Assembly (NCBI GenBank): GCA_945915085.1
Contig: CAMEET010000013.1
Span: 1 to 35,656 of the forward strand
Direction: 5' to 3'
Length of the DNA: 35,656 nucleotides
Origin: an uncultured Treponema sp.
GTDB lineage: Bacteria > Spirochaetota > Spirochaetia > Treponematales > Treponemataceae
Shown here: in pieces, positions 1 through 35,656 of the stretch
How positions within the stretch are numbered: position 1 is the first letter of the stretch
Layout: each line of letters starts with the position of its first letter
Program-made: the position numbers and the translations under genes
Notes under the pieces: model-generated
What the model was told of the DNA's origin: nothing
Database searches by the model: none
Seen by the model: the letters and a program-made list of their open reading frames with translations, nothing else

Positions 1-710
1 TGTTCAGTTTGAGCCGATTCATTTTCTGTAAAAATCCAATCTTTTAATTTATCTGCTGTTTCCTGAAGTTTTTCAGAATTCCAGATAATTCTGCCATCTT
101 CTTCACGGAAGTTGACATCAAAAATTTTTGTAGAAAGATAGAGAAAATCATTATTGCTCAAAGGTGAAAAACCAATTTTCGTGAAAGCACCTTTTTTATT
201 TTTTGAGTTGAATTCGGCACCAGTTTTTCTAATTTGTTCCAAAGTTAAAGTATAATTATCTGGAACAAGCTCTTTATTTTCCTGCGAAAAAACAATTGCA
301 GGCAGATTAAAACTCACAGGCAAAAGAAACTGCACATTATTTTTTTGACCTGCTTCAAAAAGCTGCTGATAAAAAATGTCTGAACTCAAAATTTTGTTAT
401 AAAAAATGTAATCAAGCGGTTTGAAATTTTTGAAAGGCTTATCATTTCGAAGCCATGAACCAATAATGATATCAGGCGGAGTTTCATCACGTGCAGGAGG
501 AATGGAAAGTGCTGGATTCTCTTTATACACAAGGACGGCATTATTTTCTCTGTGCGTTTTATTAAAAAGTTCAATATATTGAACAAACTCACTGCAACTC
601 GTCCAAATTACAACTCGTTTTTTCTGTTCTGGCTGCTGAGATTTGCAGGAAAACAGAAAAAAAGAAAGTGTAAAAATTGAAAATATCTTAAAAAAGGCAA
701 TTTTCTTCAT
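1..710 (-). CDS. Extracellular solute-binding lipoprotein, C-terminal part outside the window
   Basis: The reading frame is open from an ATG at 710 to the left edge, giving about 236 residues of an incomplete protein. The N-terminus is a lipoprotein signal: basic MKK, a Phe-rich hydrophobic core, and a lipobox ending FSC with Cys22. The mature part reads like a family 1 (MalE-type) ABC solute-binding protein. It has an opening strand KRVVIWTSCSE, a PPDIIIGSWLRN stretch typical of the first lobe, and VQFLLPVSFNLPAIVF like the hinge strand. Such proteins sit on the outer leaflet of the inner membrane or in the periplasm and deliver sugars or oligosaccharides to an ABC permease. The substrate cannot be told. 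No Shine-Dalgarno site precedes the ATG, but a promoter-like pair lies 8 nt upstream (719-747). The gene is distantly similar in layout to the protein at 21774-23102. Confidence 0.8.
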   Translation of the reverse strand, partial: MKKIAFFKIFSIFTLSFFLFSCKSQQPEQKKRVVIWTSCSEFVQYIELFNKTHRENNAVLVYKENPALSIPPARDETPPDIIIGSWLRNDKPFKNFKPLDYIFYNKILSSDIFYQQLFEAGQKNNVQFLLPVSFNLPAIVFSQENKELVPDNYTLTLEQIRKTGAEFNSKNKKGAFTKIGFSPLSNNDFLYLSTKIFDVNFREEDGRIIWNSEKLQETADKLKDWIFTENESAQTE

Positions 711-718
711 TTGAATTC

Positions 719-747
719 AAAATAAACAGTCATTTGCAGACAGTCGA
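719..747 (-). promoter_or_regulatory. Candidate promoter of the solute-binding lipoprotein, near-leaderless
   Basis: On the minus strand TCGACT (742-747) is followed after 17 bp by TATTTT (719-724). The ATG at 710 begins 8 nt past the -10-like box, so the transcript would have almost no 5' leader. The match to consensus is moderate. The call leans on the same arrangement recurring at four other starts in this window. Confidence 0.4.
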
Positions 748-792
748 TTTTCCACAAAAGCTTTAGAAAAAAATCAACTGACAAAAACCTGA

Positions 793-2082
793 TTACAGTG
801 ACTGTGCAACTTTGTAAATGCTTTCGTAAACAGAATCGATTTTATCTTCATCGATACTTGAAAAAGCCACTCTCAAAGTGTTCTGATCAATCTGAATAAT
901 TCCAATTCCAGTAGTTTCAAGAAGTTTTCTGCGAATCTGTTCAGCATTTCCAGTTTTTACATTGAAACTCATAAAATATCCTGAATTGAAAGGCAAAGGT
1001 TCCAAAACAGAAGATTCATGAGAATTTACAAAAGAACGAACCAAATCATAACGGCGTTTCAACATTTTGCGAAGCTGTTTTTTCTGTTCATCATGACAAG
1101 GATCTTTAATTGCATGCATAACAAGACTTTGAGAAGGAGTAGATGAACATGAAACAGAAGAACGAATTGCTGCCATAAACTTTGTTTCAAGAGCGGCATA
1201 TTGTTCAGAAGTCAAATCTTTTGATGCGAAAGTGATAAACCCAGTTCTAAATCCCCATGCAAAATCTTCTTTTGTAGGACCATCAGCCTTGATAGCAAGA
1301 ACATTTTCGTGAATATCAGCAAGATATGCAAAAAGAGATTGAGGTTCAATGTCATCTTCATAATTAAGGCCAAAATAAGCATCATCCGAAAGAACAAGAA
1401 CTTTTTTTCCGCTTTCTGCAATTTCTTTCACAACGCGACAGATTTCTTTAGCTTCATTTACAGTTGGACTGTATCCCGAAGGATTTTGAGGAAAATTCAA
1501 AATAACGCGAACTGAACCGTACTTTTGAGCGTCATCTTTCATCTTTGCTTCCAAATCTGGAATATTGAATTTTCCGTTTTCAAAACATTTGAACTGATGA
1601 AACTCAGCACCACAACGAGCCGAAGCAATCAATTCATAATTATCCCAGCAAGGATTTGCAGCCAAAAGCGGTTTATTTTCTTCTACAAACAAATCGCAGA
1701 CGTAAGAAAGAACAGCCGTAAGTCCAGGAACAAGAATAGGATTTGAAAAAGTTTTATCTTTCAGCGAAGGATTTTTCTCGATGATTTTTTCTTTCCAAAG
1801 ATTTCTTAATTCAGGATTTCCTGCAGTTTTTGCATAAGCAACTGTTTCCTGAGGTTTTAGTGAAGGCATATTTTTTTTGTAAGAATCAAGTTCAATTGGA
1901 GTTCCGTTCGAAACAGCCATTCCAATAGTTCCGTTTGCAAAAGTTGCTTCCTTAGAAGCTTCACCACCTTGAGCAATAATACCTTTTGGAAAATAAAGAC
2001 GTTTACCCATCTGAGAAATAAGTTCGCCCACAACCGAGCCTTTTAATGTTTCATTCAATTCTTGTGCTAAAGGATTAATCAT
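793..2082 (-). CDS. Fold-type I PLP-dependent aminotransferase (class I/II)
   Basis: This is a complete protein of 429 residues, a normal length for class I/II aminotransferases, which move amino groups between amino acids and 2-oxo acids in the cytoplasm. Visible family features in order are a glycine-rich cofactor region near NPILVPGLTAVLSYV, the NFPQNPSGY motif whose Asn contacts PLP, LSDDAYFGL with the PLP-ring Asp, and KADGPTKEDFAWGFRTGF, which should hold the Schiff-base Lys and a phosphate-binding Arg. The C-terminal small domain ends in LRVAFSSIDEDKI, with the substrate-carboxylate Arg. Substrate specificity is not predictable; Asp, aromatic amino acids or alanine are all possible. 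It lies 97 bp downstream of folE2 but has its own promoter, so it is probably a separate unit. The start is the ATG at 2082, 9 nt from the -10 box and without a Shine-Dalgarno site. Confidence 0.9.
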   Translation of the reverse strand: MINPLAQELNETLKGSVVGELISQMGKRLYFPKGIIAQGGEASKEATFANGTIGMAVSNGTPIELDSYKKNMPSLKPQETVAYAKTAGNPELRNLWKEKIIEKNPSLKDKTFSNPILVPGLTAVLSYVCDLFVEENKPLLAANPCWDNYELIASARCGAEFHQFKCFENGKFNIPDLEAKMKDDAQKYGSVRVILNFPQNPSGYSPTVNEAKEICRVVKEIAESGKKVLVLSDDAYFGLNYEDDIEPQSLFAYLADIHENVLAIKADGPTKEDFAWGFRTGFITFASKDLTSEQYAALETKFMAAIRSSVSCSSTPSQSLVMHAIKDPCHDEQKKQLRKMLKRRYDLVRSFVNSHESSVLEPLPFNSGYFMSFNVKTGNAEQIRRKLLETTGIGIIQIDQNTLRVAFSSIDEDKIDSVYESIYKVAQSL

Positions 2083-2091
2083 AATGTGTTA

Positions 2092-2120
2092 ATTATGCGA
2101 ATTATTAGGCGTTTAGTCAA
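2092..2120 (-). promoter_or_regulatory. Sigma-70-type promoter of the aminotransferase, near-leaderless
   Basis: On the minus strand TTGACT (2115-2120), a 17-bp spacer and CATAAT (2092-2097) give a strong consensus match. Only 9 nt separate the -10 box from the ATG at 2082. The predicted transcript start is therefore about 2-3 nt before the start codon, leaving no room for a ribosome binding site. Confidence 0.7.
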
Positions 2121-2179
2121 TATAATGAGAAAAATTAGGGTGCAAGGAAAAACATATTTTTTTTCTATGCAACTTCTTG

Positions 2180-2971
2180 CTAAACCGAATTACTAAAATC
2201 CCCAAATTCTGCATAAGCATAAGCATTGTGATTATGAATGCTCTCTTCTGTTTCGGCTTCCACACTGAACCAGTCAAATCCTTGCGCTTTTAATCCCAAA
2301 TAAACTTCGCGCACAACATCTTCTACAAATCGCGGATTTTCATAAGCATGCTCTGTCACAAATTTTTCATCTTGACGTTTTAAAACAGAATAAAGTGGCG
2401 TTGATGCACAGTTTTCTACTATAGTAATGATATCTTCAATCCAAAAAAAATCTTTATACAGAACTTTTACTTTCACAAACCCGCGCTGATTGTGCGCACC
2501 AAAATCACTAATTGCTTTCGAACACGGACACAAAGTTGCAACTGGCACTTTTATTGAAATAAAAAACTTCTGTCCGCCATCAATTTTGCCTGAACTTTCG
2601 CCTTCATACGTGCAGGTGTATTCCATCATTCCTGGCGCATTTGTAACTGGTGCATTCTTTTCTATATAATATGGAAAACAAATGCGCCCAAAAGCACGTT
2701 CTGCATCCAGTTTCAGCCTGATTTCTTCGAGCATTTCCAAAAAACTTTTCATCGAAATATCATTATGATATTTGTGAAAAACTTCGATGAAACGACTCAT
2801 GTGAGTTCCTTTAAAATTATGCGGAAGATTTACAAAAAGATTAACTGAAGCTGTCGTATTCTGCACTTTTTTTGTTTTATCAAGTACAGAAACAGGATAT
2901 TTCACACCTTTTACGCCAACTTTTTCAAGAGGGATTTCCCTGCTGTCTTCTTGATTCTGAATATCCAACAT
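2180..2971 (-). CDS. folE2: GTP cyclohydrolase IB (FolE2/MptA type)
   Basis: This enzyme converts GTP to 7,8-dihydroneopterin triphosphate, the first step of folate (and queuosine) synthesis, and is unrelated in sequence to classical FolE. The 263-residue product carries the family hallmark at about 143-164: PVATLCPCSKAISDFGAH followed by NQRG, including the active-site Cys and His. It also has PHNFKGTHMSRF near residues 50-61 and a late ESIHNHNAYA segment. A TTG four codons upstream could extend the frame, but the ATG at 2971 has GGAG six bases before it, so that start is preferred. The gene begins 29 bp after folD and is almost certainly co-transcribed with it. FolE2 enzymes can work with metals other than zinc and are often used when FolE is absent. 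Whether a second FolE exists cannot be seen here. Confidence 0.95.
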   Translation of the reverse strand: MLDIQNQEDSREIPLEKVGVKGVKYPVSVLDKTKKVQNTTASVNLFVNLPHNFKGTHMSRFIEVFHKYHNDISMKSFLEMLEEIRLKLDAERAFGRICFPYYIEKNAPVTNAPGMMEYTCTYEGESSGKIDGGQKFFISIKVPVATLCPCSKAISDFGAHNQRGFVKVKVLYKDFFWIEDIITIVENCASTPLYSVLKRQDEKFVTEHAYENPRFVEDVVREVYLGLKAQGFDWFSVEAETEESIHNHNAYAYAEFGDFSNSV

Positions 2972-3000
2972 AGCAAACTCCAAATCAAAATGATGAAAAA

Positions 3001-3867
3001 TTATTTTTCTGCTGATTCCAATGTGTTTACCATAAGCATTGCAATAGTCATTGGACCAACTCCGCCAGGAACAGGTGTGATAAAGGAAGCTTTTTCTTTC
3101 AAATCATCAAAATCACAATCACCCACAAGTCTGAACCCAGATTTTTTTGATGAATCAGGAATGCGGTTCACGCCGACATCAATTACGACTGCGCCATCTT
3201 TTATCATATCACCAGTTAAAGTATGCGGATGACCTGAAGCCACAACAACAATGTCAGCTTGTTTTGTGATTTCAGGTAAATTTTTTGTTCCTGTGTGACA
3301 AAGAGTTACAGTACAGTTTACATTTTTTTGCGCAAGCAGAACAGAAACTGGTTTTCCTACAATATTTGAACGTCCGATAACCACGGCGTGTTTTCCAGAA
3401 GTTTCAATTCCCATTCTTTGGAGTAAAACAATGATTCCATGAGGAGTGCAAGGCAAAAATCCAGGTCGCCCAATCATCATGTTTCCGACATTTACAGGAT
3501 GAAAACCGTCTACATCTTTTCCCGGCGCAATTGCCATAATCACTTTATCTTCGTTAATATGCTTTGGTAAAGGAAGCTGCACAAGGATTCCGTGAACAGA
3601 ATCATCATTATTTAACTGGTCAATCAGTTTGAGCAAATCTTCTTCCGTAGTATTTTCAGGCAAATGAACAGAACGATCCTGCATTCCCACTTCAGCAAGA
3701 GCTTTTTGTTTTCCTGTAACGTATGAAACAGAAGCAGGATTTTCTCCCACAAGAATCACAGCAAGACATGCATTTTTTCCTTTTTTCTTTAATTCTGCAA
3801 CTTTTTGTGCAACTTCAGCCCGAATATCAGCAGCAACTTGTTTTCCGTCAATAATAACAGCACTCAT
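3001..3867 (-). CDS. folD: Bifunctional methylenetetrahydrofolate dehydrogenase/cyclohydrolase FolD
   Basis: FolD interconverts 5,10-methylene-THF, 5,10-methenyl-THF and 10-formyl-THF in the cytoplasm and so feeds purine and formyl-Met synthesis. The 288-residue length is standard. Diagnostic segments are SYVTGKQKA at 48-56, with the catalytic Tyr49 and Lys53, then [19 protein letters not shown], the NADP-binding [22 protein letters not shown], and the C-terminal [11 protein letters not shown]. All expected residues are present. The ATG at 3867 has AAGGA upstream. It is the first gene of the folD-folE2 pair and diverges from the outer-membrane barrel candidate at 4006 across a 138-bp AT-rich spacer. 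A weak promoter-like TTGAGG with AT-rich hexamers downstream lies in that spacer, but I could not fix its -10 box. Confidence 0.97.
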
Positions 3868-4005
3868 GTAACTTTTCCTTTTTATCTTGGTTTTATTGAT
3901 AAAATCTTCTATAAACAGTATATTTATAAAGGTTTATTTTTTGCCTCAATTAACATGAGGACAAGCAATGATTTTACTATACTATAATTAAAAAAAGGTC
4001 GCAAT

Positions 4006-4581
4006 ATGAAACGTTTTTTTTCTATTATACTGATTTTTGCTTTGTGTTCCGCTTTTATTTTTGCAGACGAACCTGGTGATGAATATGATGACGGTTATGT
4101 TTATACACAAAATGGCGAAGGAGATCAATTTTTAAAAATTGAGTTAGCAGGACTTTTTCCCCTAAATTTTGGTTCGCAGATTTATCCTGGAGCTGCACTT
4201 TCCATCGGCTACTACAGGTTTTTATCAGAAAACTTTGCTGTTGGAGGAGATGCTATTGTTACTTACAGTCTGACAATTGGAGAGAAATCGCTTGTAAATG
4301 TACCAGTTTCTTTTGGAGCAATGTTTCAACCAACAATCAACAAATTTGAATTCCCACTTTTTGCAAGCATAGGATTTGCAACTGTTTCATGTCAGGGAAT
4401 GAACTATTTTCCAGCTCTTTCATTAAAAGCTGAAGTTGGTGCATTTTACAGAGCGACAGAAGCTTGGTCATTTGGACTTTCATCAAATATTTTTATGATT
4501 TCCCAGTTCTTTGCTGATTCATCAAAAAATGATACAGGATTTTTCTGTACTGCAAATCTTTCTGCAAGATATCATTTTTGA
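4006..4581 (+). CDS. Small exported protein, probable outer-membrane beta-barrel
   Basis: This is a 191-residue protein with a clear Sec signal peptide: MKR, a hydrophobic core, and predicted cleavage after Ala20 in IFA-DE. A short acidic segment follows, then alternating hydrophobic/polar strands rich in Gly and aromatics, such as LKIELAGLFPLNF, ALSIGYYRF and FAVGGDAIVTYSL. The last residues are ANLSARYHF, so the chain ends in Phe as expected for a BAM-recognised barrel. Length and pattern fit an eight-stranded barrel of the OmpW/OmpX kind, similar in style to small treponemal barrels of the TP0733 class. I cannot confirm that homology by reading alone. A TATAAT (3983-3988) and AAAGG before the ATG serve transcription and translation. 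No function is assigned. Confidence 0.7.
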   Translation: MKRFFSIILIFALCSAFIFADEPGDEYDDGYVYTQNGEGDQFLKIELAGLFPLNFGSQIYPGAALSIGYYRFLSENFAVGGDAIVTYSLTIGEKSLVNVPVSFGAMFQPTINKFEFPLFASIGFATVSCQGMNYFPALSLKAEVGAFYRATEAWSFGLSSNIFMISQFFADSSKNDTGFFCTANLSARYHF

Positions 4582-4653
4582 TTATATAAATACTTAATTA
4601 TCTTAATTTTGTAAAAGTTTAGAAAATAGAAAGAATGCAATTTATAACCTATT

Positions 4654-4682
4654 TTTTTTAGTTTCTTTCAACTAAAAAAGGA
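4654..4682 (+). promoter_or_regulatory. Hairpin occluding the ribosome binding site of the 408-residue lipoprotein
   Basis: TTTTTTAGTT (4654-4663) and AACTAAAAAA (4670-4679) form a perfect 10-bp stem with a six-base loop. The 3' arm runs into the Shine-Dalgarno GGA (4680-4682), seven to nine bases before the ATG at 4689. The stem is almost all A-U, so it is weak and could act as a thermosensitive or accessory translational control. It could also be coincidence in AT-rich DNA. Confidence 0.35.
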
Positions 4683-4688
4683 TTTTTT

Positions 4689-5915
4689 ATGAAAAGAATA
4701 TTATTTTTTAGCACTATTTTAAGTTCACTTATTTTGGCTAGTTGTTTTAATCCAGTTTACTATGAGATTAGAAAAGACGTAAAACCAGAAGAAGGCACAA
4801 TTTCTGGAAACATTTCGCAAATCACAAGAACTACAGTTGATGAAGAAGAATTTCTTGTTTTATATGCAAACGAAGGAATCAGATATAAACAAAAAGATTT
4901 ATCAGAACATGGAGAATGGAGAATTTTTAACAATCCACCTTGTGCCAAATCTGTAGTTTTTGACAAAATTAGTCAAAAATATGTTGGAGAACAAGTAGTC
5001 TCTATTTTTTCCGATAAAGACACTTTATTTGCAATCACAGCAAAATATAAATACAATACAGAACTTGGAACAACCAATGTTGATTATATGAAAGTTTATG
5101 GAACACAATTACATTTGGATAAAACAGATTCCTCTGGACATACATGGTCTACCAATAATGAATGGACACTTATCATAGATGATACTGAAAAAAAGATATT
5201 CCCTTTTGCTGGTGCTGACTCTTCAAGTGACTATCAATCAAGTGAATTCGCAATTTTCCAAACAAATTCCCCGAAAGCTGAACATAGGAAAGTTTTTATA
5301 AGAAGCGGAAATTCAAATCCAACATATTATGAACTATCTGGAATTCAACAACCAGTTACCACAAATGTTATTATTACTGGAAAAGAAAGTAATATTGCAA
5401 ATTCAGCAGTTTATTTTAATGGAGAAGTTCTATTCTTTGAGTCACTTGCTTCAACTACAAACGAAACTTATAAATCTGAAGCAACACGTTTTTATTTTGG
5501 AAATGATAATAAACTATATGCAAACAAACAAGCAAATTCAAAAGAAATATCAGAATTCTGCGATGCTGAAAACACAATCTCTAGTCTTGCAGTTTGTGCT
5601 GACGCAATATTGATAGGACGAGGAAGGTTTGGTAATGATTCCACAACAACAGGAGGAATCACAAAAACTTCACTTGATGAAAGTGGAACTCCTGGAACTA
5701 GTCTGTTTTCTTTTGATACAAATGCATCATTTCAGTTGTCCACAGCTTATCTGATTAATTGCATTGTAAACAGTTCTCCAGAAAAATCAGAAACAGAAAG
5801 CAGTTTTTATTCATCTGTTTCTATAAAAGGAACAGCTACTTCAACAGGTGCTTCATTTAGAAATCTTGGACTTTGGTCATATTATCCTTCAAGAGGTAAC
5901 TGGAACCGCGAGTAA
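4689..5915 (+). CDS. Lipoprotein of unknown function, coupled to rarA
   Basis: This 408-residue protein begins with a lipoprotein signal whose lipobox is LASC with Cys19. The mature part contains no motif I recognise. It is mostly beta-type sequence with many Ser/Thr/Asn residues, includes FLVLYANEGIRYKQ, and ends in a run describing short strands (LGLWSYYPSRGNW). This may be a beta-propeller or beta-sandwich surface protein. It is preceded by a Shine-Dalgarno AAGGA inside a possible hairpin. Its stop codon overlaps the rarA start by one base (TAATG at 5913-5917), so the two are probably translated in a coupled way. This is odd, since one product is exported and the other cytosolic. Base composition matches the neighbours. 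Confidence 0.8.
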   Translation: MKRILFFSTILSSLILASCFNPVYYEIRKDVKPEEGTISGNISQITRTTVDEEEFLVLYANEGIRYKQKDLSEHGEWRIFNNPPCAKSVVFDKISQKYVGEQVVSIFSDKDTLFAITAKYKYNTELGTTNVDYMKVYGTQLHLDKTDSSGHTWSTNNEWTLIIDDTEKKIFPFAGADSSSDYQSSEFAIFQTNSPKAEHRKVFIRSGNSNPTYYELSGIQQPVTTNVIITGKESNIANSAVYFNGEVLFFESLASTTNETYKSEATRFYFGNDNKLYANKQANSKEISEFCDAENTISSLAVCADAILIGRGRFGNDSTTTGGITKTSLDESGTPGTSLFSFDTNASFQLSTAYLINCIVNSSPEKSETESSFYSSVSIKGTATSTGASFRNLGLWSYYPSRGNWNRE

Positions 5916-8539
5916 TGGCTGACTCTCTTTTTGAACAAAAAAGAACACAAGAACCTCTCGCTGCAAGAATGCGTCCTCGAAATCTTGATGAATACATTGG
6001 TCAAGATCACATCGTGGGAAAAGGACGCTTACTTAGACGTGCAATTGCCGCTGATCAACTTACTTCCGTGATTTTTTACGGGCCACCTGGAAGCGGCAAA
6101 ACCACTCTTGCAAGAGTAATCGCAAATCATACAAAATCAAATTTCATTACGTTGAATGCGGTTTTGACAGGCGTTGCAGATATTCGAACTTCCATAAAGC
6201 AGGCAGAGGATTTTTACAACCTTTACAGCCGCAGAACGATTCTTTTTGTAGATGAAGTTCACCGCTGGAATAAAAGTCAGCAGGATGCACTTTTGCCTTG
6301 GGTTGAAAACGGAACGATTATTCTTATTGGTGCAACAACAGAAAATCCTTTTTTTGAAGTAAATAAAGCACTTGTGAGTCGTTCCCGTGTTTTTCAACTA
6401 AAACCACTTACAAAGGATGATTTGCAGAAGGCTGCTTTTCAGGCAATAAATGATACAGAACGGGGCTATGGTCACTGGCAGGTTGAGTTTGAAGATGGCG
6501 CACTTGAACATTTAATCGAAACAGCAAATGGTGATGCACGTTCGCTTTTGAATGCGCTTGAACTTGCCGTGGAAACTACTCCAGAAAAATGGAATCCCAC
6601 AGGAAATCCGCCAGTTCCAGCTTTTGGAACAAAAATTTATATTTCAAAAGAAACTGCCGAAGAATCAATCCAAAAAAAAGTTGTCCTTTATGACCGCGAT
6701 GGCGACTATCATTATGATATCATCAGTGCTTTTATAAAATCATTGCGTGGAAGAGATCCAGATGCCGCACTTTACTGGCTTGCAAAAATGACTGTTGCTG
6801 GAGAAGATCCGCATTTTATTTTCAGACGAATGTTGATATCAGCTTGTGAAGATACAGGGCTTGCAGACCCTCACGCAATAAGTGTTGTTGAAAGCTGTGC
6901 ACAGGCTTTTGATAGGGTGGGCATGCCGGAAGGACGATATTTTTTGGCACATGCAGCGCTTTATCTATCAACATCACCAAAATCAAACAGTAGCATGGCT
7001 TTTTTTGATGCGATTGCTTGTGTTGAAAAAGAGGATTCCGAAGTTCCAAATCATCTGAGAGATTCCAATCGTGATGCAGAAGGATTTGGACATGGAGCGG
7101 GTTATTTATATCCACATGCATATAAAGACCATTGGATTGCACAACAATATTTGCCAGATGAACTTTCTGGACGAGTTTTTTACAATCCAAGTACACAGGG
7201 ATATGAAAACACAATAAGAAATGATGTACTTTCTCGCCGAGAACTGCAAATAGCCGCAATGCTGGAAAAAAATAATACTGGCGAACTTTATTCCAGCGAT
7301 GAACTTGCAACTTCTCCTGAAACAACAGGTTCCGTAAATGTTTATTCACGTTCATTGACAGCAAAAAGCTGCGCCACAACTCCAAATCAAGAAACAAATT
7401 TGCAAAAATCAGAATTTGGGGACAATCCTATATCTCAATGGTGGATAAACGAGCATTTTAAATCTGGAAATATTAAAAAGGAAGAAAACCTTACTTTCAG
7501 TCCAAAAAATCCAGCAAAAGATGTAATTCTTGATCGGGCAGATAGATTCTGGCAGCAGCGATTAGATTCAAACCGTGCAGAAATCTTGTTAAATATCAGA
7601 GATACAATGATTTCTATGGCAAATTTACTTCGTCATCATCGAAGTCTTATCTGGAATGCCGACAGCGGACTTTTGATTTGGGAAATTGCTAGAAAAACGC
7701 CCGAAGGTGTAACTTGCGGAGTTTGTAAAACACAAAAAGGTAAACAGATTTTGGAACAGTACGGCAGAACGCTTGGCAAACTGGACCGTCCGATTTTGCA
7801 AACTCGCGATGAGAACAATGCTTTCCAAACAGATTTTTTAACACCAAAAGCATTTTACAACATCATCATAAAAATGCAGTATAGCGGTGCTGTTTTTGAC
7901 AGAATGTTTTTTACAGATCCTTTTGTTTCACAAAAATCCATTACAGCACTTGCTCAATCAATTCATGGAATTTTGAATAGTCAGGATTTCCAAAAAAACA
8001 AAGAATCTGAAGACGAAAATCAAAATTTTTACGAAAAAGACAATTTTGATGAAAACGAAACAGAAGAAACTTACGAAACTGAAAGTCCACTCGCAGACGG
8101 ATGGAAAGTAATAATTTCACAAAAAATCCCGTGCAAAGGTCAGTTGATTAGTGAGATTATAGAAAAACAGATTTTGTCACAGGAAAGCACAGAACCGTTC
8201 GCTCAAGTTTTACAGAAAATGAAAAATGCCGAACAGATTTTTTTTGGTGATAAAGAAAATCCTCTTTTTTCGTGGGATGAACAGACAATTGCACAAGAAT
8301 TCGAGAAAAACGGTTTTCATGTAAAAGTTGCATCAAAACAAATCACAGAAAAACGGCGGATTACTCCAGCAGAAATTGAAAAATGGTTTGAACCAAAAAA
8401 ATCAGCTTACGGATCAAAAATGTTCGAAGCTTTGGGAAGTACAGAACTTCAAAAATTAATCAATCTTCTACTGGCAGCCTGTGAGAAAACACTTTTTGAG
8501 TGGAAAAGTGAAATCGCTTTTTTTATGATAGAACAATAA
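5915..8539 (+). CDS. rarA: RarA (MgsA) AAA+ ATPase fused to a C-terminal methyltransferase-like domain
   Basis: The 874-residue protein is about twice the length of ordinary RarA. Residues 1 to about 455 are a full RarA, the clamp-loader-like ATPase that acts at stalled forks. Visible are Walker A GPPGSGKT (56-63), Walker B ILFVDEVH (109-116), sensor-1 ATTEN (140-144), a SRSRVF arginine-finger region, and the tetramerisation tail ending near [12 protein letters not shown]. From about 475 onward a second region follows: [18 protein letters not shown], then [19 protein letters not shown] near 577, which resembles a degenerate SAM-binding motif I. An acidic linker lies at about 690-725 and a conserved-looking C-terminus follows. 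RarA fusions with an uncharacterised domain are known in cyanobacteria and some other groups, and I think this is that type. The start overlaps the upstream stop by one base. The 3' end faces ilvB with only 7 bp between stops. Confidence 0.92.
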
Positions 8540-8546
8540 TCAAAAA

Positions 8547-10280
8547 TTAATCACGGATAGAATCAATATTTGCCTTTCCACCAGGAACAAACGGCAAAAC
8601 AGATTCTTCAGGATTTACACTGATGCGAACAAAACAAGGTTTATTTTCTCTAGCTGCATCAAATGCTTTGAGATACCAGTTTTCATCGCTATCAGCATCA
8701 ATAGCTTCGATTCCAAAACCTTTTGCAATCTGGAGCAAATCTGGAGATTTTCCAAAAACTGAAGCACTGTAATTTTTATCAAAAAGGAATTTTTGCTGCT
8801 GATAAACCATTCCCAAAGTTCCGTTTTCAAAAACAATTACTGTCACAGGAAGATTCAATTCAGCTAGAGTAGCGAATTCCTGAACATTCATCATAATGGA
8901 ACCGTCACCACTGAAACAAACAATTCTACTTTCTGGATTTGCCAGCGAAGCGCCGATAGCCGCAGGAAGGCCAAATCCCATAGTTCCAAGTGAACCAGAA
9001 GTCAAAAAAGAACGAGGTCTTTCAACAGGATAAAACTGTGCTGCCCACATCTGATGCTGACCAACATCTGTTGTGATAATAAGATTTTCGGCAGGAATAC
9101 CAGCTTTTTCTGCAAGCTTTGGAATATTTTGAATAATTTCGCGTGGATTTGCAAGTTTTTCACCTTTCGGACGACCACATTCCAGCGAAATATTTTTGTT
9201 TTTCAATTCGATAATAGACTTGAGCCAGTTTTGGTCTGCAGAATTTTTCTTTTCTGATACAAGTTCAGCTAAAACCGGGAAAACAGATTCAACATCAGCA
9301 ACTATCGAAATATTTGAATTCATAATTTTATCAACTTCGGCAGCATCAATATCAATATGAATGATTTTTGCATTTGGACAGAATTTTGAAACAACGCCAG
9401 TTGCTCTGTCATCAAAACGAACACCAGCCGCAATCACTAAATCGCTGTCGTGAATTGCAACATTTGCAGCATGATTTCCGTGCATACCAAGCATTCCAAT
9501 AAAATTTTCACAAGAATTTGGAACTGCTCCCAATCCCATCAAACTAAAAACTGCAGGAATTGAATAATTTTCTAAGAATTTTTTTATTTCTTTTGATGCT
9601 TTTGGAGAGTTGCAGCCGCCGCCACAATACAAAACTGGTTTTTGCGAATTCTTCAAAAGTTCAACGATTTCAAGACATTTTTTTGCAAGTTCTTCTTTTG
9701 TAGAATGATATTTTACAGAAACTTTGCATTGCTTTTCATTTTCAATCATTTTTGCAAAAAAATCATCAGGGATTTCACAACAGGCAAGTTGAACATCACG
9801 TGGAACATCAATCAAAACAGGTCCCGGTCTTCCTTGAGTAGCAATGCGGAAAGCATCTGGAATTGCAGTCAGAAGTTCTTCTGGAGATTTTACCATAACA
9901 GAATGTTTTGTGATTGGAAACGAAAGTCCAAAAGTGTCAGCCTCCTGAAAAGCATCAGTTCCAATCAAAGAAGTGTTAACCTGCCCTGTAATCGCAATGA
10001 TTGGAACTGAGTCTGCACGGGCATCAGCAATAGCTGTCAAAAGATTCATAGCACCAGGTCCGGATGTTGCCATACAAACTGCAATATTTCCAGTAGAACG
10101 CGTAATTCCCTGCGCTATAAAACCTGCTGCCTGTTCCTGACGCACAAGGACGTGTTTAATTGTAGATTTATTCAGTTCATCATAAAGCGGCAAAATTGAA
10201 CCACCAGGAATGCCGGCAACCATCTCAATACCGAACGCTTTCAAAGCTTCTACAATAATTTGTGCACCAGAAATTTTCAT
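8547..10280 (-). CDS. ilvB: Acetolactate synthase large (catalytic) subunit
   Basis: IlvB joins two pyruvates, or pyruvate and 2-oxobutyrate, in the first common step of valine, leucine and isoleucine synthesis, using ThDP, Mg and FAD. The 577-residue chain has the family order. These are VAGIPGGSILPLYDEL, then RQEQAAGFIAQG with the catalytic Glu49, ATSGPGAMNLLT, GRPGPVLIDVPRD, a middle FAD domain with LGMLGMHG, and the ThDP motif SGDGSIMMNVQEFATL closing with ENGTLGMVYQQQ. A TTG two codons upstream is possible, but the ATG at 10280 has GAGG seven bases before it, so I start there. Upstream lies a complete attenuator (10308-10447). No small regulatory subunit (ilvN) follows; the next gene is convergent. 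The gene is therefore monocistronic, and feedback control must use a subunit encoded elsewhere or be absent. Confidence 0.96.
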   Translation of the reverse strand: MKISGAQIIVEALKAFGIEMVAGIPGGSILPLYDELNKSTIKHVLVRQEQAAGFIAQGITRSTGNIAVCMATSGPGAMNLLTAIADARADSVPIIAITGQVNTSLIGTDAFQEADTFGLSFPITKHSVMVKSPEELLTAIPDAFRIATQGRPGPVLIDVPRDVQLACCEIPDDFFAKMIENEKQCKVSVKYHSTKEELAKKCLEIVELLKNSQKPVLYCGGGCNSPKASKEIKKFLENYSIPAVFSLMGLGAVPNSCENFIGMLGMHGNHAANVAIHDSDLVIAAGVRFDDRATGVVSKFCPNAKIIHIDIDAAEVDKIMNSNISIVADVESVFPVLAELVSEKKNSADQNWLKSIIELKNKNISLECGRPKGEKLANPREIIQNIPKLAEKAGIPAENLIITTDVGQHQMWAAQFYPVERPRSFLTSGSLGTMGFGLPAAIGASLANPESRIVCFSGDGSIMMNVQEFATLAELNLPVTVIVFENGTLGMVYQQQKFLFDKNYSASVFGKSPDLLQIAKGFGIEAIDADSDENWYLKAFDAARENKPCFVRISVNPEESVLPFVPGGKANIDSIRD

Positions 10281-10307
10281 ATTCAAACCTCATAAAAAAA
10301 AATTTGC

Positions 10308-10339
10308 AAAAAAAAAGCCCTCCGATTTCCCGGAGAGCC
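10308..10339 (-). terminator. Rho-independent attenuator terminator of ilvB
   Basis: On the minus strand an 8-bp stem pairs GCTCTCCG (10331-10338) with CGGAGGGC (10317-10324), including one G-U pair. The loop has six bases and nine T residues follow directly (10308-10316). It lies between the leader peptide and the ilvB ribosome binding site, so it must be bypassed for ilvB to be transcribed. Its 5' arm can instead pair with an upstream segment. Confidence 0.9.
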
Positions 10340-10402
10340 TAAATCTATATCATGCTTTAATCATAAGATATAACATTCACTCTTCGGGTATCAATCTACC
10401 GA
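10329..10402 (-). promoter_or_regulatory. Antiterminator and leader hairpin of the ilvB attenuator
   Basis: Segment 2, CCCGAAGAG (10380-10388), pairs with CTCTCCGGG (10329-10337) at eight of nine positions, which uses up the 5' arm of the terminator. The same segment 2 can instead close a leader hairpin: TCGGTA (10397-10402) with TACCCGA (10384-10390), one bulged C, and a six-base loop GATTGA holding the leader-peptide stop codon. These are the mutually exclusive 1:2, 2:3 and 3:4 pairings of classical amino-acid attenuation. A ribosome stalled on Val/Leu codons would leave segment 2 free to form the antiterminator. Confidence 0.8.
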
Positions 10403-10447
10403 TAGGACGAGAACAGTTACAACTTTGACTAAAGACAAAAAATGCAT
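10391..10447 (-). CDS. ilvB leader peptide (Val/Leu-rich, 18 residues)
   Basis: The translated frame is MHFLSLVKVVTVLVLSVD, then TGA. Six of 18 residues are Val and four are Leu, clustered just before the RNA segment that controls termination. This is what is seen in branched-chain amino-acid leader peptides (ilvL, ivbL, leuL in enterobacteria). The last codons overlap the 5' arm of the 1:2 hairpin and the stop codon lies in its loop. A ribosome that finishes translation would therefore mask segment 2 and favour termination, while one starved of Val-tRNA or Leu-tRNA would stall upstream. The ATG lies only 7 nt after the -10 box, so the mRNA should begin at or within about two bases of it. No Shine-Dalgarno site is possible. 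The peptide itself is unlikely to have another function. Confidence 0.85.
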   Translation of the reverse strand: MHFLSLVKVVTVLVLSVD

Positions 10448-10454
10448 ATAACAA

Positions 10455-10483
10455 ATTATGAAGATTTTTGATAATTTTGTCAA
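10455..10483 (-). promoter_or_regulatory. Strong sigma-70-type promoter of the ilvB leader
   Basis: On the minus strand a perfect TTGACA (10478-10483), a 17-bp spacer and CATAAT (10455-10460) form the best promoter in the window. Transcription should start close to 10447-10449, at the leader peptide ATG. A near-consensus promoter suits a gene regulated mainly after initiation. Confidence 0.9.
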
Positions 10484-10517
10484 GAGTTATTTTAAGTTTG
10501 TAAGTTAATTTTAAGTA

Positions 10518-11207
10518 TTACTCTCCATAAGCATCATAAGATTTTTTGGAATCATAAACGCCAGAACGATATTCACCTGTAATACTAGGAATTTTCATTT
10601 TCATTCCAGGCAAAATAAGGTTTGGATCTTCTGGCTTTGGCATTTCATTTTTATTTGCCTGATACAAATTTTCCCACAACAAAGGATTATTATAGATGTA
10701 AGGACGACCAGAAATATTCCAATAACAGTCTTTTGTTTCAGCCCATGGCTTTACAATATAATACTCTGGAAGCGGAGTAACTTCACGAATTCCATCCAAC
10801 GAGGCAATACAAGCTTTTGCATAATCTGTCGCCTGCGGATAATCTTCAGATTCAAAAGAACTTTCCGCATTTGTAAGATTTTCTATTGCAGCTGAATAAG
10901 CCATTGGAAATGTGTTTGGTGCATTGATTTTTTCGGCATAAGCAACTTGATTTTTTGCCAGCTTGATATTATCTTCTGCAGTTTTTCTTTCCATCATAAG
11001 TGCAATATATGCTTTTGAAAGAGCGGCATTTTCTTCAGCTTTTTTTGAATATTCAACAGCATCATCATATTGTCCTGCATCCAAAGCTATTTCTGCTTTT
11101 TTTGTATATTCATCGGCAAGTTTTTGATAAGTATTATTTTTATAACTGATTGCAAAAAGAGAAAGTGAAAACAATGTTACAAATAAAATTGATAAACTTT
11201 TTTTCAT
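10518..11207 (-). CDS. Exported LysM-domain protein with helical repeats
   Basis: The 229-residue product starts with a signal peptide (MKKSLSILFVTLFSLSLFA, cleavage near residue 19). Residues about 25-140 are Ala-rich helices in tandem (LADEYTKKAEIALDAGQYDDAVEYSKKA written in two TPR-like turns, and YPQATDYAKACIAS), probably TPR-like or coiled coil. From about 148 the chain switches to a LysM-type module: YYIVKPWAETKDCYWNIS, LLWENLYQANK, and LILPGMKMKIPS. LysM modules bind peptidoglycan, so the protein probably sits in the periplasm on the cell wall. It begins 2 bp after the stop of the acidic-tailed lipoprotein, so the two form an operon, and both combine a signal with helical repeats. Their exact role is unknown. 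Confidence 0.85.
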   Translation of the reverse strand: MKKSLSILFVTLFSLSLFAISYKNNTYQKLADEYTKKAEIALDAGQYDDAVEYSKKAEENAALSKAYIALMMERKTAEDNIKLAKNQVAYAEKINAPNTFPMAYSAAIENLTNAESSFESEDYPQATDYAKACIASLDGIREVTPLPEYYIVKPWAETKDCYWNISGRPYIYNNPLLWENLYQANKNEMPKPEDPNLILPGMKMKIPSITGEYRSGVYDSKKSYDAYGE

Positions 11208-11209
11208 AA

Positions 11210-12601
11210 TTATTCAACCTCCACTTCATCTTGAACATTTTCTTCTATTAATTCTGTTGATAAATCAGATTCTTCATTTTCTTCCTGTTCATCAGATTCA
11301 TCGTCATTAAGTAAATCATCAGAATCTTCTTGTTCAGCAAGATCTTTCTGTTCAACAAATTCTTCCGAGAGAGTTTCATCAACTATAGTTTCATCACTTT
11401 CTTCTGAATCGTCATTAATTTCATCAGAAATCTCTGTTTCTAAGTTTTCTTCAGTTTCACTTTCAGATTCGTTTGCATTTTCTGTATCCAACTCGTTTTC
11501 TTCAGATTCCATTTCGGTTTCGACATCTGACTCAATTTCAGCTTCTTCAGTTTCACTTTCAATTAATTCTTTATCAGTTTCTTCAGATTCTTCTATAATA
11601 ATTTCATCATCAATATCTTCAGAAATGTTAGCCTCTGCATCCTCTGGATTTTCATAATCATCTTCTTCCAAAAGGACAGTATCAGCATCTTCTATACCGT
11701 CAATTTTTTCAGTGATAGGAGATTCTTCATCTGCCTGTTCTGCAAACTGCGAACTTTCCTGTACTTTTCGTTTTGCAGCTTCAATTGCAGCCTGTGCAGC
11801 AGCACGTTTTTCAGAAACTTCTTCAAAAAGTTCGGCAAACTGCTTTTCTGCCATTTTATATTTTTCTAAAGCTTTTTTTGGACTCTGCATAGAATAAAGT
11901 GTGTCACCGCTTTTGAAATTATCGGCAGCTTCTTTATATCTTTCTTTTTGAGAAACACCTGCTTTCACACTATCAGCTTTTACTTTTGATTCATAAGCAA
12001 GATTTCTTTGGTCTTTTGCCATACGTTTATAAGCAACAGTGATTACGTTATTAAAGTTTGAATAAGCAGATTCAGCATTTTTCTGTGCATTTGAATCGAT
12101 AGAATCAGGATTTGATAAAACTTCTTCTACTTTCTGCAAAAATGAAACACCGTCATCATAATTTTTCTGAGCAAATCCTGCTAAATTATTTTCATCTATT
12201 TCAATTTTCGCATTTTTTGCTTTTGCATAATCTGCAAGAACAGAATATTTTAAAATCAAGGAATCTGCATTATCTTGAAGTTTTTCTTCTTTTGCTTTTG
12301 CATAGATTTCATCAATTGATTTCAACAAATCAGGAGCATTTTTTTCTGCGCCGGCTTGGATTGCAAACTCTCTTGCTTCATCAATTTTTGCAATCAAAGC
12401 TGCAAGTTCTTCTTCACTTAACTGATTCGTTTCAGGCTCATCTGTATTGTCGATTTCATCTGTCACAGGTGTTTCTGGTTCTACATTTTCTTCCACAACA
12501 GGTGCTTCTGGCTCAGGCTCTTCTGGAGCTGGCTTGGAACCGCAGGAAATAAAAAACAGAACAGTAAAAACAGAAAAAAGAACTAACAAAACTTTCTTCA
12601 T
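11210..12601 (-). CDS. Lipoprotein with helical repeats and a very acidic C-terminal tail
   Basis: This 463-residue lipoprotein has lipobox FISC with Cys20, then a Pro/Glu-rich spacer to about residue 60. A mainly alpha-helical region spans about 61-290, with TPR-like or coiled-coil character (YKEAADNFKSGDTLYSM, KKALEKYKMAEKQFAELFEE). The last 173 residues (291-463) form an almost continuous Glu/Asp/Ser tail with only three Lys and no Arg, certainly disordered. The helical region shares its style with the LysM protein immediately downstream. A GAGG five bases before the ATG at 12601 fixes the start. A TATAAT-like box lies near 12637, but no good -35 was found. The tail could bind divalent cations or a basic partner in the periplasm; that is inference. 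Confidence 0.85.
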   Translation of the reverse strand: MKKVLLVLFSVFTVLFFISCGSKPAPEEPEPEAPVVEENVEPETPVTDEIDNTDEPETNQLSEEELAALIAKIDEAREFAIQAGAEKNAPDLLKSIDEIYAKAKEEKLQDNADSLILKYSVLADYAKAKNAKIEIDENNLAGFAQKNYDDGVSFLQKVEEVLSNPDSIDSNAQKNAESAYSNFNNVITVAYKRMAKDQRNLAYESKVKADSVKAGVSQKERYKEAADNFKSGDTLYSMQSPKKALEKYKMAEKQFAELFEEVSEKRAAAQAAIEAAKRKVQESSQFAEQADEESPITEKIDGIEDADTVLLEEDDYENPEDAEANISEDIDDEIIIEESEETDKELIESETEEAEIESDVETEMESEENELDTENANESESETEENLETEISDEINDDSEESDETIVDETLSEEFVEQKDLAEQEDSDDLLNDDESDEQEENEESDLSTELIEENVQDEVEVE

Positions 12602-12773
12602 AATAACCTCACTTTTTTATATTTTCGGCAAATTATATTCTTTTTTTTAATTAAAATTCATCATTAAATATTTTACTACACAATTCTATAATACACAATA
12701 AAAAATAAGAGTATTTTTTAAAATTTTTCTCGCATTTTTCAAGTTTCCGTGTTAAATTAAATTGAAAGTATTA

Positions 12774-12803
12774 TTCAAAAGGAAGATATTTTAGAATTAT
12801 AAT
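12774..12803 (+). promoter_or_regulatory. Candidate promoter of the PC4-like gene
   Basis: TTCAAA (12774-12779), an 18-bp spacer and a perfect TATAAT (12798-12803) lie 34 nt before the ATG at 12838. This leaves an ordinary leader with an AGGAG ribosome binding site. Confidence 0.55.
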
Positions 12804-12837
12804 TTTTTCAATACTTACAAAATAATTAGGAGCATTT

Positions 12838-13065
12838 ATGGCTGATGATTTTTCATTTGAAATTGTAAAAAACATTGGAATTGTATCAGAAGGCAAAGGC
12901 GGCTGGAATCTGGAATTAAACCTTGTTTCATGGGGCGGAAGACCTGCAAAATATGATTTAAGAAGCTGGTCTCCTGACCACCAGAAAATGGGAAAAGGTT
13001 CAACATTCTCAAAAGAAGAACTAACTGCTCTTAAAAATCTTTTGAACAATGTTAATCTAGAGTAG
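12838..13065 (+). CDS. PC4/YdbC-like single-stranded nucleic-acid-binding protein
   Basis: This 75-residue cytoplasmic protein belongs to the bacterial PC4 (p15) family, YdbC branch. Its KGGWNLELNLVSWGGRP, KYDLRSWSPDHQKMGKG and FSKEELTALKNLL segments match the usual beta-sheet plus C-terminal helix. Bacterial members form dimers that bind single-stranded DNA with little sequence preference, and they may act in transcription or replication. AGGAG is placed five bases before the ATG. The coding end overlaps the 3' end of holA on the other strand by 14 bp (13052-13065), so the two mRNAs are complementary at their ends. It is monocistronic. Confidence 0.9.
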   Translation: MADDFSFEIVKNIGIVSEGKGGWNLELNLVSWGGRPAKYDLRSWSPDHQKMGKGSTFSKEELTALKNLLNNVNLE

Positions 13066-14029
13066 CCATCTGGCTTCCTTTTTTCATCACAATTTCGTAA
13101 ATTATTTTTTGCAGAACAATATCCTCCATTTGTGAACCACCCGAGCGGATTTCCATATCAGCTGAAGAAATATTTGCAAGAATTGCAGTTGCCTGACCGA
13201 TTGTCCAAACTTGGGAAGCTTTCCTATAAATTTTTTGCTGAGTAGCACCAAAAACAGCCTTTTCTCCAATTTTGTGCCAATTTACAACTTTTGTAAAACA
13301 CGAAGAAAGACCAGCCAGAAGCATCACAGAAGAATTCTCCTTTGAAAGCCTTATTTTTTGCAAAGTTACCAAAGCTTTTTCTAGTCTTGCTGATACAGAC
13401 AGTTTTTCGTCCGTCATTACATCAAATAAATCAAAAATATTTTCTTCTCTGTTTGACGACAAAACTTCTTCAATATCTTTTTCAGAAAATTCGTGACCTT
13501 TTGTAAAACATAAAAAGAGTCTAGAACATTCTGATTTCAAAGCCTGAGTATTATTTTCAACTAAATCCAAAATCAATTGAACTGCCGCAGGTTTAATTTT
13601 ATATCCGTTTGTGCAAATATAATTCGTAAGCCATTCTTGTTTTTTATTGTCAAACATTTCCCAAAAAATCTTTTTATTTTCTTTTGGAACAAGTTTATCA
13701 AGTTTGGAATCCACAGAAATTTCATCAGAAATAAGAATTAATATAGAAGAAAAGTCTGCAATTTCAAGCCATTGTGATATCAAAGCTAAATCTTCTTTCT
13801 TTTTGAGCAATTCTGCATTTTTACAAACTACGCACACACCACTTGCGAATAAATTTCCACTCTGCAAAACGGACATCACCTGCGCAAATGGTGTTTCAAT
13901 GAGATAAAAATTCTGTTCATCAATTTCGCTAATCTGTTTTTTTTGGATTTTTTTTATTTCATTTACAGCATCATCGCGTAATCCAAATTCAGGACCAGTA
14001 AAAAGATAAATTGGTTTAGTATTTGACAT
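13052..14029 (-). CDS. holA: DNA polymerase III delta subunit
   Basis: HolA is the clamp-loader subunit that opens the beta sliding clamp. The 325-residue length and layout fit: an N-terminal AAA+-like domain opening with KPIYLFTGPEFGLRDDAVNEI, no functional Walker A as expected for delta, a central TNGYKIKPAAVQLILDLVENN, a SECSRLFLCF helix, and a C-terminal helical collar. Overall similarity to delta is diffuse, as is normal for this family. A TTG one codon upstream is in frame, but the ATG at 14029 is preferred. No strong ribosome binding site is visible, which suggests coupling to lexA, whose stop lies 16 bp upstream. It is the last gene of the hprK-ptsH-lexA-holA run. Confidence 0.85.
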   Translation of the reverse strand: MSNTKPIYLFTGPEFGLRDDAVNEIKKIQKKQISEIDEQNFYLIETPFAQVMSVLQSGNLFASGVCVVCKNAELLKKKEDLALISQWLEIADFSSILILISDEISVDSKLDKLVPKENKKIFWEMFDNKKQEWLTNYICTNGYKIKPAAVQLILDLVENNTQALKSECSRLFLCFTKGHEFSEKDIEEVLSSNREENIFDLFDVMTDEKLSVSARLEKALVTLQKIRLSKENSSVMLLAGLSSCFTKVVNWHKIGEKAVFGATQQKIYRKASQVWTIGQATAILANISSADMEIRSGGSQMEDIVLQKIIYEIVMKKGSQMATLD

Positions 14030-14045
14030 CAAAATCTAAGAATAA

Positions 14046-14657
14046 TTAATAAGTGCGGACAATATTTGATAAAATGCCAACAATTCTAACGTCTGTACAA
14101 TAAATTGCCTGGAATGCTGGATTTTCTGGCTGTAATCGAACTCTTTCAGCTTCTTTGTAATATCTTTTCAAAGTAATTGCATCATCAATAACAGCTACAA
14201 TTATCTGACCATCCACTGCTGTAGATGCCTGTTCAACAACTGCCAAATCACCATCAAGAATTCCTGCATTAATCATACTCTGACCGCGCACTCTCAAAGC
14301 AAAATAACTTTTTCCAGGACGCACAAATGGTTCTGTAAGATTTACATATCCATCGAGATTTTCTTCTGACAAAAGTGGTTTTCCAGCTGCAACATTTCCC
14401 AAAAGAGGAACTTTTCCAACAAAAAGTTCAGGCTCTCTGTCTCTGCAATCTGACAAAACCCGAATTGAACGAGCTCTTTTTTGACTCTGCGCAAGATAAC
14501 CTTTTTTCTGCAATGCCGCAATATGATCCTGAACAGCACGCAAAGAAATACCAAAATGTTCACCAATATCACGAACTGTTGGTGGATAAGCATTTGCTTC
14601 AGTATATTCTGAAATAAAATTCAAAACTTCTTTCTGTCTGTCTGTAATACCTTTCAT
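14046..14657 (-). CDS. lexA: LexA repressor (SOS regulator, S24 peptidase family)
   Basis: LexA represses DNA-damage genes and cleaves itself when RecA is activated. The 203-residue protein has an N-terminal winged helix (ITDRQKEVLNFISEYTEAN, YPPTVRDIGEHFGIS, AVQDHIAALQKKGYL). The cleavage site is Ala91-Gly92 in GNVAAGKP, the catalytic Ser127 is in RGQSM, and Lys164 is in ITLKRYY. All parts needed for autocleavage are present. It sits 22 bp after ptsH with a G-rich ribosome binding site (GGGGG) close to the ATG, and I see no promoter or palindromic operator between them. Its expression therefore probably comes from the hprK/ptsH transcript. This is unusual, because lexA usually has its own self-repressed promoter. 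Confidence 0.95.
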   Translation of the reverse strand: MKGITDRQKEVLNFISEYTEANAYPPTVRDIGEHFGISLRAVQDHIAALQKKGYLAQSQKRARSIRVLSDCRDREPELFVGKVPLLGNVAAGKPLLSEENLDGYVNLTEPFVRPGKSYFALRVRGQSMINAGILDGDLAVVEQASTAVDGQIIVAVIDDAITLKRYYKEAERVRLQPENPAFQAIYCTDVRIVGILSNIVRTY

Positions 14658-14679
14658 GATTCCCCCTTTTTTTATTTTT

Positions 14680-14946
14680 TTATTCTTCTTCGAATTTACT
14701 GTTGAATAATTCTTCTATTGTAGATGCCGCTTCCGATTCATCCGGACCTGTAACCTGCAAAGTAAGTTGAGTATTATACCCGGCTCCCATTGCAATAACA
14801 CCCATAATAGATTTTGCATTTACAGTTGCATCATCCTTTGACAACATGATTTCACTTTCAAACTTGTTTGAAGTTTGTGCAATAATAGCTGCTGGTCTTG
14901 CATGAATTCCCGCTCTGTTTTGAACTGTAAGAATCTTTTCAATCAT
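14680..14946 (-). CDS. ptsH: Phosphocarrier protein HPr
   Basis: This is a small 88-residue cytoplasmic PTS protein. Numbered from the ATG at 14946, it has the phospho-relay His15 in AGIHARPAA and Ser46 in NAKSIMGV, the site phosphorylated by HPr kinase. A TTG two codons upstream is in frame, but AGGA lies seven bases before the ATG, so that start is chosen. The gene follows hprK by 70 bp, and a weak TTGATA/TAATTT pair in this gap may add a secondary promoter. With HprK next door, HPr here can act as a metabolic signal through Ser46. No EI or EII gene is in the window, so sugar transport by the PTS cannot be judged. Confidence 0.96.
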   Translation of the reverse strand: MIEKILTVQNRAGIHARPAAIIAQTSNKFESEIMLSKDDATVNAKSIMGVIAMGAGYNTQLTLQVTGPDESEAASTIEELFNSKFEEE

Positions 14947-15016
14947 TTTCAATTCCTTTTAAATTGTAAAATTAAATGTCTATATCAAAGTTATCAAAAA
15001 AAATGACAACATTGAA

Positions 15017-16006
15017 TTAATATGAATCATCATTACCGGTATAAGCCGCCAAAGAATCGCCTTTTTCAATCCATTTTAACACATTTTGATTAAATTCTTT
15101 TGCGGAATTATACCCCATATTTTTTAACCTTTCGTTCATAGCTGCAGCTTCGATAATAATAGGAAGATTTCGCCCTGGGCGAACAGGAATTTCAATTACA
15201 GGAACTTTTACACCCAACAATTCCATATATTTTTGCTCAGTTCCAAGTCTGTCATAAGATTTACTTGAATTCCAGTCTTCAAGCTGAACAATAAGCTGAA
15301 CTTCTTTTTGATCACGAATAGCACCAACACCATATAACTGGGAAATATTAATAATTCCCAGTCCCCGTATTTCCATGTGGTGACTAATCATTGTGTTTGC
15401 GCCGCGCCCCAAAAGCGTATTTCCATTAACACAACGAATTTCAATAATATCGTCAGCAACAAGACGATGACCACGTTCAACCAATTCCAACGCAGTTTCG
15501 CTCTTTCCAACTCCAGAATGACCGTTCAAAAGAATGCCGATACCATAAACTTCAACTAAAACACCATGCAAAGTCTGATGCGGAGCAAACTGATTGGAAA
15601 AAACACGAATAATTCTACTGGAAAATTCATTCGAAGTTAAACAAGTCTGTAAAACAGGACAACAATTTTCTTCAGCAATTTCCAGAAACTCTTTTGTCGG
15701 TTCAATATTATAAGTAAAAATACAACATGGAATGTCATCATTAAAGAATTTCCTGATTGCATCAGTATTCTGTTCGTTGTGCAGTTTTGTCAGAAATGCA
15801 GCTTCTCCCCGACCAAACAGCTGAACTCTATCACTTGCAAAAACATCATAAAATCCAGAAAGAGCAAGACCTGGTCTGTTAATCTCTGGAACTGTTATTG
15901 CACGAGGAAGACCTCGCCGCCCTGCAATACAACGCAAATCCAAAGCATCATGACCTGAGAGTTCTAAATCTAATAAATCAAGGACAGTGAATTTTTTATC
16001 TGCCAT
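15017..16006 (-). CDS. hprK: HPr kinase/phosphorylase
   Basis: HprK phosphorylates HPr on Ser46 with ATP and removes the phosphate with inorganic phosphate, linking glycolytic state to gene control. The 329-residue protein has the N-terminal domain to about 130, then the catalytic domain. Key parts are LHGVLVEVYG, P-loop GHSGVGKS (162-169), LVADDIIEI (182-190), the family signature MEIRGLGIINI (211-221), and the VRPGRNLP loop (275-282). A GTG at 16021 could extend the frame, but it lies upstream of the -10 box. The ATG at 16006 is six bases after that box and is the likely start of a leaderless mRNA. It heads the operon with ptsH, lexA and holA. Confidence 0.95.
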   Translation of the reverse strand: MADKKFTVLDLLDLELSGHDALDLRCIAGRRGLPRAITVPEINRPGLALSGFYDVFASDRVQLFGRGEAAFLTKLHNEQNTDAIRKFFNDDIPCCIFTYNIEPTKEFLEIAEENCCPVLQTCLTSNEFSSRIIRVFSNQFAPHQTLHGVLVEVYGIGILLNGHSGVGKSETALELVERGHRLVADDIIEIRCVNGNTLLGRGANTMISHHMEIRGLGIINISQLYGVGAIRDQKEVQLIVQLEDWNSSKSYDRLGTEQKYMELLGVKVPVIEIPVRPGRNLPIIIEAAAMNERLKNMGYNSAKEFNQNVLKWIEKGDSLAAYTGNDDSY

Positions 16007-16012
16007 GCGTAT

Positions 16013-16041
16013 ACTATACACAACGTCGGATATTTAATCAA
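16013..16041 (-). promoter_or_regulatory. Promoter of the hprK operon, predicted leaderless
   Basis: On the minus strand TTGATT (16036-16041), a 17-bp spacer and TATAGT (16013-16018) are followed by only six bases before the hprK ATG (16006). A normal start point would fall on or next to the A of the ATG. Confidence 0.7.
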
Positions 16042-16282
16042 TACCTATTTAGAAAAATATTAATTTTTTTTTACAAATCACTAAACAAATAAAAGTAATT
16101 TTATTTGATTTTAATTTTATCATACATTATAATATTTTCTTGAGTGAAATGCCTTACACTTATGTCAGCAAAAAAAATAAAAAAACATAACTTCAACAGA
16201 ATGTTTTAATCAAAACAAGATTACTTTCTTTGATGAAAAAAAATGGTTTTCTTTGAAACGCATACTTATAATTGTATAAATT

Positions 16283-16294
16283 AAGGTCTGTCCC
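16283..16294 (+). repeat. AAGGTCTGTCCC motif, copy 1
   Basis: Exact AAGGTCTGTCCC followed by CGTTT. It is the same core as at 21452, 34882, 35510 and (inverted) 35596. It lies 34 bp before the 69-bp GC-rich repeat, and no inverted partner is seen nearby. Confidence 0.75.
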
Positions 16295-16327
16295 CGTTTG
16301 AAGTTTAAACCGTGGCAAGGATAGTAG

Positions 16328-16396
16328 GAGCGCCGCAGGCGGCCACTGGACTGAGCGAAGCGAGGGAAGCGGCTGGAGCGACAGCGGAACTCCGAA
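16328..16396 (+). repeat. 69-bp GC-rich direct repeat, left copy
   Basis: The repeat starts GAGCGCCGCAGGCGGCCACT and ends GGAACTCCGAA. It matches 19032-19100 at 65 of 69 positions in the same orientation. Its GC content is far above the surrounding DNA. It contains internal near-repeats of the type GAGCGAAGCGAG. The two copies bracket the 775-residue lipoprotein gene. Confidence 0.9.
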
Positions 16397-16404
16397 TAGC
16401 CTGT

Positions 16405-16518
16405 TTTTTGGTTGGTTTGGTTTATGATTCACGATTTATTGTTTCTGAGCATAAATGAAGAAAACGAAGACGAAAGAAACAAAATCTAATGAAGTAAATG
16501 AACCAAACTAACCAAAAA
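16405..16518. repeat. 21-bp inverted repeat with 72-bp spacer
   Basis: The left arm (16405-16425, core GGTTGGTTTGGTT) and the right arm (16498-16518, core AACCAAACTAACC) are complementary at 19 of 21 positions. A nested GTTTCT/AGAAAC pair lies inside. It is immediately downstream of the left 69-bp repeat and about 55 bp before the next gene. It could fold in RNA or be a small mobile-element remnant. Confidence 0.7.
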
Positions 16519-16574
16519 GCCACCCAAATTATTTAAAAATATATAATTCTATTTATTTTTAGGATGAAAAATCT

Positions 16575-18902
16575 ATGGAAAAAACTTTTATTCAGATTGG
16601 AAAAAATCGAATTTTCAAAAAAAACTGTTTTCGTTTGTTGATTTCAAATGTACTTTTTTGTTTTGCTTTGCTTTTTTCTGTGATTTCGTGTTCAAATATC
16701 ACAAAAAATCAGGATTATGCAACTGTTTCTGTTTCACTTTTGAATATAAATGCAAAAACTATTTCTCCGATGCCAGCGAATTCTTATGAATCGGTAAATT
16801 CCTGGACAATCACATTTTGCGATGACACAGCCGAACTTGATGATTTGATTTTTAATAGTATTTCTTTTTCTCAAAATTCTGTGCAGACACTCAAAATTCC
16901 TTTTGGGTCGTATACAGCAAAAATAGAAGGATTTTCTTCAGAAGTTTCAGGGCTCGTTTTTACTGATTCAAAAACATTTTCAGTTTCAAATTCTGATGAA
17001 CAGCAAAATCTTGTCTTTTCGGTTTCGCCAAAAAAAATTGCAAGTGGATATTTTGAAGCAAATTTTACTTTTTCATCAAGAGCGACTGATTTTTCTAGCA
17101 CGGCGACTCTTACTTCTATAGATGGAAACGGAATTTTTACTTTGAATTCTTCTGTCAGTTATGATGAGACAAATGGATTATATAAATGTAAAGTTTCTTC
17201 TATTAATATGCAGGATAATCAGATTTTACCTTCTGGTTTTTATCTTTTTTCATTGAAAATATCGTATTCGAATTCGGATGGAACAAAAATTGAGAATCAG
17301 GAAATATATGCTGAAAATAATGATTTTTTAATAGAGATTTGTGATGATGTAACAACTACTATTGAAAAACAGCTTGAACTGCCGGCTGTCATTCAAAATA
17401 TTTACGTCACACAGGAAGCAACAAAAGGAAACGGTTCTTTTGAAACTTTCCCGATAAATTATAACGAAGCTCTATCAAAAAGTTTTAAAAATATCACAAA
17501 GATTAATTTTATTTTTGTTGATGTCGGATTGTCTGAGATTCCGGAAATTGATGTTTCAAAGATTAAAGAAGATTTTGCTTATCAATTTACTATGACAGAT
17601 GATTCTGGATTCCAGATTTCAAATCAGACCGAAAATTTTGATTTAGAAATTCAAAATGTAACTAAAATTAATCTTACTGATTCTTCTTCCAGTGTTTCAA
17701 AACCTGTCAATATAAAATCATTGTCAGGAACTTCGGAATCTCAAGATATTTTGATTTCAACTAAGCTTGAAGTAACACTCAATGAGGCTCTAATACAAGG
17801 CTATAAGATAACCAAAAATGAAACTGATGGAACTTATATTGTTTCCAAACAAGATACAAGTGGAAGCGGCGGAAATGATAGCGGAAATGATAGTGGGGAA
17901 ACTGGCGGTTCTGGAGATTCAACCGAAAGTAGTAATCTTTCAACTCCTGTCATGATGTATACAAAGTCGACGGATAATTACAACGTGTATTACGCAAATT
18001 TTGAAACTCTGACAGAAACAGAAACTGGCACAAATGTTTTTTCTTCCTCAGATTGTGACACTTTTGAAAATGTTAGTGTTGATTCTTCTAATAATATTTA
18101 TATTTCATATGCGAATAATAATCACTTTATTAAAAAAATCACATGTACTGTTCAAGATGGGAAATATCAGTATGATAACGGAACAACTTATAGAGTAGTT
18201 CCAAGTGTTGTTTCACATTCTGTTTATTCCATAGGGATTATAAAACAAGTAAACGAAAAATTGTATATGTTTGATACAGATTCATCATCAATTAATCATC
18301 TGTTAAAAGGAACTTATGATTCCCAAATCCTTTCTGTTACAGAAATCGTTTATACAAATGGTTTTGGCAATGTTATGTCTTTCTGTGTGAGTGATGATGA
18401 AACAAAAGTTTATACTTATGAGCTCGATGATAATTCAAACTATTGGTTAAAATCATATACAATAACTACAGATTCAGATAATAATGCGTCGAATCTTTAT
18501 TCGGAAAAAACTTTACTTCTTGTGTCATCTGATGGAAATAATGGATTATTTTCCACTAAATATAAATGCCCTTATGTCACTATAAATGATATGTTTTTCA
18601 ACAATAACTCTATTTATTTGCTGATAGGTGACTATTGTTCGACACATTCTAGAGGCGGTATTTTGAAACTTGATAGTTCAAATATTACGACCACAGAAAC
18701 TCAATTTTCTTATTGTTTCTCACCTGAGAGCAGTGTTTCTTCTGAAAATGGTTTACAATATTTTTATTATCCACAAAAAATTGTTGGTGTGGGCGAAGAC
18801 TTTATTTTGATTTTAGATACAATCACCACAAACACCCAACGAATTGTAAAATATTCTTTGCCAAACAATTCCATTCTGGAAGCAAAACAAATAAAATATT
18901 GA
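16575..18902 (+). CDS. Large lipoprotein of unknown function, two-part
   Basis: The 775-residue product has a long basic N-region (MEKTFIQIGKNRIFKKN), a hydrophobic core and a lipobox SVISC with Cys39. The first half (about 45-425) is beta-rich and uncharged, with segments such as VNSWTITFCDD and IPFGSYTAKIEGF that read like repeated Ig-like or carbohydrate-binding-like folds. A Gly/Ser/Asp/Asn linker at about 427-455 separates a second half. That half contains repeated strands beginning VSVDSSNNIYISYAN and KLYMFDTDS and resembles a beta-propeller. I do not recognise a family. AGGA lies ten bases before the ATG, a little far, and an overlapping out-of-frame ATG at 16564 could compete. The gene is flanked by the 69-bp direct repeats, which suggests insertion or cassette exchange. 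Confidence 0.8.
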   Translation: MEKTFIQIGKNRIFKKNCFRLLISNVLFCFALLFSVISCSNITKNQDYATVSVSLLNINAKTISPMPANSYESVNSWTITFCDDTAELDDLIFNSISFSQNSVQTLKIPFGSYTAKIEGFSSEVSGLVFTDSKTFSVSNSDEQQNLVFSVSPKKIASGYFEANFTFSSRATDFSSTATLTSIDGNGIFTLNSSVSYDETNGLYKCKVSSINMQDNQILPSGFYLFSLKISYSNSDGTKIENQEIYAENNDFLIEICDDVTTTIEKQLELPAVIQNIYVTQEATKGNGSFETFPINYNEALSKSFKNITKINFIFVDVGLSEIPEIDVSKIKEDFAYQFTMTDDSGFQISNQTENFDLEIQNVTKINLTDSSSSVSKPVNIKSLSGTSESQDILISTKLEVTLNEALIQGYKITKNETDGTYIVSKQDTSGSGGNDSGNDSGETGGSGDSTESSNLSTPVMMYTKSTDNYNVYYANFETLTETETGTNVFSSSDCDTFENVSVDSSNNIYISYANNNHFIKKITCTVQDGKYQYDNGTTYRVVPSVVSHSVYSIGIIKQVNEKLYMFDTDSSSINHLLKGTYDSQILSVTEIVYTNGFGNVMSFCVSDDETKVYTYELDDNSNYWLKSYTITTDSDNNASNLYSEKTLLLVSSDGNNGLFSTKYKCPYVTINDMFFNNNSIYLLIGDYCSTHSRGGILKLDSSNITTTETQFSYCFSPESSVSSENGLQYFYYPQKIVGVGEDFILILDTITTNTQRIVKYSLPNNSILEAKQIKY

Positions 18903-18962
18903 GTCAGTTGAAAAACCTGTTTTAATTATATAATTTCCAAAATAATTTTCCAATGAATCAAA

Positions 18963-18983
18963 GAGGGGGGAAGTCTCCCCCTC
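18963..18983 (+). terminator. Terminator-like hairpin after the 775-residue lipoprotein gene
   Basis: GAGGGGG (18963-18969) pairs perfectly with CCCCCTC (18977-18983) around a seven-base loop, 60 bp past the stop codon. It lacks the T-run of a true intrinsic terminator, so it may stabilise the 3' end or be part of the GC-rich repeat unit instead. Confidence 0.35.
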
Positions 18984-19031
18984 GCTCCAACCGCATTCGT
19001 GTTGTTTAACCTCTTGCGTGAGGGCATGGAA

Positions 19032-19100
19032 GAGCGCCGCAGGCGGCCACTGGACTGAGCGGAGCGAGGGAAGCGGCTGAAGCGATAGCGGAACTCTGAA
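19032..19100 (+). repeat. 69-bp GC-rich direct repeat, right copy
   Basis: Same orientation and length as 16328-16396, with four transitions between the copies. It is followed by additional GC-rich sequence not shared with the left copy. Confidence 0.9.
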
Positions 19101-19287
19101 ACGCCCGACCCGTAGCGAAGCGAAGGGGCACGCCCAAATTTTTATAAATTTTTTGTTTCTTTTTGAGCAATTCGATGTTATTATTATTAAAGACTAAAAA
19201 ACTATTTGTGTGCCGGCTATTTTGGATTTTTACAATTTCAAAAAATTGCTGACATTCGAAAGTGCTAATTGAATTACGGAGGAAATT

Positions 19288-19575
19288 ATGAATACTTCAA
19301 TTAATGCTGTGGGATTTACACTTGAACAAAAACAATCTGATATGATTGATTCTAAACTGAAAAGAATTTCTTATGCAGATGATTTAATTGTTGATTTGAT
19401 TATAAAAATTAAACATGATAAAGAATATGTTCTTGATGCTAATGTCAATTTCAAATGGGGAACACAAGCTCATGTTTCTGGCGACGATTATGATTTTTCT
19501 GCTGCTTTGAACAAAATGATGGATGTTCTCGATAATAAAATCAAAAAAGAAAAAGACAAAGTTCAGGAAAAATAA
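19288..19575 (+). CDS. hpf: Ribosome hibernation factor, short HPF/RaiA type
   Basis: This 95-residue protein of the sigma-54 modulation/S30AE family binds the 30S subunit between head and body when cells slow down, blocking mRNA and tRNA sites. It has the beta-alpha-beta-beta-beta-alpha pattern: INAVGFTLEQKQSDMIDSKL, then KRISYADDLIVDLIIKIK, VLDANVNFKWGTQAHVSG, and the final helix DFSAALNKMMDVLDNKIKK. It ends there, so the C-terminal dimerisation domain of long HPF is missing. A strong GGAGG lies five bases before the ATG. Proximity to rpoN (convergent) and hprK/ptsH recalls the rpoN-hpf-pts neighbourhood known in many bacteria, here rearranged. An intrinsic terminator follows at 19736. Confidence 0.9.
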   Translation: MNTSINAVGFTLEQKQSDMIDSKLKRISYADDLIVDLIIKIKHDKEYVLDANVNFKWGTQAHVSGDDYDFSAALNKMMDVLDNKIKKEKDKVQEK

Positions 19576-19735
19576 CTTTTCTGATTATTTTGGTTATTTT
19601 CAATTTAGTTGCAGAATCGTCTGAAAATGTCTGAGATTTTTTGCAGAACTGATTGTTTTCCAATCTTCAAAACTGATTTTGCACTAAACGAAAACTAAAC
19701 GAAAACCTTGCAAATTCTTACAAATAAAACTAATG

Positions 19736-19785
19736 CCTTTATACTGATTATGATAAGTTTTTTCAGTATGAAGGTATTTTTTTTT
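19736..19785 (+). terminator. Intrinsic terminator downstream of hpf
   Basis: CCTTTATACTGA (19736-19747) pairs with TCAGTATGAAGG (19763-19774) over 12 bp with a single G-U, around a 15-base loop. A TATTTTTTTTT run follows (19775-19785). The T-run is only on the plus side, so it serves hpf and not rpoN. Confidence 0.75.
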
Positions 19786-19795
19786 CGCTTTTCTT

Positions 19796-21283
19796 CTATC
19801 TTTTATACGAATTTTCAATGCCAGCAAGTGCTCGATATTTTGAAACTGTTCGTCTGGCAATTTTTATGCCTTTCTCGGCAAGAAGTTTTGTCAGCTGTAA
19901 ATCTGAAACTGACTGTCCTGAATTTTTCTGTTCAATCAAAATTTTTTTTATAATCTGAATAACCTGTTGTGAAGAAATTTTTTGCTTTCCATCAACTGAT
20001 GAAACTCCAGAAAGAAAAAAATAACTTACTGGTAAAAGTCCCCATTCAGTTTGGATAAATCTGTTGCTTTTTTTGGAAGCCATTCTCGAAACAGTAGATT
20101 CATGAATCTGCAGTTGTTCTGCAATCTGCCGGTGCGTCAATGGAACTAAATGTCCTTCTCCATGCAGAAAAAAATCCGCCTGCGCCTTCACAATTGCACA
20201 TCCTTGCAACACAATTGTTGATTCACGGAATTTCAGATTTTGAATAAAAACAAGTGCTTTTTGAACATTTTCTGAATCAAAAGAAAAATCTTTACAGATT
20301 TGGAGTTCAGGCAAATCTCCAGAACCATATTTTACCTGAAAATGAAAATTCTCATCTCCACTCACAATTCCATTTTCAAAACTGTCAGCACCAATTCCGC
20401 CACGTTTTTTTTCTACTATTAAAACAACATCAGGCTGCTCAAAGTTTGCGACGGTATCTTTTACATATCCCTGAGCCGGGCGAACATTCAAATGCAGAAT
20501 ATAATCAATTGTCTGCTGTACAGAGTCAAGATTATAATCAATAGAATCAAGAGGCAAAGACGCTCCAAACATTTTTTTATGATAATGCGTTTGAAAATCT
20601 TTGAGTTTACGAAAAACTTTTTCTTTTTCCGGAGGATTAATCAGTTCCAAATGACCATCCAGAATAAAAAGAGCAAGTTTGGGAGCCTTTTCGTCCTGTT
20701 TAGCCTGCACAAAAAGACTTTCTTCTGGTGTTTTGCAGCAAATTCCGACAGGATCCATTTTTTGAATGCGGTCAATGCATTTTCGCAGGATTTGAAAGTT
20801 TTTTTCAGTCCGCGAAGGTAAAAAAGACTCAGGAGCAATCATAGAACCATAAAATCCGTTTGAATCCAGATTATAAATCAGTTTTTGAGAAATTTCATAT
20901 TCAAACGGAGATAAATTCATCGAATTAAGCTGATGCATTAAATGACTTTGCAGAGTTTCAGAATTATCAGCCTGAGCTTCCATAACCTGCTGAAATTTGT
21001 CCGCATCGCTGAATTTTCCATAATTTCCATAACTTTCAATCTTTCCATAATCGCTATAATCACCGAATTTTTCATCATCCTGTGATTTTGATTTTCTGGA
21101 AATCTCCAAAGCAGGATTTTCGCTCAAAGCTTTTGCAATTTCCTCTTTCAATTCAAGCGGACTCATGGCAAGAAGATTCAAAGCCTGTATTTGAACCTGA
21201 GAAAGTTTTTGAACTTGTTTTTGAGACTGCCGTTGAATTATATTTTGACTTTGAATATTTGAAAAACTCGCCATTAAACACAT
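19796..21283 (-). CDS. rpoN: RNA polymerase sigma-54 factor
   Basis: Sigma-54 directs RNA polymerase to -24/-12 promoters, which need an AAA+ activator. Of about 495 residues, region I is Gln-rich (IIQRQSQKQVQKLSQVQIQAL, shown here in part, then NLLAMSPLELKEEIAKALSE). An acidic region II follows, then the core-binding domain with MDPVGICCKTPEESL. The HTH is LTHRQIAEQLQIHESTVSR, and the RpoN box ARRTVSKYR is present exactly, near the C-terminus. An open frame extends to 21346, but that part looks non-coding. I start at the ATG at 21283 (MCLMASF), which has a weak GAG six bases upstream; the ATG at 21274 is the alternative. No activator gene lies in the window. Confidence 0.95.
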   Translation of the reverse strand: MCLMASFSNIQSQNIIQRQSQKQVQKLSQVQIQALNLLAMSPLELKEEIAKALSENPALEISRKSKSQDDEKFGDYSDYGKIESYGNYGKFSDADKFQQVMEAQADNSETLQSHLMHQLNSMNLSPFEYEISQKLIYNLDSNGFYGSMIAPESFLPSRTEKNFQILRKCIDRIQKMDPVGICCKTPEESLFVQAKQDEKAPKLALFILDGHLELINPPEKEKVFRKLKDFQTHYHKKMFGASLPLDSIDYNLDSVQQTIDYILHLNVRPAQGYVKDTVANFEQPDVVLIVEKKRGGIGADSFENGIVSGDENFHFQVKYGSGDLPELQICKDFSFDSENVQKALVFIQNLKFRESTIVLQGCAIVKAQADFFLHGEGHLVPLTHRQIAEQLQIHESTVSRMASKKSNRFIQTEWGLLPVSYFFLSGVSSVDGKQKISSQQVIQIIKKILIEQKNSGQSVSDLQLTKLLAEKGIKIARRTVSKYRALAGIENSYKR

Positions 21284-21362
21284 TGTAAACTCAAAAAAAA
21301 AACTTGTAAACCCAGCCAAACACCATGCTACCACCAACCAATACAAAATTGAGATCTGTCCC

Positions 21363-21453
21363 TGGCACGTGCTGAAAACTTAAATACCACCGTTAGTTCA
21401 GTTTGCACGTCCCGCAAGTTTTCTCAACGCTTTGCTAAAACTTGTAAAATCAA
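21363..21453 (+). repeat. 91-bp direct repeat, left copy, with CACGTG hairpin
   Basis: It begins TGGCACGTGCTGAAAACTT and ends CTTGTAAAATCAA. It matches 21629-21719 along its full length with about ten differences. Its first 51 bases form an imperfect hairpin between GGCACGTGC and GCACGTCCC. It runs directly into the AAGGTCTGTCCC motif at 21452. Confidence 0.85.
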
Positions 21454-21463
21454 GGTCTGTCCC
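21452..21463 (+). repeat. AAGGTCTGTCCC motif, copy 2
   Basis: Exact core followed by TGTTTTT. It sits at the end of the left 91-bp repeat. The right copy has the degenerate AATGTCAGTCAT at the same place, so the motif may belong to the larger repeat. Confidence 0.75.
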
Positions 21464-21502
21464 TGTTTTTAATGATAATTTTTTAATTATTTTAGCAGAA
21501 TT

Positions 21503-21620
21503 CAGTTAGTCAGTCGCCTTCCGCCACTCCGCTATCGCTTCGGTCTTTCAGACCCGCCCAAGGCGGTGGCTCCACGCTCGGTACGCTGTGCAGTTTAAAA
21601 CATCTGCACTGAGTCAGTCA
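21503..21620 (+). repeat. GC-rich structured element
   Basis: The outer ends CAGTTAGTCAGTCGCCTT (21503-21520) and CTCGGTACGCTGTGCAGTTT (21577-21596) reappear at 34825-34842 and 34974-34993 with few changes. The interior contains a GGTCT-TTC-AGACC hairpin and CCGCC/GGCGG arms. It is not a tRNA or rRNA as far as I can see. Part of it (CGCCTTCCGCCACTC) also resembles 23136-23152. Confidence 0.65.
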
Positions 21621-21628
21621 AATGGCAA

Positions 21629-21719
21629 TGGCACGTGCTGAAAACTCAAACACCAACGTTTGTTCAGTTTGCACGTGCCGCAAGTTTTCTCAACGCCTCG
21701 CTAAAACTTGTAAAATCAA
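21629..21719 (+). repeat. 91-bp direct repeat, right copy, with perfect CACGTG hairpin
   Basis: This is the right copy of 21363-21453. GGCACGTGC (21630-21638) and GCACGTGCC (21671-21679) pair perfectly. AAACT/AGTTT and CAAAC/GTTTG extend the stem inwards, giving a long interrupted hairpin. It ends 20 bp before the -35 box of the downstream gene. Confidence 0.85.
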
Positions 21720-21738
21720 TGTCAGTCATCAAAATCAG

Positions 21739-21767
21739 TTGAAGCGTTCAATAATATTTGTTAAACT
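21739..21767 (+). promoter_or_regulatory. Candidate leaderless promoter of the 442-residue gene
   Basis: TTGAAG (21739-21744), a 17-bp spacer and TAAACT (21762-21767) are followed by six bases before the ATG at 21774. There is no Shine-Dalgarno site. The -10 match is only moderate. Confidence 0.45.
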
Positions 21768-21773
21768 AAAATC

Positions 21774-23102
21774 ATGAAAAAAGAAACTGCTGAATCGCAG
21801 AGAAAAAATCAAAAATTAAAAAACTCAAAACTATCAAAAGTTCAAAAGTTTTTCGCAATTACAATTCCAACACTTTGTTCTATTATCATTTTTTCTATAA
21901 TATTGATAGCGATTCTCACAAACAGAACAACAATCGCCTTTTATAATATTCCGCAAAATCAGCAGAACGCCATCTCAAAAATCATCCAATCCAACTTTCC
22001 AAAAAAATTCAAAATAATTTCATTGAACGATGATTTTGACATTAAGATTTCCGACAGCAATTCAGGGCAAACTCAAAGTAATGACACACAAAACCTGACA
22101 AAACAATTGCAAAAAGCAAAATTAATTATCGCCATCAAAGACAGTGAAATTGAAAACTACGTAAAAACTCAAACAAAAATTGTTCCATTTGAAGCAGAAC
22201 TGCTCAAAGGTATGCCGCAATCTATTTCAGAAACAGTTCCTGTACATAACAATCAGATAAAATATCTTCCATTACTTTTTGACATGTACCAGATTGACAT
22301 CAACTACAATTTTTTTCTAGATTCTGCTATCAAAAACATCACAATTTTTCAAGATTTAGATAATTTTGCAGAAAATCTTAAATCAAAAGTCTACGCGCCA
22401 ATCGTTCTACCTTTTGCCGACTCAAAAGAATTTCTAAATATCTTCGGACAAATGCTGGAAGCCCTCACAAATCCGCAGGAATATCAAAATTTTTATAATC
22501 AATTACAAAAAATCTACAATACAAACAAAAATGATAACAAAAAATTGACACAAGAACTCGAAAATTTTTTGCAGCAGCAGACGCAAGATAATTCCACAGC
22601 GTTTTCAAAAACACAAATTTGTTTCAAACAGCTCATAAATGACAAAAAAATCAAAGATATAGTGATTTCACAAAATCTGGAAGAGAATTTATACTATTTG
22701 GATAACCAAATTTGCGGCATTTTTTTCACAAAACTTTCTGACCACCGAAAAATAGACCGCCAGGTAATCAATAATTACAAAAGCGTATATTTTCCGTCAA
22801 CTCAAATTACAGACAACAGAAAATTTTGTGCCTACCAGTACACAGCAATCGTTCAGACCAAAAATAAACATATTCAGACACTGGCTCAAAATTTGAGTAA
22901 TAGCCTGCAAAAAGAACTTTCCACAAAAACCGGACTAGCCCCAGTACAAAAAAACTGCCAGGTTCCAGACCACCAATCAGACGACGTACGATATTGGCTT
23001 GCCGCTTCAAATGGACCAGTAAATCCACTTTCCTGTGCAATACCTTCAAAAAAAGCCCAAAAACAAACCGCAGATTTTATACGAAACCAATTATCAGAAT
23101 AA
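21774..23102 (+). CDS. Membrane-anchored periplasmic protein, solute-binding-protein-like
   Basis: The 442-residue product has a Lys-rich cytoplasmic N-terminus of about 25 residues, one membrane helix at about 26-48 (FFAITIPTLCSIIIFSIILI) and a periplasmic domain. There is no lipobox. The domain resembles a family 1 solute-binding protein in layout. TTIAFYNIPQNQQNAISKII is like the first strand and helix, and DFDIKISDS like the DIxxxxS turn. KYLPLLFDMYQIDINYNFF is like the hinge strand, and AYAPI-type VYAPIVLPFADS with FGQMLEALTNPQEY like the second lobe. The end, RYWLAASNGPVNPLSCAI, is again typical. A tethered version could deliver ligand to a transporter or sense it. No permease or kinase gene is adjacent. 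Family membership is moderately supported, and the ligand is unknown. Confidence 0.75.
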   Translation: MKKETAESQRKNQKLKNSKLSKVQKFFAITIPTLCSIIIFSIILIAILTNRTTIAFYNIPQNQQNAISKIIQSNFPKKFKIISLNDDFDIKISDSNSGQTQSNDTQNLTKQLQKAKLIIAIKDSEIENYVKTQTKIVPFEAELLKGMPQSISETVPVHNNQIKYLPLLFDMYQIDINYNFFLDSAIKNITIFQDLDNFAENLKSKVYAPIVLPFADSKEFLNIFGQMLEALTNPQEYQNFYNQLQKIYNTNKNDNKKLTQELENFLQQQTQDNSTAFSKTQICFKQLINDKKIKDIVISQNLEENLYYLDNQICGIFFTKLSDHRKIDRQVINNYKSVYFPSTQITDNRKFCAYQYTAIVQTKNKHIQTLAQNLSNSLQKELSTKTGLAPVQKNCQVPDHQSDDVRYWLAASNGPVNPLSCAIPSKKAQKQTADFIRNQLSE

Positions 23103-23132
23103 TTTTTATGATTAGGGCACAAATTCACCTAA

Positions 23133-23219
23133 TTAGGCGCGTTCCGCCACTCACTCACGCTCGGTCGCAAGCGACTCACTCGCTACGCTCGTGCTGGCTC
23201 CATGCTTGGTGCCGTACCC
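23133..23219 (+). repeat. GC-rich structured element between convergent genes
   Basis: This island (GGCGCGTTCCGCCACTCACT at its left, then CGCTCGGTCGCAAGCGACTC) shares its left end with the element at 21503. It has an AGCGA-CTCAC-TCGCT hairpin and Ser/Arg-rich translations in every frame. A six-base inverted repeat ATTAGG/CCTAAT (23111-23133) precedes it. It separates two convergent genes, where no clear intrinsic terminator was found, so it may act as a transcription barrier. Confidence 0.55.
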
Positions 23220-23329
23220 ACTACACACTCAAGTTTCCATACATCTCAAAAAAAAGCAACCGCCCCGCACCAAAACGAAGCAGCTACTTTTTTTCCGAAG
23301 ATGCACGTCAAAGTGCACAAGCAGAAAGA

Positions 23330-26300
23330 TTAATCTTCACCACGGAGGAAGTCGACAGCATACATATCGGAATTAAAACCTACTGCAACTGGAGATTTTT
23401 TCGATGCTCCTTTTGTTTCTTTAACATTTGACATTACCGAGGTTCTTTGGTCTCCGGCTGTATAATAAGCAGGATCTGTAATTGCTTCAAATGATAAACT
23501 TCCATCAACTTCATCATCAAGATATGCAACTTTAATACCACTTGTAGTACCAAGATAACTTGTATCGATGTAAGAAATTACTGGCTTTATTGCTTTTAAA
23601 CTTGTTCCTTCTGGATCTGTTAATTCTATATCAGTCCACCTTCCAGCTCCATTAGAAGCATCAACTGCAACACTGTTAGTAACAGAATAACTAGAGCCAG
23701 ATTTTGTAAGATACAAATAATAAAGTTTAGCATTATCTGCATCTTGAGCCGCAACGTGTAAATTACCATTTTTATCCATAGCAGCACTTACATAACGTCC
23801 AAAATCTGCAGCAACTCCATTTGGTCTTATGCTAGTAGTTTTTGTCCACTCAGCTGTTGCTTGTGGGAAAGAATTATTACCATACGCAACTTCAAGCGAT
23901 TTATTTGTTTTATTATAGTAAACAATTACTGGACGAGGCTCTGCACTTGATGTTGTATCAACAAATATATCACTCCATTCTCCTGCAATTTCTGTATAAG
24001 TCGGATTATTGCTTGTAGTTTCATTACCTGCAATAACAGTTGCACCATCAGTCATGTGGTCAAAATCTTTTTGAGCCGGTTGATTTGAATTTGCAGGGTT
24101 AGCATTTCCTTTCTTTCTATTTGGAGAAGAAGTCATTTCTGCTACTATATCAATATTGTCTGACATATCAATTTTTCCCCAGTCTTTCAAATCAGAAGTA
24201 ACAAGTTTACTATCATTAGATGCAAAACGATGTCCTGCTCTAAATCCTGCATATTTCAAGCATTTTGCATATGAGTCATAATAACTAACATAAATATAAT
24301 CTACACCGTTTACAGATTTTCCACCATTTGCACTAGAATAGAGTAAGCTATCATTTTCATTATACCAACCTGCAATTCTTGGATTTTTAAATTGATATAA
24401 GATGCTGTCATAACCTGTAGAAGAATCTCTTTTGTGAGAAGCTGTATTATATCCTTGACGTTCAATAAAGAAAGGAAGTTTTTCTTCTTCAATTGTATTA
24501 CCTTTATAAGGATTAAAGTATTCTCTATCATACCAAATTCCTTCTCGAATCAAACATAATCCTAATCCCCAGACACTGCCAGAATCTCCTCCTAATCCGT
24601 TATCTTGAATTACATAATAAGGAGTTCCATTAATAATTGTATAATCCATTTCATCTACAGGGGCTACATAAGCTACTTCGGAAGAAGCAAAACCAATATT
24701 ATCTCCATGACCAGTGTACGATTTTCCACTAACATATCCATACAACTTCAAATCATCTGATGAAATAGCTGCATAGAAACTGTCATTCATACTTGTTACT
24801 GGATCTACAGCCTTATCTTGTCCATTTTGTTTATAAAGATATCCACCACCAGGTCCTTGAGCTACCATGCTACCATCAACAGTAGAAGGAGAACCTGAAC
24901 CACTATTATATTTATCTATTTTCTTTATTGCTCCGCTATGAGGATTTATACTTCCCGGGAATAAAGTTGAAGTTGCTACGCTCCAAACACTAATATATCT
25001 GTCGTCAGTCCAGAAATTTGTACCGGCTGAGGCGGCTTTAGCTGCTCCTAAATCGGTGTCTTTTGCAATGTAACCTGCTTCGATGTTGTAGCCACCGTTT
25101 GTGTTAGAGTTATTTTTTGTTGAAACGGCAGTTCCATCTGTTGGAGTTACAACTACTTCTACCCAGCGTGAATATTGTGGAGCTGTTACTCTAATTTTTC
25201 CATCAGAAACAAACGTAGCATTTTCAGTTGAATCTGCTGCTGTATTTTCAGGAATCTTTCCATTAATTAACTTGTTAGATTTATAGAACTTAACTTTATA
25301 TGTAGCTCCGCTTGCAAAGTTCATACCTTCAATTATCATGTTAGCACCGGCACGAACTGGGAATTTTCCTAAACGAGAACGGTTTGCATAACCAATATCC
25401 TCTGAATAAATACTCTTTATGTATGGTACAAAGTCCATTATATATGTTGGAGTTCTTGTAACATTATTTATTGTGTATTCTGTATTAAAATTAGACATCT
25501 CATTATTCTGAGAATCTTTTGCCTTAACAATAACAGATTTATCTTTATCTAGTCCATAAGGAGTCATATCAATACGGAAGCGCCATTTTACTGTGTGTCC
25601 GCTTTGTCTAATTCCAAAGTCTTCTAGAATTTCAAAAGATTTCCAGTTATCTGGCCTACCATCTATTACTGTTGACCATATTCCATCCTTATAACTTGCA
25701 ACCTTTTTTTCTGTTCCATCTGGAGCTGTAATCAAAAGTTCACCAAGTCTTGTGTCGTCCCATGCATATCCTTCAATATAAACTTCACCACTTACACCAG
25801 GGTTGTCTGTAGAGTTTTCTGCAGGAATATCAATGTGTCCAAGAGGATTTCCGTCATCATCATATACAAATGAACTATCTTCCTTACTGTTCCAATAGAA
25901 CGGTTTTATGCTTGCCGTAGGTTTTGTATCATCTACAACATTTATGATAAGCGGCATTTTTAGCAAGGCATAACAACTGTCTTTACCAGGTGTCGTTTCT
26001 TCTGTAGAATCCCAGAAAGTTGCCGCAAGATATATTGTCGATTTTTTAGCAGAAGTCCAACTTTCATAACCTTCCAGCACTCCATTTGTTATTTCAAATT
26101 CTTTTGACTGGCTTGAATCAAAATTCACTTTTGTGCCTTCTTTATTCACAATCTTCGAAGCCTCTGCAAATTTTTTTGTTGATTTCCATTCACCTTCAGA
26201 AATAGTTTTTATTCCGGCATTTGCCAAATTATCAACAATCTGATAAGTATAAGACAATTCACCGTTTCCACCTGTAAATTCTGGAACTACAAGAAGATTA

Positions 26301-29300
26301 TTTTTAGCAACAAACGGATCTCGTCCAGCAGGCAAAGTGACTGTTGCAATATTTGAACCTTCGCCTTTGTTATTTAAAGTTGAATAGAACGCAAATTCAC
26401 CATATTCCGTACCGTTTGCAGTTGCACCTTCTGACATGTCATTTATAGGTCCAGTTGAATCAGAATAATATTCATACTTTCCATTTCCATTCAAATCTGT
26501 TGCGAGCATCACTCTTGTAAGACGAGGCGCATTATTCTGCACACTTGCTTCATATGATGTACCAGTTACATTTCCAGCTTTATCAAACGCGATAATCACA
26601 AGTTTTCCAGGTCCATCAGGAATATAATTTGAATGGAAAGTTGCATCATAAGTCCATGTATTCAAACTCTTGATGATTGATTCTGCCATGCCATCGCCAT
26701 CATCACCAGAACCTTCGAATAAGTCGCCATTTGCATCAGTTTTTTCTGAACCTGTATTATCTATTACTTGAGCATAAGCAAAGAAAACTTTTTGCGAACC
26801 AGTATCTGGAGCATCGGATTTTAAAGTGACTGTTGTTCCGTCATTTTCGATTTTTTCGATTGTCAGCCATGTTCCATTGATTTCAACAACGCCACCAGCA
26901 CGAATATGTTTATTTTTTTCAATATTGAAAGTGCGTTTATCTGAATTGATAGTAACACTCTGCTCAGTTCCATAAACAACTTGTCCGCCAAGATTTCTTG
27001 ATTTTATTGATGACTCGTCGATATTAATTCTTCCAGCATCTTTGTTAGAAGAATCTGTGCTGTCAATCATCACATCGTAAATTCTATTCTGCGTTTTTCC
27101 TTCACGATAATAATAAAAGAGTACTTTATCAAATCCAGAACCGCCGTCATCTTTCACAGAACCACCAAGCGTAAAATACGTTCCGTTGCTGTTCACAATT
27201 TTTTTATCAGAATCAGAATATTTTACGCCGTTCAAAGTGATGTCATTAATCTGCGGAGCCGAATTATCAAAATTCACGCTGAATTTTTCGTAAGCAGTTG
27301 TTTCCGTGTCAGAATTTTTCATTGCCACCACTTTCACAAATTTAGTTCCGCTTGAATTTTTATCCTCTGTCAAAGGAATTTCAAGAATATAACCTTTTGT
27401 ACCGCCAGTAAATGTTTGTTCTGCCTCTGACAAGTCGCATTTTTTTCCTGCCGCAGTTGCAAGTCCTTCTTCCGTAGTGGCAATATAATACATCACTTGT
27501 TTGATTCCATTTATATCTTCCACAGAAATTTCAAGATTTGCCTTTCCCTTTACATACATATCAGTTACATAAGATTTTGTCGCCGTAACATAATTATTGT
27601 CATCATATTCTTTGATATTTTTTGCCTGTTTTCCAATTGTTGGAATATTGTTATCGATAATCACAAATTGAGTATCTGACCATTTTCCAAATTTGTAATT
27701 ATTGTCAACTGCCACAGCACGAATATTGATTTTGTACTGACCTTCTTTATCATCACTTTTGTTGGATTCTGCCATCATTTCGCCATATTGATTCACAGTC
27801 AAATTCCAGCTGTTTGTGCCGTTTGCCTTAATTCCCCAGAATCCTTCATCACCAATAGCTGAAAGATCGGCATTTATTGCTTCGCCAGTTTTATACTCTG
27901 TATCAGTGATGATTTGATAAATCTGATTTTCATTGTCTTTCAATTCTGACAGCAAAGGTATATCATCCTCTGTAAAATATCCATCTTTATTCATATCAAT
28001 CTGAACAAAAACTTCTTTAACAGAAACGTTATCCTGCGCTGAACCTGTAATTCTGATAGAGCCGTTTACATTTGCTTCACTTCCTTCTGTTCCAATAGGG
28101 AAAGTTACATCAGCTTGAGGTCTGTCTCCAAATGGATTGTATTTAAAATCAAAACCGTTTACAGATTCGTTACCAAGATCATCTTTTGCATAGATATAAA
28201 CTCGCATTGTTAAAATATCTTTTTCATCACGAGGGACTTTGGAATAATCTTCCAAAGTTGTTTCATCGTAAGGAAGAAGAGGATTTTTCTTTTCGTCTAC
28301 CTGTACAAGACCATCAAGAGTGAATTTCCATGTGTTATTCGATCCTGAATTGAAACATTTATATCCCTCTTTTGTGATTTCAGTTCTCACCAAATCCGAA
28401 ACATTTGATTTCAAAGTTCCCTTTCCATCTTCACCGTCATAATAATTATTATTCAAAACGAGATAACGAACATCAGTCACAGCTGAATATTCATCGTTTG
28501 CAGTTCCAGACAAAGTGATGATTCCAGTCTGGACATCTTTTTCATCGTTACTTGGAGTGATAAGCGTTGCAGCAGGTGCGCCATTGTCTATTATTATCTG
28601 TTTTGTAGATGTGTTTGTATGTCCAGCTTTATCCTGCACAGTAAAAGTCAATGTGTGATTTCCTTGAGTCCATCCGTTTTCACCACCCACTTCAAATGCT
28701 TCTGAGCGGTACCTACCTGTTGTTCCATCAACAAGTGTGAGAGAACCAGTTTCGGTATTTTCTGACGTTGTAGAATAATCCACTTTTACAGATAATATTC
28801 CACTTCCGTTTGTACCACCGTCATTCGCTTCTACTTCAAAGACAACAAATTTACCTCTGTTTCCGCCAGCTTTACTTGAAGATTTAAGCTCTTTTCTTAC
28901 TTTTGAAAAATCACTTTCTTTATCTTCTCCGATTCCAAAATAGAAAGCATCAAAATCAGGAACAGCCGTATCTTTATGGAATTTGATGGCACTTGAATTA
29001 TCACTCATCTCATCATTAGAATCAGAATATTTTATATAAGGCTGGTAAATTTGATTAGCACCAGTAGTAAACTCGCCGCCCTGAGTATCAATAATCTTCA
29101 AATATAAAAATTTTTTTCCATCAGCTCCAAGAGGAATAGTTCCCGAACCTGAACTTAATGTAACTGTTTGAGCCGATGACCAATCTCCATGCTCATCGAA
29201 TGTGAATTTTACTTCTTTAATTCCGTCATCATCTTCCACAGAAATATTGAGATTATTTGAAGTGACATAACAATTTTCATCGCTTCCACTTAAATTATTG

Positions 29301-32300
29301 ATTTTGACAATCGGGCGGTCACTGTTCAAATCTATTTGTACTTTTGTCAATTGATTTTCTTGAACGATCGTGTCCGCTGTCAATTTAGCTGCACCGCTTA
29401 TACTGCAGTTTCCAGCCACGTCATAAGCTACAGGCAAAAGATAAACAGTAGATGAAGTTTCTCTTTCTGAAAGTAATTCATTCACATTGATTCCTGTAAA
29501 TTTCCATGCAGTAATATCGCTCATAGAAACGTCACTAGAGTCAGTATCTTTCGAACATGATGAAATCAGAGAAAAACCATCAAAATAACCCGGACAATTC
29601 TCACCTTTCGCATAATAAATCTGAATGCTCTTCACATCATTTGAATCGTTTACTTTTCCACTAAATGTTACTTTGCCATTCAGTTTGGCTTCTGCTGATG
29701 GCATTTCAATCAGCGTTTCTGGTGCTTCTGTGTCTACGAGGAAGTTCACTGCAACAGTGTTTCCTGCATTTCCTGCATAATCTTTTATCGAGATTACTGC
29801 TGATTTTGTACCGTCCCTTTCAGTCAGATTTTCTGCTTCAATTTTTGCAATCCACACTCCGCCTTTTGGTCCACTTCCATCAGTTCCTTTTTCAAATCCT
29901 GTTTTCTTGTCTGCAGGAATTTCCCATTTTCCTTCTTCATTCTTTGAATATACTTTTGCAGGGATCTGTTTTTCACCAATTTTTACACAAATTTCACTTA
30001 CTCCAGATTGTCGGCTGTCTCCGTTTTTATCTTCAAATCCGCCTGCAAGCTCAATTGCTTTTGTTTTGTTCGTTAAAATTGAATTGTTATATTTTTTCCA
30101 TCCGCTGTTTCCAGAAGCCTCGCCATTTTCCTCAACAAAACGATACCAGACTGCACTTGTTTCAGAATTTTGTTCCTGCGGAGCTGCTGTTTTAGTGAGT
30201 TTTGGTGCTGTCATATCAATATTAATTTTAGGCATTGGCAAAACATTAGCTTTGTTTCCAGCCTTATCTGACACTGTAAGTTTCAGACTGTTTGCACCGC
30301 TGCCTTCTGTTTCTTCATCAAAGCCACTGATTATAGATTCAAATGTTTCCTTATTTCCGATGTCTGTCGTGTAAATAGTTCCTCTCAGATTTCCAAGATT
30401 TCCGCCTTTGTTCAGTTCATAATCAATTTTATTTACGCCACTACCTTCCTCTGTTACTGTTCCAGAAAGTTTCAAAGTATCAGTTTTGTACCATTTTTCT
30501 GCTATCTGAGAATATTCTACATCTCCAAGCTTGATTTCAGACGCATTGATTTGTGGTGCTGTTTTATCAAGAATAAAGTTATAGCTCCATTCTGTCGACT
30601 CCCCGAAAATGTTTGTCGCAGTGACTGTTCTTGTCACATATTTATTTTCATAATCTGCAAGTTTTTCATCAGCAACTGCTTCTATCGTGATTTTTCCACT
30701 GCCATCTGGCATACAACTTCCAGAAGAAAGAATCTCTGCTACCACATCAGTTGCAGTTTCATCTTTTTTATACTCATCTTTCCAAGTCACACTTTCAAGT
30801 TTATTATTTGTGCCAGAACATGACACCGTAGCACTCGTTGAAATTGCACCAGTTATGTATTCATAAGATTTTCCCTCTTTTTCAGTTTTGTATGCGCCGT
30901 CTGCTATACCTGAATTTTTTGATGAAATAACAGGAGCAATATTGTCAATTAAAATTGGAGAAGAAACAGCTTTATTTCCAGCATCATCAATCACTTCGAT
31001 AGTGTAACTATTCTTACCAACTGGAACATTTTTCAAACTAATAGAAACTTCATATTTCTTACCGCCTGCCGCATTTTCTTCAATCGATGCAGTTCCATTT
31101 TCAACAACATTTCCATTGTTTTCCAAATTCTTCTTTTCATTCAAAATGATTGGTTCACATTCCACAATACTGCCATTATTATAAACAGCCACACAATTAT
31201 CTTTTTTCAACAAAACATTTTCAGATATATCAGCAGAAATTTTTGTTAAATCTTTTCCAGGTTCTACATTAACATTAGAAATAACAGGTGGTTTACTGTC
31301 TATCGTTACATAAATGCAACATGAATTATTATCTTTAATTTTTGACACATTTCCAGCAGCATCTTTTGCAGCCAAATAAATCAAATACGTCTTTCCGTCA
31401 ATAGAATTTCCACTTCCGGAATTCTCAGAATTCTGATTAGAATCCAATTCAGACTTAAAGTTAATACTGATATTCCAATTTCCATTATAACCATTATTAT
31501 CAGTAGGAGTTATTCTTCCAGTTTTCCATTTTGTACTATCGTTGATATTATATGAACTTCCATTTGTTTCAGGTTTTTCTCCATTAGCCTCAGCAATATA
31601 ATAGTAGATATTTCCGCCATTAAATCCAGAAACACCATCATCATCTGCATTTTCAATATCAGAAACAGTACCTTCAATTACATAATAACTCGAAGAATCC
31701 GCAGTTCCATAAGTTTTCAAACCGCCAACCGCTGTTAAAACATCTTCAGTTACACTCTCACCTTTCACTTTTGTAATTTTAAAAGTAGGAGGTACAGGAT
31801 CATAATTAAAACTGAAAATTTTTAACGTTTCCTGATTATAATCATCAACCGCTTTATAACAATATTCATATTTTTTTGAAGTTCCCGCGTTTTCACCTTC
31901 GACAGTTAGTTTTACTTCATCAGTCCATTTTCCGCCACTATGAGAAATAGGTGTTCCATCACCGGTACATTCTTTGTTATCAAACCTTGTAATCGTTGCA
32001 GTTTCATCATCAATAGTACCTTCAACAGTAAATGAAGAAGTCATAAATCCATCACTGGCAGTTTTAATTTCAAGTTTTGGAGCACCATCATCTACAGCAA
32101 TAAGGAAAGGTCCCACTTTTGTTTTATTAAATTTACATTTCTCAGGTGCAGAACTATCATAAAAAATATCTTCCACTTCAATTTCAATCAGATAAGTTCC
32201 CTGAGATTGAGGCATTTTTGCTTTCAAACTGAATGTAGTCTTTCCATCAGGTTTTGTATCCAAAATGATAGGAGTCCAGACATCATCTAAAATAATATTT

Positions 32301-34663
32301 TCCTTATCAAGTTTAATATTTTTATATCGTACAACAACATTTTTTATACCATCATCATCTGAAATTGAACCAAGCATAATATTATTTGAAGAAGTTCCAA
32401 AAACTGTACGATATTCGGACTTCTTAGCATTTTCATATTCATTCCTTCCCCAGTTATCATCATACAAAATCACATTCTTATCTTCAGAATTTCCACATTC
32501 AGTATTAGAAAGAACAATTTGAGGAGCATCAGTACTTTGGTCAATATTCAAAATTATAACAGAATTAGAATCTTTTCCGCTGTAAGCCACATTTCCATGA
32601 GAATCCATAGCTTTTAGCAGAATTTGTTTACTTGAACCATCAGCAAATTGAGTAGTATCAATAGAAAACTTCAGATTTCCTGCAGTCGAACCACTGTCAC
32701 CACTTTTCCATTCAGGCTCTTTTCCATCCACAAACTCACCAGTTGAATACCATGATTCCTTAACCTTCTTATTATCCGAAATCAATTCAGAAATATTCAC
32801 AATACCATTAACTTTATAAACCTGCTCATTAGTATAAACCAAAGGTGTAATTGAAGGTTCAGAATCAAAAACAGGAGGATAAATATCATTATCAACAGAA
32901 ATCTCTTTAGATGAAACCAGATTACTGTCATCAAAAGCTACAATATAAATAGTATAAGATTCATCAGTAATTTTTGGAGAAATACATTTGAAATTATAGA
33001 ATTTTAATGAAGGAGTAGTTTCTTTTACATTCAAATAAAGTCCACTTGAAACAGAAGCGATTTCTTCTTCAGAATTAATCGATTTTTCATTAACCAAAAG
33101 TTCCACATTCAAATAATTCTCATCAGGTTTATTTTCATTGTAAGAATTTTTATACAATCTTATTTTACTCATCTTTGAAGGAGTCTTCACAGTACCAGTA
33201 ATCTCAAATTCCTTACTTGAAGCAATCTGCACAGAAGAACCAGGCGATTTTACAGTCACAATAGGAGCAACATTTGTCGAAGTAATCTTCACACCATAAT
33301 TACTGTCATTCCTAATACCCACACCTGCCGCATCAGAAGCAACCACTTCCACCAGATAATAACCGCCAACAGAAAGCCCATCAATCTGTTCAACATTCAA
33401 AGATTTCGAAACCCAAGTACAAGATGACGAGAACAATTCAAACTTAGAAGTCAGCGTTGCCTTATCAGTAACACTACCATCCGCAGCAATAGAACCTGGT
33501 TCCAAAATCGTAATCTTTTTGCTATTAGATTGCACTTTACCATTTCTATCACACGGAACCAGATAAACACCAATAGACTGCGGTAAAATAGCATTTTTAT
33601 CCCTTCCCACATAAACATTTACAGTCAAAGAATTTTTATTCATCAAACCATAACTATCCACTTCCAGATCAGGATTGTCCCCAAGAGATTCATAACCCTG
33701 CAACTGGAAATAAGGATTATTTACAGGATTTAAAGAGAAAGTCAGTTTATCAACTTTTTTAGAATTTAAAGCATCCGCCAATTCAGGATAACTATCAGCC
33801 GAAACACCACCATTCAGAATACTATAAGCAATAGAAGGTTTATAACCAGAAATCAAAGACAAATCGTTACTCAAATAAATCGTATTAGTAGAATTACCTC
33901 TATCACCTTCCACAGCAGGAACCTGTCTTGCATCATCAAAAACCTCAAGCCCCAAATAATAATTTTTAGTACCAGCTTCTTTATCTTCACCATAAATCTC
34001 TTTATAGAAACTTTCACCATCTTCCAGCCATTCAGCAACAATAAAATCAATAGAAGTAGAAATTCCACTAAAAGATTTTCTGGCAATCTCCACATGTTTG
34101 TCATCATAAATTACAGCATCAATAGCATCTATAGTACCGCCATTCACTTCATCAGCACCACGCCCAATAATAGAAAACTTTTGACCATAAGACATAGGAG
34201 TTGAAATAGAAACAGTAGAAGGAGAATCAATAACCACAAAAGGAGCAGTATTATCAACCGTAATAACAGTAGAAACAGAAGACGAATGATTATAAGTATC
34301 CGTAGCAGTAATCAAAATAGAATAAGTACCATCAGGAATTTTTACAGAAACAGGATCTACAGAACATTCCCACAACCCGCTGGTCTTATCATCCGCTTTA
34401 GAATAAAAAAGAATTGCATTATAAGGACCAAATTGTACTTTTTCATCATTAGTTTTCTTAAAAAGAACAGAAACTTCTTTAACTTCAAGGTCATCGTTCC
34501 ATTCACCAGAAAAAGTGATGGTCTTTCGAGTACGAGCATTTTCATTAGGCGATAAAAGTGAAACAGAAGGCGGTTCAACATCAACTTGTGCCCCTAAACC
34601 AATCTCACAGGAAGAAAAAATAACAAAAACAATAAAACATAACAATACAAATACTTTCTTCAT
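23330..34663 (-). CDS. Giant lipoprotein (3777 residues) with many Ig-like repeats, probable surface adhesin
   Basis: One uninterrupted frame encodes a protein of roughly 400 kDa. The ATG at 34663 has AAAGG seven bases upstream and opens a lipoprotein signal with lipobox FSSC (Cys19). A longer open frame to 34729 is not used, because it reaches the -10 box. From about residue 30 to 3050 the chain is a series of beta-sandwich-like modules. They end in linkers of the type VDNTAPFVV, LIDNIAPVIS, ILDKTAPQIN and NFDNSAPQIN; at least 15 such D-x-x-x-P joints are visible. Each module has an 'A-x-D-x-x-G-N' strand such as AKDAAGNVSKI or VQDKAGHTNT. About 3080-3190 resembles an IPT/TIG module. The last 550 residues repeat PVIVYYN/PVISYID strands and look like a beta-propeller. 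No catalytic motif was recognised. It probably extends from the outer surface for adhesion or polysaccharide contact. Confidence 0.9.
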   Translation of the reverse strand: MKKVFVLLCFIVFVIFSSCEIGLGAQVDVEPPSVSLLSPNENARTRKTITFSGEWNDDLEVKEVSVLFKKTNDEKVQFGPYNAILFYSKADDKTSGLWECSVDPVSVKIPDGTYSILITATDTYNHSSSVSTVITVDNTAPFVVIDSPSTVSISTPMSYGQKFSIIGRGADEVNGGTIDAIDAVIYDDKHVEIARKSFSGISTSIDFIVAEWLEDGESFYKEIYGEDKEAGTKNYYLGLEVFDDARQVPAVEGDRGNSTNTIYLSNDLSLISGYKPSIAYSILNGGVSADSYPELADALNSKKVDKLTFSLNPVNNPYFQLQGYESLGDNPDLEVDSYGLMNKNSLTVNVYVGRDKNAILPQSIGVYLVPCDRNGKVQSNSKKITILEPGSIAADGSVTDKATLTSKFELFSSSCTWVSKSLNVEQIDGLSVGGYYLVEVVASDAAGVGIRNDSNYGVKITSTNVAPIVTVKSPGSSVQIASSKEFEITGTVKTPSKMSKIRLYKNSYNENKPDENYLNVELLVNEKSINSEEEIASVSSGLYLNVKETTPSLKFYNFKCISPKITDESYTIYIVAFDDSNLVSSKEISVDNDIYPPVFDSEPSITPLVYTNEQVYKVNGIVNISELISDNKKVKESWYSTGEFVDGKEPEWKSGDSGSTAGNLKFSIDTTQFADGSSKQILLKAMDSHGNVAYSGKDSNSVIILNIDQSTDAPQIVLSNTECGNSEDKNVILYDDNWGRNEYENAKKSEYRTVFGTSSNNIMLGSISDDDGIKNVVVRYKNIKLDKENIILDDVWTPIILDTKPDGKTTFSLKAKMPQSQGTYLIEIEVEDIFYDSSAPEKCKFNKTKVGPFLIAVDDGAPKLEIKTASDGFMTSSFTVEGTIDDETATITRFDNKECTGDGTPISHSGGKWTDEVKLTVEGENAGTSKKYEYCYKAVDDYNQETLKIFSFNYDPVPPTFKITKVKGESVTEDVLTAVGGLKTYGTADSSSYYVIEGTVSDIENADDDGVSGFNGGNIYYYIAEANGEKPETNGSSYNINDSTKWKTGRITPTDNNGYNGNWNISINFKSELDSNQNSENSGSGNSIDGKTYLIYLAAKDAAGNVSKIKDNNSCCIYVTIDSKPPVISNVNVEPGKDLTKISADISENVLLKKDNCVAVYNNGSIVECEPIILNEKKNLENNGNVVENGTASIEENAAGGKKYEVSISLKNVPVGKNSYTIEVIDDAGNKAVSSPILIDNIAPVISSKNSGIADGAYKTEKEGKSYEYITGAISTSATVSCSGTNNKLESVTWKDEYKKDETATDVVAEILSSGSCMPDGSGKITIEAVADEKLADYENKYVTRTVTATNIFGESTEWSYNFILDKTAPQINASEIKLGDVEYSQIAEKWYKTDTLKLSGTVTEEGSGVNKIDYELNKGGNLGNLRGTIYTTDIGNKETFESIISGFDEETEGSGANSLKLTVSDKAGNKANVLPMPKINIDMTAPKLTKTAAPQEQNSETSAVWYRFVEENGEASGNSGWKKYNNSILTNKTKAIELAGGFEDKNGDSRQSGVSEICVKIGEKQIPAKVYSKNEEGKWEIPADKKTGFEKGTDGSGPKGGVWIAKIEAENLTERDGTKSAVISIKDYAGNAGNTVAVNFLVDTEAPETLIEMPSAEAKLNGKVTFSGKVNDSNDVKSIQIYYAKGENCPGYFDGFSLISSCSKDTDSSDVSMSDITAWKFTGINVNELLSERETSSTVYLLPVAYDVAGNCSISGAAKLTADTIVQENQLTKVQIDLNSDRPIVKINNLSGSDENCYVTSNNLNISVEDDDGIKEVKFTFDEHGDWSSAQTVTLSSGSGTIPLGADGKKFLYLKIIDTQGGEFTTGANQIYQPYIKYSDSNDEMSDNSSAIKFHKDTAVPDFDAFYFGIGEDKESDFSKVRKELKSSSKAGGNRGKFVVFEVEANDGGTNGSGILSVKVDYSTTSENTETGSLTLVDGTTGRYRSEAFEVGGENGWTQGNHTLTFTVQDKAGHTNTSTKQIIIDNGAPAATLITPSNDEKDVQTGIITLSGTANDEYSAVTDVRYLVLNNNYYDGEDGKGTLKSNVSDLVRTEITKEGYKCFNSGSNNTWKFTLDGLVQVDEKKNPLLPYDETTLEDYSKVPRDEKDILTMRVYIYAKDDLGNESVNGFDFKYNPFGDRPQADVTFPIGTEGSEANVNGSIRITGSAQDNVSVKEVFVQIDMNKDGYFTEDDIPLLSELKDNENQIYQIITDTEYKTGEAINADLSAIGDEGFWGIKANGTNSWNLTVNQYGEMMAESNKSDDKEGQYKINIRAVAVDNNYKFGKWSDTQFVIIDNNIPTIGKQAKNIKEYDDNNYVTATKSYVTDMYVKGKANLEISVEDINGIKQVMYYIATTEEGLATAAGKKCDLSEAEQTFTGGTKGYILEIPLTEDKNSSGTKFVKVVAMKNSDTETTAYEKFSVNFDNSAPQINDITLNGVKYSDSDKKIVNSNGTYFTLGGSVKDDGGSGFDKVLFYYYREGKTQNRIYDVMIDSTDSSNKDAGRINIDESSIKSRNLGGQVVYGTEQSVTINSDKRTFNIEKNKHIRAGGVVEINGTWLTIEKIENDGTTVTLKSDAPDTGSQKVFFAYAQVIDNTGSEKTDANGDLFEGSGDDGDGMAESIIKSLNTWTYDATFHSNYIPDGPGKLVIIAFDKAGNVTGTSYEASVQNNAPRLTRVMLATDLNGNGKYEYYSDSTGPINDMSEGATANGTEYGEFAFYSTLNNKGEGSNIATVTLPAGRDPFVAKNNLLVVPEFTGGNGELSYTYQIVDNLANAGIKTISEGEWKSTKKFAEASKIVNKEGTKVNFDSSQSKEFEITNGVLEGYESWTSAKKSTIYLAATFWDSTEETTPGKDSCYALLKMPLIINVVDDTKPTASIKPFYWNSKEDSSFVYDDDGNPLGHIDIPAENSTDNPGVSGEVYIEGYAWDDTRLGELLITAPDGTEKKVASYKDGIWSTVIDGRPDNWKSFEILEDFGIRQSGHTVKWRFRIDMTPYGLDKDKSVIVKAKDSQNNEMSNFNTEYTINNVTRTPTYIMDFVPYIKSIYSEDIGYANRSRLGKFPVRAGANMIIEGMNFASGATYKVKFYKSNKLINGKIPENTAADSTENATFVSDGKIRVTAPQYSRWVEVVVTPTDGTAVSTKNNSNTNGGYNIEAGYIAKDTDLGAAKAASAGTNFWTDDRYISVWSVATSTLFPGSINPHSGAIKKIDKYNSGSGSPSTVDGSMVAQGPGGGYLYKQNGQDKAVDPVTSMNDSFYAAISSDDLKLYGYVSGKSYTGHGDNIGFASSEVAYVAPVDEMDYTIINGTPYYVIQDNGLGGDSGSVWGLGLCLIREGIWYDREYFNPYKGNTIEEEKLPFFIERQGYNTASHKRDSSTGYDSILYQFKNPRIAGWYNENDSLLYSSANGGKSVNGVDYIYVSYYDSYAKCLKYAGFRAGHRFASNDSKLVTSDLKDWGKIDMSDNIDIVAEMTSSPNRKKGNANPANSNQPAQKDFDHMTDGATVIAGNETTSNNPTYTEIAGEWSDIFVDTTSSAEPRPVIVYYNKTNKSLEVAYGNNSFPQATAEWTKTTSIRPNGVAADFGRYVSAAMDKNGNLHVAAQDADNAKLYYLYLTKSGSSYSVTNSVAVDASNGAGRWTDIELTDPEGTSLKAIKPVISYIDTSYLGTTSGIKVAYLDDEVDGSLSFEAITDPAYYTAGDQRTSVMSNVKETKGASKKSPVAVGFNSDMYAVDFLRGED

Positions 34664-34719
34664 AATAATACCTTTCATTAAGATTTTTTTTAGAAACACA
34701 GAATAAGTATCATTTTTAA

Positions 34720-34747
34720 AGTGTACCACAGAAATAGAAATTTACAA
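34720..34747 (-). promoter_or_regulatory. Candidate promoter of the giant lipoprotein gene
   Basis: On the minus strand TTGTAA (34742-34747), a 16-bp spacer and TACACT (34720-34725) lie 56 nt before the ATG at 34663. This leaves a leader of about 50 nt with a normal ribosome binding site. Confidence 0.5.
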
Positions 34748-34824
34748 TAATTAAATTTTTTAAGCCAACTTTGAATGCAATTTTTCTATATTTGTATCGA
34801 TTTTTAATAAAATTCAGCAAAGAA

Positions 34825-35018
34825 CAGTCAGTCAGTCGCCTTTCACAGCTCACTAACGCTCGGTTGCCGGCTCTAAAAAACAAGGTCTGTCCCTTTTTTT
34901 ATATGGACCAAATCCAGCAAAAAACTCAGTTATTCATGAGCCGGCAACTCACGCTTCGCGTGCCTGTTCAAGCCTCGGTGCGCTGTACAGTTTAAAACCC
35001 TGCACCGAAGACAGTCAG
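34825..35018 (+). repeat. GC-rich element, long version, with nested inverted repeat
   Basis: Both ends match the element at 21503-21620 (18-base left end with one change; CTCGGTGCGCTGTACAGTTT at the right). The middle differs. TTGCCGGCTC (34864-34873) and GAGCCGGCAA (34938-34947) form a perfect 10-bp inverted repeat around 64 bp that contain AAGGTCTGTCCC. This looks like one small element sitting inside another. Confidence 0.65.
34882..34893 (+). repeat. AAGGTCTGTCCC motif, copy 3
   Basis: Exact core followed by TTTTTTT, located between the two arms of the 10-bp inverted repeat at 34864-34947. Confidence 0.75.
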
Positions 35019-35150
35019 CTGGCGAACTTGCTAAAACAATTATATAAAATTTGGAAACTACAATTATTTCAATTTAGCCCTAAATTTGATTTTTAATTTA
35101 ACCGTTATCTGAAGAAATTTTCGTTACAGTCCAAATTGCGTTATATTATC

Positions 35151-35401
35151 AAGGTTTGTCCCTGTTTACATGCTGTTTACATATTTCAAAAACTTATAAA
35201 AACTCAGATTAAACTTACTACAAGTCTTATCACATATATTTTAAAAGAAACATCCCCCTTTGTAAAACACATCTCTCTTGAGTTTTATTACTTCTGTAGA
35301 ATTTTTAAACAGATATTTACGTTTTACTAAATCAAAACCTTTTTTTAAAACTCACACTTCATAAAACCAAAAAAGCTTCACACAAGGCAGGAACAGACCT
35401 T
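35151..35401. repeat. Inverted pair of AAGGTYTGTYCC motifs, about 250 bp apart
   Basis: AAGGTTTGTCCC (35151-35162) faces GGAACAGACCTT (35390-35401). The arms are complementary at 10 of 12 positions. The left arm continues TGTTTACAT, exactly as at 35522-35530, so both elements share their left end. The interior has no convincing gene. Confidence 0.6.
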
Positions 35402-35509
35402 TTATTACTGAATAAACACCTGACACTAGAATCATAATATTTCGATACTTTTATTCACAATTCAGAACCAAACAAACGAGAGACATACCTTAAATTGAGT
35501 TAATTTATC

Positions 35510-35607
35510 AAGGTCTGTCCCTGTTTACATACGCCACAACTTTTTAAAACTCATGTTGCACGTGCTGCGAATTTTTGAAAATTTTGTTTAAAATGGGGAC
35601 AGACCTT
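35510..35607. repeat. 98-bp MITE-like element with perfect 12-bp terminal inverted repeats
   Basis: AAGGTCTGTCCC (35510-35521) and GGGACAGACCTT (35596-35607) are exact inverted copies bounding an AT-rich interior. That interior includes GCACGTGCTG, also present in the 91-bp repeats upstream of 21774. There is no coding capacity, so any mobility would need enzymes supplied from elsewhere. Confidence 0.75.
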
Positions 35608-35656
35608 AATATTATTAATATTTCACAAACCACACGATTTAGAAAAATTTGTCTTA

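Follow-up and report, generated by a model that had tools for sequence, protein, structure and literature searches.

A probable ribosome-mediated attenuator with an apparently leaderless leader ORF upstream of ilvB in Treponema, and related leaders in other spirochaetes

What controls ilvB, the gene for the acetohydroxyacid (acetolactate) synthase (AHAS) large subunit, in Treponema? The question is raised by a short element found immediately upstream of the gene in an uncultured Treponema sp., within the 35,656-nt stretch of DNA analysed here (the window). The original prediction, made from the letters alone, proposed a leader-peptide attenuator in a spirochaete-like genome. The genome assignment holds: the closest named relatives of IlvB, 94% identical, come from an uncultured Treponema and a Spirochaetia MAG. 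The gene itself is of the biosynthetic, E. coli AHAS I-like type, scoring 642 bits against TIGR00118 (cut-off 538) with PRK08155 as its top NCBIfam match, and the best PDB match of its product is 6lpi (E. coli AHAS I), the closest solved relative. It is a single gene with a convergent downstream neighbour, and the only AHAS found in its own genome, which is 90% complete. The gene upstream of the element (10518-11207) lies on the same strand.

The element occupies the minus strand from 10483 to 10308, its 3' end falling 27 nt short of the ilvB ATG at 10280. Its parts, and the gene, are as follows.

10478..10483, minus strand: -35 box TTGACA of the leader promoter; 6/6 TTGACA in 39 of 48 family leaders
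10455..10460, minus strand: -10 box CATAAT, separated from the -35 box by a 17-nt spacer; the spacing puts the predicted transcription start on the leader ATG at 10447 or no more than about 2 nt away from it
10391..10447, minus strand: leader ORF MHFLSLVKVVTVLVLSVD, 18 codons plus TGA (ATG at 10447, TGA ending at 10391)
about 10353..10437, minus strand: long 1:2 hairpin, supported by covariation, formed by most of the leader ORF with the RNA 3' of its stop
10385..10402, minus strand: apical part of the 1:2 hairpin (TCGGTA...TACCCGA), with the stop codon in its loop; helix 4, pair types GC, AU, UA and CG
10380..10388, minus strand: segment 2, CCCGAAGAG, antiterminator strand whose partner is segment 3
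10329..10337, minus strand: segment 3, CTCTCCGGG, antiterminator strand or 5' arm of the terminator
10308..10340, minus strand: intrinsic terminator, a GC stem-loop (10340-10315) and T9 (10316-10308); helix 5, 99.4% of cells paired
8547..10280, minus strand: ilvB

The promoter had been described as near consensus, and TTGACA-17-CATAAT does match the consensus at 11 of 12 positions. The leader peptide was likewise recovered with its 18 residues, six of them Val (codons 7, 9, 10, 12, 14 and 17) and four Leu (codons 4, 6, 13 and 15). Against the amino-acid frequencies of the window, the probability of at least 6 Val among 17 residues is 2.6e-4, and that of at least 10 Val plus Leu is 1.9e-5. The terminator sits between the leader ORF and ilvB, as expected of a ribosome-mediated attenuator, and is the sole one in the region, where shuffles expect 0.1. 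The leader RNA folds at -40.3 kcal/mol, compared with -27.9 for shuffles (z -3.4).

ilvB or a related AHAS was found in 170 of 195 family genomes, and named Treponema such as T. bryantii and T. berlinense have one as well. The same leader architecture lies upstream of many of these ilvB genes, and T. bryantii carries the element (L037/L060); in many family members ilvB has no detectable leader. About 48 distinct Treponema-family leaders keep the frame and the Val codons. In all 25 of the closest homologues the frame is kept and Leu6, Val7, Leu13 and Val14 are invariant as residues, while the third positions of the Val codons vary (GTC/GTT/GTA/GTG). Val makes up 32% of leader residues across 38 leaders. 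The original prediction had staked itself in advance on homologues conserving the leader frame and stems, and in related Treponema the leader is still located before ilvB, with its frame, Val codons and all three pairings retained. Identity is 74% in the leader ORF but 28% in the 60 nt that precede the -35 box, which ties the element to ilvB rather than to the upstream neighbour. One genome has its leader on one contig and ilvB on another, each at a contig end, as expected if the contig was broken there.

Within its own genome the covariance model finds one strong site, the window element (76.5 bits; the next scores 27 bits). The weak R1 matches there (27 bits or less) were judged false, as was an R1 match of 44 bits (G146) that overlaps a gene with a signal peptide. 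A search for similar leaders at the ilvC, ilvD and trpE loci gave nothing convincing, these loci having no such leader of their own; the sole match at an ilvD locus (L185) is an ilvB leader already counted as L054. Also common in the phylum is a second AHAS paralogue (most of L256-L276), with about 40-45% identity; its loci show no comparable leader.

CTC at leader codon 13 is invariant and GTC prevails at codons 7 and 14; in the window genes, GTC provides 7% of Val codons and CTC 5% of Leu codons. The leader ORF (10391-10447) is enriched in the genome-rare codons GTC, CTC and CTA. Both tRNA-Val genes among the first 30 tRNAs listed for the genome have the anticodon UAC, and a lack of tRNA-Val(GAC) might account for the rare GUC control codons. 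Rare control codons would sharpen stalling; the same bases are also paired, and pairing may be the cause instead.

Where does translation of the leader begin? Of 48 leaders, 41 have their ATG 35-37 nt from the -35 box, and in 42 a gap of 6-8 nt separates the end of the -10 box from the ATG; in the window the ATG lies 7 nt past the -10 box, which is the predicted transcription start. Because of these spacings, transcription is expected to start at the leader ATG. The mean Shine-Dalgarno energy is -0.9 kcal/mol at the leader as against -7.4 at ilvB. Promoter spacing and the absent Shine-Dalgarno sequence agree with a Treponema-group leader ORF that is very probably leaderless. The same attenuation might instead operate with a short 5' UTR made from a start site further upstream, as the leaders of other spirochaete classes, which have a 5' UTR, and a few Treponema-family leaders with larger spacing (40 nt in L022, 60 nt in L252) could suggest; the narrow spacing of the great majority and the weak Shine-Dalgarno energy make this improbable. 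Leaderless attenuators have precedents. Transcription of ilvBNC in C. glutamicum is reported to start one nucleotide from the start codon, without a ribosome-binding site (according to the accounts in PMC11857589, citing Morbach 2000, and PMC10272879), and in Sinorhizobium meliloti the leader ATG forms the 5' end of the trpL RNA (PMC7298713).

The leader RNA is structured. Thirty-eight leaders folded singly gave z-scores of -3.0 to -9.0, and nearly all of them formed one long hairpin and then the terminator, the 5' strand of the hairpin being most of the ORF and its 3' strand the RNA past the stop. Covariation was counted on 39 leaders aligned by the covariance model. On this alignment (A3), which was fitted to the structure and so inflates pairing, both-sided changes occur in 23 of 31 pairs (12.0 expected from shuffles) and in 102 cells (28.6 in shuffles), and the covariation score is 0.350 compared with 0.179, a value reached by none of 500 shuffles; the single-sequence folds are the more independent evidence. 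Covariation falls sharply when pairing partners are slid. A MAFFT alignment (A1) with RNAalifold recovered the terminator only, the 3' strand of the long hairpin being misaligned, and was replaced by the single-sequence folds and the covariance model. Conserved Val codons overlap paired bases, and coding and pairing constraints are therefore only partly separable.

Within the Treponema group covariation supports the 1:2 and 3:4 pairings, and covariation for 2:3 comes from other spirochaete classes. Segment 3 finds its best partner within the leader just past the stop in most cases, with modest single p-values, and only 14 of 38 Treponema-group leaders have a 2:3 duplex that beats shuffles at p <= 0.05. 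The three mutually exclusive pairings and the nine-T terminator could all be located in the order originally proposed, and the folds and covariation agree with them. The hairpin running the length of the ORF goes beyond that proposal, as do the apparently leaderless start and the related leaders in other classes described below.

A structured, conserved RNA followed by a terminator before a branched-chain amino acid (BCAA) gene might also be a ligand-binding riboswitch, for ppGpp, an amino acid or another ligand, with the ORF incidental. ppGpp riboswitches control BCAA genes elsewhere, and an ilvB motif of Leptospira was first filed, in 2021, as a weak riboswitch candidate (PMC8632094). Against this, neither the window nor 22 homologous loci contain an Rfam family at its gathering score, and relaxed thresholds gave nothing either (the best weak match in the window is Phe_leader, 23.7 bits against a gathering score of 55). 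Conservation is strongest for the ORF, for its Val codons and for the unvarying position of the ORF relative to the promoter; we regard a riboswitch as very unlikely. A promoter and a constitutive terminator, for example that of the upstream gene on the same strand, with a Val-rich ORF by chance, would suit the moderate single-sequence statistics but is barely credible for an element that is conserved and stays with ilvB while the sequence upstream is unconserved, whose stems covary and whose promoter is located between the upstream gene and the terminator.

Competition between the pairings was modelled by removing the RNA to 12 nt beyond the A-site codon, as a ribosome would cover it, and folding the remainder as transcribed to the terminator loop. 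With the ribosome at the Val codons, 35-38 of the 38 leaders form the 2:3 helix (9-11 bp on average), compared with 10 of 38 with the ribosome at the stop and 8 of 38 in free RNA. In a codon scan of the 25 close homologues the antiterminator forms in 100% with any codon from -12 to -2 in the A site, in 48% with codon -1 and in 12% with the stop. The energy of 2:3 in these homologues is -18.1 kcal/mol, against -8.7 with shuffled interior; since the shuffled-interior control has 7 bp or more in 49%, pair count alone says little, and the argument rests on energy and on the contrast between stall and stop. E. coli ivbL and trpL, used as positive controls, lose 2:3 at the stop, as expected. For the window leader alone, 2:3 also forms in free RNA that lacks segment 4. 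The logic expected from the model is that a stall would lead to read-through and a ribosome at the stop to termination, and that termination would also follow when no ribosome is present.

From its anatomy, its conservation and the competition of its pairings in silico, a ribosome-mediated (classical) transcription attenuator in all likelihood controls ilvB; leader translation, termination and the response to amino acids would then proceed as follows. Transcription would begin on the leader ATG or beside it, yielding a leaderless RNA 5' end on which a ribosome would initiate. When Val-tRNA, and perhaps also Leu-tRNA, is scarce, the ribosome would stall on the Val/Leu codons and mask the 5' side of the long 1:2 hairpin, allowing segment 2, just past the stop, to pair with segment 3. 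This pairing would block the terminator, and ilvB would be transcribed. With charged tRNAs, the ribosome would reach the stop and cover segment 2, so that 3:4 pairing forms and the polymerase terminates in the nine-T tract. If the leader is not translated, segment 2 would stay hidden in the long 1:2 hairpin, making termination the default.

How does this compare with known systems? The original prediction invoked the logic of enterobacterial ilv/leu attenuation; attenuation as such is supported, but the nearest systems are the Val-type AHAS I leaders (E. coli ivbL/ilvBN) and C. glutamicum ilvBNC, not ilvGMEDA or leu. E. coli ivbL is likewise a Val-rich leader before an AHAS I-type ilvB (45% identical) and showed the same stall/stop behaviour when simulated. 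It differs in that its segment 2 lies within the end of the ORF, whereas that of the window follows the stop. E. coli ivbL has a 5' UTR. The C. glutamicum ilvBNC attenuator (ilvB-II motif; leader MTIIRLVVVTARRLP) also combines a Val-rich leader before ilvB with three hairpins, and attenuation there is reported to need the leader Val codons (as described in PMC11857589, citing Morbach 2000, and in PMC10272879). It belongs to another phylum, with a different sequence and leader peptide, and its ilvB heads ilvBNC whereas that of Treponema stands alone; the likeness implies no claim of homology. S. meliloti trpL differs in being a Trp leader of trpE(G) in Alphaproteobacteria, with reported trans functions of its peptide (PMC7298713).

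The statement that such attenuation has hardly been reported in spirochaetes also holds, with one qualification. The Leptospira ilvB motif (WRC-14-1), also spirochaetal and also before ilvB, was proposed in 2023 to be a Val-rich uORF in which three or more Val codons follow one another (PMC10272879); it comprises seven Leptospira sequences only, with little covariation support reported (PMC8632094, PMC10272879), and is likened here by description. No paper in the searched open-access literature brought Treponema, transcription attenuation and a leader peptide together, most subscription papers lying outside the search. Val-rich-leader attenuation of ilvB is thus already known in E. coli and Corynebacterium and suggested in Leptospira; what the sequences appear to add is leaderless initiation in the Treponema group and a phylum-wide spread.

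In other spirochaete classes, Val-rich leaders such as MNRQLNTSLILVNLAVLVVVVVCKHTYRSVP, with long antiterminators, precede the same ilvB clade (L277-L286, L238, L239, L241-L248). They often end in ...YRFTP/YRFAP and are related to, yet unlike, the Treponema form. Most have a 5' UTR, and several have a Shine-Dalgarno-like stretch when judged by eye. In them, segment 2 extends over the final codons and the stop, and its partner is segment 3 together with the terminator loop, giving a duplex of -19 to -35 kcal/mol. In ten of these leaders the antiterminator is 18 bp long, with 88% of cells paired and 4 pairs changed on both sides. A model built from these ten (R2) matches the Treponema leaders L010 and L007 at 44 and 35 bits, and the window at only 15 bits.

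Among E. coli leaders R2 ranks ivbL first (39 bits), followed by ilvL (28 bits) and hisL (20 bits). The other-class leaders and ivbL have CCGTAGGG and CCGGYGCAAACCGG blocks in common; ivbL (L350:3285-3489) has CCGTAGGG where its ORF ends and CCGGCGCAAACCGG in its terminator, similar to CCGTAGGG and CCGGTGCAAACCGG of the other-class leaders. Shared ancestry of these leaders with ivbL is suggestive only, because R2 also matches ilvL and hisL. It is possible, though doubtful, that the Val-leader attenuator is an old module travelling with AHAS I-type ilvB across phyla (Spirochaetota and Gammaproteobacteria at least), and that in the Treponema lineage its ORF gave up Shine-Dalgarno initiation for a leaderless start, with the rare codons GUC and CUC as control codons. 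Whether the leader is inherited with the AHAS I ilvB between phyla is the question that this raises. Spirochaetota, a phylum in which little is known of amino-acid gene control, gains a well-supported attenuator family unrecognised by Rfam models. Its dozens of natural, apparently leaderless leader ORFs, with 5'-UTR relatives in the same phylum, make the effect of leaderless initiation on transcription-translation coupling testable by comparison.

Some further observations concern the pathway and the window. The AHAS small subunit model TIGR00119 has no match in the genome of the window, compared with 36 of the 39 genus genomes searched; assembly incompleteness may explain this. The model leuA_bact (TIGR00973) matches 0 of 30 genus genomes at E <= 1e-100, and ilvC and ilvD are common; leucine in the genus may depend on a different enzyme type or on uptake. 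Elsewhere in the window, the minus strand carries a single open frame of 3799 codons at 23330-34729.

Follow-up and report, generated by a model that had tools for sequence, protein, structure and literature searches.

Transcription attenuation relies on the timely arrival of the first ribosome behind RNA polymerase. The locus considered here, the leader region of ilvB in a stretch of 35,656 nucleotides from an uncultured Treponema sp. (the whole of this stretch is referred to as the window), raises the question of how that first ribosome would be loaded. The initial annotation had proposed that the regulatory leader peptide is itself leaderless, with only seven bases between its -10 box and its ATG. 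It appears quite probable that the leader before ilvB is a classical valine/leucine (branched-chain amino acid, BCAA) transcription attenuator with a leaderless-initiated leader peptide. The geometry of promoter and ATG together with its conservation, the absent Shine-Dalgarno (SD) sequence, the biased reading frame, and the covarying pairings were computed here, and the transcription start, the initiation route, and the response to amino acids are the parts of this reading that we infer.

The ilvB gene, which encodes the large subunit of acetohydroxyacid synthase (577 aa, with three TPP-enzyme Pfam domains), occupies positions 8547-10280 of the minus strand. A gene for an MgsA/RarA-type AAA+ ATPase (874 aa; 5915-8539, plus strand) is convergent with it, and the product of this gene continues for ~430 C-terminal residues past the last Pfam domain. 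The leader promoter, also on the minus strand, is comprised of a -35 hexamer, TTGACA (10478-10483), which is a perfect match and is found as such or as a one-base variant in most relatives, and a -10 hexamer, CATAAT (10455-10460), at a spacing of 17 nt, so that 11 of the 12 consensus bases are present. The gap behind the -10 hexamer reads TTGTTAT (10454-10448), and the leader ATG lies at 10447-10445; the positions and the seven-base spacing of the initial annotation were thus confirmed on reading the minus strand. If transcription begins 6-8 nt after the -10 hexamer, the 7-nt gap implies a 5′ untranslated region (UTR) of about 0-2 nt, which would place the predicted transcription start at 10447-10449, on the first base of the leader ATG or up to 2 nt before it. 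A single copy of the pattern TTGACA-N16-18-NATAAT-N5-9-ATG is present in the window versus 0.04 expected from shuffles, and 4 of 100 shuffles of the window contained one; conservation is a stronger argument against chance than this count.

Relatives were collected by IlvB searches, which gave 30 loci on named contigs and a match in every one of 98 genomes from the genus, and upstream regions of ilvB were taken from 108 loci. The leader-bearing loci yielded 36 leaders, which were reduced to 25 representatives below 85% identity, and a covariance model was built from 19 close leaders. The promoter spacing was scanned in 62 deduplicated leader rows by scoring promoters over the 60 upstream bases, keeping the best one, and leaving the distance between the -10 hexamer and the ATG free (0 to ~32 nt). 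Four rows were excluded, namely L148 and L023 (short upstream sequence), L017 (no in-frame ATG), and L164 (probably a spurious model match), which left 58 ATG leaders with a scorable promoter. The gap measured 5-10 nt in 55 of these 58 rows, which are kin and not 58 independent events, with a mode of 7 nt (5 nt in 3 leaders, 6 nt in 13, 7 nt in 31, 8 nt in 4, 9 nt in 2, and 10 nt in 2). The other three (L135, L163, and L063) had a gap of 14-16 nt in the automated scan; by eye, each carries TTTAAT 6-7 nt before the ATG, a hexamer that was missed because the scan rule required an A at position 2. The bases of the spacer vary and its length is kept (composition from 31 leaders), as is evident from the three closest sequences, which read TTGTTAT (L031, the window), ATTTTTT (L001), and TTACTTC (L011).

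With regard to ribosome binding, hybridisation of the bases from -20 onward to the anti-SD sequence reached a dG of ≤ -4.4 kcal/mol in only 2 of the 36 leaders, whereas the ilvB starts of the same loci reached it in 36 of 36 (Wilcoxon p 1.6e-7). In the window, the ilvB SD sequence GAGG (10288-10291, minus strand) is located 8-11 bases before the ilvB ATG and provides an internal contrast to the leader. As in leaderless mRNAs, no SD sequence precedes the leader, and its start codon is AUG in 60 of the 62 rows, the exceptions being L164 and L017, whose lack of an in-frame ATG counts against the proposed reading.

It is rather improbable that the leader is translated from longer RNAs, made by read-through from the gene that ends at 10518 or from an unseen promoter, in which case initiation would be SD-independent and not leaderless. 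The stop codon of that upstream gene lies 34 nt from the -35 hexamer, and no terminator was found in this 34-nt interval; because of this arrangement, read-through may also yield RNA with an extended 5′ end. However, the -35 and -10 hexamers are kept at a near-constant distance from the ATG where the upstream sequences of relatives differ, and, since most leaders (all except the 2 of 36 mentioned above) have no SD sequence upstream, a longer RNA would not supply one either.

The leader ORF itself has 18 codons (MHFLSLVKVVTVLVLSVD; 10391-10447, minus strand) and ends with a TGA stop codon at 10393-10391. Among the 25 representatives, valine, leucine, and isoleucine make up 52% of the residues in the leader frame versus 19% and 12% in the two alternative frames, and the leader frame contains 4 stops versus 59 and 19. 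Codon choice in the leaders is biased as well: GTC accounts for 46% of the Val codons versus 7% in ilvB, and of the Leu codons, CTC accounts for 31% versus 10% and CTA for 12% versus 1% (same representatives). Such a preference for codons seldom used in ilvB fits a sensor of charged tRNA, and a short ORF enriched in codons for the operon's end products is what an attenuator is expected to carry.

The minimum-energy folds of the leaders mostly consist of one long hairpin, formed by the leader ORF and the segment past its stop codon, followed by a terminator. In the window, the long hairpin spans 10353-10437 of the minus strand and is predicted to be the OFF state (anti-antiterminator), a reading based on folds, partner permutation, and pair counts; leader nucleotides from 11 on pair with nucleotides 58-95, and the leader stop codon lies in an inner loop. 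The candidate antiterminator has a 5′ arm, CCCGAAGAG (10380-10388, minus strand), which begins 2 nt past the stop codon, and a 3′ arm, CTCTCCGGG (10337-10329), which is at the same time the 5′ arm of the terminator; the two arms form 8 of 9 pairs with one A.C mismatch. Both arms were read from the sequence and are consistent with the permutation, and the 5′ arm also with the folding model described below. The intrinsic terminator (10308-10340, minus strand), which has an 11-pair stem (10340-10315) and a U tract running to 10308, is supported by the terminator call, the RNAalifold consensus, and pair counts. An intrinsic terminator before the structural gene and an antiterminator that shares the 5′ arm of this terminator, as are characteristic of attenuators, were thus both found.

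RNAalifold with default settings recovered the terminator alone, and not the long hairpin, from the alignment A2; the long hairpin was derived from single-sequence folds and afterwards tested by permutation. Leaders paired with their cognate downstream partners at a mean of -19.4 kcal/mol versus -12.8 kcal/mol for non-cognate partners, a result that no permutation out of 20,000 matched; when the antiterminator region was tested with the terminator arm, 3 of 20,000 permutations did so. In the named structure, 16 cells were changed on both sides among 18 distinct close relatives versus 5.7 after shuffling (0 of 500 shuffles as high), and the number of further pair types in the same relatives was unexceptional (77 of 500 shuffles). 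No clear support was obtained for a special unpaired state of the first ten leader bases: they were free in 16 of 24 leaders versus 9.5 expected, but the paired test on unpaired probability gave p 0.069.

No Rfam family matched the window at the gathering threshold. T-box elements, riboswitches, and known leader families were not considered further, as a permissive Rfam search gave sub-threshold and mutually inconsistent families, of which the best in the leader was Phe_leader with 23.7 of the 55 bits needed. These results bear on the view that a ligand or protein binds the region as a structured switch, with the reading frame incidental, which we consider very unlikely. The strong covarying structure is in keeping with it, and according to PMC8632094, the ilvB motifs known from other bacteria were initially classed as riboswitch candidates. 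On the other hand, the enrichment in valine, leucine, and isoleucine is confined to one frame, stops are few in that frame and many in the other two, the leader is biased to codons rare in ilvB, and all Rfam scores in the leader are below threshold.

The dependence of the structure on translation was modelled for the RNA up to the freshly made 5′ arm of the terminator, with a ribosome that masks bases up to 11 past the A-site codon. For the leader of the window, the probability of the antiterminator was 0.39 without a ribosome, 0.79 with a ribosome stalled on most leader codons, and 0.02 with a ribosome at the stop codon; the first of these is an intermediate value and counts against the attenuator reading. 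The corresponding medians over the 25 representatives were 0.19, 0.63 (best stall position), and 0.09. The value was below 0.25 in 16 of 25 representatives without a ribosome and in 16 of 25 with the ribosome at the stop codon, the other 9 in each condition being not below it, which also counts against this reading. A stall position with an antiterminator probability above 0.5 was found in 25 of 25. Such dependence on ribosome position would be expected of a classical attenuator that terminates once the ribosome is released at the stop codon and, in most relatives, also when none initiates; here it is predicted by a folding model with a chosen footprint and no shuffled control. Together with the coding bias and the evidence for pairing between leader and downstream segment, this modelled dependence makes it most improbable of all that the promoter serves ilvB with the short ORF untranslated and the terminator merely dampening expression constitutively.

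For the valine/leucine attenuator, the following mechanism can be proposed. RNA polymerase would begin within about 2 bases of the leader ATG, and a ribosome, most likely a 70S ribosome judging from established work on leaderless mRNAs, would initiate on the 5′-terminal AUG without an SD sequence. When charged Val-tRNA or Leu-tRNA is scarce, the ribosome would stall on the run rich in GTC, CTC, and CTA and mask the leader side of the long hairpin. The segment past the stop codon could then pair with the 5′ terminator arm, and ilvB would be transcribed. With ample supply, the ribosome would reach the stop codon and cover the antiterminator arm, and the terminator would form. If no ribosome starts, the leader and its downstream partner would pair, with the terminator favoured in most relatives. 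Leaderless initiation at 10447 is a prediction; the conserved spacing, the contrast between a leader with no SD sequence and an SD sequence at ilvB, and the coding and structural evidence support the proposal of the initial annotation that the regulatory leader ORF is leaderless.

Since the unoccupied leader favours the terminator in most relatives, leaderless initiation may itself be a condition for ilvB expression. It is conceivable, although we regard it as doubtful, that the switch reads both BCAA supply and the capacity for leaderless (70S) initiation, as a genus-wide design in Treponema; this suggestion stems from the OFF fold of the empty leader in most relatives and from ribosome entry solely by leaderless initiation. 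If it holds, a shift of ribosomes toward leaderless mRNAs would raise ilvB expression without amino-acid starvation.

The genome to which the window belongs has one match to the covariance model, upstream of ilvB, and the same leader is carried by cultured relatives, T. bryantii (two strains) and T. berlinense. Within the genus, 54 of 196 genomes matched the leader model at E < 1e-5 among the matches listed, and 112 of 196 at E ≤ 0.01, many of the weak matches probably being due to chance. The order-wide search covered 146 genomes and gave matches in 12 at E ≤ 1e-4; of these, 10 belong to the genus, and the two outside it (G276 and G284) are weak. Many of the 108 ilvB loci have no leader peptide, and ilvB there has its own SD sequence or an ATG apparently right behind a promoter. 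In another part of the genus, loci without a leader peptide (L079, L081, L083, L086, L089, L092, L110, and L114) have the ilvB ATG ~6-8 nt behind a TTGACA/-10-like promoter by eye, and their ilvB mRNA may be leaderless. At other loci (L099, L100, L102, L105, L107, L108, L109, and L113), the ilvB homologue is immediately preceded by a 5S rRNA gene in the same direction (RF00001 match in 8 of 8 loci tested), and the 5S promoter may drive ilvB. No comparable attenuator was seen by eye in the regions upstream of hisG or of leuA-family genes of relatives, a reading that left out L189, L200, and L203.

Leaderless genes are also indicated elsewhere in Treponema and in other spirochaetes. With a strict promoter pattern, 13 genomes of the genus, including that of the window, have 162 ATG codons at 5-9 bases past the -10 hexamer, whereas the two controls, the reversed codon GTA and an ATG at 14-18 bases, each gave 75. 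Another 8 genomes from the order had 148 such ATG codons, 44 GTA codons, and 61 ATG codons at 14-18 bases. The genome of the window taken by itself shows no leaderless excess with this pattern (ATG 8, GTA 6, and ATG at 14-18 nt 6). One of its leuA-family genes (L198; G000:C28) reads TTGACA-17-GATAAT-6-ATG and is predicted to be leaderless. By eye, the hisG ATG lies ~6-8 nt after a -10-like hexamer at L177, L180, L184, and L185, which are possibly leaderless, and an order-level relative (G101) has 80 strict promoter-ATG arrangements at 5-9 nt versus 21 for the control codon, which suggests many leaderless genes. Of 18 spirochaete genomes in a sequence-based survey, 6 are listed as having leaderless genes (PMC3160421). 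In Leptospira interrogans, ~440 mRNAs with a 5′ UTR of < 10 nt were detected by dRNA-seq (PMC5243855); these are leaderless transcripts of a spirochaete, as predicted for the window, but they come from ordinary genes, and the account given of them describes no attenuator.

In the open-licence literature on attenuators, leader peptides, and leaderless RNAs of Treponema and spirochaetes, no report of the present element was found. The element has its own conserved RNA fold, which matches no Rfam family. An attenuator free of an SD sequence beside ilvB with a strong one would offer a natural comparison of two initiation routes on one transcript.

Several known systems resemble it by description. 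The Leptospira ilvB (WRC-14-1) motif likewise occurs in a spirochaete upstream of ilvB and has a probable BCAA-rich uORF (PMC8632094, PMC10272879); as described, its seven representatives are all from Leptospira and lie ~70 nt upstream of the main ORF. BCAA uORFs have been proposed for both the ilvB-OMG and the Leptospira ilvB motifs (PMC10272879). In Actinobacteria, candidate ilvB leader peptides were catalogued as early as 2005 (PMC1262725), and ilvB1 of M. tuberculosis is reported to have a 166-base leader whose uORF brings about attenuation (PMC13236596).

Leaderless attenuators are already known from C. glutamicum ilvBNC, S. meliloti trpL, and the mycobacterial polycysteine ORFs. In C. 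glutamicum ilvBNC, for which Morbach et al. 2000 is cited, transcription is reported to start one nucleotide from the leader ATG, with no ribosome binding site (PMC11857589). Its IlvL/ilvB-II leader, similar to that of the window, is located upstream of ilvB, is rich in BCAA codons (15 codons in total), and has a terminator, an antiterminator, and a leader hairpin (PMC11857589, PMC10272879). However, it belongs to another phylum, and its leader peptide, MTIIRLVVVTARRLP, has no evident resemblance to that of the window; the ilvB-II motif is likened to the Treponema leader by description, and the leader of the window reaches no Rfam family. The trpL RNA of Sinorhizobium meliloti (rnTrpL/peTrpL) has a 5′ end that coincides with the ATG of the leader ORF, as predicted for the RNA of the window, but it responds to tryptophan and not to BCAA, belongs to an alphaproteobacterium, and has additional functions in trans (PMC7298713). 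The mycobacterial polycysteine short ORFs are also leaderless and act as attenuators (cited in PMC9031893), and differ in that they concern cysteine, other operons, and another phylum. The predicted Treponema element would thus extend leaderless attenuators, known from Actinobacteria and alphaproteobacteria, to Treponema.
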